Translations under genes and position numbers: made by a program | Notes under the pieces: generated by a model | Seen by the model: only the letters and a program-made list of their open reading frames with translations | The model's database searches: none | What the model was told of the DNA's origin: nothing | Part shown: in pieces, positions 1 through 64,000 of the stretch | Numbering within the stretch: the stretch's first letter is position 1 | How the letters are laid out: each line of letters begins with the position of its first letter | Assembly (NCBI GenBank): GCA_007694935.1 | Contig: REES01000073.1 | Coordinates: 1 to 64,000, forward strand | Reading direction: 5' to 3' | DNA length: 64,000 bases | From: Rhodospirillales bacterium | GTDB taxonomy: Bacteria; Pseudomonadota; Alphaproteobacteria; Rhodospirillales; Defluviicoccaceae

Positions 1-55
1 GTTTTAGGTACCTGTGACGCAAGTCGTGGGGGTTCAAATCCCTCCGCCCGCACCA
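1..55 (+). tRNA. tRNA-Leu(TAG), 3' part
   Basis: The window opens inside a tRNA. What remains is the 3' side of an anticodon loop reading TTTAGGT (anticodon TAG), a long variable arm, a T-arm with TTCAAAT in the loop, the acceptor 3' strand CGCCCGC, discriminator A and an encoded CCA at 53-55. The long variable arm and the TAG anticodon give leucine. The 5' half lies outside the window. It sits just upstream of trigger factor. Confidence 0.85.
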
Positions 56-155
56 CGCGACCGACGGTGCCGCGCCAGATCGGGTGCCGCCAGCAACCTT
101 ACAAACCACCGACCACCGCGGCAGGCCACCCGGGGAGGCGTCGACGGGGGAGATG

Positions 156-1724
156 ATGCAAGTTACGGAAATCAAGGCCGAAGGGCTCGCCCGCCAGTTT
201 CGCATCCAGGTGCCGGCAGCCGACATCGACAAGCGGGTGCAGAATCGGCTGCGCGAACTCGCGGGGCAGGTGCGCCTGCCCGGCTTCCGCCCGGGCAAGG
301 TGCCGGTGGCGGTGCTGCAGAAACGCTATGGTGCTGCCGCCCACGGCGAGGCGGTGGAACAGGCGCTCGACGAATCGTCGAGGAACATCCTGAGCGAGCG
401 CGGCCTCAGGCCGGCAGTGCAGCCGAAGATCGATATCGTCTCGGCGACCGCCGGCGCTGATCTGGAGTTCACCCTGGCGGTGGAACTGCTGCCCGAGGTG
501 GCGCCGCCCGATTACGGCGCCATCACCCTGGAGCGCCCGGTGGCGGAGCCGGCGGATGCTCAGGTGGAGGAAACCCTCGGCCGGATCGCCGAGACCTTCA
601 AGGGCTCCCGCCCACTCACCGAGGACCGGGCGGCACTGCCGGGGGACATCGTGGTGGTCGACTATGTCGGCCGGGTCGACGGCAAGGAATTCGAAGGCGG
701 TACCGCACAGCGGGCGGAGATCGAGCTCGGCGCCGGCAGGTTCATCCCGGGCTTCGAGGAGCAGCTCATCGGCAGCCGTCCCGGCGAAGACCGCGAGCTG
801 ACGGTGACCTTCCCCGAGGCGTTCCCGGCCAAGGACCTGGCGGGCCGGGAGGCGGTGTTCTCGGTTCACATCCACGAGCTCCGCGAGAGCGAGCCGGTGC
901 TGATCGACGACAGCTTGGCGGTCAAGATGGGCCTGGACAACGTCGAGAGCCTGCGGAAGCGCGTGCGCGAGACCCTGGTGACCCGGCTCAGCGAGGCCTC
1001 GCGGATGCGCGTGAAGCGGGCGCTGCTCGACCGTCTCGCGGAGATGTACGATTTCGACCTGCCGCAGGGGATGGTCGATCGCGAGTACGAGAGCATCATC
1101 CGGCAGTTGGCGGGCGAAGAGGATGCTGCCGAAACCGCGGACCAGGCGGATGCCCATGCGCATGATCACGATCATGATCACGCCCACGACCATGATCACG
1201 ACCATGCACACGATCATGATCATGACCACGACCATGATCATGCGCATGATCACGCCCATGTGCACGGCGACGCTGACCCCGGCCATGACCCTGCTCATGC
1301 GGGCGAGGCGGCGGCGCAGCCCAAGTTGACCCCGGAGCAGGCGGCGGAGTACCGCTCGATTGCCGAGCGCCGGGTGCGCCTTGGTCTGGTGCTGGCCGAG
1401 ATCGCCCGCACCAACAACCTTCAGGTGACCCAGGAAGAGCTCAGCCGGGCGATGGTGGCCGAAGCCCGCCGCTACCCCGGCCAGGAGCAGAACGTCCTGA
1501 AGTACATGCGCGAGAACCCGGCGATGGCGGAGGCCCTGAGCGGTCCGATTCTTGAAGAGAAGGTGGTGGATTTTATCATCGAGATGGCGACGGTTACCGA
1601 CAAGGCGGTGACCCCGGACGAGCTGCTGAAGCCGGAGGGAGACGACGCACCACCGTCTTCGGACCAGCCGAAGGGTCAACCGGCCGGCACGGCCGAGGCG
1701 GGATCGGCGTCGACCGAGCCGTAG
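156..1724 (+). CDS. tig: Trigger factor with His/Asp-rich insertion
   Basis: Ribosome-associated chaperone and peptidyl-prolyl isomerase that meets nascent chains at the exit tunnel. The start chosen gives MQVTE, the usual family N-terminus, behind a GGGGGAG ribosome site; an ATG three bases earlier is equally possible. Order: N-terminal ribosome-binding domain (about residues 1-145), an FKBP-like isomerase domain (about 150-245, with the GxFIPGFEE segment), then the C-terminal chaperone arms. At 522 residues it is about 90 longer than E. coli Tig. Most of the excess is a run of alternating His and Asp/Ala at residues 334-381 (21 His in 48 residues) inside the C-terminal region, which is not a normal part of the family. 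It heads the tig-clpP-clpX-lon-hup group. Identification is secure; the role of the insertion is unknown, metal binding being the obvious guess. Confidence 0.96.
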
Positions 1725-1878
1725 ATGCCGGGCTGTCGCCGCCGGCCGGAACCGTGCAGCTCGGGCGGGCCCTTTGGGCACCCCGTTGCGATCGGAGCGG
1801 ACGGTGCCATTTGATCTGGGAGTGACGGGGGCTGAACGGCGGTCCCGCCGGCTCTGGACGGAGGCTTGCAAGAACATC

Positions 1879-2532
1879 ATGGCGGAGACGTTCGAGACAC
1901 ACATGAACATGCTGGTGCCGATGGTGGTGGAGACCACCAGCCGGGGCGAGCGCGCCTACGACATCTACTCCCGCCTGCTCAAGGAGCGGATCATCTTCGT
2001 CACCGGCGGCATCAACGATGCGGTGGCCAGCCTCGTTTGTGCCCAGCTGCTGTTCCTGGAATCGGAAAACCCGAACAAGGATATCGCCTTCTATATCAAT
2101 TCCCCGGGCGGCATCGTCACCTCGGGCCTCGCCATTTACGATACCATGCAGTATATTCGGCCGCAGGTTTCCACCGTTTGCATCGGCCAGGCGGCATCCA
2201 TGGGCTCGCTCTTGCTGGCTGCGGGCGCGCCGGGCAAGCGCTACGCGCTCCCCAACGCCCGCATCATGGTGCACCAGCCCTCCGGCGGCGCCCAGGGGCA
2301 GGCGACCGACATCGAGATCCAGGCGCGCGAGATTCTCGCGTTGAAGAAGCGCCTGAACGACATCTACGTAAGTCATACCGGACAATCATTGGACGTGATC
2401 GAGTCGTCCCTGGAACGCGACCGCTTCATGAACCCGGAAGAAGCGAAGGCCTTCGGCATCGTCGATGAGGTGGTGATGAGCAGGCCGAAGCTGGCCGCTG
2501 ATGAGCCGAAGGCGGGCGGCAAATCGTCGTGA
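1879..2532 (+). CDS. clpP: ATP-dependent Clp protease proteolytic subunit
   Basis: Serine protease that forms the double-heptamer chamber of ClpXP and degrades unfolded or tagged proteins in the cytoplasm. The chosen ATG gives a 217-residue protein beginning [18 protein letters not shown]. The catalytic triad is visible as Ser107 (in GQAASMGS), His132 (MVHQP) and Asp181 (ERDRF); the spacings of 25 and 49 residues match E. coli ClpP exactly. The glycine-rich INSPGG oxyanion segment is also present. It lies 154 bp after tig and 151 bp before clpX, in the conserved order. An in-frame ATG upstream at 1774 has no family support and was not used. Confidence 0.97.
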
Positions 2533-2683
2533 CGGCCGCTATGGCAGGGGGCACAAGGGGGCGACTGCAAGAGGGGGGCGAGAATTTGGTTGGACGCCGG
2601 CGCGCGGATAAGCTGATTTCCCGATTGTGAATGCCGGTGTCACGTGGCAAACATGATTGCGCAGTAGCACGAAGGACCGATCG

Positions 2684-3949
2684 ATGAGCAAATCCGCAGG
2701 TGGCGATTCCAAGAACACGCTGTACTGCTCCTTCTGCGGCAAGAGCCAGCACGAGGTCCGGAAGCTGATCGCCGGACCCACGGTGTTCATCTGCGATGAA
2801 TGCGTCGAGCTCTGCATGGACATCATCCGTGAAGAGCACAAGACCAGCCTCATCAAGTCCGGCGAAGGGGTGCCGTCACCGCGGGAGATCGCGGGTGTTC
2901 TGGACGATTACGTGATCGGCCAGCACCGTGCCAAGCGGGTGCTGTCGGTCGCCGTTCACAACCATTACAAGCGGGTGAACCACGGCGTCAAAAGCAACGA
3001 CGTGGAACTCGCCAAGTCCAACATCCTGCTGATCGGGCCCACCGGCTGCGGCAAGACGCTGCTGGCGCAGACGCTGGCCCGCATCCTCGACGTGCCGTTC
3101 ACCATGGCCGACGCCACGACGCTGACCGAGGCCGGCTACGTCGGCGAGGACGTGGAGAACATCATCCTGAAGCTGCTCCAGGCCGCCGACTACAACGTCG
3201 AGAGGGCGCAGCGCGGCATCGTCTACATTGACGAGGTGGACAAGATCTCCCGCAAGTCCGACAACCCCTCGATCACCCGGGACGTTTCAGGCGAAGGCGT
3301 GCAGCAGGCCCTGCTCAAGATCATGGAGGGCACGGTGGCGAGCGTGCCGCCCCAGGGCGGCCGCAAGCATCCCCAGCAGGAGTTCCTGCAGGTGGACACC
3401 ACCAACATCCTGTTCATCTGCGGCGGCGCCTTCTCCGGTCTTGAGAAGATCATTTCCGCCCGCACCAAGGGCACCACCGTCGGTTTCGGTGCCGAGGTGC
3501 GCGGCCCGGACGAGCGGATGACGGGTGAGATCATCCGCGACGTGGAGCCGGAGGACCTGCTCCGCTTCGGCCTGATCCCAGAATTCATCGGCCGTCTCGC
3601 GGTGGTGGCGACGCTGGAGGATCTGGACGAGTCCGCCCTCATCGATATCCTGACCAAGCCCAAGAACGCGCTGGTGAAGCAGTACCAGCGTCTGTTCGAC
3701 ATGGAGGGCGTGCGGCTGGAGTTCACCGAGGGCGCGCTTGCCAATGTCGCGCGGCGCGCGGTGGTGCGCCGGACCGGCGCCCGTGGCCTGCGCTCGATCA
3801 TGGAGAACATCCTGCTCGACACCATGTACGAGCTGCCCAGCCTGGAGGGCGTCGAAGAGGTGGTGATCAACCGCGAGGTTGTCGATGGGCAGGCAAAACC
3901 TCTCTACATCTATGCCGACCGCCGCGGTGACGTTGGCTCCAGCGCTTGA
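2684..3949 (+). CDS. clpX: ATP-dependent Clp protease ATP-binding subunit ClpX
   Basis: AAA+ unfoldase that recognises substrates and feeds them to ClpP. 421 residues, normal for the family. The N-terminal zinc-binding domain has Cys15, Cys18, Cys37 and Cys40. Walker A is GPTGCGKT at residues 118-125, Walker B reads IVYIDEVDK, and a VGF sequence stands where the ClpP-docking IGF loop is expected. The start is the ATG following GAAGGA. Read with clpP it forms the complete ClpXP protease. Confidence 0.97.
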
Positions 3950-4091
3950 TTGCCGCGGGTGGTGCCGCTGACCGGCGGCACCGACCGGCGCGATCCGCCT
4001 TGACCCCCATCCTCCACCGGGCCACCTTTGAACTGGGTCCCGACGGGCGGCAGTGTCGTCGGGGTGGCAACTTTCCCGCGAAAGGGCTCTT

Positions 4092-6506
4092 ATGACTGTG
4101 ACCGAAGTCCAGATCTATCCGGTGCTCCCGCTGCGTGACATCGTGGTGTTTCCGCACATGATCGTGCCGTTGTTCGTCGGCCGGGAGAAGTCGGTGCGCG
4201 CGCTCGATGACGTCATGAAGGACGACAAGCAGATCCTGCTGGTCGCCCAAAAGAACGCCGCGCAGGACGAGCCGACCACGGAGGAGATGTACAAGGTCGG
4301 CACCATCGCGACGGTGCTGCAACTCCTCAAGCTGCCGGACGGCACGGTCAAGGTCCTGGTGGAGGGCGGTCAGCGGGCGATGATCCAGCGTTTCACCGAC
4401 CGCGAGGCGTTTTTCGAGGCCGAGGCGGCCGTGGTTAGCGAAGAAGTGGGGGATCCGCAGGAACTCGAGGCACTCGGCCGCTCGGTCGTGGGTCAGTTCG
4501 AACAGTACATCAAGCTCAACCGCAAGATCCCGCCTGAGGTGCTGGTCTCCATCAATCAGATCGAGGAACCGGGCAAGCTCGCCGATACCATCACCTCGCA
4601 CTTGGCGCTGAAGATCGCCGAGAAGCAGGAACTGCTGGAGATGGTGGTGGTGGGGGAGCGGCTGGAGCGGGTCTACGCCCACATGGAGTCCGAGATCGGG
4701 GTGCTCCAGGTGGAGAAGCGCATCCGCAGCCGGGTCAAGCGGCAGATGGAGAAGACCCAGCGGGAGTACTATTTGAACGAGCAGCTCAAGGCGATCCAGA
4801 AGGAACTCGGCGAAGGTGAGGAGGGGCGCGACGAACTGGCCGAGATCGAGGAACGGATCGCCAAGACTCACCTCAACAAGGAAGCCCGGGAGAAGGCTCT
4901 GGCCGAGCTCAAGAAGCTGCGGTCAATGAGCCCGATGTCGGCCGAAGCGACGGTCGTGCGCAACTATCTCGACTGGATGCTGACGATCCCGTGGAAGAAG
5001 CGTTCGCGGGTCAAGAAGGACATTCGTCTGGCCCAGGAAATCCTCGATGCCGATCACTATGGCCTGACCAAGGTGAAGGAGCGCATTGTCGAGTATCTGG
5101 CGGTGCAGCAGCGCACCCGAAAATTGCGCGGCCCGATCCTCTGCTTGGTTGGCCCGCCCGGGGTCGGCAAGACGTCTCTCGGCAAGTCCATCGCCCGGGC
5201 CACCGGCCGCAACTTCGTGCGGATGTCACTGGGCGGCGTGCGCGACGAGGCGGAGATTCGCGGTCATCGCCGGACCTACATCGGTTCGATGCCGGGCAAG
5301 ATCATCCAGGGCATGAAGAAGGCCAAGACGTCGAACCCGCTTTTCCTGTTCGACGAAGTGGACAAGATGGGCCATGACTGGCGCGGCGACCCGGCTTCGG
5401 CGCTGCTTGAAGTCCTGGATCCGGAGCAGAACTCTCACTTCAATGATCACTACCTGGAAGTGGACTACGATCTGTCGGACGTTCTGTTCATAACTACGGC
5501 GAATACCATGAATATGGCGCCGCCGCTTCTCGACCGGATGGAGATCATCCGCATCTCCGGCTACACCGAGGACGAGAAGGTGGAGATCGCCCGCCGTCAC
5601 CTGATCCCCAAGCAGATCGAAGCCCACGGCCTGAAGAAATCCGAATGGGATATCTCCGATTCGGCCCTGCGCGAGTTGATCCGCTACTACACCCGGGAAT
5701 CCGGCGTCCGCAATCTCGAGCGGGAGTTGGCCAACCTGGCGCGGAAGTCGGTGAAGGAGATCATGCTCGACAACGCCAAGGAGGTGCAGATCAGCCGCCG
5801 CACCCTCGGCAAGTTCGCAGGCGTGAAGCGCTACCGCTACGGCGAAGCGGAGAAGGAGGACCTGATCGGCGTCACCACCGGCCTCGCCTGGACCGAGGTC
5901 GGCGGCGAACTGCTGAGCGTCGAGGCGGTGCTGGTTCCCGGCAAGGGCCGGATCATCATCACCGGCAAGCTCGGGGACGTGATGCAGGAATCGGTGCAGG
6001 CCTCGAAATCCTACGTCCAGTCGCGGGCCGTGCAGATCGGCGTGCCGCCGACCACCTTCGCCCGCAAGGACATCCACGTTCACGTGCCGGAGGGGGCCAC
6101 GCCCAAGGACGGTCCGTCCGCCGGGATCGCCATGGTCACCTCCATCGTCTCGGTGTTGACCGGGATTGCCGTGCGCAAGGACATGGCGATGACCGGGGAG
6201 GTGACCCTGCGCGGGCGGGTGCTGCCCATCGGCGGCCTCAAGGAGAAGCTGCTGGCAGCGCATCGGGGCGGCCTCCGGTGTGTGCTGATCCCGGCCGACA
6301 ACGAGCGCGAGTTGTCGGAGATCCCGGACAACATCAAGCGGGCGATCGAGATCGTGCCGGTGTCGACCGTCGACGAGGTGCTGAGCCACGCCCTGGTCAG
6401 CAAGCTGTCGCCGATCGAATGGGATGAGTCCGCGGAGCTGGAAGCGGCGGCTGTGGCGGCAAGCCGGGTCGACGAAGACGAGGTGGGTGGCGTCGTGACT
6501 CATTGA
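4092..6506 (+). CDS. lon: ATP-dependent protease Lon
   Basis: Cytoplasmic AAA+ serine protease that removes misfolded and regulatory proteins. 804 residues: an N-terminal substrate domain beginning LPLRDIVVFP, an AAA+ module with Walker A GPPGVGKT at 354-361, and a C-terminal protease domain with catalytic Ser676 in KDGPSAG and its Lys partner at about 719 (GGLKEK), the same 43-residue spacing as in E. coli Lon. The ATG at 4092 was preferred to one 39 bp upstream because it matches the family N-terminus. It is 142 bp downstream of clpX. Confidence 0.97.
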   Translation: MTVTEVQIYPVLPLRDIVVFPHMIVPLFVGREKSVRALDDVMKDDKQILLVAQKNAAQDEPTTEEMYKVGTIATVLQLLKLPDGTVKVLVEGGQRAMIQRFTDREAFFEAEAAVVSEEVGDPQELEALGRSVVGQFEQYIKLNRKIPPEVLVSINQIEEPGKLADTITSHLALKIAEKQELLEMVVVGERLERVYAHMESEIGVLQVEKRIRSRVKRQMEKTQREYYLNEQLKAIQKELGEGEEGRDELAEIEERIAKTHLNKEAREKALAELKKLRSMSPMSAEATVVRNYLDWMLTIPWKKRSRVKKDIRLAQEILDADHYGLTKVKERIVEYLAVQQRTRKLRGPILCLVGPPGVGKTSLGKSIARATGRNFVRMSLGGVRDEAEIRGHRRTYIGSMPGKIIQGMKKAKTSNPLFLFDEVDKMGHDWRGDPASALLEVLDPEQNSHFNDHYLEVDYDLSDVLFITTANTMNMAPPLLDRMEIIRISGYTEDEKVEIARRHLIPKQIEAHGLKKSEWDISDSALRELIRYYTRESGVRNLERELANLARKSVKEIMLDNAKEVQISRRTLGKFAGVKRYRYGEAEKEDLIGVTTGLAWTEVGGELLSVEAVLVPGKGRIIITGKLGDVMQESVQASKSYVQSRAVQIGVPPTTFARKDIHVHVPEGATPKDGPSAGIAMVTSIVSVLTGIAVRKDMAMTGEVTLRGRVLPIGGLKEKLLAAHRGGLRCVLIPADNERELSEIPDNIKRAIEIVPVSTVDEVLSHALVSKLSPIEWDESAELEAAAVAASRVDEDEVGGVVTH

Positions 6507-6532
6507 CCCCGCCCGCCAAAGCGGGGCGGGTC
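6505..6532 (+). terminator. GC-rich hairpin at the lon stop codon
   Basis: GACCC(C)GCCC pairs with GGGCGGGTC around a short loop, giving about nine base pairs with one bulged C. It overlaps the last bases of lon. No T-run follows, so it is not a classical intrinsic terminator; it could protect the 3' end or attenuate read-through into hupB. Confidence 0.3.
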
Positions 6533-6652
6533 GGGGCCGTGCTGCTGACCGTCGATTGCACGGAACACCCCGTGCCCCGGCCGACGCTTGCATCGGGGTC
6601 GCCAAGCGGGCGGATATCCACAGGTTGATGGCGCCGGTCTGCGCTTTCGGAA

Positions 6653-6682
6653 TTGACGAGAATCCTGAGAGACTCATAGACT
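6653..6682 (+). promoter_or_regulatory. Candidate sigma-70-type promoter of hupB
   Basis: TTGACG (6653-6658) and TAGACT (6677-6682) are separated by 18 bp and lie about 90 bp before the hupB start. This would give the HU gene its own promoter apart from lon. It rests on consensus matching only. Confidence 0.4.
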
Positions 6683-6770
6683 TCCGGTGGCAGTTCGGTC
6701 CGGTCCGCCAATGGGGGAACTTGGCGTTTCGGATGCGGCTTGATGGTCCTTAAGAAGAAGGGGGATCGAT

Positions 6771-7049
6771 GTGAACAAGAACGATTTGATAACGACGGTT
6801 GCGCAAGATGTCGGCTTGTCCAAAGGGGACGCCACCAAGGCGGTGGACAGGGTGTTCGCCGTGATCTCCGATGCGCTGAAGGAGGGCGAAGAGGTCAAGC
6901 TGGTCGGCTTCGGCACCTTCAGCGTCTCCGAACGGGCGGCGTCCCAAGGCCGCAACCCGCGCACTGGCGAGCCGATGGAGATCGCCGCCAGCCGGCAGCC
7001 GAAGTTCAAGGCCGGCAAAAGTTTGAAGGACGCACTCAACGGTCACTGA
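6771..7049 (+). CDS. hupB: DNA-binding protein HU
   Basis: Small histone-like protein that binds and bends DNA as a dimer in the nucleoid. 92 residues, typical size, beginning MNKNDLI. The conserved GFGTF turn and the DNA-binding arm (GRNPRTGEP, then the Pro-Lys-Phe-Lys-Ala-Gly-Lys stretch) are intact. The start is a GTG behind AAGAAGGGGG. It follows lon, as in many proteobacteria, but has its own candidate promoter and a strong terminator, so it is probably also transcribed as a single gene. Confidence 0.97.
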   Translation: MNKNDLITTVAQDVGLSKGDATKAVDRVFAVISDALKEGEEVKLVGFGTFSVSERAASQGRNPRTGEPMEIAASRQPKFKAGKSLKDALNGH

Positions 7050-7067
7050 GCACCGGCGCCTGACTGT

Positions 7068-7113
7068 GGCGCCCCTTATGCCCGGCGTTGCTCCGGGGCG
7101 CCCTTCTTTTTTT
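7068..7113 (+). terminator. Rho-independent terminator after hupB
   Basis: GGCGCCCC (7068-7075) pairs perfectly with GGGGCGCC (7095-7102), followed by a T-rich tract (7105-7113). It starts 18 bp after the hupB stop codon. Confidence 0.9.
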
Positions 7114-7169
7114 AAGCCTTTTTTCCGACCGGGATTGCCCGTACACAAGGGGGCCGTTGCCATGCCACC

Positions 7170-7245
7170 GGGCGGTTAGCTCAGCCGGTAGAGCGCCACG
7201 TTTACACCGTGGAAGTCGGCGGTTCGATCCCGTCACCGCCCACCA
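7170..7245 (+). tRNA. tRNA-Val(TAC)
   Basis: Complete 76-base tRNA with encoded CCA. The acceptor strands GGGCGGT and ACCGCCC pair fully. The anticodon stem CCACG/CGTGG encloses TTTACAC (anticodon TAC, valine), and the T-loop TTCGATC is standard. Confidence 0.96.
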
Positions 7246-7415
7246 AGGCCGGTCCGGCAATCGGCGTCGATGTGCCCCGGCATGCTTGCGGTTGGTTCCC
7301 GGACGCCGTTAACTGGGGGTCTGCCCGATCGGGGCTGAGATCATGCCGACGTTCGGCCACCCGCCGCCTCCGGAAGCGGTGCCGCCGGCATGGGTCGACC
7401 GGGAAGGGGGAGCCG

Positions 7416-9260
7416 ATGACGACATTCTCGCACCGCATGCCATTCGGTGCCGAACTCCGGCCCGAAGGGGTCCGCTTCCGCTTGTGGGCCCCGGATGCAC
7501 GGGACGTCACGTTGCATCGCGCCGGGGCCGCCGATCTGCCCATGACCTCGGGCGGCGACGGCTGGTTTCACGCGTCGGTGCCGGGAACCGGCGCCGGAAC
7601 CCGCTATGGCTTTCGCATCGACGGCGGCGACCTGGTGGTGCCGGACCCGGCCTCCCGGTTCCAGCCGGAGGACTGCCATGGCCTCAGCGAGGTGATCGAT
7701 CCGGAAGCGTACCGCTGGCGCACCGCCGACTGGTCCGGCCGGCCGTGGGCGGAAACTGTGTTGTACGAGCTGCATGTCGGCAGCTTCACGCCCGACGGCA
7801 CCTACGACGCGGTGATCGACCGGCTGGGCCACCTGGTCGATCTCGGGGTGACGGCGATCGAGCTGATGCCGCTCGCCGACTTCCCCGGCGCGCGCAACTG
7901 GGGCTACGACGGCGTGGATCTGTTCGCGCCGGATTCGCGGTATGGCCGGCCGGAGGATCTCAAGCGGCTGGTCGATGCCGCTCATGAACGGGGCCTGATG
8001 GTCTTCCTCGACGTCGTCTATAACCACTTCGGGCCCACCGGCAACTACCTGCACGTCTACGCCCGGGATCATTTCTTCGACTGGTCGCGGGAGACTCCCT
8101 GGGGCGCTGCCATCAACTTCGCGAGCAGCCGGGTGGTCCGCGACTTCTACGTCCACAACACGCTCTACTGGCTGGAGGAGTACCGCATCGACGGGATTCG
8201 CTTCGATGCCGTGCATGCCATCAAGGACCCGTCTACGCTGGACATCCTGGATGAGATTGCCGACGCGGTGCATGCCCGCTTCGGCGACGAGCGCCACGTC
8301 CATCTGGTGCTGGAGAACGAGGATAACGAGGCCCATCGCCTCCGCCGGGATGTGGACGGCAGGCCGTTCAGTTTCGTCGCCCAATGGAACGACGACATCC
8401 ACCACGCCTTCCACACCCTGCTCACTGGCGAGGGCGAGGGCTATTACGTCGATTATGCCGATGATCCGGTCGGTCACCTGATCCGCTGCCTGACCACCGG
8501 CTTCGCCTACCAGGGCGACCCTTCCAAGGTGCGGGACGGCGCGTCCCGGGGAGAGCCGAGCGCCGACCTGCCGCCCACCGCGTTCGTCGCCCACCTGCAA
8601 AACCACGACCAGATCGGCAACCGGGCGTTCGGTGACCGCATCGCAGTCCTGGCCCCGGCCAAGGGGGTGCGGGCGGTGACCGCGGTGCTGCTGTTGGCGC
8701 CGCAGATCCCGATGCTGTTCATGGGTCAGGAGTGGGGCACCAAGCGGCCGTTCCAGTTCTTCTGTGATCTCGGGGCCGAGCTGGAGGACGCGGTGCGTGA
8801 CGGCCGGCGTCGGGAGTTCGCCGCCTTCAGCCAGTTCCAGGACGAAGCGGCCCGCCAGCGCATACCGGATCCCACCTTGGTAGAGACCTTCCGCCGCTCG
8901 ATCCTGGACTGGTCGGAGCCGGGGCGCCCGGGCCATCGGGACATGGTGGCACTGCATCGGGAGCTGCTGACGCTCCGCCGTACCGCCATCGTGCCGCGTC
9001 TCGCCGGCCTGGTACGGGCGGACTCCTCGTGCCCATGGAGGGCGGGTGCGGCATTCACCGTGGCGTGGCGGCTGGCCCGGGACAGTCGCCTCACCCTGGT
9101 CGCCAACCTGTCGCCGGAGCAGGCCGCGGGGCCCGATCCATCCCCTGCCGGGCGCCTGCTATACACCAATGCCGACGGGGCGGGCGCCGGGGCCTCGCAT
9201 CCCCTGCCGCCGTGGTCGGTGGCTTGGTTCATCGATGACGGGGAGGGCCCGGTATCATGA
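7416..9260 (+). CDS. treZ: Malto-oligosyltrehalose trehalohydrolase
   Basis: GH13 enzyme that releases trehalose from maltooligosyl-trehalose (EC 3.2.1.141), the second step of the TreY-TreZ route from glycogen-type glucans. 614 residues: an N-terminal beta-sandwich (carbohydrate-binding module family 48 type), a catalytic barrel, and a C-terminal domain. The catalytic residues fit GH13: Asp264 (in IRFDAVHA), Glu300 (LVLENED) and Asp398 (LQNHDQIGN). The start is the ATG behind GGGAAGGGGGAG; an open frame extending back through tRNA-Val is not coding. Its last four bases overlap the start of treY (ATGA), indicating translational coupling. No debranching gene (treX) is present. Confidence 0.95.
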   Translation: MTTFSHRMPFGAELRPEGVRFRLWAPDARDVTLHRAGAADLPMTSGGDGWFHASVPGTGAGTRYGFRIDGGDLVVPDPASRFQPEDCHGLSEVIDPEAYRWRTADWSGRPWAETVLYELHVGSFTPDGTYDAVIDRLGHLVDLGVTAIELMPLADFPGARNWGYDGVDLFAPDSRYGRPEDLKRLVDAAHERGLMVFLDVVYNHFGPTGNYLHVYARDHFFDWSRETPWGAAINFASSRVVRDFYVHNTLYWLEEYRIDGIRFDAVHAIKDPSTLDILDEIADAVHARFGDERHVHLVLENEDNEAHRLRRDVDGRPFSFVAQWNDDIHHAFHTLLTGEGEGYYVDYADDPVGHLIRCLTTGFAYQGDPSKVRDGASRGEPSADLPPTAFVAHLQNHDQIGNRAFGDRIAVLAPAKGVRAVTAVLLLAPQIPMLFMGQEWGTKRPFQFFCDLGAELEDAVRDGRRREFAAFSQFQDEAARQRIPDPTLVETFRRSILDWSEPGRPGHRDMVALHRELLTLRRTAIVPRLAGLVRADSSCPWRAGAAFTVAWRLARDSRLTLVANLSPEQAAGPDPSPAGRLLYTNADGAGAGASHPLPPWSVAWFIDDGEGPVS

Positions 9261-12190
9261 GCCGCTCCGGCTTCGCCAACGTTCCCCGCGCCACCTATCG
9301 GCTGCAACTCTCCGGCAGCTTCGGCTTCGCCGACGCCGGCGCCATCGTGCCCTACCTGGACCGCCTCGGCATCAGCCACGTCTACTGCTCGCCCTATCTC
9401 AAGGCCCGGCCGGGCAGCGGCCACGGCTATGACATCATCGATCACAACGCCCTCAACCCGGAGATCGGCGATACCGCTGCGTTCGATGCCTTCTGCGACG
9501 CGCTGGCCGCGGCCGACATGTCCCACATCCTGGATTTCGTGCCCAACCACATGGGCATCGGCCACTCGGACAACGCCTGGTGGCTGGACGTGCTGGAGTG
9601 GGGGCGGGAAAGCCCCTATGCGGAGTACTTCGACATCGACTGGGAGCCGGCCAAGGTCGAACTGCGCGGCAAGGTTCTTGTACCGTCCCTCGGCGATCAC
9701 TACGGCCGGGTGCTGGAGAACGGCGAACTCGCGCTTCGCTTCGATGCCGAGGACGGCAAGTTCAGCGTCTGGTACTACGACCACCGCTTTCCCGTTACAC
9801 CCGCCCATTACGCGCCGCTGCTGGCGGATGCACTGCGGCGCCTGGCAGATAACCCGGGAGAGGGCGAAGACACCCGGGTCGCCTTCGACCTGATCGTGGC
9901 GGGGTTCCGCGACCTGCGGCGGCCGGCCCGCTCGGCCCGCCAGCGCAGCCACCGGCGGGGCAAGGCGGAAAAGCTGGTGGCGCAACTTGCCGAGATGGCC
10001 CGCACCCATGCGGCCGTCGGCAACGCCATCGAGGCGGCGGCAATGGCGGTCAACGGCACGGCGGACGAGCCCGCCAGCTTCGTTCGCCTGCACCGCCTGC
10101 TGGAGGCCCAGCACTACCGGCTTGCCTTCTGGCGGGTCGCCGCGGAGGAGATCAACTACCGCCGGTTCTTTCAGATCAACGACCTGGCCGGCATCCGGGT
10201 GGAACTCCCCCAGGTGTTCGACGAGGTCCACCGGCTGGTCATCCGGCTCGCCGCCGAAGGCCGGTTGCAGGGGCTGCGGCTCGACCACATCGACGGCCTG
10301 TTCGATCCGAAGCAGTACCTGCTCCGCCTCCAGGACAAGATCCGGGCCGCCAAGGCGGAACGTGCCGGCGCCGGCGGGAACGATGGCGGCGGTCTGTTCT
10401 ATGTGCTGGTGGAGAAGATCCTCGCCCATCACGAGCGGGTGCGGGACGATTGGCCGGTGGCCGGCACCACCGGCTACGAGTACCTCAACCGGCTGAACGG
10501 CGTGTTCGTCGATCCCGACGGGGCCGAGGGCCTGATCCGGGGATACCAGCGCTTCATGGGCGAGGAGCGCGACTTCGATGAGATGTGTTATAGCACCAAG
10601 AAGCAGGCGATGGACGAGGAACTGGCCAGCGAGCTTCGGGTGCTTGCCAACGAGTTCAATCGCCTGACGGAGAATGCCTGGCTCACCCGCGACTACACCC
10701 TGGTGGGCCTGCGCCAGGCGCTGAGGGAGATCGTCGCCTGCTTCCCGGTCTACCGCACCTATGTGGATCGGCATGGCGCCTCTGCCGAAGACGCGCGGGA
10801 CATCCAGTGGGCGGTGGCGCGGGCGGAGCGGCGCAGCAACCGCCCGGACAAGTCCGTCTTTCCGTTCATCCGCGATGTGCTGACCATGACGCTGGGGCGC
10901 GGCCGGAAGTCCCCGTACCCGCGGAAGGAGGTGCAGCGCCTCGCCATGAAGTTCCAGCAGTACACCGGGCCGGTGATGGCGAAGGGGGTGGAAGACACCG
11001 CTTTCTACCGCTTTGCGGCCCTGGCGTCGCTCAACGAGGTGGGCGGCGAGCCGACCCGCTTCGGCGTCTCGGTGTCGGCCTTCCACAACCGCTGCCAGGA
11101 CCAGGCCAAGCGCTCCCCGGTGTCGATGATCTGCACCGCTACCCACGATACCAAGCGTGGCGAGGATGTGCGGGCCCGCATCAACGTGCTGTCGGAGATG
11201 CCGGACGCCTGGGGCGAAAGCGTCCGGCGCTGGGCCGCCTTCAACCGCCGCCGCAGGGTCGACCTGGAGGACGGTCCCGCCCCCACCCCCAATAACGAGT
11301 ACCTGTTCTATCAGACGTTGGTGGGGGCTTGGCCGCTGGAGTTCCACGATGCCGAGGAACTCGATCCTGAGCACATGGCCGAGTTCCGCGAGCGCATGAC
11401 CGGCTACATGCTCAAGGCGGTGCGGGAGGCCAAGACCCGGACGAGCTGGATCAACATGGACCCGGATTACGAGGGGGCGCTGGCCGCCTTCGTCAAAGAC
11501 GTGCTGGAGGTGGAACGTCCCAACCCGTTCCTGGCGGACTTCCGGCCGTTCCATCGTCGGATCGCCGAGCTCGGCATGCTCAATGCCTTGGCCCAGGTGG
11601 CGCTCAAGCTGACGGTGCCCGGGGTGCCGGACATCTACCAGGGGTGCGAGCTGTGGGACCTCAACCTGGTCGATCCCGACAACCGCCGGCCGGTCGACTT
11701 CGCCCGCCGCGACGCCCTGCTGGCGGAGATCGAGGCGCGTTGGCAGGTGGATGCCAAGGCAACCGCGACCGAGCTGCTGGCCGACTGGGTCGCGGGCGGC
11801 GTCAAGCTGCTGGTGGTGGCGCGCCTGTTGGCCCTGCGGCGGGAGCATCCGGCCTTGTTCGAGGAGGGTGCCTATCTGCCGCTGGAGACCGAGGGGCGCC
11901 GGGCCGAGAACCTGCTCTGCTTCCTCAGGGCCGAGGGCGATCGCCGACTGTTGGTGTGCGTGCCGCGGCTGCTGGCGCGCCTGACCACGCCGATGGCGCC
12001 CTTGCCGATCGGCGACAGCGTCTGGCGGGACAGCGCGATCCTCCTGCCGCCGGAGCTCGCTGACCTGTCGTGGCGCAATATCGTCACGGGGGAAACCAGC
12101 CGCGCGGTCGACGACCGGGAGCCGCCCCGTCTCGCCGTCGCGTCGGTGCTGGCGAGCTTCCCGGTGGCCGCGCTGGTGGCGCCCGCCTGA
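9257..12190 (+). CDS. treY: Malto-oligosyltrehalose synthase
   Basis: GH13 family enzyme that converts the reducing-end alpha-1,4 bond of a maltooligosaccharide to alpha,alpha-1,1, forming maltooligosyl-trehalose (EC 5.4.99.15). 977 residues, in the upper range for TreY. Recognisable segments are the N-terminal RATYRLQL, the HGYDI motif, the LDFVPNHMGI strand, GLRLDHIDGL (catalytic Asp) and the late ATHDTKRGED motif. It overlaps treZ by four bases, so the two enzymes are made together. Trehalose would serve as a stress protectant or storage sugar. Confidence 0.95.
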   Translation: MSRSGFANVPRATYRLQLSGSFGFADAGAIVPYLDRLGISHVYCSPYLKARPGSGHGYDIIDHNALNPEIGDTAAFDAFCDALAAADMSHILDFVPNHMGIGHSDNAWWLDVLEWGRESPYAEYFDIDWEPAKVELRGKVLVPSLGDHYGRVLENGELALRFDAEDGKFSVWYYDHRFPVTPAHYAPLLADALRRLADNPGEGEDTRVAFDLIVAGFRDLRRPARSARQRSHRRGKAEKLVAQLAEMARTHAAVGNAIEAAAMAVNGTADEPASFVRLHRLLEAQHYRLAFWRVAAEEINYRRFFQINDLAGIRVELPQVFDEVHRLVIRLAAEGRLQGLRLDHIDGLFDPKQYLLRLQDKIRAAKAERAGAGGNDGGGLFYVLVEKILAHHERVRDDWPVAGTTGYEYLNRLNGVFVDPDGAEGLIRGYQRFMGEERDFDEMCYSTKKQAMDEELASELRVLANEFNRLTENAWLTRDYTLVGLRQALREIVACFPVYRTYVDRHGASAEDARDIQWAVARAERRSNRPDKSVFPFIRDVLTMTLGRGRKSPYPRKEVQRLAMKFQQYTGPVMAKGVEDTAFYRFAALASLNEVGGEPTRFGVSVSAFHNRCQDQAKRSPVSMICTATHDTKRGEDVRARINVLSEMPDAWGESVRRWAAFNRRRRVDLEDGPAPTPNNEYLFYQTLVGAWPLEFHDAEELDPEHMAEFRERMTGYMLKAVREAKTRTSWINMDPDYEGALAAFVKDVLEVERPNPFLADFRPFHRRIAELGMLNALAQVALKLTVPGVPDIYQGCELWDLNLVDPDNRRPVDFARRDALLAEIEARWQVDAKATATELLADWVAGGVKLLVVARLLALRREHPALFEEGAYLPLETEGRRAENLLCFLRAEGDRRLLVCVPRLLARLTTPMAPLPIGDSVWRDSAILLPPELADLSWRNIVTGETSRAVDDREPPRLAVASVLASFPVAALVAPA

Positions 12191-12316
12191 CCCTGGTCTG
12201 CTCGCCTGCTGCACCGGAACGGAAGGCCATGCCGGCGGCCGTCGTCCCGACCCGAACGCCCTTTCCTGTCTTACCCGGCCAAACCTCCGGAGTCTGCAGG
12301 AGCCCGGGGGAAAACG

Positions 12317-12745
12317 TCACGCCGGCGCCTCGTCTCCCACGGGGTGGCGGGCGTCGCGGAGCGGGTCGGTGTCCAGCCCCGGGAGAATCGGCAGCTCGAA
12401 CGGCTCGTAGAGCGGGGAGGCCGCCGCCGGATCGGGCTTCAGCCCAGGCGCCCGGGTGGGCGCGTGGTCCGGTGGCGGCAGGATGCAGCGGTAGGTGGCA
12501 TAGCGGATGTCGAAGGGATAGACCTGCTGCTGATCGGTGAGCGTCACCTCCCCGTCCACCTCCCGGCACAGGTCGGCGGCCAGGGCATCCACCCGGGCAT
12601 CGCCGTCGATCCAGGGAATATGGCGGACATAGAAGCTGGAATCGGAATGGCGCACCACCTGCGGCCCCTTGTACAGCTCGGTACAGGCCGCGGTCAGCGG
12701 CAGGGCCGCCATCGCCAGCAACGCCGGGGCAACAATCCGTTTCAT
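12317..12745 (-). CDS. Small predicted lipoprotein, function unknown
   Basis: 142 residues. The N-terminus is a lipoprotein signal: Met-Lys-Arg, a hydrophobic stretch and the lipobox LTAAC with the modified Cys at position 21. The rest is a soluble domain with two further Cys residues and a Pro-rich, acidic C-terminal third. I do not recognise the family. It is convergent with treY and lies downstream of the terminator that closes the cco operon, so it probably has its own promoter. Reading frame and signal peptide support a real gene; no function can be given. Confidence 0.65.
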   Translation of the reverse strand: MKRIVAPALLAMAALPLTAACTELYKGPQVVRHSDSSFYVRHIPWIDGDARVDALAADLCREVDGEVTLTDQQQVYPFDIRYATYRCILPPPDHAPTRAPGLKPDPAAASPLYEPFELPILPGLDTDPLRDARHPVGDEAPA

Positions 12746-12806
12746 GGCGTCACGGTAGCGCCGGTCCGCGCCTCCGGCAAGCCAAGAAATGCCGGTGTTC
12801 CGCGCG

Positions 12807-12834
12807 AAAAAAAGGGGCCGGCGCAAGCCGGCCC
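12807..12834 (-). terminator. Rho-independent terminator of the cco operon
   Basis: On the minus strand GGGCCGGC-TTGC-GCCGGCCC forms a perfect 8-bp stem with a 4-base loop, followed by seven T residues. It lies about 230 bp past the ccoS stop and upstream of the lipoprotein gene, so it would end transcripts of the cco genes. Confidence 0.85.
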
Positions 12835-13060
12835 GAGTGGAAGGGGGAGGAACGTGATGCAGTCAACATACGTGCACAAAATGAATGAGCGATTAACAGC
12901 CGACGCTTTTAGCGCATGTCGTGCGTCAGGGCCCCGTCCGGGGGTGGCCGCCGGATCGTAGTCCCGAGCGCCCGGCGGCCGGGCCGGGCCCGACGGACGG
13001 ATGGAAAACGAAAGCCGACCGAATCGGCACCGCAAACCGGGGGAACGAACGAAAAACGTG

Positions 13061-13273
13061 TCAAGAGCTTTCGCGATTCCGGTCCGTTGGCCGGTTGTCC
13101 TCAGGTGGTGGTTGAGCCCGATTCGCCAACGCGTCGTCATCGTCGAACAGGATGCGGTGGGCGGCCCCGTCAAGGTCATCGAACTGCCCCGATTTCAGCG
13201 CCCACAGGAAGGCCAGCAGCCCCAGCAGGCCGAGCCCCAGGGCTGCCGGGATCAGGTAGAGGAGGATGTCCAT
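13061..13273 (-). CDS. ccoS: cbb3 oxidase maturation protein CcoS
   Basis: Small membrane protein needed for cofactor insertion into cbb3-type cytochrome oxidase. 70 residues: MDILLYLIPAALGL starts a single transmembrane segment (about 4-26), followed by the family signature in which Gly-Gln-Phe-Asp-Asp-Leu-Asp leads to a Pro-x-Arg-Ile-Leu-type motif, here AAHRILFDDD. The tail is Asp- and Pro-rich. It overlaps the 3' end of ccoI by 22 bp, the usual arrangement. Confidence 0.9.
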   Translation of the reverse strand: MDILLYLIPAALGLGLLGLLAFLWALKSGQFDDLDGAAHRILFDDDDALANRAQPPPEDNRPTDRNRESS

Positions 13274-15753
13274 GGGCGGTCGCCCCGGCCGAGGCGGAGG
13301 GCGTTGAGGATCACCACCAGCGAGGACGCCGACATGGCGACGGCGGCGACCAGCGGCGTCACCAGCCCGGCCACCGCGATGGGCACGGTGATCACGTTGT
13401 AGAGGTAGGACAGCGCGATGTTCTGGCGGACCAGCCGCTCGGCCCGTCCGGCGACTCCGAGGGCCTCCGCCACCGGTGCCAGGTGCCGGCCCTGGAACAC
13501 CAGGTCGGCGGCGGTCTGGCTGAGATCGACGGCGGTGGACGGCGAGGCGGAGACGTGGGCGGCGGCGAGGGCAGGGGCATCGTTGAGCCCGTCGCCGACC
13601 ATCAGGACCTTCTGTCCCGCTGCCGCCATCGCCGCCAGCCGCCGGCACTTCTCGGCGGGGTCGCAAGCCGCCTGCCAGTCATCGATGCCGAGCTCGGCCG
13701 CCACCCGGGCCACCGCCGGTGCCCGGTCGCCGGACAGCAGGGCGACCCGATAGCCTTTTGCATAGAGGTCGGCGATCACCCGGGCGGCATCGGGTCGGGC
13801 ACGGTCGGAGAAGGCGAAGCGGGCCGGCGGCGTGCCCGGCCGGGTGAGCCACAGCTCCGGTCCGGCTGCCGGCTCCGCCCCCGGACCGGCGGGATCCGCG
13901 ATTCCGCAGAAGCGGCGGCTGCCGAGCCGCACCACGCCGGAACGGGTCCCAGTCTCCAGCCCCTGCCCGGGCACCTCGCGGACCGGGCCTTCCAGGGTGG
14001 TTGTGCCGAGGCCGTCCGCGTCGGCAGCCTGCACCACAGCCCGGGCCAGCGGGTGCCGGCTGTCCCGGGCGAGCGCTGCGGCCAGGGCCAGCGCCTGCGG
14101 GTCGCGCGCCGAATCGGCGAGCAGCGTCGGCCGCCCCTCTGTCAGGGTTCCGGTCTTGTCGAACACCACCGTGTCGGCGGCGGCCAAGCGTTCCAGGGCG
14201 GTCGCCGATTTCATCAGGACGCCCGCGCGGAACAGCCGCCCGGATGCGATCACCTGCACCGCCGGCACCGCCAGAGCCAGCGCGCACGGGCAGGTGACGA
14301 TCAGCACCGCCACGGCGATCATCAGCGCCGTCTGCCAAGTGGCGCCCAGCACGAAGAACCACAGCACGAAGGCCAGCGCCGCCAGGCTATGCACCACCGG
14401 CGCGTACAGGCGGGCCACCCGGTCGGCGCGGGCGACGTGGCGGCCGCGGCCCTGCTCCGCCGCCTCCATCATCCGCGCGATCTCGGCCAGCAGGGTCTCC
14501 TCGGCGGCGGCGGTGACTGCGATGGTGAGGGGGCCGGAGAGGTTGAGGGTGCCGGCGAACACCCGGCTGCCCGGCTTGACCGTGGCCGGCACCGTCTCGC
14601 CGTCAATCAGGCCGGTGTCGACATCGCTGATGCCGGTGAGCACGCGACCGTCGATGCCGATGCGGTCACCTGCGGCCACGAAGGCGGTCATCCCGGGCCG
14701 AACCTGGGCCGGCGGGACCAGCCGCTGGCCGCCGTCGGATTCTGCGATGGTCACCGGCCGCGCATTCAGACCCAACAGGTTCTCCGCCGCCGACCGCGCC
14801 CGGCCGCGGGCCCGCCGGTCCAGATAGCGCCCGACCAGGAGGAAGAACAGCAGCGCCACCGCCGAATCGAAGTAGGCATGATCGGCGCTCACCATGGTCT
14901 GCTGCAGGCTCATGCCGGCGGTCAGCAGCACCGCTAGGGTGATCGGCACGTCCATGTTGGTGCGGCCGTGGCGCAGCACCGCCAGCGCCGAAGCGGCGAA
15001 CGGCTGCACCGCGTAGGCGATGGCGGGCAGGGCGACCAGCGCCGACAGCCAGTGCAGCAGGTCGCGGGTGGCCGGTCCCATGCCCTGGGCATGGCCGGCC
15101 CACACCGATACCGACAGCAGCATGACGTTGCCGAAGGCGAACCCGGCCACGGCCATCGCCCGCAGCAGCGCCTTCTCCTGCTCGGCCTCGCCGTGGGCGG
15201 ACAGGGCGGGATCATAGGGCACCAGCCGGTAGCCGAGGCGGCTGACGGCAGCGGTGAGGCCGGCCGCGTCGGTGTCTCCGTCGCGCCAAGTGACCGCGAG
15301 CCGGCGGGTGGTCATGTTGACTCGGGCGGCGGTCACCCCCGGCGTGCGCGCCAGCACCGATTCGATCAGCCAGACGCAGGCGGCGCAGTGCAGCCCCTCG
15401 ATCAGCAGGGAGAGCGCCCGGCGGCCGTCGCCCAGGTCGCGGGCGTAGGCGCCGTAATCGATGGCGACGAGATCCTCGTCCGGCTTGAGCGGGCGTTGTG
15501 CCGGATCGATCACCCGGCGGCGATAGTAGCCGTCGAGCCCCAGTCCCAGCAGCAGGTCATAGGCGGCGGCGCAGCCGCTGCAGCAGAACGCATGCTCCGC
15601 CGGCGGTCCTTCCGGTGGCAGCGCCGCCGGCCGGCCGACCGGCTCGCCGCAGTGGAGGCATCGCCGAGGTGCCGCCTCAAGCACGGCGAGGGCAGGGGGG
15701 ACGATCGCGGGCGGGACGGGGACTGCCGCATTGCGGGCGACGACGTGATCCAT
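13252..15753 (-). CDS. ccoI: Cu-translocating P-type ATPase CcoI (FixI)
   Basis: P1B-type ATPase that exports copper across the inner membrane for assembly of the cbb3 oxidase CuB centre. 833 residues. The N-terminus carries a Cys-rich region (Cys32/35, Cys57/58/61) typical of CcoI and a heavy-metal-associated domain with GLHCAAC (Cys123, Cys126). The membrane copper site is CPC at 488-490, the phosphorylation motif DKTGT begins at Asp532, and GDGLNDAPAL is the hinge motif. It is adjacent to ccoH and ccoS, which fixes its role as assembly rather than copper resistance. Confidence 0.95.
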   Translation of the reverse strand: MDHVVARNAAVPVPPAIVPPALAVLEAAPRRCLHCGEPVGRPAALPPEGPPAEHAFCCSGCAAAYDLLLGLGLDGYYRRRVIDPAQRPLKPDEDLVAIDYGAYARDLGDGRRALSLLIEGLHCAACVWLIESVLARTPGVTAARVNMTTRRLAVTWRDGDTDAAGLTAAVSRLGYRLVPYDPALSAHGEAEQEKALLRAMAVAGFAFGNVMLLSVSVWAGHAQGMGPATRDLLHWLSALVALPAIAYAVQPFAASALAVLRHGRTNMDVPITLAVLLTAGMSLQQTMVSADHAYFDSAVALLFFLLVGRYLDRRARGRARSAAENLLGLNARPVTIAESDGGQRLVPPAQVRPGMTAFVAAGDRIGIDGRVLTGISDVDTGLIDGETVPATVKPGSRVFAGTLNLSGPLTIAVTAAAEETLLAEIARMMEAAEQGRGRHVARADRVARLYAPVVHSLAALAFVLWFFVLGATWQTALMIAVAVLIVTCPCALALAVPAVQVIASGRLFRAGVLMKSATALERLAAADTVVFDKTGTLTEGRPTLLADSARDPQALALAAALARDSRHPLARAVVQAADADGLGTTTLEGPVREVPGQGLETGTRSGVVRLGSRRFCGIADPAGPGAEPAAGPELWLTRPGTPPARFAFSDRARPDAARVIADLYAKGYRVALLSGDRAPAVARVAAELGIDDWQAACDPAEKCRRLAAMAAAGQKVLMVGDGLNDAPALAAAHVSASPSTAVDLSQTAADLVFQGRHLAPVAEALGVAGRAERLVRQNIALSYLYNVITVPIAVAGLVTPLVAAVAMSASSLVVILNALRLGRGDRPWTSSST

Positions 15754-15792
15754 AGCAGCGGGCGCGGTGCTTTCCCTCGTCTGGCGGCGCGC

Positions 15793-16287
15793 TCAGCGGA
15801 TGTGAAAGCGCGTCATCTCCTGATGGTGGTCCTGACCCTGGCTGGCATGGATACGCACATCCCACTGGCCCGGCAGCGGCAGCTCGGTGCGGCTGGCATA
15901 GCGGCCCTGCCCCTGGTGGACGAGGGCCAGCGCCCGATCGTGGCCGGCGTGGGTGGGGCGGATCAGCTCGGCCGTCACCGCGAGGTCGGGCAGGGGATGG
16001 CCGTCGGCATCGGTGAACGCTGCCTGGAGGGTGCCGAGGCCGCCGTTGTCGCCGTCACCCGGGGTGAAGGTCACCGCGACCCTCCACCCCCGCGCCTCCT
16101 GTGCTGCGGTGGCGACCAGCGCCTCGTTGTAGGCCAAGCCCTTGCGATAGTGGTCGCGGGTGTGCACGCCGGAGAAGGTGGTCACCGCGGCATAGGCCAT
16201 GACGCCGTTGACGGCGATCACCACCGCCATGCCACCGACGAAAATCCATGGATAACACCAGCCGGGTGGGCGTTGCTTGCGGGCCAT
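15793..16287 (-). CDS. ccoH: cbb3 oxidase assembly protein CcoH (FixH)
   Basis: Membrane protein that associates with the oxidase during assembly and is required for stability. 164 residues: a short cytoplasmic N-terminus, one transmembrane helix (about 10-35), and a periplasmic FixH-type domain containing the NEALVATAAQEARGW segment and a C-terminal HQEMTRFHI strand. The start is the ATG just after a GGGAAGTG site. It is six bases from the ccoG stop codon. Confidence 0.9.
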   Translation of the reverse strand: MARKQRPPGWCYPWIFVGGMAVVIAVNGVMAYAAVTTFSGVHTRDHYRKGLAYNEALVATAAQEARGWRVAVTFTPGDGDNGGLGTLQAAFTDADGHPLPDLAVTAELIRPTHAGHDRALALVHQGQGRYASRTELPLPGQWDVRIHASQGQDHHQEMTRFHIR

Positions 16288-16292
16288 GACGT

Positions 16293-17819
16293 TCACTTCC
16301 CTTGGCTTGCGAACACGGTGCGGTGCTCGACCACCTCGCCGGTGGCCTGGTCGGTGAGCACGAACCAGAGGTCGTTGGTCCGGTGCGGGACGCTCTCCCG
16401 CGGTGCCGTGACCAGCACCCGGAAGGTCGCAACGGCATCCGGTGGCGCCGGCAGGGCGGCGCCCGCCGCCGGCTCCGGCTGATAGCCTACCACCGTGAGC
16501 ATCGCCCCGGCGACTCCGGCGGTGGTCAGGGTGTAGTTCTTGGCCTGCCGTTCCATGTTCAGGATCTTGAAGGTGTAGGCGTTGCGGATCGAGCCGTCGG
16601 AGAGTTGCACGAACAGCGGCGACCGGTCCGGCTGCACCGCCACGTCCACCCGGTCGCGGGTCACCAGGCTGTAGGCCATCACCGTGGCGGCGATCGCCAG
16701 CACCGCGATGTAGATCAGCGTGCGCGGCCGGATCAGGCGGAGCCAAGTGGGATTCCCCTCGGTTCGAGCGTTCTGGTTGGCGATGGAATCATAGGTGATC
16801 AGGTTGCGCGGCCGCCCGAACCGATCCATCACGCTGTTGCAGGCATCGACGCAGAGGGCGCAGCCGATGCACGCCATCTGCTGGCCCTTGCGGATGTCTA
16901 CCCCGGTCGGGCAAACCTGCCAGCACAGGCCGCAGTCGACACAATCCCCCCGGCCCTCGAACGATTGCCCCTTGCGGGCGGCTCCCCGCGGCTCCCCGCG
17001 CCAGTCCTCGTAGGTGACGATCAGGGAGTGCTCGTCGAACATGGCGCTCTGGAACCGCGGCCACGGGCACATGTAGATGCACACCTGTTCCCGCGCCCAG
17101 CCGGCGAGCAGGTAGGTGGTCGCGGTGAACAGGGCGGTGAACCCGTAGACGGCGGTGGAGGCCTGGCCGGTGAAGAACTCCCGCACCACCGTCGGGGCAT
17201 CGTTGAAGTACATGATCCAGGCACCGCCGGTGGCCAGCGCAATCACCAGCCAGGCGACGTGCTTGCCGGTCTTGCGCGTGGCCTTGTTCAGTGACAGCGG
17301 TGCCTTGTCCAGGCGCAGGCGGGCGTTGCGATCGCCCTCGATCTTCCGCTCCACCCACAGGAACAGGTCGGTCCACACTGTCTGCGGGCAGGTGAAGCCG
17401 CACCACACCCGGCCAAACCAGGCCGTCACCAGGAACAGGCCGATGGCGGCGATGATCAGAAGGCCGGTGAGGTAGTAGACCTCCTGCGGCCAGATCTCGA
17501 TCGCAAAGAAATAAGCCCGGCGGCCCGGCATGTCGATCAGCAGCGCTTGGTCCGGGGCCCCCGGGCCGCGATCCCAGCGGATCCAGGGCCCGATGTAGTA
17601 GAGCGCAAGCAGCAGTCCCAGCACCCCCCACTTCACTTGGCGCCACGTGCCGTGGATGTTGCGCGGGTAGATCTTCTCCCGGTCGGCGAAGAACTTGATC
17701 TTCTCGGGCGGTGGGGCCGGTGTCGCCGCCGTGCCCGGATCGGCGGGCGCCGTACTGGACGGTAACGGCGAGGGCGGCGGCATCGGTCGAGAAGCGGTAA
17801 GCCGGGTTTCCGTCGTCAT
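16293..17819 (-). CDS. ccoG: cbb3 oxidase accessory protein CcoG (FixG/RdxA)
   Basis: Membrane-bound iron-sulphur protein; family members reduce Cu(II) to Cu(I) for cbb3 assembly. 508 residues. It has a Pro-rich cytoplasmic N-terminus, several membrane helices with WCGFTCPQTVW and MCPWPRFQ Cys motifs, two ferredoxin-like clusters (CVDCGLCWQVCP and CIGCALCVDAC), and a C-terminal immunoglobulin-like domain. The ATG giving MTTETRL was chosen because residues after it match the family; an upstream open frame has no similarity. A 122-bp gap separates it from ccoP. Confidence 0.94.
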   Translation of the reverse strand: MTTETRLTASRPMPPPSPLPSSTAPADPGTAATPAPPPEKIKFFADREKIYPRNIHGTWRQVKWGVLGLLLALYYIGPWIRWDRGPGAPDQALLIDMPGRRAYFFAIEIWPQEVYYLTGLLIIAAIGLFLVTAWFGRVWCGFTCPQTVWTDLFLWVERKIEGDRNARLRLDKAPLSLNKATRKTGKHVAWLVIALATGGAWIMYFNDAPTVVREFFTGQASTAVYGFTALFTATTYLLAGWAREQVCIYMCPWPRFQSAMFDEHSLIVTYEDWRGEPRGAARKGQSFEGRGDCVDCGLCWQVCPTGVDIRKGQQMACIGCALCVDACNSVMDRFGRPRNLITYDSIANQNARTEGNPTWLRLIRPRTLIYIAVLAIAATVMAYSLVTRDRVDVAVQPDRSPLFVQLSDGSIRNAYTFKILNMERQAKNYTLTTAGVAGAMLTVVGYQPEPAAGAALPAPPDAVATFRVLVTAPRESVPHRTNDLWFVLTDQATGEVVEHRTVFASQGK

Positions 17820-17941
17820 CGTTCGTCCTTCGGGCGGCTGCGATTCGCCAAACCGGATGCGCGCACCGCGCCGGTCGCATGCACCCCCCTGATGAAACGA
17901 TCCCCTCGGCGACGGCGATACGGCCGATGCCGGGGCCGCGA

Positions 17942-18805
17942 CTACTGACCGCCGCCGAGAGCGTGGACGTAGATGGTCACCTGCTTCAGTTCCGCATCGC
18001 CCAGCCGCTCGAACCAGTAAGGCATCACCCCGTGCCGCGGCTGGCGGATCTGGGCGATGATGGCGCTGCGGGTGCCGCCGAACAGCCAGATGTCGTTGGT
18101 GAGGTCGGGGGCACCGAGTTCGTCCATGCCCTTGCCGTCGTCGCCATGGCAGGCGGCGCACTGTTCGGCAAAGATCTCCCGGCCACGCTCGTTGTCCTCG
18201 CTGCGCCCGGCCAAGTGAAGCACGTGATCGGCGACCGCCGCGATCTCCTCGCGATCAAGGATCCCGTCGGTGCCATAGGCCGGCATTTCCGACATCCGTG
18301 CTTCCGGGTGGTCGTTGCGCACACCGTAGACCACCGTGTGGTGGATCTGCTCCAAGGTGCCGCCCCATAGCCAGTCGTCATCCACCAGGATCGGGAAGGC
18401 GGGGGCGCCGGCGCCGCCGGAGCCGTGGCAGGGGGCGCAGTTGTCGGCGAAAATAACCCGCCCGCCGCCCATGGCGAACTGCAGCAGTTCCGGATCCCGG
18501 GCGATCTCGGTGACCGTCTCGGCCTCGAACCGGTCCCGCCAGACGGCACGCTCCGCCCGCTGGGCTTCCAGGTCGCGCATCAGGTCGGCGCGCGCGGAAT
18601 ACCCGATCACACCCTTGGTATAGTCGCCGAGGCCGATCGGCCAGGCCGGGTACAGGATCACCCACACCACGGAGAACAGGATGGTGGCATAAAATACATA
18701 CAGCCACCAGCGCGGCAAGGGGGTGTTCAGTTCCTTGATGTCGTCCCATTCGTGGCCGGTGGTCTCGGTACCGGTCAGGCTGTCGACTTCTTTTTTTTCC
18801 GCCAT
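17942..18805 (-). CDS. ccoP: cbb3 oxidase dihaem subunit III CcoP
   Basis: Membrane-anchored dihaem cytochrome c that passes electrons to CcoO and the catalytic subunit. 287 residues: an N-terminal HEWDDIKELNTPLPRWW signature, one transmembrane helix (about 35-55), then two cytochrome c domains with haem-binding CAPCH and CAACH and distal Met residues in SEMPAY and GVMPYW. The start at 18805 lies four bases after ccoQ; a second ATG 18 bp upstream overlaps ccoQ and was judged less likely. Confidence 0.95.
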   Translation of the reverse strand: MAEKKEVDSLTGTETTGHEWDDIKELNTPLPRWWLYVFYATILFSVVWVILYPAWPIGLGDYTKGVIGYSARADLMRDLEAQRAERAVWRDRFEAETVTEIARDPELLQFAMGGGRVIFADNCAPCHGSGGAGAPAFPILVDDDWLWGGTLEQIHHTVVYGVRNDHPEARMSEMPAYGTDGILDREEIAAVADHVLHLAGRSEDNERGREIFAEQCAACHGDDGKGMDELGAPDLTNDIWLFGGTRSAIIAQIRQPRHGVMPYWFERLGDAELKQVTIYVHALGGGQ

Positions 18806-18809
18806 CGCC

Positions 18810-18968
18810 TTATTTCTCCGCATCATCCTTGAACGGAATCCGGCCATGTTCTTCGAATCGATTCTTGTTCTTGGGGCGGTAGGCCCAGAACACGATCCCA
18901 AGGAACAGGATGATCAACCATACCACCCAGAGGGAGCGGGCGATCTCCAGGATATACTGCCAGTCCAT
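18810..18968 (-). CDS. ccoQ: cbb3 oxidase small subunit CcoQ
   Basis: 52-residue single-span membrane protein, read directly from the reverse complement. It begins MDWQYILEIARS, has one hydrophobic helix (about 14-30) and ends with a charged tail (AYRPKNKNRFEEHGR). CcoQ stabilises the CcoP interaction. Position between ccoO and ccoP, size and the RPKN-type segment after the helix all fit. It is 27 bp after ccoO and 4 bp before ccoP. Confidence 0.92.
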   Translation of the reverse strand: MDWQYILEIARSLWVVWLIILFLGIVFWAYRPKNKNRFEEHGRIPFKDDAEK

Positions 18969-18995
18969 GATCGGTCTCCGCCGTCCGTCCCGCCG

Positions 18996-19721
18996 CTAAC
19001 GGAAGTCCCGCTCCGGTTCGTAGACCGTGAAGTCCACCAGCGTGCCCAGCATCTGCAGGTAGGCGATCACCGCATCCAGCTCGGTAATCCGGCTCGGGTC
19101 ACCATCGAAGCTGCCGACCACTGCCTTGGGGTAGCGGGCGAGCAGACCCTCCACATCGCCCGCCCCGGTGGCCTGGGCGCGGAGGTCCCTCACCGCGTTG
19201 TCGATCTGTTCATCCGTGTAGGGCACCCCGACGACGCGGAGGCTGCGCAGGTGGTCGGCGATGTTGTGGAAGCGGAGCGCCTTGGTGGCAAAGAACGGGT
19301 AGGCCGGCATGATCGTCTCCGGCACGATGCCGCGCGGGTCCACGAAGTGGGCGACGTGCCAGTCGTTGGAGTACTTGCCGCCGACCCGGGCCAAGTCCGG
19401 TCCGGTGCGCTTGGAGCCCCACTGGAACGGGTGGTCATACAGGCTCTCGGCGGCAAGGCTGTAGTGCCCGTAGCGTTCGATCTCGTCGCGGAACGGGCGG
19501 ATCTGCTGGCTGTGGCAGGCATAGCAACCCTCCCGCACGTAGATGTTGCGCCCGGCCAGCTCCAACGGGGAGTAGGGGCGCATGCCCTCCACCTGCTCGA
19601 TGGTCTGCTCCATGGTGTAGAGCGGGACGAGCTGCACCAGGCCGCCGATGGACACGGTGATCAGGATCGCCACGGCGAGGATGATGACGTTCCTCTCGAA
19701 GATGTGATGGCCGAACTTCAT
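18996..19721 (-). CDS. ccoO: cbb3 oxidase monohaem subunit II CcoO
   Basis: Membrane-anchored cytochrome c subunit of cbb3 oxidase. 241 residues: an N-terminal anchor (about 10-32), the haem-binding CYACHSQQIRPF motif, the SKRTGPDLARVG segment and an axial Met in the IMPAYPF motif. It follows ccoN by 12 bp, indicating cotranscription. Confidence 0.96.
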   Translation of the reverse strand: MKFGHHIFERNVIILAVAILITVSIGGLVQLVPLYTMEQTIEQVEGMRPYSPLELAGRNIYVREGCYACHSQQIRPFRDEIERYGHYSLAAESLYDHPFQWGSKRTGPDLARVGGKYSNDWHVAHFVDPRGIVPETIMPAYPFFATKALRFHNIADHLRSLRVVGVPYTDEQIDNAVRDLRAQATGAGDVEGLLARYPKAVVGSFDGDPSRITELDAVIAYLQMLGTLVDFTVYEPERDFR

Positions 19722-19733
19722 CGCCGCCTCCCT

Positions 19734-21212
19734 CTACTCGGCCGGCGCCGCGGCGACACGGACGGGTGTCTGCACCGCCGCTTCGGTGCGCAGGTCGCCC
19801 CGGATGGTCCGCCACAGGTTGTAGACCATGATCAGCGAGCCGGCGAAGAACAGTACCCCGCCAAGTGCGCGGATCACGTAATAGGGGTGCATCGCCGCCA
19901 CCGTCTCGATGAACGAGTACTGAAGGAAGCCGAGGGAGTCGTAAGCCCGCCACATCAGCCCCTGCATGATCCCGGAAATCCACATCGCGGTGATGTAGAG
20001 GATGATGCCAAGGGTGGAGATCCAGAAATGCCAGTTGACCAGCCGCACCGAATAAAGCCGCGGCTGCTGCCACAGCCGTGGAACCAGATAGTAGACGGCG
20101 CCGAAGCTGATGAAGGCGACCCAGCCGAGCGCACCGGAATGCACGTGGCCGATGGTCCAGTCGGTGTAATGGCTGAGAGAGTTGACGGCGCGGATGGACA
20201 TCATCGGCCCTTCGAACGTCGCCATTCCGTAGAAGGCCACCGACGCCACCATGAACCGCAGCACCGGGTCGGTGCGCAATTTGTCCCAGGCGCCGGACAG
20301 GGTCATGATGCCATTGATCATGCCGCCCCAGGAGGGCATCCACAGCATGATCGAAAAGACCATGCCGAGGGTCTGCGCCCATTCCGGCAGGGCAGTGTAA
20401 TGCAGGTGGTGGGGACCCGCCCAGATGTAGAGGAATATCAGGGTCCAGAAGTGCACGATGCTGAGCCGGTATGAGTAAATCGGCCGCTCAGCCTGCTTCG
20501 GGATGAAGTAGTACATGATCCCGAGGAAGCCGGCGGTCAGGAAGAACCCCACCGCGTTATGGCCGTACCACCACTGGGTCATGGCGTCCTGCACGCCGGA
20601 CCAGACGATGTAGCTTTTGGTGCCGGCCAGCGATACCGGCACCGCGGCGTTGTTCACCAGGTGCAGCATCGCGATGGTGACGATGAAGGCGAGGAAGAAC
20701 CAGTTGGCGACGTAGATGTGCGGCTCCCGCCGCCGCATCAGGGTGCCGACGAAGATCACAAGGTAGGAAACCCAGACGATGGTGAGCCAGAGGTCGACGT
20801 ACCACTCGGGCTCGGCATACTCCTTTCCCTGGGTGATGCCGAGCACGTAGCCGGCGGCAGCCATGACGATGAACGCCTGGTAGCCCCAGAACACGAAATT
20901 GGCGAAGGCCGGGCCGCCCCACAGCGATGCGCGGCAGGTCCGCTGCACGCAGTACAGCGAGGTGGCGATCAGCGCGTTGCCGCCGAAGGCGAAAATCACC
21001 GCCGAGGTATGGACCGGGCGAAGCCGTCCGAAGGTGAACCATTCGAGCCCGAGGTTCAGTTGCGGATAGGCAAGCTGTAACGCGATATAGACCCCGACCA
21101 GGAAGCCGACGACGCCCCAGAACACCGTCGCCAGCGTGAATTTCTTGATGACGTCTTCGTTGTACGCCGGCGGCCCCTCAACGGCGGCGGCGGTGGCCGA
21201 CACTGCGCTCAT
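19734..21212 (-). CDS. ccoN: cbb3 oxidase catalytic subunit I CcoN
   Basis: Haem-copper oxidase subunit that reduces oxygen to water with proton pumping at low oxygen. 492 residues with about 12 transmembrane helices. Metal-ligand histidines are recognisable in RPVHTSAV (low-spin haem), [10 protein letters not shown] and GPHHLHY (CuB), and [11 protein letters not shown] (haems). The order ccoN-O-Q-P followed by G-H-I-S is the complete locus needed for a working enzyme. The start codon is preceded by GGGAGCAC. I found no clear FNR/FixK box upstream. Confidence 0.97.
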
Positions 21213-21673
21213 CCCGTGCTCCCGAGTTCATAGAAAACGGAAAACCCGCTTTTTCCCGTCGGTCCTGCCGCCGGAAAAAGCACAGTCATTGTTGTCAGGA
21301 AGGCGACAGGTCGGGACGGCACAACATGCCTTCTTACCGGCAATGCACGCCGGCAAGCGCTCCACACTTCGCAATACACCCCACCCGCCCGCGTTTAGTT
21401 TAGAGCATCTGCATATTAGGGCGCGTCGCAACCGAAGTCAACATGAATGCAGGATCAACGGCTGTCCGCCTTGAACGGGAGCGTCCCGGTCGTCTGGGCT
21501 TGGCGCACCAATGACCTTCTGGCTCCTTCAGCTATTGATCATGAGAGTGAATCGCACTTTCCGTCGACTTCGGCTTTGGTGCGTCGCTGCCGCCGGGGCC
21601 CTCCGGTCGACTTGCCGGTGCCTTGCCGGGTGGAAACCCGTGTATTCGCGGCGCGATCTGCTAGGGTGGGGGC
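21213..21673. other. Divergent intergenic region between ccoN and the RlmI-like gene
   Basis: 461 bp without a convincing gene. It must hold the ccoN promoter (minus) and the methyltransferase promoter (plus). I looked for a TTGAT-N4-ATCAA type anaerobic box and saw none with both halves intact; TTGATC at 21535-21540 has no matching partner. The only clear structure is the inverted repeat at 21248-21281. Confidence 0.6.
21248..21281. repeat. Inverted repeat upstream of ccoN
   Basis: GCTTTTTCC (21248-21256) and GGAAAAAGC (21273-21281) are perfect 9-base arms, with a weak inner CGG/CCG pairing. It begins 36 bp upstream of ccoN, within its probable leader. It could be an operator or an mRNA hairpin; the sequence does not decide. 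Confidence 0.4.
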
Positions 21674-22873
21674 ATGCTCGACCGGCCCGCTGATCTTCCC
21701 ACCGTGTTCCTCAACCCCGGCGGCGACCGGCGCCTGAGCCAGGGGCACCCCTGGGCCTATGCCAACGAGGTCCGGATCGATGCAGCCGGCAAGGCCCTGG
21801 AGTCGGGCACGGTGGCCCGCCTTGCCCGGGTGGACGGCAAGCCGCTCGGCATCGGCATGTTCAATCCCCATGCCCTGATCGCCTTCCGCCTGTTGGACCG
21901 CGATCCCAGCGTGGCGGTGGACGGCGCATGGCTGTCGGGGCGGGTGGGGCGCGCCTTGGCGCTGCGCCGACGGCTCTTTGCCGAACCCTTCTACCGGCTG
22001 GTGCATGCCGAGGCAGATGCGCTGCCGGGCTTGGTGGTCGACCGGTTCGACGACGTGGCGGTGGTCCAGGCCAACACCGCCGGGATGGACCGCCTGCTGC
22101 CCCTGGTGATCGAGGCGGTGGAGGCCGCCATCAATCCGGCGGTGGTGGTGGTGCGCAACGATTCCAGGGCACGGGCGCTGGAAGGCCTCGATCGCACGGT
22201 CGTCGTCGTCAAGGGTGAGGTCGGTGGTCCGGTGCCCGTCCGCGAGGACGGCCTCGTCTTCTTTGCCGATGTCCTGACCGGGCAGAAGACCGGCTGGTTC
22301 TTCGACCAGCGGCGCAATCGGGCGTTTGCGGCCCCCCTGGCGGAAGGCGGGGCGATGCTCGACCTGTTCTGCCACACCGGCGGCTTTGCCGTTCGCGCCG
22401 CTGCCGGCGGGGCGTCGCCGGTGCTCGGCATCGACACCTCGGAGCCGGCTCTGGCGCTGGCGCGCCAAGCCGCCGCCGCCAACGGCGTTGATGCGCGCTG
22501 CACCTTCCGCCGGGGCGAGGTGTTCCAGTCTCTGGAGGCCTTGATCACCGAGGGTGCCCGCTTCCGCCTGGTGGTCGCCGATCCGCCGGCGTTCGTGAAG
22601 TCACGCAAGGAACTGGCTGCCGGCCTTCGCGGTTATCGCAAGCTCGCCCGCCTCGCCGCCCGGGTGGTGGAGCCGGGGGGGTTCCTGTTCCTGGCCTCGT
22701 GCTCGCACAATGTGGAGGCCGCCGGGTTCGCCGCCGAGTGCGCCGCGGGGCTAGCCAAGGCCGGCCGCACCGGACGGATCCTGCGCGCGGCCGGTGCCGG
22801 GCCGGATCACCCCATCCATCCCCATCTGCCCGAGACCGCCTACCTCAAGACCCTGGTCCTGCAGTTGGACTGA
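21674..22873 (+). CDS. rlmI: Class I SAM-dependent rRNA methyltransferase, RlmI-like
   Basis: Probable 23S rRNA (cytosine-5) methyltransferase of the RlmI/YccW type. 399 residues, very close to E. coli RlmI (396). It has an N-terminal PUA-like domain (GHPWAYANEV), a central region with LPGLVVDRFDD and a Rossmann methyltransferase domain. The SAM-binding start is LDLFCHTGGFAV, the acidic ribose-binding loop is GIDTSEPAL, the active site DPPAF is present, and a Cys follows in LASCSHNV. The RlmI name is by overall match; a related base specificity cannot be excluded. Confidence 0.82.
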   Translation: MLDRPADLPTVFLNPGGDRRLSQGHPWAYANEVRIDAAGKALESGTVARLARVDGKPLGIGMFNPHALIAFRLLDRDPSVAVDGAWLSGRVGRALALRRRLFAEPFYRLVHAEADALPGLVVDRFDDVAVVQANTAGMDRLLPLVIEAVEAAINPAVVVVRNDSRARALEGLDRTVVVVKGEVGGPVPVREDGLVFFADVLTGQKTGWFFDQRRNRAFAAPLAEGGAMLDLFCHTGGFAVRAAAGGASPVLGIDTSEPALALARQAAAANGVDARCTFRRGEVFQSLEALITEGARFRLVVADPPAFVKSRKELAAGLRGYRKLARLAARVVEPGGFLFLASCSHNVEAAGFAAECAAGLAKAGRTGRILRAAGAGPDHPIHPHLPETAYLKTLVLQLD

Positions 22874-22901
22874 CCGGCTGTGCCCGGCCCGCCGGTGGGG
22901 A

Positions 22902-23345
22902 TCACGACCGCCGCTGCTTCAGCAGGTCCCGGATCTCCTCCAGCAGCACCTCCTGCCGGGGCGGTGTCGCAGGCGCTTCCTCCGCCGCTTCCGACCTGGC
23001 CATGGCCGCGGTCTTCAATCGGTTGATCCACTTGATCAGGAGGAACACCGCGAAGGCGACGATGATGAAATGCAGCATGGTATTGATGAAGGCGCCATAC
23101 CCGATCACCGGCGCTCCGGCTTCCCGGGCGGCTGCCAGCGACGGATAGGACGCACCGGAGAGGTCGACGAACAGGTCGCTGAAATCGACCCCGCCGAGAA
23201 CCCAGCCGATCGGCGGCATCACCACCTCGTCGACCAAGGCGGCGACGATACGCCCGAAGGCGGCCCCGATGATGATGCCGACGGCCATGTCGACGACGTT
23301 GCCGCGCATGGCGAACTCACGGAATTCCTTGAGAAAATTTGACAT
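22902..23345 (-). CDS. mscL: Large-conductance mechanosensitive channel
   Basis: Homopentameric inner-membrane channel that opens under membrane tension and releases solutes during osmotic downshock. 147 residues: N-terminal amphipathic segment [16 protein letters not shown], first helix [18 protein letters not shown], a periplasmic loop, second helix [16 protein letters not shown], and a C-terminal helix [13 protein letters not shown]. It is convergent with the RlmI-like gene and divergent from the penicillin acylase gene. Confidence 0.95.
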
Positions 23346-23623
23346 CCTGTTGGCTCCCAGCGGCGGCCCGGCCGATCCGAGACGCAGGCCGGCGATGATA
23401 CCGTTCGGCTCCGCTGGTGTCATCGCGCGGCCCGACCAGTCATCCTCGCCGAGCCCGCGGTCGCCGCGGCCTTTGTGCCGGAACCGCAAGGGGTGTCGAT
23501 GGGGTGGCCGGAGAGGGGGCGGATGACCGGTATCGCTCGACGCCCTAATCACCTCAACCGTTCGGCCGGGCGCGGCGTATCCGAGAGACAGCTGATACGG
23601 TTTGCCTTGGGAGGACCTGCACG

Positions 23624-25909
23624 ATGGTCTTGACGGGAAAATTCGCCACCGCCCTGTCCGTCCTGCTGCTCGCCGGCTGTGCGCTGCTGGCCCCGCTGCC
23701 GGAGCCGGCCGGCCTGGACGACCGCCTGACGGCATTCCCCACGGCGGAGATGCCGCTGGAACGGCCGGTGACCATCCACTGGGATGAGCATCAGGTCCCG
23801 TTCATCGAGGCGGAAACGGACAGTGATGCCGCCTTCACGCTCGGCCTGGTGCACGCCCACCTGCGCCTCGGCCAGATGGCGATCTACAAGCGGATCGCCC
23901 AGGGTCGCATCGCCGAGATGGGCGGGCCGCTCGCCACCGACATCGACCATGGTCTCCGCATCCTGGATTTCCGCCGGGCCGCCGGGGAGATCGTCGCGGC
24001 CATGCCGTCGGACACCCGGCTGTGGGTCGACCGCTTCGTCGCCGGCATCAATCACTATCAGGATCGGGTCGAGACCCTGCCGGTGGAGTACCGCATCCTC
24101 GGGCTCGAGCGGGAGCCGTGGACGACCGAAGACGTGGTCGCCTTCGGCCGGCTTTCCGGCGTCGACATAAACTGGCTGGTCTGGTTCAACCTGCTCAGCC
24201 TGCGCGACCGCGAGGACTGGCCGGAGATCTGGGCGCGCCTGTTGGAGGACGGCAGCAATTCGGCGCCCAGCTTTGCCGCCGAGCCGGCGCGTGGCGGGCT
24301 CGCCGCGCTGCTGGCCGCGGTGGGGCGCACCGGCAGCAACTCCCTGGCGCTGGCGCCGCGCCGGACCGCGAGCGGGGGGGCCATCATGGCCAACGACCCG
24401 CACCTGGGAGTCAACCTGCCCAACACCTGGCTGATCGCCGGGGTCAAATCGCCGTCCTACCATGCGGTCGGGCTGATGGTTCCGGGGCTGCCCCTGTTTG
24501 CCATTGGCCGCAATCCGTGGATCGCCTGGGGCGGGACCCACATGCGCGCGATGTCAAGTGACCTGGTCGACGTCTCCGGTCTGCCGCCGGAACAGATCCG
24601 CGAGCGGCGGGAGCGCATCGGCGTGCGCTGGTGGTTCGACCGCGAGGTGGTGGTCCGGGAGACCCCGTTCGGCCCGGTGCTGTCCGATGCACCGCTGCTG
24701 GAGGACTACGAGGGGGTACCGTTTGCGCTCAAGTGGATTGGGCACCAGGCCAGCGACGAGCTGACCGCCATGCTGGCGGCCAGCCGCGCCCGGGATTTCG
24801 ACGGCTTCCGCCAAGCCTTCGCCGGCTTCGCCGTGCCGGGCCAGAACATGCTGTATGCCGATGTCGAAGGCAACATCGGCCAAGTGATGGCGATCCGCCT
24901 GCCGGCCCGGGACGACCGGCCGCCGGACGACCTGTTCCGCCGGCCGGAGGCGGCGGCGGCGGACTGGCGGACCGTCAAGGGGGCCGCCGAGCTGCCCTAC
25001 AGCCTCAACCCCGAATCGGGATTCCTCGCCTCCGCGAACAATCGCCCGACCAACGATGCCGATATCGCGATCGGCTACTTCTTTTCCCCGGATGACCGGA
25101 TCCGACGTATGGCCGAACTCGCCACCGGGCCGGAGCCGCTGACCCTGGAGGACGTCAAGACGCTGCAGCAGGACGTGTTCATGGAGTCCTCACGGGCGCT
25201 CCGCGACCAGATTCTCCGCAAGCTCGCCGAGGCGGGCCTGATGACCCCGGACAGTGCGGCCGAGCGTGCCGTGATCGATCATCTTCGCGCCTGGGACGGC
25301 TACTATCGGGCGGAGTCCCGGGGCGCGCTGGCGTTCGAGCTGTTCCGTGCCGCCTTCACCGAGGATTTCTACCAAGCCCGGTTCGGGGCCGAGGACTGGG
25401 CCGCCTTCGCCGGGGTCGGCAGGATCAAGGAGATGCTGCTGGCTGACATCGCCGCCGCCGATCCGACCGAGCTGGCGCTGCCGCTCCGCCGCGGGCTTGC
25501 CGCCGCCGCCGAGGGTCTGGAGCGGTTCGACACCTGGGGGGATATGCACCGGCTGGAACTGCGCCATCCGCTCGCGTTCCTGCCGCTGGTCGGCGGTCGG
25601 TTCCGCTTTGCCGAACACCCGGTGGGCGGCGGCAACGAATCGCTGATGAAGACGGCGCACGGTGCCACCCGGGAGCGCCACACCGTCCGTTACGGCTCCA
25701 ACGCCCGTCACATCTCGGACCTGAGCGATCCGGATGCCAACTATTTCGTGCTGCTCGGCGGGCAGGACGGCTGGATCAACAGCACCACCTTCCTGGATCA
25801 GGCGGCGTTCTGGCGTGACGGGCGGTATCTGCGGGTGCCGCTGCTGCTTGAGTCGGTGCAGGTCGGCACGGCACGTCGGACGGAACTGCGTCCTGCCGAT
25901 CGGGGTTGA
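23624..25909 (+). CDS. Penicillin acylase family lipoprotein (Ntn amidohydrolase)
   Basis: 761 residues. Signal: a short positive N-terminus, a hydrophobic stretch and the lipobox LAGC with Cys19, predicting an envelope lipoprotein. The family (peptidase S45) makes one precursor that cleaves itself so that a Ser becomes the N-terminal nucleophile. Here the candidate is Ser238 in [10 protein letters not shown], with the conserved MANDPHLG and [18 protein letters not shown] segments after it. Members hydrolyse amides such as beta-lactam side chains and acyl-homoserine lactones; the substrate cannot be read from the sequence. It has a good ribosome site (GGGAGGA) and lies 70 bp before the GH3-family gene in the same direction. 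Confidence 0.9.
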
Positions 25910-25910
25910 C

Positions 25911-25959
25911 CCGGACAACCGATCCCTCTTTTGTTTCATCGGTTCCATTCCTTGTCCGG
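25911..25959 (+). promoter_or_regulatory. Stem-loop between the acylase and GH3 genes
   Basis: CCGGAC (25911-25916) pairs with GTCCGG (25954-25959), and inside it AACCGAT (25917-25923) pairs with ATCGGTT (25938-25944), leaving a T-rich 14-base loop and a 9-base bulge. It starts right after the acylase stop codon. It may set the relative expression of the two genes; it lacks the T-run of an intrinsic terminator. Confidence 0.4.
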
Positions 25960-25979
25960 CATCCCGGAGCATCGGCCCC

Positions 25980-27509
25980 ATGTTCGACGCGACCCCGCTC
26001 TTGCGCCTCCACGCCCGCTATCGCCTGGCAGTGCTGCGTCAACTGGTGCCGCCGGCGGTCCAGGAACGGCAGCTTCTGAGCCTGATCGAGAAGGCCAAGG
26101 ACACCCGCTTCGGGCGCGATCACGGGTTCATCCACATCCGGTCGGTGGCGGGGTTCCAGAACCAGGTGCCGCTCCGCAAGTACGAGGATTTCTGGGAAAC
26201 CTACTGGCAGGCGGATTTTCCGCGCCTGAGCGATGTGAGCTGGCCGGGAACGATCCCCTACTTCGCCAAGACCTCCGGCACCACCACCGGCGTCACCAAG
26301 TTCATTCCGTGCTCACACCAGATGATCCGCTCCAATATCCGGGCCGGGATCGACCTGTATGTGCACCACGTGGCCAACCGCCCCGACAGCCGCGTCCTCG
26401 GCGGAGAGAGCTTTCAGCTCGGCGGCAGCACCGACCTGCGGGAGCTTGAAGACGGCATCTTCGTCGGCGACATCAGCGGCATTCTGGCCAACCGCATGCC
26501 GTGGTGGACCCGGGGCCGCTATTTTCCGCCGGAAAGCCTCACCCGCATCGCCGACTGGGACGAGAAGATCGGCGCCATCGCCAAGGCCATCGTCAACCGC
26601 GACATCCGCACCATCGGCGGGGCGCCGAGTTGGCTTCTGGTGTTCTTCGAACGGCTGGCGGCAGAGTGGCCGGCACATCAGGGTCGTCTCGCCCGGTTCT
26701 TCCCCCACCTGGAGATGCTGGTTCACGGCGGCATTCATATCGCCCCCTATCGGCCGACCCTCCGGCGCTTGCTGCAGGGAAGCCACGCCGAAACCCGTGA
26801 GGTTTATCCGGCCAGCGAGGGATTCATCGCGGTGGCCGACCGGGGCGATGGCGAGGGGCTCCGTCTGATGCTGGACACCGGCATCTTCTATGAGTTCGTG
26901 CCGGTGGAGGAACTCGGGGCCGAGCGGCCGACCCGGCACTGGATCGGCAACGTGGAAAAGGACGTCAACTACGCCATCGTGGTCAGCACCTGCGCCGGCT
27001 GCTGGGGCTACATCATCGGTGACACCATCCGCTTCGTCGACCTGGATCCGCCGCGGCTGCTGATCACCGGGCGGACATCCTATTCGCTGTCCAGCTTCGG
27101 CGAGCACTTGATCGGCGAGGAGATCGAGCGTTCGGTGGCCCAGGCGGCGCAGGAAATCGGCACCGGGGTCAACGACTTCTCGGTCGGCACGCTGTTCCCG
27201 GAACGGGAAGGGGATGTCGGCCGCCACCTGTTCATTGTGGAGTTTGCCAACCGGGTGCCCTCGGCCGACGCCATTGAGGCCTTCACCCGCCGCCTGGATG
27301 AATTACTCTCCGAGTCCAATGACGACTACCGGGTGCACCGGCACCGGGATTCGGCGATGAAGGGGCCGCGGGTGCACCCGGTAGAGCCCGGCACCTTCGC
27401 TGCATGGATGAAGCGGCGCGGCCAAGTGGGAGGCCAGCACAAGGTGCCGCGGATCATCAACGATCCCGAGCTGTTCGGCGACCTTCGGGAGTTCGTCGGC
27501 GCGGCCTAG
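25980..27509 (+). CDS. GH3 auxin-responsive promoter family protein (adenylate-forming enzyme)
   Basis: 509 residues. Named after plant GH3 acyl-amido synthetases, which adenylate a carboxylic acid and transfer it to an amino acid. The ATP-binding motif TSGTTTGVTKFIP is at 98-110, the second motif YPASEGFIAV lies near 280, and the C-terminal lid region begins near GDTIRFVDL and TGRTSYSLSSFGEHL. The start MFDATPLL follows a weak GGAG. Bacterial members are widespread but mostly uncharacterised, so acid and amine substrates are unknown. Its neighbour is a predicted amidase. The stop codon (27507-27509) lies inside the left arm of the palindromic element. Confidence 0.85.
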   Translation: MFDATPLLRLHARYRLAVLRQLVPPAVQERQLLSLIEKAKDTRFGRDHGFIHIRSVAGFQNQVPLRKYEDFWETYWQADFPRLSDVSWPGTIPYFAKTSGTTTGVTKFIPCSHQMIRSNIRAGIDLYVHHVANRPDSRVLGGESFQLGGSTDLRELEDGIFVGDISGILANRMPWWTRGRYFPPESLTRIADWDEKIGAIAKAIVNRDIRTIGGAPSWLLVFFERLAAEWPAHQGRLARFFPHLEMLVHGGIHIAPYRPTLRRLLQGSHAETREVYPASEGFIAVADRGDGEGLRLMLDTGIFYEFVPVEELGAERPTRHWIGNVEKDVNYAIVVSTCAGCWGYIIGDTIRFVDLDPPRLLITGRTSYSLSSFGEHLIGEEIERSVAQAAQEIGTGVNDFSVGTLFPEREGDVGRHLFIVEFANRVPSADAIEAFTRRLDELLSESNDDYRVHRHRDSAMKGPRVHPVEPGTFAAWMKRRGQVGGQHKVPRIINDPELFGDLREFVGAA

Positions 27510-27629
27510 TGGATCGGATTTGACGCTTGAATCCCAAGCGTCAACTTGGTCGATCTACCAAGCTGTTGATCTGGTAGTTCGATTCAGCCAACGGGTGGGA
27601 CTCATCCGTTGGCATCGAACCACTAGGCC
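27503..27629. repeat. 127-bp structured palindromic element between convergent genes
   Basis: The outer arms GGCCTAGTGG (27503-27512) and CCACTAGGCC (27620-27629) are perfect inverted repeats. Between them are three hairpins: TTGACGCTTG/CAAGCGTCAA (27520-27544, 10 bp, 5-base loop), CTTGGT/ACCAAG (27545-27562), and a long one with CCAACGGGTG/CATCCGTTGG (10 bp with one G-T pair) flanked by TTCGAT/ATCGAA pairing. The TAG in each outer arm is the stop codon of one of the two convergent genes. It may be a bidirectional terminator, a mobile palindromic unit, or both. Confidence 0.75.
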
Positions 27630-28507
27630 GGAGCGGCACCCCCGGTCGGCCTGCCGCCGGCGGCGGCTTCCATGAACCGCCGGAGCTTCTCGATGGCGCG
27701 CGCCTCGATCTGCCGCACCCGCTCGCGGGAGAGTCCGTAATGGTTGCTGAGCTCGGACAGCTTGACCGGATCGTCGCGCAGCTTGCGCTCGACGATGATG
27801 TGCCGCTCCCGGGTGTCGAGCTGCTGGAGCGCATGGTTCAGCAGCGCCCGTCGCTTGTCGTGCTCATCGGCTTTAATCACCAGGGTCTCCTGGTCATCGC
27901 CTTCGCTGATCAGGAAGTCCTGCCACTCCGCTTCGGTGTCGCTGCCGAAGCCGGCATTGACCGAGACGTCCCGGTGGCTCAGCCGCTGGTCCATGACGAT
28001 CACCTCGGCCTCCGGCACGCCCAGTTCGGTGGCGATCGCCGTGATCGCTTCGGGGCCCAGCGTCGCGTCCTCCAGCGGCTGGTGCTTGGCCTTCAGGCGT
28101 TTCAGGTTGAAAAACAGCCTTTTGCGGTGCTCGTTGGTGACCATCCGCACCAGCGACGAGGATCGCACCACGTAATCGGTGATGGCGGCGCGGATCCACC
28201 ACATCGCATACGTGGCGAGCCGGAAGCCGCGGTCGACGTCGAAGCGGTCCACCGCCTGCATCAGTCCCACGTTGCCCTCGGAAACCAGATCGGCGAACGG
28301 CAGGCCGTAGGCGCGATACTGGCTCGCGATCTTGATCACCAGCCGCTGATAGCTGCCGACGAGCTGTTCCGAGGCCCGCCTGTCGCGCTGCTGCTGCCAG
28401 CGGCGCACCAAGTCCGCTTCGGTGCTGGCATCCAGCATCGGGTACTTCAGCAGCCGCCGCAGATGGCGGCCCAGGTTCTCGTCCGGCCCGATCACCGGTG
28501 TCGGCAT
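27623..28507 (-). CDS. rpoH: RNA polymerase sigma-32 type factor RpoH
   Basis: Heat-shock sigma factor directing RNA polymerase to chaperone and protease genes. 294 residues. Region 2 is clear (DLVSEGNVGLMQAVDRFD, then TYAMWWIRAAI), the RpoH box is EHRKRLFFNLKRLK at about 126-139, and region 4 ends in LSRERVRQIEARA. The start ATG has the strong site GGAGGAAA five bases before it; an upstream in-frame ATG at 28534 has none. Alphaproteobacteria often have two RpoH paralogues, and which this is cannot be told here. The window also carries likely targets (clpP, clpX, lon). Its stop codon lies in the right arm of the palindromic element. Confidence 0.93.
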   Translation of the reverse strand: MPTPVIGPDENLGRHLRRLLKYPMLDASTEADLVRRWQQQRDRRASEQLVGSYQRLVIKIASQYRAYGLPFADLVSEGNVGLMQAVDRFDVDRGFRLATYAMWWIRAAITDYVVRSSSLVRMVTNEHRKRLFFNLKRLKAKHQPLEDATLGPEAITAIATELGVPEAEVIVMDQRLSHRDVSVNAGFGSDTEAEWQDFLISEGDDQETLVIKADEHDKRRALLNHALQQLDTRERHIIVERKLRDDPVKLSELSNHYGLSRERVRQIEARAIEKLRRFMEAAAGGRPTGGAAPA

Positions 28508-28998
28508 GGCCTTTCCTCCAGATGTGGGCACCATCGCGCGGGCTCGCCGCGGCGAAAACGTTCCGGTCTCGGCCCTGACCGCCGAGCCGCCGGTGCCGTA
28601 ACGGTGACGGATTCTGACGTCACCGATGTGGTGCCCCGAAACACTGAGAGTGTAGGAACATTGAATGAACTCCGCAAGGGTGCGTCGCTCTAGGGTTGAA
28701 AACGCCTCGACGCCTCGGGAGTTCCAGTTCTGCCCGAAAGGTCCGGGACCGCATCCCCGGCTGGACAGACGGTCGCGGCTACGTCACATCTGGGGGGCGG
28801 TCATGCGAAAGCCGTTACCTGCGGCCCTGGGTTCGGCGCTATACTCCCACGGGTGCAAGGGAATCGGCGACGGGCCGGGGCGATCCGGGTGGGGAGACAG
28901 GGACGTGGTGGGCTCGGACGTGACCGTGGGCGATGCTACGGCGGCGTGCGCTCGCGGGGGCCGGGGCGGCGACGAATGCAGGTGAAGGGAGGCAGGGT
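28508..28998. other. Divergent intergenic region between rpoH and the hemerythrin gene
   Basis: 491 bp with no convincing gene; short frames here lack ribosome sites and similarity. It holds the candidate rpoH promoter (listed separately). On the plus strand a good -10-like TATACT lies at 28840-28845, about 150 bp before the hemerythrin start, but with a poor -35. Confidence 0.55.
28649..28677 (-). promoter_or_regulatory. Candidate promoter of rpoH
   Basis: On the minus strand TTGCGG (28672-28677) and TACACT (28649-28654) are spaced by exactly 17 bp and lie about 140 bp upstream of the rpoH start. This fits a housekeeping sigma-70 promoter with a long 5' leader, which in rpoH genes can carry regulatory RNA structure. 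It is consensus evidence only. Confidence 0.45.
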
Positions 28999-29562
28999 AT
29001 GACTGATATCATCGCGGCGCTGCGCGAGGAGCATGCCCATATCGGCCAGCTTCTGGACATCCTCGAGCGGCAGATCGCGATCTTCGATCGCGGTGAGGTG
29101 CCAGATTACGATATCGTCGAGGGCGTGGTGGACTACTTCCAGAGCTATCCCGACCTGTATCATCACCCCAAGGAGGACCTGGTGTTCCACCGGCTGCAAA
29201 TCCGCGATCCCGAGGCCGCGGCCGTGGTTGGCGACCTGCGGCAGGAGCACGATGAACTGGCGGCCCGCACCCGCGAGTTTGCCGAGGCGATCCGCGCGGT
29301 GCTGGATGACGCCCAGGTGCCACGGGAATCCTTTGGCCAATGGGCTCACCGCTTTATCGATTTCCAGCGCCGCCATATGGCCCACGAGGAGCGGACGCTG
29401 CTGCCGGCGGCGCGCGCTGCCCTGACCAAGGAGGACTGGGCGGAGATCGAAGGCCGCTGCCGGGATCAGGAGGATCCGCTGTTCGGCAGCGAGGTCGGCG
29501 ACCGCTACGAGGCGTTGCGCCGCGACATCCTGCTGTGGGAGCGGGAGAGCGGCGGCGCCTGA
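28999..29562 (+). CDS. Hemerythrin HHE domain protein
   Basis: 187-residue protein with the four-helix HHE cation-binding fold that holds a di-iron centre. Candidate ligands appear in EEHAHIGQLL, YHHPKEDLVFHRL, QEHDELA and HMAHEERTLLP. Family members bind oxygen, NO or iron, or sense them; which applies is not visible. No signal peptide, so cytoplasmic. The start follows a strong GGGAGG site. It is 10 bp before the MFS transporter gene, so the two are probably cotranscribed. Confidence 0.88.
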   Translation: MTDIIAALREEHAHIGQLLDILERQIAIFDRGEVPDYDIVEGVVDYFQSYPDLYHHPKEDLVFHRLQIRDPEAAAVVGDLRQEHDELAARTREFAEAIRAVLDDAQVPRESFGQWAHRFIDFQRRHMAHEERTLLPAARAALTKEDWAEIEGRCRDQEDPLFGSEVGDRYEALRRDILLWERESGGA

Positions 29563-29572
29563 TCGCCGCGTC

Positions 29573-30883
29573 GTGACGGCGCCGGTGCGGCCGGACGAAC
29601 GCTTGGCCGCGCCCGCCTTTCCGCCGGACCCGGCAGCAGTGGCCGGCCCGGCCCGCCGGCAGCCTGCCGGGCTGCATCCCGGATCGCTTGCCGTCGGAGC
29701 TTTGCTCACCGCCCTGGTGGCGCTGGGGCAGATCAGCACCTCCATCTACATCCCGTCGATGCCGTCGCTGGTCCTCGTGTTCGATACCACCAGCGCCGCA
29801 GTGAGCTGGACTCTGTCGTCGTTTCTACTGGGCTTTGCCGTGGGCCAGCTGGTGTACGGGCCGCTGTCCGATCGCTTCGGCCGTCGCCCGGTGCTGCTGG
29901 CCGGGCTCGCCCTCTACGTCGCCGCCAGCGTCGCCTGCGTCTATGTCACCACCATCGAGGGCCTGGTGGTGGGGCGGCTGCTCCAGGGCATGACCGCCTG
30001 CGCCGGGCCGGTGCTGGGCCGGGCGGTGATCCGGGATATCTATGGGGCCGAGCGATCGGCCGAGGTGTTCGCCTATGTCGGCGTCGCCATGGCGGTGTCG
30101 CCGGCGGTGGCGCCGATCATCGGCGGCTATCTCCAGACCTGGTTCGGCTGGCGGGCGACGTTCTGGTTCCTCGCTGCGGTGGGGTTTCTGCTGCTGGTCC
30201 TGGTGCTGCGGCACCTGGCGGAAACCAACTCCTACCGCCGGGCCGGCACGCTGCGCCTGGCCGGCCTCGGCAGCGCCTATGTCACCCTGCTGCGCTCGCC
30301 ACGGTTCAACGGCTATGTTCTGGCGGTGGCCTTCGTGTTCGCCGGCCTGATGGCATTCACCGCCGGGGCGCCGTTCGTGTTCATCGACGTGCTGGGGGTG
30401 TCGCCGCAGGGCTTCGGCATGCTGCTGGCGTTCAACGTCGCCGGCTTCCTCGCCGGCAGCATCGCCGCCGGCCGGCTCACCCGGCGGTTCGGGCTGGATC
30501 GGCTGCTGCTGGTGGGCGTTGGCACCAGCCTCGTGGGCGGCCTCGCCATGGTGGCGTTCGGCCTCGCCGGGATCGTCTCGGTGGCGGTGATCGTCGGGCC
30601 GGGAGCGGTGTTCTCCCTCGGCATGGGGATCGTGCTGCCCAATGGCATGGCGGGCGCGATGGCGCCCTATCCGACCATCGCTGGGGCCGCCTCGGCAGTG
30701 CTCGGCTTCGTGCAGATGCTGGTGTCCACCCTTGCCGTCCTGCTCACCGGCGCCTTCACCCCGGTCTCGCAGCTCCCGATGGCGGCGGTGATCGCCGGCT
30801 GCACCGTGGTCGCCTTCGCCGCGTTCGTCATGCTGGTGTGGCAGCGCCCACCAGCCGCCGGGTACCCGCCGGAGCCCCGATGA
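29573..30883 (+). CDS. Bcr/CflA-type MFS drug efflux transporter
   Basis: 436-residue inner-membrane protein with about 12 transmembrane helices after a 30-residue Pro/Ala-rich cytoplasmic leader. The early TSIYIPSMPSL segment and the loop motif GPLSDRFGRRPVLLAG match the Bcr/CflA group of proton-driven drug exporters. The motif GRAVIRDIYG after the fourth helix is also characteristic. The start is a GTG; the next in-frame Met is already inside the first helix. The substrate cannot be inferred. Confidence 0.88.
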   Translation: MTAPVRPDERLAAPAFPPDPAAVAGPARRQPAGLHPGSLAVGALLTALVALGQISTSIYIPSMPSLVLVFDTTSAAVSWTLSSFLLGFAVGQLVYGPLSDRFGRRPVLLAGLALYVAASVACVYVTTIEGLVVGRLLQGMTACAGPVLGRAVIRDIYGAERSAEVFAYVGVAMAVSPAVAPIIGGYLQTWFGWRATFWFLAAVGFLLLVLVLRHLAETNSYRRAGTLRLAGLGSAYVTLLRSPRFNGYVLAVAFVFAGLMAFTAGAPFVFIDVLGVSPQGFGMLLAFNVAGFLAGSIAAGRLTRRFGLDRLLLVGVGTSLVGGLAMVAFGLAGIVSVAVIVGPGAVFSLGMGIVLPNGMAGAMAPYPTIAGAASAVLGFVQMLVSTLAVLLTGAFTPVSQLPMAAVIAGCTVVAFAAFVMLVWQRPPAAGYPPEPR

Positions 30884-30982
30884 CGCCGGCGACGTTCCGA
30901 ACCGGCCGTTCGATAATCATCACGCTCGCGATGCAGATGCGGGGGCGAGACGAGAGTCCTATGGCCGGACCCATCCCCCGTC

Positions 30983-31453
30983 GTGGGATCGTGTCCCCGG
31001 GACATGGTTTTGAAGGGGACCTGTGCCGGCACCTACTGTGATGGCGCCTGGAGCACCAACCCGCCGATCAACTTCCTGTTGGAGGAGAGCGCGCTGAAGA
31101 AGAAGATCAGCCAGCTCTGGATCGTGAAGATCTGGCCGATGATCCGGGCGGAGCTGCCGAAGACACACCTGCAGCGCAAGGACCGGAAGGGTGAGTTGTG
31201 GCAGAACTCCCTGGTGGAGCACGAAGTCGGTGAGATCGAGCGGGTCAACCGGTGGCTCAAGGACGGTACCATCGCCGGCGGCGGCAAATACCGGCATATC
31301 ACCATCCGGCGCATGCCGATGACCCTGAACCTCGAGCCCGGGGCGGGGTTCGTCAACTCCGAGTCGTTCATCCGGGAGATGATGGCCTACGGGTATTCTT
31401 CGGCCCGTGCGCTTTATCAGCCGGTGCGCCGGGACGTTCGAGCCGCGGCCTAG
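30983..31453 (+). pseudogene. C-terminal fragment of a patatin-like phospholipase
   Basis: An open frame of about 156 codons (GTG at 30983, or ATG at 31004). The segment YCDGAWSTNPPINFL resembles the patatin Asp-Gly-Gly/Ala motif that supplies the catalytic Asp, followed by LWIVKIWP and EIERVNRWLK where related proteins have a strand and helix. The N-terminal half with the oxyanion glycines and the GxSxG nucleophile is missing: the frame is closed by a stop at 30914 and the MFS gene ends at 30883. It therefore looks like the remnant of a gene truncated at its 5' end. A short protein with another role is possible but less likely. Confidence 0.5.
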
Positions 31454-31640
31454 CCCGGCAGGCGGGATGCAAGCGGGTGGGTGCGAGGGCAAAGCATCAA
31501 CCCGCTGCAGGCCATCTTTGCGATGGCCGGGCGCACCTCCCGGTCAAGTCGGCGGAGGAGGCCGTGGAGGGGGAGGCTCGACGGCAGCCAGCCCCAAGAT
31601 CCGGCTGGACCTGGGGCCGGGCCCCCGGCACCCTCGGGTC

Positions 31641-32543
31641 ATGCGGATCGGCATCGACCTCGGCGGCACCAAGATCGAAGGCATCGCCCTGGATGACCAG
31701 GGCGGGGAGGCGGCGCGGCTGCGGCGGCCGACCCCCCGGGGGGACTACGCCGCCACCCTCGCCACGGTGCGGGAGGTGGTCACGGCCCTGGAACGGGAGG
31801 CCGGGCCGGCCGCCCCCGGCATCGGCCTCGGCATCCCGGGGGCACTGTCCCCGGCCTCGGGCCTGATCAAGAATGCCAACGCCACCTGGCTAATCGGCCG
31901 GCCGCTGGATCGGGACCTGGCGGTGGTGCTGGGCCGTCCGGTGCGTCTTGCCAACGATGCCAACTGCTTCGCGGTGTCGGAAGCGACGGACGGCGCCGCC
32001 GCCGGAGCCAGGGTGGTGTTCGGGGTGATTCTCGGCACCGGGGTGGGTGGCGGCTTGGTGGTCGACGGCCGGCCACTCACCGGCGCCAATGCCATCGCCG
32101 GAGAGTGGGGCCACAACCCGCTGCCGTGGCCCCGGGAGGACGAACGGCCGGGTCCACCCTGCTACTGCGGCAAGACCGGCTGCATCGAGACCTACCTGTC
32201 CGGCCCCGGGCTCAGCCGCGATCACCGGCTCCTGACCGGCCGGGAACTGCCGGCGGTGACGGTGGCGGGGCTGGCGCGGGACGGCGACGCCGCCGCCCGG
32301 ACGGCGCTGGCGCGGTACGTCGATCGCCTCGCGCGGGCGCTCGCGACCGTGATCAACGTGGTCGATCCCGATGTGGTGGTGCTGGGGGGCGGCCTCTCCA
32401 ACATCCAGGCACTCTACCGGGAGGTGCCGGCACGCTGGGGCGACTGGGTGTTCTCTGACGGGGTGGTGACGACCCGATTCAGGCCGAACCGCCATGGCGA
32501 CTCCGGCGGCGTGCGCGGGGCCGCTTGGCTGTGGCGGGACTGA
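31641..32543 (+). CDS. ROK family sugar kinase (fructokinase-like)
   Basis: 300 residues. The ATP-binding start MRIGIDLGGTKIEG, the ROK motif region GHNPLPWP, and a Cys-rich zinc site (CYCGKTGCIETYLSGPGL) are all present, with the second phosphate motif near VVLGGGLSN. Cytoplasmic enzyme that phosphorylates a hexose; the closest general resemblance is to Mak-type fructokinases, but ROK members also use glucose, allose or N-acetylmannosamine. The start at 31641 is the conserved N-terminus. It is preceded by 187 bp with no gene. Confidence 0.9.
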   Translation: MRIGIDLGGTKIEGIALDDQGGEAARLRRPTPRGDYAATLATVREVVTALEREAGPAAPGIGLGIPGALSPASGLIKNANATWLIGRPLDRDLAVVLGRPVRLANDANCFAVSEATDGAAAGARVVFGVILGTGVGGGLVVDGRPLTGANAIAGEWGHNPLPWPREDERPGPPCYCGKTGCIETYLSGPGLSRDHRLLTGRELPAVTVAGLARDGDAAARTALARYVDRLARALATVINVVDPDVVVLGGGLSNIQALYREVPARWGDWVFSDGVVTTRFRPNRHGDSGGVRGAAWLWRD

Positions 32544-32576
32544 GCCGGGTCCGGCCCGGCCGCCCGGCTCGCCGGC

Positions 32577-33392
32577 TCAGCAGTCCGGCTCCGGCAGGGT
32601 TTCCAGACGCTGCAGGTGGACGGTGATGGCAAAATCGGCGAAGTGCTGGGTGATCCGGTCGGCGACCCCGTCGGCGCGGAAGCGGGCGCCGAGCTCGAAC
32701 TCCGGGGTGGTCTCGGCGCTGCGCTCGGGGAAGAAGGCGAACCGGGCCCACCAGGCGGGCAACTCCGCCAAGCCGGTGGCGGCCGCGATCGCCGCCCGGT
32801 CGTCGTCCGGAAGCGGGCCGAAGTGGGCGTTGACCAGGTAGGGATTGTCCTCGCTGGAGCCGTCGAACACTTGGCGGTGGAGCTGACCTTCGCCCCGCTC
32901 CGCCGCCCGGATCACCGCGACCATGTGCCTGGTGGGGAACAGGGTGCCGGCGGCAAGCGCGACCTCCGCCGGCTCCGGCTCCTCATACACGGCGGTGCCG
33001 GCGCCGTCGGAATCCAGGGTGGCGTGACCGCGGATCCGCTCCAGGGTGCGCCCGCCTTCTTCCAGGGTGGCGCGGAACCGGAAGCTGCGGCCGTCGGTGG
33101 ATTCCCAGCTCACGAACGTCCACAGCGTCTCGGAAACCTGCCCGCCGTCGAAAGTCATGCGCAGGCGGGTGCGGTTCTCCACCGTCCAGCCGTCGCACAC
33201 TCTGGCAAAGCGGTAAGCCATGGCGCCGTCGGCGGCGATGATGCCGGAGCCGCGGCCGGCGTGGTCCAGCGTCATTCGGTAGGCGGCCCGGTGGGGCAGC
33301 AGCTCCACCGCCAGGGCGAGTGACGGAGCCAGCGCGGCAATCAGCGCCAAGGCCGGCGCAACGATCCAGGTTCTCAAGGCAGCGACATCCAT
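32577..33392 (-). CDS. eipB: Cell envelope integrity protein EipB (DUF1849)
   Basis: 271-residue periplasmic protein. A signal peptide (about 1-28, ending SLALA) precedes a single beta-spiral-type domain. EipB of Brucella is a conserved alphaproteobacterial envelope protein with a disulphide between an early Cys and one at the C-terminus; here Cys66 (ARVCDGW) and Cys271, the last residue, match that pattern. The PHRAAYRMTL segment at the mature N-terminus is typical. It is convergent with the ROK kinase, 33 bp away. Confidence 0.85.
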   Translation of the reverse strand: MDVAALRTWIVAPALALIAALAPSLALAVELLPHRAAYRMTLDHAGRGSGIIAADGAMAYRFARVCDGWTVENRTRLRMTFDGGQVSETLWTFVSWESTDGRSFRFRATLEEGGRTLERIRGHATLDSDGAGTAVYEEPEPAEVALAAGTLFPTRHMVAVIRAAERGEGQLHRQVFDGSSEDNPYLVNAHFGPLPDDDRAAIAAATGLAELPAWWARFAFFPERSAETTPEFELGARFRADGVADRITQHFADFAITVHLQRLETLPEPDC

Positions 33393-33702
33393 GAAGGTTG
33401 CGCGACGTGTCGGAAACACAGCGTTAGATAGGCCGGCCGCCGGGCCGGGAGCAAGGGCGGCGGGGCTCGTCCGTTCATCGCAGGGTATCGCCATCGGCAA
33501 CGCTTGCCCGGCCGAGGCACTGGGCGGGTGGCAGAAACTGCCGACTTGGCGTTGTGGGATCGGCTGGAGGCGGGCCGGTCCGCCCGTCCGCCCGTCCGCC
33601 TTGGGCCGAGACGGGTCGGCACACCGTTTGCTTCGGACTTGGCAGGTCGGCTTCAAAATCGCCGCCCGGCGCTCGCAGTGAACCGGAAGAGAAGGCCACC
33701 GG
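33393..33702. other. Divergent intergenic region upstream of eipB
   Basis: 310 bp between eipB (minus) and the unknown gene at 33703 (plus). It must contain both promoters. I see no convincing -35/-10 pair, repeat or RNA structure. Confidence 0.5.
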
Positions 33703-34197
33703 ATGAACGTCACACGGTCGCGAACGGCACCGCGACAGACTGCGCCGCCTGGGATGCGCCCGCCGGTCAGCGCTGACCTGACGGCCGCCGGTCCCGCCGG
33801 CAAAGGCGCGGGGGGGACTGGGCCGCAGCAGGCGGGCTGGGGCGGGCTGATCGCCGTTTGGCCCGGCACCGCACCCTCCGCCTTCGGCTGCTGGTACACA
33901 CCGCGGCAGATGGCCGACCTCGGCCTCGATCTCCGGCTGAGCGGCGTGCTCAATGACATCGAGTACGCGCTGTTGGCATTCCAGCCGGACCTGCATCCGG
34001 ATTTCGCCACCACGGTGGGGGCTCTCACCGGGGAGGAGCCGGCGCCGGACCGGCCGCGGGACTATCTCGCCCTTTGGCAGGAGCGCCTGGCCTTCGAACA
34101 GCGGCGCCGTCAGCCCGATCTCCCGTTGATTCAGAGCGTGCTTCGCATTGTCATGGTGCTGCGGCGGCTGGCCGCCCCGGCACCGGCGGAGGGGTGA
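33703..34197 (+). CDS. Hypothetical protein
   Basis: 164 residues, family not recognised. The first 45 residues are Pro/Gly/Ala-rich and probably disordered. The remainder is a compact, mostly helical region (from about WYTPRQMADLGLDL, through DIEYALLAFQPDL, to PLIQSVLRIVMVLRRLA). No signal peptide or membrane helix. A GAAGAGAAGG site seven bases before the ATG and consistent GC-rich third codon positions support it as real. It is upstream of rquA in the same direction, 128 bp away, which is too little to infer a link. Confidence 0.55.
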   Translation: MNVTRSRTAPRQTAPPGMRPPVSADLTAAGPAGKGAGGTGPQQAGWGGLIAVWPGTAPSAFGCWYTPRQMADLGLDLRLSGVLNDIEYALLAFQPDLHPDFATTVGALTGEEPAPDRPRDYLALWQERLAFEQRRRQPDLPLIQSVLRIVMVLRRLAAPAPAEG

Positions 34198-34325
34198 GGC
34201 CGCTCCGATCGGCGCTGTCCACGATCGTCAGGATGCCCCTCGGTCTGCTTGCCCGTTGCCCGATTCCGCTTTGCAGGGCCCGGAAAAAGCGTGTATGCGG
34301 GGGGTCCGGAGAGAAAGGGGCGGCA

Positions 34326-35042
34326 ATGGACGGCGGCAGTGAAGCCAAGCTCTTGAGTGTGGACCAACGGGACGAAGCGCCCGATGACCTTCCCGACTAC
34401 CTGGTCAAGACCTATTCCTGGGCCTACCTCCGCCCCTCCAGCCTGCTGATTTTCGACAATCCGCTGGTGGTCGGCGCCATCCTGTGGGGCAACATTTGGC
34501 GGCTGATGCGGGCCGCCTGCGACGAATTCCGCCCCGGCCAGCGGATCCTGCAGGCGGCCAGCGTGTATGGCTCCCTGTCTGCCACCCTGGCGGAAACGGT
34601 CGGGTCCGACGGTCAGTTGGAGGTCATCGACATCGCGCCGCTGCAGGTGGACCACACCCGCCGCAAGCTCGCCGGCTACCCTCAGGCCTCGGTCCGGGTG
34701 GCCGATGCGGCGCGGCCGGGCGGCGGCCGCTATGACGGCATCTGCTGCTTCTTTCTGCTGCACGAGATCCCGGATGCGTACAAGCATGCGGTGGTCGACG
34801 GTCTGCTGGACAGTGCCGCACCCGGCGCCAAGGTGGTGTTCGTGGACTATCACCGCCCGCTGCCGCTGCATCCGCTCCGCCCGGTGATGCAGGGGGTGTT
34901 TCGCTGGCTGGAGCCCTACGCCGAGGGCCTGTTGTGCCGGGAGATCCGGGATTTCGCCGCCGAGCGCGATGCCTTCACCTGGCGCAAGGAAACCTTTTTC
35001 GGTGGCCTCTACCAGAAGGTGGTGGCCCAGCGGAAGATGTGA
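34326..35042 (+). CDS. rquA: RquA-like rhodoquinone biosynthesis protein
   Basis: 238 residues, SAM-methyltransferase fold. RquA converts ubiquinone to rhodoquinone by replacing a methoxy group with an amine. The features that recall RquA rather than UbiE/UbiG are the N-terminal LPDYLVKTYSWAYLRPSSL region, ILWGNIWRLMRAA, QAASVYGSLSATLAE in place of a normal glycine-rich loop, and VIDIAPLQVDHTRRKL. The start follows AAAGGGG. The assignment is by recognition of these segments. If right, the cell can make a low-potential quinone for anaerobic fumarate reduction alongside the cbb3 oxidase. Confidence 0.82.
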   Translation: MDGGSEAKLLSVDQRDEAPDDLPDYLVKTYSWAYLRPSSLLIFDNPLVVGAILWGNIWRLMRAACDEFRPGQRILQAASVYGSLSATLAETVGSDGQLEVIDIAPLQVDHTRRKLAGYPQASVRVADAARPGGGRYDGICCFFLLHEIPDAYKHAVVDGLLDSAAPGAKVVFVDYHRPLPLHPLRPVMQGVFRWLEPYAEGLLCREIRDFAAERDAFTWRKETFFGGLYQKVVAQRKM

Positions 35043-35119
35043 CCGGCCGCGGGCCCCGCCGTGGCACCATCGCGTTCGGCGCAGAGCGCCCCGGGCCCAG
35101 CGATGGCTTGGGGCGATTG

Positions 35120-36058
35120 CTATTCCTTCTTGTAGTACTTGCCGTAGTACGTGCCGAAATGAACCGAGCCCCAGCGTTCTTCGGCTTGGTTCATCACCAG
35201 GCCGATGTGGGGACAGTCCTGGATAAGCTCCAGCGCTTCCTCCACGGCTTGGCGCGATGTCCGGCCGGCCTGGACCACGAAGACCACTTGGCCCATGTTT
35301 TGAAGTAGCGTCGAGGCTTCGGTGGTGACCAGGACCGGGGGGGAGTCGAAAATGACGATACGATCCGAATAACGGCTGGCGATCTCGTCGAGCAATCCGA
35401 TCATCCGCTTGCTCGCCAGCAGTTCGGTATTCAGTTCGTGGGGCGTTCCCGCCTGGATGATGCTCAAGCTGTCGACGTTGGTCTTCAGCAAGACCGATGC
35501 GACGTCGCGGTCGGGGTCCGCAAGCAGGTCGGTGAGCCCCTCCCGCGGCTCGATACCGAGCCGCCGATTGATGGCTGGTTTGGCGACGTCGGCATCCACC
35601 AGCAGGACACGAAAGTCCTTCTCGAAGGCCAGGCTCATCGCCAAGTTCAGGGCCACGAAGGTCTTGCCCTCGCTGGCCAGGGCGCTCGTCACCACGATCA
35701 GGTTGGCATTCTTCTGCTCGGTCTGCAGGAAGTTGGCCAGAACCCGCCGCTTGATCAGGCGCATCTCCTCGGTGGTCTTGGAGCGCACCGTATCTGGCGT
35801 AATGATCCCCTGTTCCTTCAGCCGGGCCAGATCGATCTCTAAGGTCGGGCTGGACCGGGGCGTCTCGGTCGGGCGGAGAAGGCGGTTGGCCGGACCTGTC
35901 GGCTGGGGCGATGCGATGTTGCCGATCGCTGGTGGCACGCGCTCCGGCTCGGCCGCGGCTGCCGGGCCGAGATCCGGTCGGGTGGCCTGAGTGCCGAGCC
36001 GACGCGCCGCCCGTTCGATCAGGGTGGTGTCGGAACGGGACTTGGTTTGCACAGCCAT
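35120..36058 (-). CDS. XrtA-associated tyrosine autokinase (CpsD/Wzc kinase-like)
   Basis: Cytoplasmic bacterial tyrosine kinase that partners with the Wzz-type protein to control exopolysaccharide polymerisation and export. 312 residues: a disordered N-terminus, then a P-loop domain with Walker A TSALASEGKT (124-133), Walker A' VLLVDADVAKP and Walker B RIVIFDSPP. The C-terminus is Tyr-rich (FGTYYGKYYKKE), the autophosphorylation cluster. It lies 52 bp downstream of the Wzz-type gene and closes the minus arm of the XrtA locus. Confidence 0.9.
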   Translation of the reverse strand: MAVQTKSRSDTTLIERAARRLGTQATRPDLGPAAAAEPERVPPAIGNIASPQPTGPANRLLRPTETPRSSPTLEIDLARLKEQGIITPDTVRSKTTEEMRLIKRRVLANFLQTEQKNANLIVVTSALASEGKTFVALNLAMSLAFEKDFRVLLVDADVAKPAINRRLGIEPREGLTDLLADPDRDVASVLLKTNVDSLSIIQAGTPHELNTELLASKRMIGLLDEIASRYSDRIVIFDSPPVLVTTEASTLLQNMGQVVFVVQAGRTSRQAVEEALELIQDCPHIGLVMNQAEERWGSVHFGTYYGKYYKKE

Positions 36059-36110
36059 GGACAGGCTCTCTCCCTTGTGACCGGTGGTTGGCGTACCTGT
36101 CCGGCAGGTG

Positions 36111-37772
36111 TCAGCGAACGAAGGCCTGGGACATCGCGCTGATGGCGGCGGTCGGCGTCGGCGCTTCGGTGAGCAGGCGGGATGCCTCCTTCAGGCCCAC
36201 CTCCTGCTCCACCACCAGAAGCGAGCCGTAGGCGCTGAAGAAAACGCCGACACACAGCGCGAATCCGCACAGTCCCGCCGCCTGCCGGCGTCGCTCGAGC
36301 GGCGTCTGCACCCGCGAGATCGAGCCCAGCACCGGCAGGTCGAAGTGATTTTTCAAGCTTCGGATATCGACGAAGCTACCGTTCAGCAGTGCCAGCAGCA
36401 TCGCCCCGCCGGCGCCGGCGCCCAAGCTCACCACCAGTACCGCGGAGACGAACATCGTCCGGTTCGGCCAGCTCGGGTGTGCCGGCACTTGCGGCGCATC
36501 GATGACGCGATATTGCACGTCGCCCCGAATCGACCGGCGCTCGGTCAAACTGGCGGTCTCGCGACGGGCCAGCAACTGGTCGTGCTTGGCCTTGATCACG
36601 CCGTAGTCCCGGTTGAGCCGCGCCATTTCGGCCTCAACCTCCGGCACCGTCATGGCCGATTGCTCAAGTTGCATGACCCGCTCCTGGCGCCGCTTCAGGT
36701 CCTGCTCCAGGCGCGAGATTTCGGCTTCCTTGTCGAACAGGCGCATCTGCAGACCGGTGTATGTCGGGTTCGGCACCCGCGCGCCGCCGTTGCCAGCCGC
36801 TGTCCCGGGGGCCGGTCCAATGTCGCTCATCAGGCTGGCCCCGTCTGCCTGAAGCCGAACGCGACGCTGTTCCAGAGCCGCGATCCGGCGGTCCAGCGCC
36901 AGCACGTCGGGATGCTGCTCGGTGTAGCGCAATAGCACCTGCTCTCGCTCCGAGCGAAGGGTGCGGATGTCCCCTTCCACCTGCAAAAGTGAAAGGCTCG
37001 CGTCGGTGGGCGGCCCCAGCCCGGCTGACGTGCCGATCATCTCCGGCACCAGTTCCAGTTGCTCCTGCAGAAGAGTGCGCTCTCGCAGGGCGTCCTGGAA
37101 CCGAGCCTCTGCCGCGGCAAGCTCTTGTTTGGCTTCACCCAGCCGCTCATAGAAGCCGCCCCGACCCATGTAGGCCATGTTCTGTTGCTTGAACTGAGCC
37201 AGACGCTGCTCGGCTGCGGTAAGCTGGACCTCATAGGTTGCGAGCTGTTCATTGATGAACGCTTGCGCCGCATCCATGTCCTGCCGGCTGCGGCCCAGGC
37301 TGGTTTCCACGAAGATGTCCATCAAGGCCTGAACGGTATCTCGCGCCCGGACCGGCTCTGTATCCGAAACTTCCAGCGTATAGATGTCGGCCTGGCTGCG
37401 GCCGATCCTGATACTGCGGCGCAGCTGATCGAGGACCATGTCCAGTTCTTCACTGGAGGTCACCGTCAGATCCCGGTCGGTCACCCGAGCCAGGCGTTCC
37501 AGGTTTTCACGGCGCAGCAGCGTTTCCTGCATGGTGTGGAGTTCGCGGCCCACGTCGGACTCGACTGCGATGCCGCTGAGCAAGGGACGCAGCACGGTTC
37601 GGGTGTCGACGTAGATCCGGCCCGACGACGAATAGACGTCAGGCAGCGAGATCACATAGGCCCAGCCGGCAAGCGCCATCACGGCGGCCAGTGCCAGCGC
37701 AATCCAGCGCCGCTTCCAGGTCTCGTTGAGATACAGAAGGGCTTGCTGTCGGAGCTCGTCAAAGTTGAACAT
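36111..37772 (-). CDS. XrtA-system polysaccharide chain length determinant (Wzz/GumC type)
   Basis: 553-residue inner-membrane protein. A first membrane helix lies at about 25-45, after the start MFNFDELRQQALLYLNETW, followed by the Wzz domain (SSGRIYVDTRTVLRPLL), a long periplasmic region with heptad-like coiled coils rich in Gln, Glu and Arg, then hydrophobic segments near 430-455 and 495-520. Length and the N-terminal motif match the PEP-CTERM/XrtA version of the family. It works with the downstream kinase in exopolysaccharide assembly. Confidence 0.9.
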   Translation of the reverse strand: MFNFDELRQQALLYLNETWKRRWIALALAAVMALAGWAYVISLPDVYSSSGRIYVDTRTVLRPLLSGIAVESDVGRELHTMQETLLRRENLERLARVTDRDLTVTSSEELDMVLDQLRRSIRIGRSQADIYTLEVSDTEPVRARDTVQALMDIFVETSLGRSRQDMDAAQAFINEQLATYEVQLTAAEQRLAQFKQQNMAYMGRGGFYERLGEAKQELAAAEARFQDALRERTLLQEQLELVPEMIGTSAGLGPPTDASLSLLQVEGDIRTLRSEREQVLLRYTEQHPDVLALDRRIAALEQRRVRLQADGASLMSDIGPAPGTAAGNGGARVPNPTYTGLQMRLFDKEAEISRLEQDLKRRQERVMQLEQSAMTVPEVEAEMARLNRDYGVIKAKHDQLLARRETASLTERRSIRGDVQYRVIDAPQVPAHPSWPNRTMFVSAVLVVSLGAGAGGAMLLALLNGSFVDIRSLKNHFDLPVLGSISRVQTPLERRRQAAGLCGFALCVGVFFSAYGSLLVVEQEVGLKEASRLLTEAPTPTAAISAMSQAFVR

Positions 37773-37909
37773 TTTTGAGCGCCTGCCTTTCTCTACGGTC
37801 GTACCACGGCGGTTTGGGCTGTATCGACGGCTGGATCGGCATCACGGCACCCATGCCGCGATCCCCAGGAGGTCGCCGTGCCCCGACACGGCGGCCCCAA
37901 GGGGCGCGG

Positions 37910-38578
37910 TCATGGTTTTCCAGTCGGGTATTCGACAATATACGCGCCCAGTTCCTTGAAGGTTTCGTTGGCGTTCCAGACAAAGCCTTGTTGCACCGGC
38001 CAGTAATGGACCGGCCAAAAACGGTTGCTGGCATCGCACGGCGGTCGGCTCGGCGAGGTCCCAGGGATGGTGTCGCCGCGATGCGCCCAGTCCAACCCCC
38101 AGCTGGAGAAGCTCCCGCGCGTCACGACGTCGCCGGTGACCCACTGCAGCCGGTTGATTTGGCACCAGTAGCGGAGACCGATCCACACCGCTTGGTGCGG
38201 CCAGAAGGTACGCAGCAGGAAGTCATGAATGTGCTGGCTGTCGACGACCGCGAGCCGACCTTGCACGCCGTTGTGCGACATGTTTCGTGCGTTGTCCGCA
38301 GCGCGCGGCCAACCCACCGCGCGAAACCCGGAACCGCGGATCGAGTCGCCGAGCGTCGCCGCCACCATCTCGAAGTAGCGGCCGGATACGGGGTCATAGA
38401 CCTTTTCCCCAAACCCCACACGCTCCGACGATTGCGCCGGCGTCACCACGAGCAAGAGCCCGACCGTCGCTGCGAGCACCAACCATGCGACGGTACCCGC
38501 GGTCCGCCCGAAAGCACCCCGATGGGCGCTTCGAAGCCGCGGGACCGGACGGTCGGCGATGTTGGCGATGGTGTTCAT
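37910..38578 (-). CDS. C-type-lectin-like exported or membrane-anchored protein
   Basis: 222 residues. A hydrophobic segment at about 28-48 behind a basic N-terminus is a signal anchor or signal peptide. The rest resembles the C-type lectin fold: GRYFEMV, the AADNARNM helix, GRLAVVDSQHIHDFL, VWIGLRYWCQINRLQWVTGD, and a late WNANETFKELGAYIVEYP strand. It sits in the XrtA operon between the amidotransferase and the Wzz-type gene. A lectin-like protein there is a candidate for binding the polysaccharide. The C-terminus shows no PEP-CTERM signal (no Pro-Glu-Pro, no final helix and Arg cluster), so it is not an obvious exosortase substrate. Confidence 0.7.
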   Translation of the reverse strand: MNTIANIADRPVPRLRSAHRGAFGRTAGTVAWLVLAATVGLLLVVTPAQSSERVGFGEKVYDPVSGRYFEMVAATLGDSIRGSGFRAVGWPRAADNARNMSHNGVQGRLAVVDSQHIHDFLLRTFWPHQAVWIGLRYWCQINRLQWVTGDVVTRGSFSSWGLDWAHRGDTIPGTSPSRPPCDASNRFWPVHYWPVQQGFVWNANETFKELGAYIVEYPTGKP

Positions 38579-38618
38579 GCGACGGCGAACTCTTCCCTGA
38601 CCTTGTCCCGCGACGGCT

Positions 38619-40580
38619 TCAAACCGCCACCATCCTGGCCGGCGCGGCGGTTTCGATCGGTGCCGGCGGCGCCGGCACGGTTGCTGCTGACCGATGCACC
38701 CGCTCCAGAAACGAGACGAACATCAGCACTGACCACAGGCACGAACTGTGATCCCGCAAGCCGCTCTCGTGTTCCTGCAAGGCACGCTGCACGAAAGCCT
38801 GGTCCAACATGCCGGAGGTCGCAACCGCCGAATCGGCCAGTAGCGCACGCAGACGTCCCCGCAGCGGCCCGCGGAACCATGCCGCCAACGGCACCGCAAA
38901 GCCCATCTTCTCGCGATAGAGGATGGAGCTGGGCACCAGGGGCTCCAGGCTCTTCTTGAACAGATACTTGCCCGCGCGGCCGCGCAACCGAAGGCCGGCC
39001 GGCAGGCGGGCTCCCCATTCCACGAACTTGTGGTCCAGGATCGGCACCCTCACCTCCAGACCATGGGCCATGCTCGCCCGGTCGACCTTGGTGAGGATGT
39101 CGCCGGGAAGGTAGGTCATCAGGTCAGCGTACTGAACCCGCGCCACCGGGTCCGCGGCGGTCGCCCGATCCATGTGGTACCGCAGCACCTCGGAGGCGTG
39201 ATAGCCCGCGAGGTCCTGCTGGAGATCGCTCGACAGAAGCCGGTGCCGCAGCCGGTCCGGCATCACCGAGACGCTGTGGAAGTAAGCGCCCACCGAGTCC
39301 CGGGCAAGGGCTTCCAGGGTTGCCTTGGCGCGAAGCACCTTCGGTGCCCAGTCCGCCTTGGGATAGGCCGCGCCGAGCATGCCGAACAAGACTCCGCGCA
39401 GCGGCGCAGGGACCCTGGCCCTGACCGTCTCTTCGTAGTGATGCCAGCGGTGGCGCCGGTAGCCGGCAAACAGTTCGTCACCGCCGTCACCGGACAAAGC
39501 AACGGTGACGTGCTCGCGACCCAGGGCGCATACCTGATAGGTCGGCAAGGCCGAGCTGTCGGCGAACGGCTCGTCGTAGACGTCGATCAGCGTTTCCAGC
39601 AGGTCAAAGTCCGCCGGGTTGACCTCCCGGGTGTTGTGCTGCGTGCCGTAGCGCCCGGCCAGCAGCGCGGCATGGCTGGATTCGTCGTACTCGGGCTCGC
39701 CGAAACCGATGGAGCAGGTCACCACCGGGCTGTCCGACAACCCGGCCATCAGCGCCACGACGGCGCTCGAGTCGACGCCGCCGGACAGAAACGCTCCCAG
39801 CGGCACATCCGCGATCAGGCGGAGCCGAACCGCTTCACGCAGCCGCTCCACCAGTTCCGCGGCGAGAGTTGCTTCGTCACCCTCCATGTCGCCCGAGAAG
39901 GACACGTCCCAGTACCGGCGTGGTGAGACCGTGCCATCCCCCCGGGTCACGCACATCCGGTGACCCGGCGCCAGCTTGCGGGCGGTGCGGTAGATGGTCT
40001 TCGGGTCCGGAACATAGCCGTAGGCGAAATAGTCCTCAACCGCCAGGGGATCGATGTCGCGGCTGAACCCCGGGTGGCACAGCAAGGCCTTCAGCTCTGA
40101 AGCGAAGATCAGGGTGCCATCCGAGAGCTTTGAATAATAAAGCGGCTTTTTGCCGAGCCGATCGCGGGCGAGAAACAGCGTCTGCCGATGATCGTCCCAC
40201 AAGGCAAAGGCGAACATGCCGCGGAAGCGCTCGACGCACGCTTCGCCCCATTCCTCCCAGGCGTGGACGATGACCTCGGTGTCGCAGCGGGTGCGGAACG
40301 TATGGCCACGCTGGGCCAACTGGTCGGCCAGTTCGTGGAAATTGTAGATCTCGCCATTATAGACGACGACCACACTGCCGTCCTCGTTGTACAACGGTTG
40401 GTGTCCGCCGGCCAGATCGATGATGGCAAGGCGACGGTGTCCGAGTCCCAGGCCCGGCCCCACATGCAGGCCGTCGCCATCAGGCCCGCGGTGGGCAAGC
40501 CGGTCATTCATCTGGCGCAGCAGGCCGCGATCGATCGGCCGCGTCCCGTAACAGTCAAAAATACCGACGAAACCGCACAT
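38619..40580 (-). CDS. XrtA/PEP-CTERM system amidotransferase (asparagine synthase-like)
   Basis: 653 residues. It starts MCGFVGIFD, so Cys2 is the glutaminase nucleophile after Met removal, with RLAHRGPDGDG and YNGEIYN motifs in the glutamine amidotransferase half. The synthetase half has the ATP-binding SGGVDSS at 266-272 and SGDGGDELFAGYRRH. It resembles AsnB, but its place directly after xrtA marks the exosortase-linked subgroup, thought to amidate a sugar or other precursor of the exopolysaccharide rather than make free asparagine. It is six bases from the xrtA stop codon. Confidence 0.9.
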   Translation of the reverse strand: MCGFVGIFDCYGTRPIDRGLLRQMNDRLAHRGPDGDGLHVGPGLGLGHRRLAIIDLAGGHQPLYNEDGSVVVVYNGEIYNFHELADQLAQRGHTFRTRCDTEVIVHAWEEWGEACVERFRGMFAFALWDDHRQTLFLARDRLGKKPLYYSKLSDGTLIFASELKALLCHPGFSRDIDPLAVEDYFAYGYVPDPKTIYRTARKLAPGHRMCVTRGDGTVSPRRYWDVSFSGDMEGDEATLAAELVERLREAVRLRLIADVPLGAFLSGGVDSSAVVALMAGLSDSPVVTCSIGFGEPEYDESSHAALLAGRYGTQHNTREVNPADFDLLETLIDVYDEPFADSSALPTYQVCALGREHVTVALSGDGGDELFAGYRRHRWHHYEETVRARVPAPLRGVLFGMLGAAYPKADWAPKVLRAKATLEALARDSVGAYFHSVSVMPDRLRHRLLSSDLQQDLAGYHASEVLRYHMDRATAADPVARVQYADLMTYLPGDILTKVDRASMAHGLEVRVPILDHKFVEWGARLPAGLRLRGRAGKYLFKKSLEPLVPSSILYREKMGFAVPLAAWFRGPLRGRLRALLADSAVATSGMLDQAFVQRALQEHESGLRDHSSCLWSVLMFVSFLERVHRSAATVPAPPAPIETAAPARMVAV

Positions 40581-40586
40581 TCCGTC

Positions 40587-42269
40587 TCAACTCCGTTCCG
40601 CGCTGGGCGTCGCACGCGCGCTCTGGCTCGTCGTGCCGCGGGCGAACGCCTCGAGGGATGTTCTGATGGACGTCACGTCATCCAGGAATGCCTGCAACAC
40701 CGCTGCGGCTTCGGCCGGAGAATCGTCATAGTCCGCCGTGACCGCGATCACCGCCGCCGCGGGATTCTCAAACAGCAGCCTTGCCTTGGCCTGCAGCAGC
40801 TTGGCCTCGACCTTGTTTGACGTGAACCGCTCATCCACCCAGTACCAGTACCAGATCAAACGCTTACGTTCCGTTGACGCGATCCGTTCGGTGCGGACCT
40901 CGAGCTCCTGGCCGTCGACGGTTGCGGTGGCTCGGCCGACGCCCACCCGTCGCCAACGCGTCTCGTCGCTGAAGCGGTTCATCTCGTTGACCACCTCCGA
41001 GCCCTGGCGCTGGAACGCGTAGCCGGCGACGAAAAGTTCGACCATGCGGTCTTCGTCCGAGAAGGCCTCGAGCACCGTGGCGTCCGCACCGCTGAACACC
41101 GGCTGCCAGTCCGACACACGACCGGGTTCCGGCTGCCAGGAACCGGCGACTCGCCAGGCTGGGAACTCGGCCGTCAGGACTGCCGACGGCCCGGGGTCGG
41201 TCAGGCGATCCAGCACCGGGCCGGCGGTCAGGATCATCAGAGCGGCGAGCGTCACCAGACCGAACCGGCGCGCGGTCGGGGGCGTGGTGCCGAGGCCGGG
41301 GGCCTCGGCGTGGAATGAGGCCAGCGGCATTGTGCGGGACCGCTCGCGCAGGGCGAAGGCGGCGGCAATCAACAGCAAGGTCACGATACTGAAGAACAGC
41401 CACCCGTAGACGATGTGATCGACCCCGACAGCGATCCTAAAATCGGAGAGATGAGCGATCATGATGATGCCGTAGGCGCGGAACCCGTTGGCCACGACCG
41501 GGATGACCACAGCAAGTGCAATGACGGTCAGGCGGCGCCACCACGAGGAGAACAGGACATGGGCGAGCAGGGCGCCGAGAACGATCGTGCTGATCAGGAA
41601 GCGGATGCCGGCGCACGCCTCGGCCACCACGAAGCTCCCCGCCGGGATGTAAATGTAGAGATGGTCACGAAAGACGGGGACGGCCGACCATTGCAGCAGC
41701 CAGACCGACAGGTCTGCAGTGATATGTTGCAACGGAGATACCAGAAAATTCCCGAACGGCACGGCAAAGAACAGGAAACCGAGCGGAAAAATAACCCGGC
41801 GGGTGACTTCCCACCCGAACATAACCAGGAACAGCGACTGGATCATCGCGATCAGTGCGAATTGCTGGACCACTTGAACGTCGGCGGATTCCGCCACCAG
41901 CCACCCAAGCACCGCGCCGCCCAACAAGACCAATGCCCATGGTTCGCACCGGGGACTAAGCGCCAGCAACTGTTCCCGTTGCCGCCACACCAGCACCATC
42001 GCCACCGGCAGGATCAGAAAGCCGTGGCCGTAGGTGCGGTCGCCCCACCAGGTCGTGACCATGAACCCGGCGGTAGCCGAGAACAGCGCCAGCAGACACC
42101 CCGCCGACAGCAGAAATAAGGCACCGGCCACCCGCCAATGCCGCAAGTGCAATCTGGCTGCCGAAGCATCGCAGGGGGCGCCGGCGGCGCTGGTCTTGGC
42201 CTGATCATGCCGCGGGTCCGGCGACCAACCTGCCCCGGGCTGTCTGATCGTCGTGTCGGTCAAGGCCAT
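40587..42269 (-). CDS. xrtA: Exosortase A fused to an EpsI domain
   Basis: Integral membrane transpeptidase-like enzyme that cuts PEP-CTERM sorting signals. 560 residues. The exosortase part (to about 330) has eight or so membrane helices and the catalytic set Cys219 (in VAEACAGIRFL), Arg264 (ANGFRAYGI) and His285 (DHIVYGW). The C-terminal part (about 340-560) is a soluble EpsI domain, fused as is common for XrtA. The ATG at 42269 leaves 35 bp to the FemAB-family gene; an upstream in-frame ATG would overlap that gene. Confidence 0.94.
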   Translation of the reverse strand: MALTDTTIRQPGAGWSPDPRHDQAKTSAAGAPCDASAARLHLRHWRVAGALFLLSAGCLLALFSATAGFMVTTWWGDRTYGHGFLILPVAMVLVWRQREQLLALSPRCEPWALVLLGGAVLGWLVAESADVQVVQQFALIAMIQSLFLVMFGWEVTRRVIFPLGFLFFAVPFGNFLVSPLQHITADLSVWLLQWSAVPVFRDHLYIYIPAGSFVVAEACAGIRFLISTIVLGALLAHVLFSSWWRRLTVIALAVVIPVVANGFRAYGIIMIAHLSDFRIAVGVDHIVYGWLFFSIVTLLLIAAAFALRERSRTMPLASFHAEAPGLGTTPPTARRFGLVTLAALMILTAGPVLDRLTDPGPSAVLTAEFPAWRVAGSWQPEPGRVSDWQPVFSGADATVLEAFSDEDRMVELFVAGYAFQRQGSEVVNEMNRFSDETRWRRVGVGRATATVDGQELEVRTERIASTERKRLIWYWYWVDERFTSNKVEAKLLQAKARLLFENPAAAVIAVTADYDDSPAEAAAVLQAFLDDVTSIRTSLEAFARGTTSQSARATPSAERS

Positions 42270-42304
42270 CCTCTCACTGGCATCAGCCACGCCCGCGCAA
42301 CCGG

Positions 42305-43369
42305 TCACCCGAGTTGCCGTGCGAGATGCGGGCCGACCACATTGGCGACCCGAACCGGCAACCGCTGCCACAGTGCGATCAGGCGTTGATACTTCGGGTT
42401 CAGCGGGTTGGTGTCAGGAACGGTTGCCCCTTTGAACAAGACGAATTCGTGATGGAGCGGTTCCGGGGAGAACCCCCAGTGCTGCTTGAAGGCGAATGCA
42501 CCGGTCCCCTGCTTGCTGCGGCTGAAATCGAACAGGCGAAGGCCGTCTTCGCAGGCCCGCCTCATGACCTCCCAGTACATAAAGTCATAGCCGGCCACCT
42601 CGCGCGCCACCGGGTGGCCGCCACCATGGTACAGGTGTACCTCCGCCCGGAAGTAGAAAGAGATCACGCTGCTGATCGGCCGGCCATCGTGAGAGACGGT
42701 CAGGATCTTGCAGTCATCACCAAACACGTCCGCAAGGGCTGCGTAATACCGCCTCGGCTTGATCGGGGTTCCAAGGTTTCGGACGCTCTCGCTGTAAATC
42801 GGAAAGAATCTCTCGATGTCACCGTCCAGGTCACTACTCAGGCCGAGCTTCATACCCTTGCGCACCATCGCGCGCTGCTTGCGGGGGACGGCCAGCAGAT
42901 TCTTGTCCGGATCCGGATCGATCGCCTTTCGAAAGGTGGCGTAGAGGCTGGCGTTGCAGGCCCGGTCCGCATGCCAGGGTTGGCGAAGACGATACTCGAG
43001 GAACGCCACGCCGAGGGAGGCGGCCAGCGAGCGCGCCGCGTCGTCAAGAGCCTGGCGGGCGGCGTCGTCAACGGCGACGGGGCCCCCATAGACGCAGAAT
43101 GCATTCGATATCAACGTGTCGCCGAAGAGGCGACTGCGCACGTGGGTCAGTGGCAGGATTCCCCGGACTTCGCCGCCGGCCTCGGCCATCAGGTAATGGC
43201 AGCGCTGGCCGAGCGTGTTTTCGATGACCGTCTTCCAGCCCGCGCGATGGAAGAATGTGGCGTCCGGGCACGCATCCACGAACGCCTCCCAGCGCCCCAT
43301 GGAGGCTTGGTCCAGCGGTATCACGCGAAGGTCGGTCGGCGCCGAAGGGGCTGCGGCAATCATATTCAT
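42305..43369 (-). CDS. XrtA-associated FemAB-family protein
   Basis: 354 residues with two GNAT-like halves. It opens with the TFFHRAGWKTVIE and GEVRGILPLTHV segments typical of this group and has the late LYHGGGHPVAREVAGYDFMYWEVMRRACEDG signature in the second half (read in pieces). FemAB proteins transfer aminoacyl groups to peptidoglycan precursors; the exosortase-linked group probably modifies a polysaccharide or lipid-linked intermediate. The start is two bases after the stop codon of the deacetylase gene, so translation is likely coupled. Confidence 0.88.
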   Translation of the reverse strand: MNMIAAAPSAPTDLRVIPLDQASMGRWEAFVDACPDATFFHRAGWKTVIENTLGQRCHYLMAEAGGEVRGILPLTHVRSRLFGDTLISNAFCVYGGPVAVDDAARQALDDAARSLAASLGVAFLEYRLRQPWHADRACNASLYATFRKAIDPDPDKNLLAVPRKQRAMVRKGMKLGLSSDLDGDIERFFPIYSESVRNLGTPIKPRRYYAALADVFGDDCKILTVSHDGRPISSVISFYFRAEVHLYHGGGHPVAREVAGYDFMYWEVMRRACEDGLRLFDFSRSKQGTGAFAFKQHWGFSPEPLHHEFVLFKGATVPDTNPLNPKYQRLIALWQRLPVRVANVVGPHLARQLG

Positions 43370-43371
43370 GG

Positions 43372-44280
43372 CTAATGAATTCCAAAGGTCACATCAATCG
43401 GGCCCCAATGGAAATCCGTGAGAAGCCGCTGCAGCTTGGCTTCCATCTTTGCAATGTTCACGTAATGCCGGGCGCGCTTCGACCACGGGGCCTGGGTGAT
43501 CCGTGGCTGGCCCGTATCCAGTTCCCAGGGATGGAAATAGAAGACACCGGGCTGGCCATCGGTACTGTTCACCCTTTTCAGTGCGCGCGCACATAGAGCA
43601 TAGGGGAGAAGTCTGAAGAAACCGCCACCCCCGCAGGGCAGGCGGCGGCCGAACGCGAGGGTGGTGCTGATCGGGATCTCGATCAGCCCGCCGTCGGATG
43701 CCGGATGGTAGGGAAAGCGGGGCGCGTCCGGCAGGCCATAGTGATCATGCCGGATCGGGTAGACGCTGGAGCTGTAGCGATAACCGGCCTCCGCCAGCAC
43801 GTCGAACGCCCAGAGGTTGGTCGCACCGATGGAGAAGCTCGGCGCCCGGAAGCCTTTCACCGGGCGGCCGCTGATATCCTCCAGAGCTTTCCGGCTGCCC
43901 TCGGCATCGCGGAAGAACGCCTCCGGGGTCTGATGATCGACGCGGACGTGATCACAGCCATGGCTGGCCACCTCATGGCCGTCCGCGACCATGCGCCGGA
44001 CCAACTCCGGATGGCGTGCGGCGACCCAGGCCAGAACGAAAAAAGTTGCCCGGACATTATGCTGGTCGAATATGTCGAGGACACGATGGCAACAGCGGTC
44101 CACCCTCCGGGGCAGGCGCTCCCAGTCGCTTCGATCGATCACCGCGGAGAATCCGGACACGTGAAAGTAGTCTTCCACGTCCACCGACATGGCGTTGATA
44201 CGCCCGGCCGAAGGCACCGATGCGGCGCCAGCGCGCTGCTCCGATGCTGCCGGAAGGTTGACCAAGTCACCTCGTGGCAT
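43372..44280 (-). CDS. XrtA-associated polysaccharide deacetylase
   Basis: 302 residues, NodB-type carbohydrate esterase. SVDVEDYFHV provides the catalytic and metal-binding acids (Asp34, Asp37), SHGCDH gives the metal-binding histidines (His107, His111), and FRAPSFSIG and YSSSVYPIRHDHYG follow. It would remove N-acetyl groups from the polysaccharide made by this locus. It is first in the minus arm. The ATG at 44280 was chosen for its AGGAT-type site; an ATG 30 codons later, right at the domain edge, is possible. Confidence 0.9.
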   Translation of the reverse strand: MPRGDLVNLPAASEQRAGAASVPSAGRINAMSVDVEDYFHVSGFSAVIDRSDWERLPRRVDRCCHRVLDIFDQHNVRATFFVLAWVAARHPELVRRMVADGHEVASHGCDHVRVDHQTPEAFFRDAEGSRKALEDISGRPVKGFRAPSFSIGATNLWAFDVLAEAGYRYSSSVYPIRHDHYGLPDAPRFPYHPASDGGLIEIPISTTLAFGRRLPCGGGGFFRLLPYALCARALKRVNSTDGQPGVFYFHPWELDTGQPRITQAPWSKRARHYVNIAKMEAKLQRLLTDFHWGPIDVTFGIH

Positions 44281-44350
44281 CGCCAATCCTATCCCGGTTC
44301 CGGAGCACTGAGACAGAGCGCACCCCAGAATAGACACAACACCGTTCCGT

Positions 44351-44456
44351 TCGGATCACACAGATCCGAGCAGACCACCCCTTCCCCGAGATCGGCTTAA
44401 CGCCATGCCGTTAACGGTAGCTGAAAGCCTTCCCGTCATGATACCCCCTAATGGGG
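44351..44456. promoter_or_regulatory. Three inverted repeats in the divergent XrtA control region
   Basis: Between the deacetylase (minus) and the YdcF-like gene (plus) lie TCGGATC-acaca-GATCCGA (44351-44369), TTAACG-ccatgc-CGTTAA (44397-44414) and CCCC-TAAT-GGGG (44445-44456). All have perfect arms and operator-like spacing. A shared regulator of both arms is plausible. I did not find a clear sigma-54 promoter here. Confidence 0.5.
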
Positions 44457-44564
44457 CGGACCATGACAATCCTTACGTGTCGGCCTTCGCCGGCACGGAC
44501 CCGCGAAGGCCGCCGGCATGGCGGCGGATCCGCCCCCGCGAGTCAAGGTGAAGAGTCTCCTGAG

Positions 44565-45332
44565 ATGCGTGGCCTGATCGCCGATCCGGTGTTCCTGAGC
44601 GTCGTCATCCTGGCGGCGGGCTTGGCCGTTCTGGCCGGTGGCGGCCGTCGCACCGGTCGTGCGCTGCTGGTCATGGCCGCCCTTGGGGTGTACACCCTGG
44701 CGACCCCTTGGGTTGCCGGGTACATGGTCCGCGCTGCCGCGGGCGGTCACGCCGATGGTGCCATCGAGGCGGCGGAACCCCAGGCGATCGTGGTGCTGAG
44801 CGCCGGCCTGAGGCGGCAGGCGCAGGAGTACGGTGGCGACACGGTCGATGCTCTGACCCTCGAGCGTTTGCGCTATGCGGCGCGGCTGCATCGCCGGACC
44901 GGTCTGCCCCTCGCGGTGACCGGTGGGCGACCCGACTATGCTGACAGCACGTTGGCCGAGGTCATGCGGCATTCCCTGGAGGAGGACTTCGGTGTGCCGG
45001 TCCGGTGGTTCGAGGATCGGGCGGGCAACACCGCCGAGAACGCGTTGAACACCGCGATGCTGCTGCGACCGTCGGGGATCGACACCATTTTTCTGGTCAC
45101 CCACGCCATGCACATGCCGCGCTCGCGGGCTGCGTTCGAGCGGGTCGGATTCGTCGTGGTGCCGGCCGCAACCGTCCTTCCGTCCGAGAGGGCGGGCCTG
45201 TCGCCGGAGGATCTGCTGCCGCAGACGCGGAGCCTCGCCGCCAGTGCGTATGCGCTGCATGAAATGATCGGCGGCATCTGGTATCGGCTCGGATTCTGGT
45301 ATGGTTCCGACCGCGGGACGTCGGGCCAATGA
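44565..45332 (+). CDS. YdcF/ElyC-type DUF218 protein
   Basis: 255 residues. Two hydrophobic segments at the N-terminus (about 8-24 and 30-50) are followed by the DUF218 domain: AIVVLSAGLRR, ERLRYAARLHRRTGLPLAVTGG, EDRAGNTAENALNTAMLL and VTHAMHMPRSRAAFER. Members act in envelope carbohydrate metabolism but their chemistry is poorly known. In XrtA loci a gene of this type often sits near the core. The start at 44565 was taken from the hydrophobic N-terminus; an alternative ATG at 44463 would add a low-complexity leader. Confidence 0.82.
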   Translation: MRGLIADPVFLSVVILAAGLAVLAGGGRRTGRALLVMAALGVYTLATPWVAGYMVRAAAGGHADGAIEAAEPQAIVVLSAGLRRQAQEYGGDTVDALTLERLRYAARLHRRTGLPLAVTGGRPDYADSTLAEVMRHSLEEDFGVPVRWFEDRAGNTAENALNTAMLLRPSGIDTIFLVTHAMHMPRSRAAFERVGFVVVPAATVLPSERAGLSPEDLLPQTRSLAASAYALHEMIGGIWYRLGFWYGSDRGTSGQ

Positions 45333-45402
45333 GAGGGGTGTCGGTGATGCTCGATCTTCAACGCGGATCGCCGACACCGGTGGTTGTCTTGCGGAAACTG
45401 CT

Positions 45403-45669
45403 GTGACGGAGAGTAGATTGGATATCCTGATTGAAACAAAGCACGTTCTTCGCGACAGCTTGAAGCTGGGTGACCGTGTTCATGGGTTCGATTCAGGGAC
45501 GCCACTGTTCGGCAGCCTGCCCGAACTGGACTCCATGGCGGTGGTGACCGTGATCACGGCCCTGGAGGAGCGGTTCGACATCGTGATCGATGACGAGGAG
45601 ATCTCGGCGGCAACCTTCGAGAGCCTGGGCAGCCTCAGTGCCATGATCGCGCGGAAGCTGTCGGGGTGA
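45403..45669 (+). CDS. Acyl carrier protein of the XrtA locus
   Basis: 88 residues, GTG start with a GGAAA site. The phosphopantetheine attachment Ser44 lies in ELDSMAVV, and the acidic helix that follows (ALEERFDIVIDDEEI) is typical of acyl carrier proteins. Upstream in-frame starts would overlap the YdcF-like gene and add unrelated sequence. XrtA loci commonly contain such a carrier with an acyl-CoA ligase and decarboxylase; those partners are absent here, so they may be elsewhere. It is nine bases before the first hydrolase gene. Confidence 0.85.
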   Translation: MTESRLDILIETKHVLRDSLKLGDRVHGFDSGTPLFGSLPELDSMAVVTVITALEERFDIVIDDEEISAATFESLGSLSAMIARKLSG

Positions 45670-45678
45670 ACCGCCGGG

Positions 45679-46551
45679 ATGCCGAAGCCGCAGCTCCAGC
45701 CCGTCTACTTGGAGGGTCCGGCCGGGCGACTGTTCGCGATTCTGGTCGCCCCGGCGCCTGACCAAGCTACGAACCTTGGGGTGGTGTACCTTCCTCCCTT
45801 CGGCGAGGAAATGAACCGGTCGCGCCGGATGGCCACCCTGCAGGCGCGGTCCCTGGCGGCCGCGGGGGTATCCGTTCTCTTGCTGGACCTGTTCGGCACC
45901 GGTGAAAGTGACGGCGATTTCGTCGACGCGCGCTGGGAGATCTGGCGCGAGGACGTAGCCGTCGCGCTGCGGTTCCTGGAGCAGCGCGGATGCTCGCGCC
46001 GGCTGTTGTGGGGGTTGAGGACGGGTGCCCTGTTGGCGGCGGAGGTGGCGGCTGACAGTGCCTCCTCGGTCCGGGATCTGGTGTTGTGGCAGCCGCTTCC
46101 GTCCGGGGATGCCATGATCAACAACCTGTTGCGCACGCGGGTGGCCGCTGCCATGGACGGGTCCGAACCGCCTGTCACCACTGCGGCCCTCCGGGCGACC
46201 CTGGGCCGAGGCGAGAGCATCGAGATTTCCGGGTATGAAGTTGCGCCGGCACTGGCTGCGGCACTGGGGAGCAGCCGACTGGAGGACTGCCGCTTGCCAT
46301 CCGGCGCCTCGGTTCGCTGGCTTGAGATTGCCGCGGAAGCCGGCCGGCCCCTGGCGCCGGCGTCACAGCGGCTGACCGCAGCCTGGCGGGAAGCCGGACT
46401 TACGGTAGTATCGGAGGTCGTTGCGGGCGAACCATTCTGGGCGCTGCAGGAGATTACACTGGCGCCAAGTCTCCTTGACGCGACACTGAGGTCGATACAT
46501 GGGTCGTTTCCTGAACGAGCGCGCGATCGTTTTTCGATGTCTGGGCGATGA
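45679..46551 (+). CDS. Exosortase A system-associated hydrolase 2 (alpha/beta fold)
   Basis: 290 residues. Segments GVVYLPPFGEEMNRSRRM, LLLDLFGTGESDGDF and LLWGLRTGALLAAEVA match the XrtA-linked alpha/beta-hydrolase family. At the nucleophile elbow the usual GxSxG is GLRTG, with Arg114 where Ser is expected. As I recall the family, this substitution is usual in this subgroup, so the protein may not be an ordinary esterase. Its last 53 bp overlap the start of the next gene. Confidence 0.85.
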   Translation: MPKPQLQPVYLEGPAGRLFAILVAPAPDQATNLGVVYLPPFGEEMNRSRRMATLQARSLAAAGVSVLLLDLFGTGESDGDFVDARWEIWREDVAVALRFLEQRGCSRRLLWGLRTGALLAAEVAADSASSVRDLVLWQPLPSGDAMINNLLRTRVAAAMDGSEPPVTTAALRATLGRGESIEISGYEVAPALAAALGSSRLEDCRLPSGASVRWLEIAAEAGRPLAPASQRLTAAWREAGLTVVSEVVAGEPFWALQEITLAPSLLDATLRSIHGSFPERARDRFSMSGR

Positions 46552-47389
46552 CCTGGTCGGCATCATCCACGATCCGGGCCGGCCATCCCGTCGCGGACTG
46601 GTCATCGTCGTCGGCGGACCGCAGTACCGGGTCGGCAGCCATCGTTCTTTCGTGCTGCTGGCCCGCTTCCTCGCCACAGCCGGAATCCCAGTGTTCAGGT
46701 TCGACTATCGGGGCCTCGGCGACAGCGACGGCGATTTTCTCGGCTTCGAACACCTTCGCGACGACATCGCTGCTGCCATAGATGCGTTTCTCATCGCCCA
46801 ACAGGGGCTGGACCAAGTCGTGTTGTGGGGGCTTTGCGATGCAGCCTCCGCTGCGCTCTGCTACGCACCGACGGACTCACGGGTGACGGGTGTCGTGCTG
46901 GCCAATCCGTGGGTTCGTTCCGAGGCCACGCTGGCGCGCGCGACACTGCGGCACTACTACCGCGACCGCGTGATGCAAAAGGCCTTCTGGGCCAAGTTGT
47001 TGCGCGGACGGCTCGACCCGATCGCCGCGGCGCGGTCGTTCCGGGACGTGGTCTCGCGCGCGAACTCGGCTGACCGTGCGCCGCCTGACGCAGTGGTGTC
47101 GTCGTCAACCCTCTCGCCGGCGGCGTCGGCCGATCCGACCCCGCTGCCGGAGCGAATGGCGGAAGCGTTGCGACGATACACCGGACAGGTACTCCTCATC
47201 ATGAGCGGCAGGGACCTGACGGCGCGGGAGTTCGACGATGTCATTGCCAGCTCGCAGTGCTGGCGGCGGGGGATGCGGACGCGGCAGGTGGTGCGGATCG
47301 ATCTGGCCGGCTGCGATCACACCTTCTCGCGTCGGCAATGGCGGGACGACGTTGCCAGGGCCACCCAGGGCTGGCTCGAATCCTGGTGA
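46499..47389 (+). CDS. Exosortase A system-associated hydrolase 1 (alpha/beta fold)
   Basis: 296 residues. The N-terminus MGRFLNERAIVFRCLGDDL and the segments LVIVVGGPQYRVGSHRSF and FRFDYRGLGDSDGDF identify it. The elbow reads LWGLCDAASAA, with Cys113 in the nucleophile position, and a His follows near the C-terminus (AGCDHTFSRRQW), so a Cys-His pair could be active. It is the last gene of the plus arm and ends 73 bp from the convergent cobT. Confidence 0.87.
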   Translation: MGRFLNERAIVFRCLGDDLVGIIHDPGRPSRRGLVIVVGGPQYRVGSHRSFVLLARFLATAGIPVFRFDYRGLGDSDGDFLGFEHLRDDIAAAIDAFLIAQQGLDQVVLWGLCDAASAALCYAPTDSRVTGVVLANPWVRSEATLARATLRHYYRDRVMQKAFWAKLLRGRLDPIAAARSFRDVVSRANSADRAPPDAVVSSSTLSPAASADPTPLPERMAEALRRYTGQVLLIMSGRDLTAREFDDVIASSQCWRRGMRTRQVVRIDLAGCDHTFSRRQWRDDVARATQGWLESW

Positions 47390-47462
47390 CCGACCGGGGT
47401 GGCAGGGTTGGTGACTCGCATCCGGGGGGTGTCGCGAAACGGCCTCCCGCTCCGGCGCTGGG

Positions 47463-48494
47463 TCAGGGGGTCGCGACTCCGGCTTCGGCAAAGGTCGCCA
47501 TGCCGGTGTGACATGCCACCGCTGCCCGCAGCACCGCGATGGCGAGCACCGCCCCCGAGCCCTCGCCCAGGCGCAAGCCGAGGTTCAGCAGCGGTTCCTT
47601 GTTGAGCACCGACAGCAGCCGCCGATGGCCGGGCTCGGCGGAAACATGGCCGGCTTGGCAATGATCGAGGGCGCCCGGATCGACCAACCCCAGCGGGGCC
47701 GCCGCGGCGGTGCAGATGAAGCCGTCGAGGACCACCGGCACCCGGAGCAGGCGCGCCGCCGTCACCGCGCCGGCAATCGCCGCCAGTTCCCGCCCCCCCA
47801 GCCGGCGCATCAGCTCCAGCGGGTCGCCGGCCGCATCGCGATGGCGGGCCACGGCGCGTTCCACCACCTTGGTCTTGTGCGCCAGTTCGGCCCCGACCAG
47901 CCCGGTCCCGGGCCCGGTCCAGTCGGCGGCCGCGCCGCCGAACAGCCCGCAGGCCAGTGCCGCGGCCGCGGTGGTGTTGCCGATCCCCATCTCGCCCAGC
48001 GCCAGCACGTCCATGGTGCGGTCGACCGAGACCATGCCGCGGTTGAAGGCGGCAAGAAACTCCGCTTCGGTCATCGCCGCCGCTTCGGTGAAGTCGGCGG
48101 TCGGCCGGTCCAGCTCGATGGCGTCCGCCGAGAAGGATACCGACAGCGCCCGGCAGAGTTGGTTGATGGCGGCACCACCGGCCAGGAAGTTGCTCACCAT
48201 CTGCGCCGTCACGGCGGCGGGAAAGGCGGACACCCCCTGACGCGCGACACCATGGTTGCCGGCGAACAGGCGCGCTGCCGGACGGTCCATCGTGGGCGGA
48301 TGGCGGCCCTGCCACAGGCTGAGCCAGCGGGCGAGATCTTCCAACCGGCCGAGGGAGCCGGGCGGCTTGGTCAGCTGAGCTTCGCGCCGGTCCGCTTGTT
48401 CGCCGGCATCCAGGTCCGGTCCCGGTGCGCCCACCAGCAGGCGGCGGATGTCCTCCAGCGATTCCACTTCATCGACGACCATGCTGGCCTCCAT
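47463..48494 (-). CDS. cobT: Nicotinate-nucleotide:dimethylbenzimidazole phosphoribosyltransferase
   Basis: Makes alpha-ribazole phosphate, the lower ligand of cobalamin (EC 2.4.2.21; also called CobU in alphaproteobacterial nomenclature). 343 residues. The LTKPPGSLGRLEDLA motif, LFAGNHGVARQGVSAFP, EMGIGNTTAAAAL and LNLGLRLGEGSGA (with the catalytic Glu) are all intact. The start at 48494 matches the family length; a longer open frame upstream does not. It is transcribed away from cobS, with 124 bp between their starts and no riboswitch in that gap. Confidence 0.95.
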   Translation of the reverse strand: MEASMVVDEVESLEDIRRLLVGAPGPDLDAGEQADRREAQLTKPPGSLGRLEDLARWLSLWQGRHPPTMDRPAARLFAGNHGVARQGVSAFPAAVTAQMVSNFLAGGAAINQLCRALSVSFSADAIELDRPTADFTEAAAMTEAEFLAAFNRGMVSVDRTMDVLALGEMGIGNTTAAAALACGLFGGAAADWTGPGTGLVGAELAHKTKVVERAVARHRDAAGDPLELMRRLGGRELAAIAGAVTAARLLRVPVVLDGFICTAAAAPLGLVDPGALDHCQAGHVSAEPGHRRLLSVLNKEPLLNLGLRLGEGSGAVLAIAVLRAAVACHTGMATFAEAGVATP

Positions 48495-48618
48495 GCGTTG
48501 CCCCCAAGTCCGCTGCGGCCGTGGTTGTGTTGTCGCCGAGCCTTCCTCTATACGCAAGGGCCTGACCCACGTCCGTCCTGCACTTCGCCACGCATCGCAT
48601 CGAAAGGATGGCACCGCC

Positions 48619-49452
48619 GTGGCCGACACCGGCCGTCACTCATCCGTCGCCCGCTACACGCGCACCGTCGCCTGCCAGGCAGAGGCGTTGGCACGGGACG
48701 TGCTCCAGGCCATCCGATTCCTCACCATCCTGGGAGTGGGGCCGGCTGCCCGCTTCATGGGTGTCGGCACCGGCGACCGCCCACAGCCGCCGCTGGCCGA
48801 CTGCATTCACGTCTTCCCGGTGGTCGGTGCCCTCGTCGGCGCCTTGGCGGGCGGGGTATGGCTGTTGGCTGGCGTGGCGGGTCTGCCGCCGCTCCTCGCC
48901 GCCGGGCTGGCCGTCGCCGCCGCTGCGGTGCTGACCGGCGGGCTGCACGAGGATGGCCTCGGCGACGTTGCCGACGGGTTCGGCGGCGGCCGCACCCGCG
49001 ACGACAAGCTTCGGATCATGCGGGACAGCCGGATCGGCTCGTTCGGTGCGCTTGCCGTGGTGTTCTCGATCGGCTTGCGGGTGGCTGCGCTCGCCGCGCT
49101 GCCGGTCACCCTGGGATTGGCGGCGCTGGTTGCTGCCGGTGCGCTGTCCCGGGCGACCCTGCCGGCGATCCTTTGGCGCTTGCCGTCGGCCCGCACCGCG
49201 GGCCTGGCCGCCGATGCCGGCCGACCGTCGACCTGGCAGGTGGGGATGGCGGCGGGGGTCAGCGTGGCCCTGGCGCTGCTGCTGCTGGCCCCGCCCGCGG
49301 CCGCAGCGGCCACCGCCGGCGCCGCCCTGGGGGCTGCGGCAGTGGCGGTGATCGCCTGTCGGCAGATCGGCGGACACACCGGCGATGTCTGCGGTGCCGC
49401 ACAGCAAGCGGCGGAAACCGCCGCCCTCATCGCCGTGGTGGCCTTGTCGTGA
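48619..49452 (+). CDS. cobS: Adenosylcobinamide-GDP ribazoletransferase (cobalamin synthase)
   Basis: Membrane enzyme that joins adenosylcobinamide-GDP and alpha-ribazole (EC 2.7.8.26; also named CobV, not to be confused with the chelatase subunit CobS). 277 residues with about six membrane helices. The signatures FLTILGV, GGLHEDGLGDVADGFGGG and KLRIMRDSRIGSFGA are clear. The GTG start is preceded by AAAGGA; an upstream frame of 57 codons has no similarity. Its stop overlaps the cobC start (GTGA). Confidence 0.94.
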   Translation: MADTGRHSSVARYTRTVACQAEALARDVLQAIRFLTILGVGPAARFMGVGTGDRPQPPLADCIHVFPVVGALVGALAGGVWLLAGVAGLPPLLAAGLAVAAAAVLTGGLHEDGLGDVADGFGGGRTRDDKLRIMRDSRIGSFGALAVVFSIGLRVAALAALPVTLGLAALVAAGALSRATLPAILWRLPSARTAGLAADAGRPSTWQVGMAAGVSVALALLLLAPPAAAAATAGAALGAAAVAVIACRQIGGHTGDVCGAAQQAAETAALIAVVALS

Positions 49453-50102
49453 GTCACCTTCCGGAGCCGTCCACCCACTGGTGGTGGATCCGCCATGCGC
49501 CCGTGCCGGATGCCGCCGGGCGCCTGTTCGGCCATCAGGATGTGTCCTGTGACACTTCGGATGTCCTGTCGTTTCGCGCCCTTGCGGCGCTCGTGCCGAG
49601 GGATCCGGTGTGGCTGGTGACACCCCTTCGCCGCACGCGGGAGACCCTGTCGGCCATTGCCGGCGCCCGCGGCGATGAGGCGCCGCCGGAGCCGGTCGTC
49701 GTGCCGGCCCTGATGGAACAGACGTTCGGCCGCTGGGAGGGCCTCCGCTGGACGGAGATGGAGTCGCTCGACCCCGCCGCGATGGCCAAGTTCTGGCAGG
49801 ACCCGGTACGCACGGCGCCGCCAGGGGGTGAGAGCTTCTGCGACCTGATCGACCGGGTCGGGGCCGAGATCGTCCGGCTGACCGCGGCCCATGCCGGCCG
49901 CAACATCGTCGCGGTGAGCCACGGCGGTCCGATCCGGGCCGCGGCGGCGCTGGCACTCGGTCTCACGCCGGAGGCGGCGATGGCGATCGTCATCGACAAT
50001 CTGTCGGTGACCCGGTTGAGCCACGTGGACGATGGCCTGCTGCGGGGCCGCGGCGGCGTGTGGCAGGTGCGGGGGATCAACCAGCCCAGCCGCTGGACCT
50101 GA
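49449..50102 (+). CDS. cobC: Histidine phosphatase family protein, probable alpha-ribazole phosphatase
   Basis: 217 residues. The phosphohistidine motif WIRHAP near residue 13, a second Arg in TPLRRTRETLSAIA, EQTFGRWEG and VSHGGPIRAA define the branch. Coupling to cobS by a 4-bp overlap suggests it removes phosphate from alpha-ribazole phosphate or from adenosylcobalamin phosphate in the last cobalamin steps. The very long open frame running upstream of it is antisense to cobT and not coding. Confidence 0.85.
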   Translation: MSHLPEPSTHWWWIRHAPVPDAAGRLFGHQDVSCDTSDVLSFRALAALVPRDPVWLVTPLRRTRETLSAIAGARGDEAPPEPVVVPALMEQTFGRWEGLRWTEMESLDPAAMAKFWQDPVRTAPPGGESFCDLIDRVGAEIVRLTAAHAGRNIVAVSHGGPIRAAAALALGLTPEAAMAIVIDNLSVTRLSHVDDGLLRGRGGVWQVRGINQPSRWT

Positions 50103-50112
50103 ACGATCGGCG

Positions 50113-50298
50113 CGTGCTACCACTGGCGGCGCTGTCGGAACAGGGAAGCCGGTGCGCAGCGGACAGCCGCTGCCAGTCCGGCGCTGCCCCCGCAACTGTG
50201 AGAGGCGAGGCCGCGATATCCTCAAGCCACTGGCGCTCCGGCGCCGGGAAGGCGGTCGCGGCCGAGGACCCCGAGCCAGAAGACCTCTCCGGCAGCTT
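50113..50298 (+). promoter_or_regulatory. Cobalamin riboswitch
   Basis: Contains the ordered elements of the adenosylcobalamin aptamer: GGGAAGCCGGTG (50143-50154), a GCCAGTCCGGCGCTGCCCCCGC run read in two pieces near 50172-50193 followed by AACTGTGAG, GCCACTGGCG near 50226, CGGGAAGGCGG near 50245 and the B12 box GAGCCAGAAGACCT (50273-50286). It starts ten bases after cobC and ends about 34 bp before the cobU start, where a GGCGGAGG ribosome site lies. Cobalamin should repress the downstream genes, and cobU-cobW-cobN-cobO lie directly behind it. Confidence 0.94.
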
Positions 50299-50331
50299 GG
50301 CGTTCACTGACCTCGGGCGGAGGATCAGGGC

Positions 50332-50877
50332 GTGGGCCCGACTGCTGTTTCCGGATTGCCTCCTGTCACCCTCATTCTCGGCGGTGCCCGCTCCGGCAAG
50401 AGCGCGTATGCCGAAGCGATGGTGTGTGCCGCCGGCCCCGGCCTCTACCTCGCCACCGCCGAGGCCGGCGATGCCGAGATGGCGGACCGCATCCGCCATC
50501 ACCGGGCCCGTCGCGGCGCGTGTTGGACGACGGTGGAAGAGCCGCTGGACCTGGTGACCGCGCTGGGCCGGCTGGCGGCACCGGATCGAACCATCCTGGT
50601 CGACTGCCTCACCCTCTGGCTCAGCAACCTGATGGCAGCGGAGCGCGACGTCGCCCTGGAGACCCGCCGCCTGCAGGCGGCGCTGGCCGACCTGCCGGGA
50701 CCCGTCGTTCTGGTCAGCAACGAGGTCGGGCTTGGCCTGGTGCCGACCACGCCGCTCGGCCGGCTCTTTCGCGATGCCGCCGGCCGCCTCAACCAGGCGG
50801 TTGCCGGGATCGCCCAACGGGTGGTGTTCATCGCCGCCGGCCTTCCCCTGATCCTCAAGGAACCCGACAGACCATGA
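50332..50877 (+). CDS. cobU: Adenosylcobinamide kinase/adenosylcobinamide-phosphate guanylyltransferase
   Basis: Bifunctional enzyme (CobU/CobP) that phosphorylates adenosylcobinamide and adds GMP. 181 residues, GTG start. The P-loop is LGGARSGKSAYAE at the N-terminus, with YLATAEAGDAEMADRIRHHRARRG (the GMP-accepting His, read in part), DCLTLWLSN and VSNEVGLGLVPTTPLGR. First gene after the riboswitch; its stop overlaps the cobW start (ATGA). Confidence 0.95.
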   Translation: MGPTAVSGLPPVTLILGGARSGKSAYAEAMVCAAGPGLYLATAEAGDAEMADRIRHHRARRGACWTTVEEPLDLVTALGRLAAPDRTILVDCLTLWLSNLMAAERDVALETRRLQAALADLPGPVVLVSNEVGLGLVPTTPLGRLFRDAAGRLNQAVAGIAQRVVFIAAGLPLILKEPDRP

Positions 50878-51905
50878 AAACGCCCGTCACCGTGATCACC
50901 GGCTTCCTCGGCGCCGGCAAGACGACCTTGCTCCGCCACCTGCTCACCCATGCCGCCGGTCGGCGCATCGCCGTCATCATCAACGAGTTCGGTGACCTCG
51001 GGGTGGACCGGGAGCTGCTGCTGGGTTGTGGCATCGCGGGCTGCGGCGAGGACGACTTGGTGGAACTGCCCAACGGCTGCATCTGCTGCACCGTCGCCGA
51101 TGCGTTCCTGCCGACCATTGAACGGCTGCTGCACCGGGTCGATCCGCCGGATCACATCGTCATCGAGACCTCAGGGCTGGCCCTGCCAAAGCCGCTGATC
51201 AAGGCGTTCGATTGGCCGGAGGTGCGCTCCCGGGCCACCGTCGACGCCGTGGTCGCGGTGGTCGATGCGGCTGCGGTGGCGGCTGGGCAATTCGATGGGG
51301 ACGGGTCCGGCAGGGCAGGGGCTCTGGCCGGCGGTCAGCCCGTCGACCACGAATCTCCGCTGGAGGAGCTGTTCGAGGATCAGGTCCTGGCTGCGGACCT
51401 GGTGGTCCTCAACAAGACGGACCTGGTGGACCCGACGATGCTGGCGGCCGTGCGCGGGCGGGTCGGCGTCACCGCCCGGCCGGCCACCAAGGTGATCCCC
51501 GCGCGTCACGGCGGACTCGACTTGACCGCGTTGCTGGGCGTCGGTGCGGCCGCGGAGGATGATCTCGCCGCCCGTCCATCCCACCATGACGCCCCTGGAC
51601 CCGACGATGACCACGGCCACGATGAATTCGAGAGCTTCGTGGTCGAACTCGCCGCCATTGCCGATCCGGCGGTGCTCGAGCGGCGGCTCAGCCGCGTGCT
51701 GGCCGAGCACGACGTGCTGCGCGTCAAGGGCTTCCTGGATGTCCCGGACAAGGCGATGCGCCACGTCGTCCAGGCGGTGGGGCCGCGTATCCAGCGGTAT
51801 TATGATCGGCCCTGGCAGGTGGACGAGGCGCGCCTGAGCCGCCTCGTGGTGATCGGGCGGTCGCCGCTGGACCAGGCCGCGGTGCAGGCCGCTCTGGCCG
51901 GCTGA
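50874..51905 (+). CDS. cobW: CobW-type GTP-dependent metal chaperone
   Basis: COG0523 GTPase, here most likely delivering cobalt to the chelatase CobN. 343 residues. Walker A GFLGAGKTT begins at residue 10, the metal-binding GCICCTV motif follows near 70, a short His/Asp-rich tract (DDDHGHDE) precedes the C-terminal domain, and VLNKTDL is the guanine-specificity motif. Overlap with cobU and a 32-bp gap to cobN point to cobalt rather than zinc or nitrile hydratase maturation. Confidence 0.93.
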   Translation: MKTPVTVITGFLGAGKTTLLRHLLTHAAGRRIAVIINEFGDLGVDRELLLGCGIAGCGEDDLVELPNGCICCTVADAFLPTIERLLHRVDPPDHIVIETSGLALPKPLIKAFDWPEVRSRATVDAVVAVVDAAAVAAGQFDGDGSGRAGALAGGQPVDHESPLEELFEDQVLAADLVVLNKTDLVDPTMLAAVRGRVGVTARPATKVIPARHGGLDLTALLGVGAAAEDDLAARPSHHDAPGPDDDHGHDEFESFVVELAAIADPAVLERRLSRVLAEHDVLRVKGFLDVPDKAMRHVVQAVGPRIQRYYDRPWQVDEARLSRLVVIGRSPLDQAAVQAALAG

Positions 51906-51937
51906 TGGCGCCGACCCGATGATCCACCGCTGATACC

Positions 51938-54900
51938 GTGCACCTTCTCGCCTCCACCCCCGGTGGTCTCGTCGACGGCGCGGAGGCGGTCGACCTGGAT
52001 CAAAGCCCGGGCGACTTCGTCGTGCTGTCGGCGGCCGATACCGAGCTCGCCTGCCTGGCGGCGGCGCGTGCGCGCATCCGTGATGCCGGGTTTCCGAGCC
52101 TCCGGCTGGCGAGCCTCCTGCACCTCGGCCACCATCTGTCCGTGGACCTGTATGTTGAGAAGACGCTTGCCCGGGCCCGCCTGGTGATCGTGCGGCTCCT
52201 GGGCGGGCGGAGCTACTGGCCCTATGGTCTCGAGCAGGTGGCATCCGCGTGTCGTGCGCGCGGCATCGCGCTGGCCGTCCTGCCGGGCGATGATGCGCCG
52301 GATCCGGAGCTGGAGGGTTATGGAACCCTGCCCCGGGAGCCGCTGGATCGTCTGTGGCGCTATGCTGTCGAGGGCGGCATCGACAATGCCCAGTCGATGC
52401 TCCGCTATGCGGCAACCCTGATCGGCCACGAAAGTCCGTGGCAAGAGCCGCGTCCGCTGCTGCGGGCCGGCATCTACTGCCCATCGGTCGCCGCCCCCGA
52501 TCTCGCTTCGGTCCGCCAGGGCTGGCGGGATGGCGCCGGTCGGGCGCTGCTGGTGTTCTACCGGGCGCTGATGCAGGCCGGGAACGTGGCCGTGATCGAC
52601 GGCCTGCTCCAGGCACTGACCGATACCGGCCTCAATGCGCTGGCGGTCTATGTGTCGAGCCTCAAGGACCCGCTCGCCGCCGCCATCCTGCGGCAACTGG
52701 TGGCGGAGGTCCCGCCGGACGTGATCCTCAATGCCACCGGCTTTGCCGTGTCCGCGCCTGGTGCGGAACCGGCCGACAGTCCTCTCGACGGCACCGACTG
52801 TCCGGTCATCCAGGTGATCTTCTCGGGCGGCGACCATGACGGCTGGCAGGCCGGGACCCGCGGGCTGTCCGCCCGCGACATCGCCATGAACGTCGCCTTG
52901 CCGGAAGTGGACGGGCGCATCATCAGCCGGGCGGTCTCGTTCAAGGGGCGGGAGCGCCGCGACGATGCGACCGAAGCCGACATCGTCACCTACCGGCCGG
53001 TAGCCGACCGCCTCGCCTTCGTCGCGAACCTGGCCGCCGCATGGGTGCGGCTCAGGCGGACTCCGGCGGCCATCCGGCGCGTCGCCATCGTGCTTGCCAA
53101 CTACCCCAATCGCGACGGACGCCTCGGCAACGGTGTCGGCCTCGATACCCCCGCAGGCACCGTCGCCGTGCTGGAGGCGATGCACCATGCCGGCTATCGC
53201 GTCGAGGACCTTCCGCCGGACGGCAACGCCCTGATCGGCCGCTTGGCGGCCGGCCCCACCAATGCCTATCACGCCCTGGACGGCCGGGTGCTGCAGGAAA
53301 CGTTTTCCCTCGCCGACTATCACCAGTTCTTCGCCGAATTGCCGGAGGCGACCCGGCATCGCGTCACCGAGCGTTGGGGGCCGCCGGAGCGGGACCCGCT
53401 CTACCGCCAGGGCGAACTGGACTGCGGCCGGTTCGCGATCCCGGCGTTTCGTTGTGGCAACGTCGCCATCGCCCTGCAGCCGGCCCGCGGGTATGGCATC
53501 GATCCCGCCTCCAGCTACCACGAACCGGACCTGCCGCCGCCCCATGGCTACCTCGCGTTCTACGCCTGGCTTCGCCATGGCTTTGGCGCCCATGCCGTGA
53601 TCCACATGGGCAAGCACGGCAACCTGGAATGGCTCCCCGGCAAGGCGCTGGCCCTGTCCCAGGCGTGCTTTCCGGAGGCGGTCCTGGGACCGTTGCCCCA
53701 TCTCTATCCGTTCATCGTCAATGATCCGGGTGAGGGCAGCCAAGCCAAACGCCGCACCCAGGCGGTGATCATCGACCACCTGACGCCACCGCTGACCCGG
53801 GCCGAAAGCTACGGCCCGCTGCGCGATCTGGAACGGCTGGTGGACGAGTATTTCGAGGCGGCGGGCCTCGATCCAAGGCGACTGCGCGTCCTGGCCGAGG
53901 AGATCCTGTCGCTTTGCCGCGTGTCCGGTCTGGACGAAGACTGCGGCATCGGACCCGCGGACGACCGCAATACCGCCCTCGGCAAGCTTGACGGCTATCT
54001 CTGCGAACTGAAGGAGATGCAGATCCGCGACGGGCTGCATGTGTTCGGCCGCTCCCCCCAGGGCACGCAGCTTCGGGACCTGCTGGTCGCCCTGGTGCGC
54101 ACCCCCCGCGGCGATGGCCGGGAGGGTGGTGCGTCACTGCTGCGGGCCTTGGCGGACGACCTGGACCTCGGCTTCGATCCGCTGGATGCGGCCCTCGGCG
54201 ATCCCTGGGTCGGCCCGCGGCCGGCGGTGCTCGCCGACAGAGAGGCGTGGCGCACCGTGGGCGACACCGTCGAGCGCCTGGAACGGCTGGCAGCGGCCCT
54301 GGTCGCGGGTGAAGCGGAACCTGATCCCGCTTGGCACCGGGCCGGTGCGGTTCTGGCCGCCGTGGCGGCGCGGCTGCGGCCCGCCGTGCTGGCCTCGGGA
54401 CCGGCGGAGGTCGAGGGGCTGTTGGCCGGGCTGGACGGCCGGTTCGTGGCGCCGGGGCCCGCCGGGGCGCCCACCCGCGGCCGGCCCGAGGTGCTGCCCA
54501 CCGGCCGCAACTTCTACGCTGTGGATACCCGGAGCGTGCCAACACCGGCGGCATGGACCCTCGGCTGGCGGTCGGCGACCTTGCTGATCGAGCGCCACGT
54601 CCAGGACCATGGTGCCTGGCCCCGACGGTTGGCGCTGACCGCCTGGGGCACGAGCAACATGCGTACCGGCGGCGACGACATCGCCCAGGGCTTGGCGCTG
54701 ATGGGGGTGAGGCCCACCTGGGACGGGGCGTCGGGCCGGGTCACCGGCTTCGAGATCATGCCGGCCACGGTGCTGGACCGGCCGCGGGTGGATGTGACGC
54801 TCCGCATTTCCGGTTTCTTCCGGGACGCGTTTCCGGGGCTGGTCGACCTGTTCGATGCGGCGGTCCGTGCCGTGGCGGCCCTGGACGAGCCGGCGGAGAC

Positions 54901-55714
54901 CAATCCGCTGGCCGAACGGGTGCGGATGGAGACCGATCGACTGGTCGCTGACGGCCTCGGCGAAGCGGAAGCCGCGGCCCTGGCGGGCAGCCGGGTGTTC
55001 GGCTCGAAGCCGGGTGCCTACGGGGCCGGTCTGCAAGCGCTGATCGACGAGGGCGGCTGGCGCACCGACGCCGATCTGGCCCGGGCCTACGTGGCGTGGG
55101 GCGGCTGGGCCTATGGCAGCGGCGTCGGCCCGGACGGCGAGGGGCGGGCGGCCCATCGGCAGTTCGAACTCCGCCTCGGCCAGGCCGAGGTGGTGGTGCA
55201 GAACCAGGACAACCGCGAGCACGATATCCTCGATTCCGACGACTACTACCAGTTCGAGGGCGGCATCGCCGCCGCGGTTCGGGTGCTGTCGGGCACCCAG
55301 CCCGTGGTCTACCATGCCGACCACGCGCGACCCGAATCACCGCGAATTCGCACCCTGGAAGAGGAAGTCGCGCGGGTGGTGCGCGCCCGCGTCGTCAACC
55401 CCAAGTGGATCCGGGGGGTGATGCGCCACGGTTACAAGGGCGGCTTCGAGATCGCCGCGACCGTCGACTACCTGTTCGCGTTCGCGGCCACCGCCCGCTG
55501 TGTCCGCGATCATCATTTCGATGCGGTCTTTCAAGCCTTTGTCGACAATGAAGAAGTTCGCGACTTCCTGGAGCGGAACAATCCCGAGGCCCTGGCCGAG
55601 TTGAGCGCCCGATTGCTCGAGGCGGAGGATCGGGGGCTCTGGCGTCCCCGCGCCAACAGCGCCCACGGCATGCTCGCGGCGATGGCAGCGCCGCGGAAGT
55701 CTTCAGGCGGTTGA
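51938..55714 (+). CDS. cobN: Cobaltochelatase subunit CobN
   Basis: Large subunit of the ATP-dependent aerobic cobaltochelatase that inserts cobalt into hydrogenobyrinic acid diamide (EC 6.6.1.2), working with CobS/CobT chelatase subunits not in this window. 1258 residues, the usual size. Recognised segments are the N-terminal MHLLAST with LSAADTEL, FSGGDHDGW, HMGKHGNLEWLPGK, VVQNQDNREHDILDSDDYYQFEGG and HGYKGGFEIAATVDYLFAF (the last two in part). The start is a GTG with a weak site, chosen by match to the family N-terminus. Confidence 0.96.
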   Translation: MHLLASTPGGLVDGAEAVDLDQSPGDFVVLSAADTELACLAAARARIRDAGFPSLRLASLLHLGHHLSVDLYVEKTLARARLVIVRLLGGRSYWPYGLEQVASACRARGIALAVLPGDDAPDPELEGYGTLPREPLDRLWRYAVEGGIDNAQSMLRYAATLIGHESPWQEPRPLLRAGIYCPSVAAPDLASVRQGWRDGAGRALLVFYRALMQAGNVAVIDGLLQALTDTGLNALAVYVSSLKDPLAAAILRQLVAEVPPDVILNATGFAVSAPGAEPADSPLDGTDCPVIQVIFSGGDHDGWQAGTRGLSARDIAMNVALPEVDGRIISRAVSFKGRERRDDATEADIVTYRPVADRLAFVANLAAAWVRLRRTPAAIRRVAIVLANYPNRDGRLGNGVGLDTPAGTVAVLEAMHHAGYRVEDLPPDGNALIGRLAAGPTNAYHALDGRVLQETFSLADYHQFFAELPEATRHRVTERWGPPERDPLYRQGELDCGRFAIPAFRCGNVAIALQPARGYGIDPASSYHEPDLPPPHGYLAFYAWLRHGFGAHAVIHMGKHGNLEWLPGKALALSQACFPEAVLGPLPHLYPFIVNDPGEGSQAKRRTQAVIIDHLTPPLTRAESYGPLRDLERLVDEYFEAAGLDPRRLRVLAEEILSLCRVSGLDEDCGIGPADDRNTALGKLDGYLCELKEMQIRDGLHVFGRSPQGTQLRDLLVALVRTPRGDGREGGASLLRALADDLDLGFDPLDAALGDPWVGPRPAVLADREAWRTVGDTVERLERLAAALVAGEAEPDPAWHRAGAVLAAVAARLRPAVLASGPAEVEGLLAGLDGRFVAPGPAGAPTRGRPEVLPTGRNFYAVDTRSVPTPAAWTLGWRSATLLIERHVQDHGAWPRRLALTAWGTSNMRTGGDDIAQGLALMGVRPTWDGASGRVTGFEIMPATVLDRPRVDVTLRISGFFRDAFPGLVDLFDAAVRAVAALDEPAETNPLAERVRMETDRLVADGLGEAEAAALAGSRVFGSKPGAYGAGLQALIDEGGWRTDADLARAYVAWGGWAYGSGVGPDGEGRAAHRQFELRLGQAEVVVQNQDNREHDILDSDDYYQFEGGIAAAVRVLSGTQPVVYHADHARPESPRIRTLEEEVARVVRARVVNPKWIRGVMRHGYKGGFEIAATVDYLFAFAATARCVRDHHFDAVFQAFVDNEEVRDFLERNNPEALAELSARLLEAEDRGLWRPRANSAHGMLAAMAAPRKSSGG

Positions 55715-55789
55715 CAAGCGGTACCATGCGTACGCTTGCTGACCCATCCGGCTGGCTTCCTTGGCGATGGCATGCGCGAGTGACGTTGG

Positions 55790-56410
55790 ATGAGCGACGA
55801 CCCGGACGAAGCAGAACTGGACCGCCGTCACGCCGAGAAGATGGCGAAAAAGAAAGCGGCACGTGACCGCATTCTCGCCACCAAGACCGAGGAACGTGGG
55901 CTCTTGATCGTCCATACCGGCAAGGGCAAGGGCAAAAGCACGGCGGCCATGGGACTTGTCCTCCGGGCCATCGGGCACGGCATGAAGGTCGGGCTGGTTC
56001 AGTTCGTCAAGGGCGTGTGGGAGACGGGTGAGCGTCGGGTGCTGGAGCGGTTTCCCGACCTCTGCGTGATCAAGGCGATGGGCGAAGGCTTTACCTGGGA
56101 GACTCAGGACCGGCGCCGGGACATCGCCGCTGCCGCCGCCGCCTGGGAGACCGCCAAAGGCATGATCGCCGATCCGAGCTTCCGGCTGGTGGTCCTGGAC
56201 GAAATCAACATCGTGCTGCGCTACGGCTACCTTTCGATCGACGAGGTCCTGCCGGTTCTGGTGGGGCGGCCGCGCGACCTCCACGTCGTCGTCACCGGCC
56301 GCAACGCCAAGGATGAACTGATTGCGGCGGCGGACCTGGTGACCGAAATGACGATGGTCAAACATCCGTTCCGCTCGGGTGTGAAGGCGCAGGCCGGCAT
56401 CGAGTTCTGA
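55790..56410 (+). CDS. cobO: Corrinoid adenosyltransferase
   Basis: Adds the 5'-deoxyadenosyl group to cob(I)yrinic acid diamide and other corrinoids (EC 2.5.1.17, CobO/BtuR type). 206 residues. An N-terminal basic helix (HAEKMAKKKAARD) precedes the P-loop HTGKGKGKSTAA (42-53), then VGLVQFVKG, the LVVLDEINIVLRYGYL strand and VTGRNAKDELI. It lies 75 bp after cobN. Confidence 0.95.
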   Translation: MSDDPDEAELDRRHAEKMAKKKAARDRILATKTEERGLLIVHTGKGKGKSTAAMGLVLRAIGHGMKVGLVQFVKGVWETGERRVLERFPDLCVIKAMGEGFTWETQDRRRDIAAAAAAWETAKGMIADPSFRLVVLDEINIVLRYGYLSIDEVLPVLVGRPRDLHVVVTGRNAKDELIAAADLVTEMTMVKHPFRSGVKAQAGIEF

Positions 56411-56434
56411 GGCTTGGACAGAGGACTTTGAGAC

Positions 56435-57121
56435 ATGACCCTATGGACACGATCCGTCGTCGTCGCCGTGCTGGTCCTGGTGGTCGCCGCTTGCGGACAC
56501 GGCGCCAGCGAGAGCACCGAAGCGCAGGCCCTGGTCGACCGGGCCAAATGGACGGTGATGACCTTCCGGGAGAGCCCCGAAGACCCCAGTGACCTGTTCC
56601 GCTCGGAACTGGACAGTGCGGCCGGGATCATGGTGTTCCCCCGGGTGTTGCGTGGTGCGTTCGTGATCGGCGGCGAGGGCGGATCGGGTGTGCTGCTGGT
56701 GCGCGACGAGGCCGGGAACTGGAGCTATCCCGCCTTCTATACCATGGGCTCGGGCAGCTTCGGGCTGCAGGCCGGCGGGCAGGCCTCGGAAGTGGTTCTG
56801 CTGCTGCGGAGCCAGCGGGCGGTGGATCACGTGATCTACAACCAGGGCAAGTTCGGTGCCGACCTCGCGGTCACCTTCGGCACCATCGGTGCCGGCCTGA
56901 AGGGGGCCACCACCACCAACCTGGGGGCGGACATCCTGGGGATTTCGCGCAACGCCGGGCTTTATGGCGGCATGTCCCTGTCCGGCGCGGCCCTGGTGCG
57001 TCGGACCGATCTCAACAGCGCCTACTACGCGCCGGAAGCGACGCCGCAGGACATTGTCCTGGCCGGTCGCTATTCCAACCCGAACGCGGACCCGCTAAGG
57101 CGCGCCCTTGTCATCGAGTGA
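56435..57121 (+). CDS. SYLF-domain (Ysc84-type) lipoprotein
   Basis: 228 residues. A hydrophobic leader ends in the lipobox VVAAC with Cys20, so it is an envelope lipoprotein. The remainder is a SYLF/DUF500 domain: a helix [17 protein letters not shown], then [37 protein letters not shown], and late [16 protein letters not shown] and [13 protein letters not shown] repeats. SYLF proteins bind phospholipids. It lies 24 bp after cobO and overlaps cobQ by 14 bp, so it is translated within the cobalamin operon although no cobalamin role is known for the family. Confidence 0.88.
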
Positions 57122-58607
57122 GCGTCGGCGCCCGCGGGCGCTGATGCTGCAAGGGACGGGGTCCAACGTCGGGAAGTCGCTGCTGGTCGCCGGACTTTGC
57201 CGGGCATGGACCCGGCGGGGCTTGGCGGTGCGGCCGTTCAAGCCGCAGAACATGTCCAACAACGCCGCCGTCACCACCGACGGCGGCGAGATCGGGCGTG
57301 CCCAGGCCCTGCAGGCACGCGCCTGCGGCGTCGCCCCGTCCGTCGACATGAACCCCGTGCTGCTGAAGCCGCAGACCGACATCGGCGCCCAGGTGGTGGT
57401 GCACGGCAAGGTGGCGGGTAACGCCAAGGCCAGGGATTATCAGCGGCTCCGCCCGAGCCTGCTGCCGGCGGTCCTGGACAGCTTTGGAAGACTGTCGCGG
57501 CAGGCGGACCTGATCGTCATCGAGGGCGCCGGCAGCCCCGCAGAAGTCAACCTGCGGGCCGGCGACATCGCCAACATGGGGTTCGCGGAGGCTGCGGACG
57601 TGCCGGTGGTTCTGGTCGGCGACATCGACCGCGGGGGTGTGATCGCCGCGGTTGTCGGCACCTGCGAATTGTTGTCGATCAACGAGCGGCAGCGGCTCGT
57701 CGGCACCATCATCAACAAGTTCCGGGGGGACGTCCGGCTGTTCGACGGCGGCCTTCGCATTCTGGAGGAGCGGACCGGGCTCCGGTGCTTCGGGGTGGTG
57801 CCATGGTTCGATGAGGCAAGCCGGCTGCCGGCCGAGGATGCCGTGGTCCTGCAAGGCGGTTCCCGGGCATCTCGTGGCCAGGGACGTATCCGGGTGGCGG
57901 TGCCGGTGCTGCCCCGCATCGCCAACTTCGACGACCTGGACCCGCTGATCCACCAGGCGGAGGTTGCCGTGGATTTCGTGCCGCCGGGACGGGCGCTACC
58001 CGGCGACGCCGATCTGGTGGTGTTGCCGGGCAGCAAGGCGACCTTGGCCGATCTGGCCCAGCTTCGCGCTGAGGGCTGGGATATCGATATCATGGCGCAC
58101 GTGCGCCGTGGCGGCGCGGTGCTCGGCATCTGTGGCGGCTATCAGATGCTGGGACTGACGGTAAGTGACCCGAGCGGCATCGAGGGGCCACCCGGAGAGG
58201 CCGCCGGCCTCGGCCTGTTGCAGGTCGGGACCACGCTCTGGCCCGACAAGACGCTGACCGAGGTGACGGGGACCGAGTTGGCCACCGGTCTGCCGGTGAG
58301 CGGCTACGAGATGCACGTGGGCATCACCAATGGGCCCGGCTGCCTGCGGCCGATGCTGCAGCTCGGGGATCGGAACGACGGGGCGGTCTCCGCCGACGGA
58401 CGGATCGCCGGCTGCTACCTGCACGGTCTGTTCGCCGCCGACGCCTTCCGCCATGCCTTTCTGGACCGTCTTGTCGCCGGGGTGGTGCAGGTGGGGGAGG
58501 GGTTCGACGCCACGGTGGAGCGCACCCTCGACCGGCTCGCCGACCACCTCGCTTCCCATCTGGATCTCGAAACCCTGCTCGCCGCCGCCCTACCGGCGGC
58601 GACGTAG
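57108..58607 (+). CDS. cobQ: Cobyric acid synthase
   Basis: Amidates four side chains of adenosylcobyrinic acid a,c-diamide using glutamine and ATP (EC 6.3.5.10). 499 residues. The N-terminal synthetase domain starts [14 protein letters not shown] and contains [11 protein letters not shown] and [11 protein letters not shown]; the C-terminal class I amidotransferase-like domain has the catalytic Cys in [11 protein letters not shown] and a late His in YLHGLF. The TTG start, with AAGG eight bases before it, overlaps the preceding gene; an ATG at 57144 would leave only MLQGTGSN and is less likely. Confidence 0.94.
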
Positions 58608-58617
58608 CGTCGATCGC

Positions 58618-59175
58618 TCATGCGTCGGCGGGTTCCGACCACTTGGCGGGCTGGAATGCGTCGTCGAGCGGCGTTTCCGCAATGTGATTGGTGTAGTTCG
58701 ATAGCGTCTTCAGGCCGACCCCAACGATGACCTCGAGCAGGTTCTTCTGGGTATAACCGGCATCGAGGAAGCCCTGAACCACGTCCTGCGAGGGCCAGCC
58801 CCGGTTCTCGACGATCTCGGAGGCCAGACGCCGAAGTGCCTCCAGCTTGCTATCGGCGAGCGGCTTGCCGCGACGCAAGGCCTCGATGACGTCCGAAGGG
58901 ACCTTTTGCATGGTGGCGCCGACGGAGTGGGCGGCAACACAATACTCGCACTTGTTGGTCGTGCTGATCGCCAGAATGACGATGTTGCGCTCGGTCGGGC
59001 TGAGCGCGGTTTCCTCGAACAGGGTGGACAGACTCACGTAGGCCTTGGCCAGCGCCGGCGCCTCGGCCATCACGCCGAGAACATTCGGAACGAAGCCGAA
59101 CTTGTCCTTGACCGCAGCGAGCGTGTCTTCGGCACCCTTTGGGGCCGTATCGATGCTGTGGGTCTTAAATGCCAT
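58618..59175 (-). CDS. AhpD-like carboxymuconolactone decarboxylase family protein
   Basis: 185 residues. The alkylhydroperoxidase-type motif is Cys76-x2-Cys79-x3-His83 in NKCEYCVAAH, with the flanking LSPTERNIVILAIS helix. Such proteins act as thiol-dependent peroxidases in oxidative stress defence; the physiological reductant is unknown. A strong AAGGAG site lies seven bases before the ATG. It is convergent with cobQ, with only 10 bp between stop codons. Confidence 0.9.
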   Translation of the reverse strand: MAFKTHSIDTAPKGAEDTLAAVKDKFGFVPNVLGVMAEAPALAKAYVSLSTLFEETALSPTERNIVILAISTTNKCEYCVAAHSVGATMQKVPSDVIEALRRGKPLADSKLEALRRLASEIVENRGWPSQDVVQGFLDAGYTQKNLLEVIVGVGLKTLSNYTNHIAETPLDDAFQPAKWSEPADA

Positions 59176-59522
59176 GGTATGCTCCTTAGGCTCGGTTTCC
59201 GTTGCCGGTCGCAGGCCGACACTCGCTGGGATACAAGGTGGCGGGGCAGCGGGTCCACCAGTCACAAGCTGGTGAGGACGACCGCGGTGGCATCGTCGGC
59301 TCAGCACCGCCGATCCGGGACCGGGATCATGATCCCAAGGTCGATCAACGCCCCGGCAGAGCCTCGGCCCACGGGGAGGCCGCAGCGTACCGGCTACGGA
59401 AGGTGGCCCGGCACGCGGCACCGATGAAACGCGAAGGCGACTGGTTGACGCGGTGTCGGGGCGCGCCTACGGTCCGAGCTTCACATCCGCAGCGTTCACA
59501 ATCGGTCAGGAACCCCATCGTA
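59176..59522. other. Divergent intergenic region before the lysyl-tRNA synthetase gene
   Basis: 347 bp between the AhpD-like gene (minus) and lysS (plus). It contains a perfect 14-bp palindrome GGGATCATGATCCC (59323-59336) and a small stem-loop CACCAG/CTGGTG (59256-59274). An open frame continuous with lysS crosses it but has no family similarity and no ribosome site. I could not place a promoter. Confidence 0.5.
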
Positions 59523-61142
59523 ATGGCACCCGAGGCGGGCGGCGAAGCGCCGTCCGAGATCCAGACCGCCGCCCGGCAGTCCAACGCTTGGCCGTTTCAG
59601 GAGGCGCGGGCCCTGGCCGCCCGGATCGGCGACGCGCCGCCGGCCAAGGGACATGTCCTGTTCGAGACCGGTTACGGCCCCTCCGGCTTGCCGCACATCG
59701 GTACCTTCGGGGAGGTGGCCCGCACCACCATGGTGCGCAACGCCTATGCGCTGATCACCGGACACCCGACCCGTCTGCTGGCGTTCTCCGATGACATGGA
59801 CGGCTTGCGCAAGGTGCCGGACAACGTCCCGGGGCGAGAGGCGATGGCCCGGCATCTCGGCAAGCCGCTCACCGCCGTGCCCGATCCCTTCGGCACGCAC
59901 GAGAGCTTCGGCGCCCACAACAACGCGCGCCTGCGCTCGTTCCTGGATGCGTTCGGCTTCGAGTACACCTTCGTCAGTGCCACCGAGTGCTACCGCGCCG
60001 GCCGGTTCGATGCCATGTTGCGGCGGGTGCTGGAGCACTACGACGCGATCACCGCCCTCATCCTGCCAACCCTGGGTGCGGAACGGCGCGCCACCTACAG
60101 CCCCTTCCTGCCTCTCTGTCCGCGCACCGGCCGGGTCTTGCAGGTGCCGGTGATCGCCCGGGATACAGGTGCCGGCACCATCGTCTACCGGGACGAGGAC
60201 GGCACCGAGGTGGAGACGCCGGTGACCGGGGGCCGCTGCAAGCTGCAATGGAAGGTCGACTGGGCGATGCGCTGGGCCGCGCTCGGCGTCGACTACGAAA
60301 TGTACGGCAAGGATCTGATCGACTCCGCCAAGCTGTCGGAGCGAATCTGCCGCATTCTCGGCAGTCCCCCGCCGATGGGCTTCGCCTATGAGCTGTTCCT
60401 GGACGAACGTGGCGAGAAGATCTCCAAGTCCAGGGGCAACGGCCTGGCGGTGGAGGAGTGGCTCGCCTATGCCCCCCCGGAAAGCCTTGCCCTGTTCATG
60501 TTCCAGAAACCCAAGGCGGCCAAGCGCCTCTACTTCGACGTGATTCCGCGCACCGTCGACGACTACCTCGCCCTGTTGCAGAAGCTCCCGGAGCAGGGGC
60601 CGGTGGAACGGCTGGCCAACCCGGTGTGGCACATCCACCGCGGCGAGCCGCCCGCACTCGAGGTCGCGGTCAGCTTCTCGCTGCTGCTCAACTTGGCGAG
60701 CGTCTGCCACACCGAGGATCCGCAGGTGCTGTGGCACTTCATCACCCGGTATCGCCCCGATGTGACACCGGCGACCGCCCCGCTGATCGATACCCTGGTT
60801 GCCCACGCGATCCGCTACTACCGGGATTTCGTCAAGCCGGCCAAGCACTATCGCCCGCCGCAACCGGCCGAAGCGTTGGCCCTCAAGGACTTGGCCGAGA
60901 CCCTTCGGGCGCTGCCGCCGGATGCCGATGCGGAGGCGATCCAGACCGAGGTGTACGAGGTGGGCAAGCGCCATGCCTGCTTTCCGGACCTCCGCGCCTG
61001 GTTCCGCGGGCTCTATCAGATGCTGCTGGGGCAGGAGGACGGGCCGCGCATGGGCTCGTTCATCGCCCTTTATGGGATCGACGAGACCATTGCCCTGATC
61101 GAGCGCGCCATCCGGGGCCAGGATCTGCAGCCGGACGATTGA
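59523..61142 (+). CDS. lysS: Lysyl-tRNA synthetase, class I
   Basis: Charges tRNA-Lys with lysine. This is the class I (archaeal-type) enzyme, usual in alphaproteobacteria, rather than the class II enzyme of E. coli. 539 residues. The nucleotide-binding HIGH motif is degenerate PHIG in [15 protein letters not shown], and KISKS is at 299-303. The [17 protein letters not shown] segment is diagnostic. The start at 59523 gives the family length, with AGGAAC upstream. Confidence 0.94.
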
Positions 61143-61190
61143 GGCGGCGCCATGGCCTGCCGTCGCTGATCGCCCCGCTGTGACCCGCCT

Positions 61191-63275
61191 GTGACCCGCC
61201 CTGCCGTCCTGTTCCCGCTGTTCGCTGAGATCACGTCTCTGCCGGGGGTCGGGCCGAAGGTTGCGCCCCTGATCACCCGGCTAGCCGGGCCCAAGGTGGT
61301 GGATCTGCTTTGGCACTTCCCGATCGGTGCGGTTGACCGGCGCCATGCCCCACCGGTGGCGGAGGCGGAGCCGGGACAGGTCGCCACCCTCACCGTCCGG
61401 GTCGATGCCCACCATCCGCCGGCGCAGCCGCGCCACCCCTACCGGGTGATCTGCTCCGATGCCAGCGGCTTCATCACCCTGGTGTTCTTTCACGGTAAGG
61501 CCGAGACGTGGCAGCGGCTGCTCCCGCCGGGCAGCACCCGGGTCGTCAGCGGAACCGTCGACATCTACGGCGCCGAACGACAGATGGCCCATCCGGATTA
61601 CATCGTCGATGCCGCAGAACGGGCGGGTCTTCCTCAGGTCGAGCCGGTGTATCCCCTGACCGCCGGCCTCGCGCCCAAGCTGCTCACCCGCATCGTCGGC
61701 GAAGCGCTCAAGCGGGCACCCGAGCTGCATGAATGGCTGGATCCATCCTTGCTCCGCCGCGAAGGCTGGCCCTCCTGGCGCGATGCCGTGCTCGCCGCTC
61801 ACGCCCCGACCGGCGACGCCGATCTGGCACCCCTGACACCGGTCCGGGCCCGCCTGGCCTACGACGAACTGCTGGCCAATCAACTCGCCCTCGGCTTGGT
61901 CCGCCACCACATGCAGCGGGCCCGGGGGCTCAGCATCCGGGCGGATGGACATCTCGCCGCCCGCGCCTTGGATCGACTGCCGTTCCGGCTGACCGGGTCG
62001 CAGCAGCGGGCGCTGGCCGAGATCAGGGCCGACCTGGCGGGCCCGGCCCGGATGCTGCGGCTGCTGCAGGGCGATGTCGGCAGCGGCAAGACGGTGGTGG
62101 CGGTGCTGGCCATGCTCGACGCGGTGGAGGTCGGGCACCAGGCCGCCCTGATGGCGCCGACCGAGATCCTCGCCCGCCAGCACATGGCGACGCTGCAGCC
62201 GCTGGCGGATGCCGCCGGTGTCACCGTGGCGCTGCTCACCGGCCGGGACAAGGGGAGGGGGCGGGAGGAGATCCTGAACGGCCTCGCGGCGGGACGCATC
62301 GCCGTCGCCGTCGGCACCCATTCCCTGTTCCAGGATGCCGTGGCGTTCAACGACCTTGCCCTCGCGGTGATCGATGAGCAGCACCGGTTCGGCGTCCACC
62401 AGCGGCTCGACCTTGCCCGCAAGGGCCGGGGCGTCGACGTACTGGTGACCACGGCGACGCCGATTCCCCGTACCCTGATGCTGACCGCTTACGGAGACAT
62501 GGATGTCTCCCGGATGACCGAGAAGCCGCCCGGCCGGCGACGGGTGGACACCCGAACCGTTCCGCTGGACCGCCTGGAGGAGGTTGTGGGGGCGGTCGGC
62601 CGCGCCCTCGGTTCCGGCGGCCAGGTGTTCTGGGTGTGTCCAAGGGTGGAGGAATCGGAAGCCCTCGACGTCGCTGCAGCGGAGGAGCGCCATCGCCACC
62701 TGAGCCAGGTGTTCGGGCCGCGGGTGGGGCTGCTGCACGGGCGGATGAAGGCCGCGGACCGGGACGCGGTGATGGCCGCCTTCGCGGCCGGCGCACTCGG
62801 ACTGCTGGTGGCGACCACGGTGATCGAAGTGGGCGTGGACGTGCCGGCGGCGACGGTGATGGTGATCGAGCACGCCGAGCGCTTCGGCCTCGCCCAACTC
62901 CACCAGCTTCGCGGCCGGATCGGCCGGGGGGACCGGCCGTCCACCTGCCTGCTGCTGTACCAGCCGCCGCTCTCGGCTACGGCGCGCGCCCGGCTCTCCA
63001 TCCTCCGGGAGACCGACGACGGCTTCCGCATTGCCGAGGAGGACCTGCGGCTTCGGGGCGCCGGCGAGGTGCTGGGCACCCGTCAGAGCGGCGTGCCGGA
63101 CTTCCGCCTGGCCAACCTGGACCACCACCAGGGGCTTCTGGCGGTCGCGCGGGACGACGCCCGGCTTGTCCTGGCGCAGGACCCCGATCTCGCCACCCCC
63201 CGCGGCCAGGCCCTGCGGACCCTGCTTTACCTGTTCGAGCGGGATGCCGGAATCCGCTACCTGCGCTCCGGCTGA
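61191..63275 (+). CDS. recG: ATP-dependent DNA helicase RecG
   Basis: Remodels stalled replication forks and branched recombination intermediates. 694 residues, GTG start 48 bp after lysS. An N-terminal wedge/OB region (LPGVGPKVA, then TLTVRVDAHH) is followed by the helicase core: LTGSQQRALAEI, Walker A GDVGSGKT, DEQHRFG in place of DEAH, TATPIPRTL, and the C-terminal ATTVIEVGVDVP, HQLRGRIGRG and LRLRGAGEVLGTRQSG motifs. Confidence 0.96.
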   Translation: MTRPAVLFPLFAEITSLPGVGPKVAPLITRLAGPKVVDLLWHFPIGAVDRRHAPPVAEAEPGQVATLTVRVDAHHPPAQPRHPYRVICSDASGFITLVFFHGKAETWQRLLPPGSTRVVSGTVDIYGAERQMAHPDYIVDAAERAGLPQVEPVYPLTAGLAPKLLTRIVGEALKRAPELHEWLDPSLLRREGWPSWRDAVLAAHAPTGDADLAPLTPVRARLAYDELLANQLALGLVRHHMQRARGLSIRADGHLAARALDRLPFRLTGSQQRALAEIRADLAGPARMLRLLQGDVGSGKTVVAVLAMLDAVEVGHQAALMAPTEILARQHMATLQPLADAAGVTVALLTGRDKGRGREEILNGLAAGRIAVAVGTHSLFQDAVAFNDLALAVIDEQHRFGVHQRLDLARKGRGVDVLVTTATPIPRTLMLTAYGDMDVSRMTEKPPGRRRVDTRTVPLDRLEEVVGAVGRALGSGGQVFWVCPRVEESEALDVAAAEERHRHLSQVFGPRVGLLHGRMKAADRDAVMAAFAAGALGLLVATTVIEVGVDVPAATVMVIEHAERFGLAQLHQLRGRIGRGDRPSTCLLLYQPPLSATARARLSILRETDDGFRIAEEDLRLRGAGEVLGTRQSGVPDFRLANLDHHQGLLAVARDDARLVLAQDPDLATPRGQALRTLLYLFERDAGIRYLRSG

Positions 63276-63311
63276 ACCGTGGGATCGGCGCGGCCCTGTC
63301 CTTTCATTGAT

Positions 63312-63339
63312 TTGCCCGGACGTGTCCCGGGTATCCACG
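63312..63339. repeat. Palindromic intergenic repeat, copy 1
   Basis: TTGCCCGGACGTGTCCCGGG followed by TATCCACG. CCCGG and CCGGG arms give a short stem. Same family as the copies at 63385 and 63449; the type is common between genes in alphaproteobacteria. It begins about 35 bp after recG. Confidence 0.65.
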
Positions 63340-63384
63340 CCTTGCCTTCCCTTCAAGAGGGGAGAGGGCGGTGCCGTCGTTTTT

Positions 63385-63411
63385 CGTGGATGGCCGGCTC
63401 GAGTCCGGCCA
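63385..63411. repeat. Palindromic intergenic repeat, copy 2 (inverted)
   Basis: CGTGGATGGCCGGCTCGAGT followed by CCGGCCA, in the opposite orientation to copies 1 and 3. TGGCCGG and CCGGCCA form a 7-bp stem. Together with copy 1 it could fold into a larger cruciform. Confidence 0.65.
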
Positions 63412-63448
63412 AAACTGGCAAAATGCACAGGGAAATACTACAGCGCCT

Positions 63449-63475
63449 TGCCCGGGCATGTCCCGGGCATCTACG
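63449..63475. repeat. Palindromic intergenic repeat, copy 3
   Basis: TTGCCCGGGCATGTCCCGGG followed by CATCTACG, direct orientation like copy 1 with a few substitutions. It lies about 30 bp before the end of the DUF502 gene. Confidence 0.65.
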
Positions 63476-63507
63476 GGACCGCCCGCCGTGCTGTTTCAAA
63501 CGTGATG

Positions 63508-64000
63508 TCAATCCCCGGCGGTGGGTTCAGGCACCGACTTGCGGCTGACCAGCACCTTGGTGCCGCCCTTCTCCCGGATGATATCCACCTCCTCGAAGGT
63601 AGCGGCGGAGACCTGCGGCATCTCCTGCTCCACATGTGGCCGGCGGTCGGGGGGGGTGACGATGCCGCCGGAGATGATCATCTTGACCGCCTCCTCCACC
63701 GTCATGCTGAGCGGCACCAGGTCCTTGCGCGGCACGAACAGGAGGAACCCCGAGGTCGGGTTGGGGGTGGTGGGCACGAAGATGTTGATGGTTTCCTCTT
63801 CGGTCAGATTCTGCACCTCGCCTTCGGTGCGCCCGGTGATGAAGGCGATTGCCCAGATCCCACGGCGTGGATACTCCACCAGAACGGCTTGGCGGAAGGC
63901 GGTGGACTTCTGCGCCAGGATGGTCTCAACGACCTGCTTGACGGCACTGTACAGGTTCCGAACCACCGGCATGCGGGCGAGGATGCCTTCGTAGAGGCGC
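63508..64000 (-). CDS. DUF502 family protein, 3' part (5' end beyond the window)
   Basis: The frame is open from the window edge, so the gene is truncated here at its N-terminus. Visible residues, starting RLYEGILARMPVVRNLYSAVKQVVETI, include the family signature region, followed by AVLVEYPRRGIWAIAFITG, IFVPTTPNPTSGFLLFVP and MTVEEAVKMIISGG. DUF502 proteins normally have two N-terminal membrane helices, which would be outside the window. Function unknown. An internal ATG at 63972 is not the true start because family similarity extends upstream of it. Confidence 0.88.
   Translation of the reverse strand, partial: RLYEGILARMPVVRNLYSAVKQVVETILAQKSTAFRQAVLVEYPRRGIWAIAFITGRTEGEVQNLTEEETINIFVPTTPNPTSGFLLFVPRKDLVPLSMTVEEAVKMIISGGIVTPPDRRPHVEQEMPQVSAATFEEVDIIREKGGTKVLVSRKSVPEPTAGD

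Follow-up and report, generated by a model that had tools for sequence, protein, structure and literature searches.

The trigger factor (TF) encoded in the window, i.e. the whole 64,000-nucleotide stretch of Rhodospirillales DNA analysed here, carries a long loop rich in histidine and aspartate at the tip of its first arm. The reading we favour, at a rough probability of 0.55, is that this loop forms a general buffer for divalent metal (Zn, Ni or Co) on an abundant, ribosome-docked chaperone and that the tract is kept for its histidines. The features concerned are as follows:

156..1724, plus strand: tig, encoding trigger factor (522 aa; TIGR00115 at 381 bits; Trigger_N, FKBP_C and Trigger_C)
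627..872, plus strand: FKBP-type prolyl isomerase domain of Tig, the single match in a PF00254 search of the whole genome
1065..1154, plus strand: ascending helix of arm 1, residues 304-333, running into the tract (AlphaFold2); aligns with E. coli TF up to residue 319
1155..1298, plus strand: His/Asp-rich tract, residues 334-381 (48 residues, 21 His; predicted to be disordered)
1332..1412, plus strand: descending helix of arm 1, residues 393-419, past the tract (AlphaFold2); E. coli TF resumes at 337
1860..2532, plus strand: clpP, from its translation
2684-3949, plus strand: clpX, from its translation
about 4095-6506, plus strand: lon, from its translation
6771-7049, plus strand: hup, from its translation

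Tig is a true trigger factor. Its score against the NCBIfam equivalog model compares with a cut-off of 180 bits, the Pfam models PF05697, PF00254 and PF05698 all match above cut-off and place the N-domain, the FKBP domain and the C-terminal arm domain in one chain, and the ribosome-docking motif GFRxGKxP appears in the alignment as GFRPGKVP (residues 43-50). The start codon is the ATG at 156, with a second in-frame ATG at 153. The downstream genes, which we take to be clpP, clpX, lon and hup from their translations and from established knowledge of these proteins, complete the order tig-clpP-clpX-lon-hup, the standard neighbourhood of tig. The window additionally holds a cobalamin cluster, in which a CobW-type GTPase is followed by CobN (50424-55714) and a CobB/CobQ-type amidotransferase (57108-58607).

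The original prediction described a 48-residue tract with 21 His, and a recount returned exactly these coordinates and numbers: 21 His, 15 Asp and 7 Ala, the first tract His being residue 334 (window 1155) and the last residue 381 (ending at 1298). Alternation is strict in the core (residues 334-370, 19 His in 37), and the remainder of the 522-aa protein contains just three His. The placement in the C-terminal region rather than at a free tail likewise stood, with the tract lying inside the C-terminal domain as an exposed loop at the tip of arm 1. In the alignment with E. coli TF (1w26), the match runs up to residue 319 and restarts at residue 337; the insert hence stands in place of E. coli residues ~320-336, a short loop that we take, from the known 1w26 structure, to be the arm-1 tip. 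An AlphaFold2 model of Tig built with 51 alphaproteobacterial sequences reached a mean pLDDT of 88.5, dropping below 50 at residues 348-373 within the tract. Trigger factor structures rank first in a fold comparison of this model, and the match to 1w26 (Z 21.5) is full-length (427 residues, rmsd 11.9, domains shifted); below rank 7 the comparison covers mostly the FKBP domain and is informative on the arms from the TF matches alone. Together, the alignment gap, the framing helices and the fold match suggest that the insert is an exposed loop, probably disordered between two intact arm helices and leaving the fold intact.

How widely is this loop shared? A TF was found in nine of the 11 genomes searched from the host family, and all nine TFs (5 genera), at an overall identity of 42-79% to Tig of this window, have a His-rich insert at exactly the same site. 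The original prediction had turned to close relatives for conservation of the tract in position and length; position held throughout the family, but length did not, the core ranging from 11 to 73 residues while His was kept. The two remaining genomes (G005 and G009) gave no TF match, though G005 is 96% complete; their tig may have fallen into a gap of the assembly, perhaps at the repeat. A further oddity is the TF gene L007 (G003:C1:2037879-2039333, in a one-contig genome), whose FKBP region shows a stop or frame break with 1 internal TAA, possibly a sequencing error.

Across a sample of 199 genomes of the order, with at least 6 His in 20 residues called as a tract, 17 genomes were positive: nine of family f1, G019 (f10), four of f28/g62, two of f18 and G055 of f28, whose looser His cluster was counted in. 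Four sampled species of genus g62 have the tract and a fifth (G114) is without it by length. A class-wide sample of 385 genomes yielded about 20 TFs with a tract, among them that of the complete genome of Kordiimonadales bacterium IMCC3096 (CP018227), and in the pooled set the tract is found in 34 of 171 distinct TFs, a share that gives no frequency since the pool is enriched for tracts. On a FastTree tree of these 171 TFs, computed from the TF core without the loop, tract state changed by gain or loss at least 12 times across the Alphaproteobacteria, at least 8 of them on starred (well-supported) branches. In a phylum-wide survey with an arm profile, the flanks were too diverged to match outside the class. 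Most Alphaproteobacteria lack the tract, and its presence varies even within g62, which makes it dispensable in general; its repeated appearance in many alphaproteobacterial groups, always at the same loop, makes it look selected rather than accidental. An assembly artefact is an unlikely source, as the one-contig genomes G100, G107 and G393 have tracts, the TF of G393 being identical to that of CP018227 (L028). One record in the pool, titled Stygiobacter sp. (L060, VBWB01000004.1), contains an alphaproteobacterial TF close to f23/g55 on the tree and is probably a mislabelled genome bin.

Turnover this high is also what one might see if the tract were a neutral codon-repeat expansion in an indel-tolerant loop, an origin that the original prediction had left open. 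The loop does tolerate length change (28-56 residues in TFs without a tract), the L008 tract contains recent unit duplications and L101 has a pure hexamer repeat. In Tig itself, however, Tandem Repeats Finder reported only 71-77% matches and the His and Asp codons are mixed, so the tract is not a recent pure DNA repeat. More telling is the fate of the His codons. Among the tracts with strict alternation (23 in all), the His register is occupied by His at 290 of its 297 positions; Tyr and Arg, each one transition away from a His codon, never appear there (0 of each). The spacer positions hold Asp in 184 of 276 cases and otherwise Ala, Glu, Gly, Ser or Thr. When all 34 tracts are taken together, the two His codons are close to balance (CAT 206, CAC 239), and in 208 of 411 neighbouring pairs of His codons the two differ. 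In a neutral simulation, admittedly a simple model in which slippage is not included, even a CAT share of 31% leaves just 20% of His (80% lost). This codon comparison is no formal rate test, given that the set was picked for His content and that silent differences of older date may be propagated when a unit is duplicated; the contrast is nevertheless large. Near-invariant His alongside randomised synonymous codons thus disfavours neutral drift. Conservation concerns the presence of His at every other residue and neither the sequence nor the length. The retention of the tract in 9/9 family members, the recurrence of the same His/Asp composition in unrelated lineages, the many changes at one site and the restriction of such tracts in this genome, as far as coding frames were recognised, to Tig and proteins related to metal all point the same way. 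We consider neutral expansion very unlikely.

Metal binding is, from sequence, the likely job of the tract. The nucleotide pattern (CAY NNN)x4 CAY matches the genome 60 times, compared to 0 in the reversed control, with 15 of the 60 in the Tig tract, which is thus well outside what chance would produce. Other matches in recognisable frames lie in ZnuA (16), a MoxR-type AAA protein (8), a PCuAC-type copper protein (4), HypB (3) and CbiX (3), the last 11 being scattered outside recognised frames; it is this company that makes metal binding likely. Cys is scarce in these TFs overall but over-represented in the loops (7/2074 vs 14/14847, p=0.01). The pooled tracts consist of 51% His and 29% Asp, the composition of a His-rich low-complexity region. 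In a survey of prokaryotic low-complexity regions, His was 33-fold enriched in nickel-binding proteins, and those of cobalamin-synthesis proteins had a mean length of 36 residues, of which His made up 53% and Asp 23% (PMC6821194). The His/Asp regions of CbiX, HypB, ZnuA and other Co/Ni/Zn proteins, several of which occur in this genome, are of the same length class and composition (PMC6821194), although CbiX, HypB and ZnuA are dedicated metal proteins whereas Tig is a nascent-chain chaperone. The claim of a metal-loaded chaperone is therefore borne out in part: composition and the genome's other tract hosts strongly suggest binding, but the copper and cobalt genes of the window, which had been cited in its favour, are no evidence by themselves because tig sits in its ordinary gene order.

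Several other His-rich segments came to light in the same searches. The MoxR-type AAA ATPase (L168 2113-3330, G000:C105) has a His-rich stretch of ~50 residues and is flanked by an iron-type alcohol dehydrogenase and a VWA-like protein, with which it may form a metal-insertion pair. In the host family, the arm-1 tracts of L006 and L010 contain the motif HVHGPGCGHEH, nearly the same as a motif in the tail of sphingomonad TFs—a case of convergence or of a common building block. Eight Sphingomonadales-type TFs (L074, L078, L080, L086, L098, L215, L218 and L226) have their His motif (HVHGPGCGHDHH or an 11-residue one) in the C-terminal tail, not at the arm tip, and the TFs L029 and L175 have His-rich tails too. 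Rhodobacterales TFs with this loop type (L033-L107) show WHEENPEVxGHDHPEIEPTDEH at the arm-1 site in 29/29 cases, with four invariant His; going by sequence, this looks like a discrete metal site replacing the tract.

A role without metal could also be served by His/Asp runs, for instance as a charged, pH-responsive bristle at the arm tip that would affect solubility or contacts with the ribosome or ClpX. Homologous loops without a tract are acidic and hydrophilic, as such a role would lead one to expect, but selection acts on His and not on charge, the spacers varying where His does not, and metal is indicated both by the surplus of Cys and by the motif HVHGPGCGHEH. This makes the bristle quite unlikely.

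SlyD is an FKBP prolyl isomerase with a His/Cys-rich C-terminal tail and a nickel metallochaperone. Like Tig, it is a general folding protein that combines an FKBP domain with a long His-rich segment, disordered in SlyD and predicted to be so in Tig. Unlike Tig, it has an insert-in-flap domain, lacks both arms and a ribosome-binding domain, and bears its segment as a free tail at the C-terminus; in Tig, the FKBP part is followed by the TF arms, and the His-rich segment lies internally, as a loop of arm 1. The TF of the host family might accordingly have taken over the SlyD job, its tract holding nickel and passing it, with HypB, to [NiFe] hydrogenase. TF is the sole FKBP of the genome (one match to the PF00254 profile), the SlyD family model NF008008 (NCBIfam) matches neither Tig nor anything else in the whole genome, and SlyD-type matches are found in 0/11 family genomes compared to 62/199 genomes of the order. 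Moreover, HypB and the hydrogenase large subunit each score above cut-off in 9/11 family genomes, and the host itself has [NiFe] hydrogenase and HypB, the latter being His-rich.

The two go together in most of the family, but across the order HypB shows no association with the tract: it is present in 9/17 tract genomes vs 78/199 in the order (p=0.30), and in no independent pair do tract and HypB go in the same direction. In f28, four species combine the tract with a SlyD-like FKBP but lack HypB, while a congener without the tract has HypB; in f18, which has the tract, HypB is not above cut-off; and within the host family, G004 has the tract with neither HypB nor hydrogenase above cut-off. The survey of the order rules out the nickel-hydrogenase link as a general rule. 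Replacement of SlyD as a general rule is ruled out too, since in g62 and in G019 the tract coexists with a SlyD-like FKBP. SlyD loss and tract may be one shared ancestral event, and we regard a SlyD-like nickel role of the family TF as rather unlikely.

Alternatively, metal could operate TF as a switch, with Zn linking arms or molecules and shifting the protein between foldase and holdase or between ribosome-bound and free states. The tract does sit at the arm tip, and in E. coli TF arm 1 helps to form the region that binds clients (PMC7804408). The TF of Thermus thermophilus, a trigger factor whose behaviour is altered by Zn, binds Zn 1:1 and oligomerises, with Zn promoting the oligomerisation (PMC8614707). 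That protein, however, holds its one Zn through all three domains, a different site, and no comparable tract is described for it in the text consulted (PMC8614707). A core whose length varies as much as it does within the family also suits capacity better than a geometric switch, leaving the switch an unlikely reading.

Our preference for a general metal buffer over nickel delivery, a Zn switch or a non-metal role stems from the failure of nickel as a general rule. The sequences themselves establish the tract, its site, its recurrence, its genome context and the selection on His, whereas we infer metal binding and buffering, and the disorder is predicted from the model. The disordered, His/Asp-rich appendage at the arm-1 tip would bind metal, holding several divalent ions (Zn, Ni or Co) loosely and reversibly, and selection keeps histidine rather than a fixed sequence. 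As an abundant protein that repeatedly binds and leaves the ribosome exit, TF would serve as a cytosolic metal buffer or store, similar to the His-rich tails of SlyD and Helicobacter pylori HspA. Counting against the buffer are the general dispensability of the tract, the possibility of a non-metal role and the fact that no link to a specific metal enzyme was found in the HypB comparison (p=0.30). For metal on a trigger factor, the Zn binding measured in T. thermophilus is a precedent (PMC8614707). There is precedent for such dual use in that SlyD and H. pylori HspA are general folding proteins with nickel-binding roles, the latter through a His/Cys-rich extension (PMC7840056). HspA, a GroES, resembles Tig in being a housekeeping chaperone with a lineage-specific His-rich metal segment (PMC7840056), yet it belongs to another chaperone family, carries the segment as a C-terminal extension and has an experimentally established function, whereas Tig is known from sequence.

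One step further, TF could act as a ribosome-docked metallochaperone whose arm tip would bring Zn, Ni or Co to the tunnel exit and load nascent metalloproteins during folding, which we deem quite improbable; no description of such a co-translational route by TF was found in the literature searched. Similarly, a search of the open-access literature, which did not cover most subscription journals, turned up no paper on a trigger factor with a His-rich insert of this kind.

The question of how newly made proteins receive the right metal is still open, and loading is usually discussed as occurring after synthesis or via dedicated chaperones. The repeated gain of a His-rich tract at one site of TF provides natural with-and-without comparisons, even within one genus, for asking whether metal supply is coupled to protein folding.
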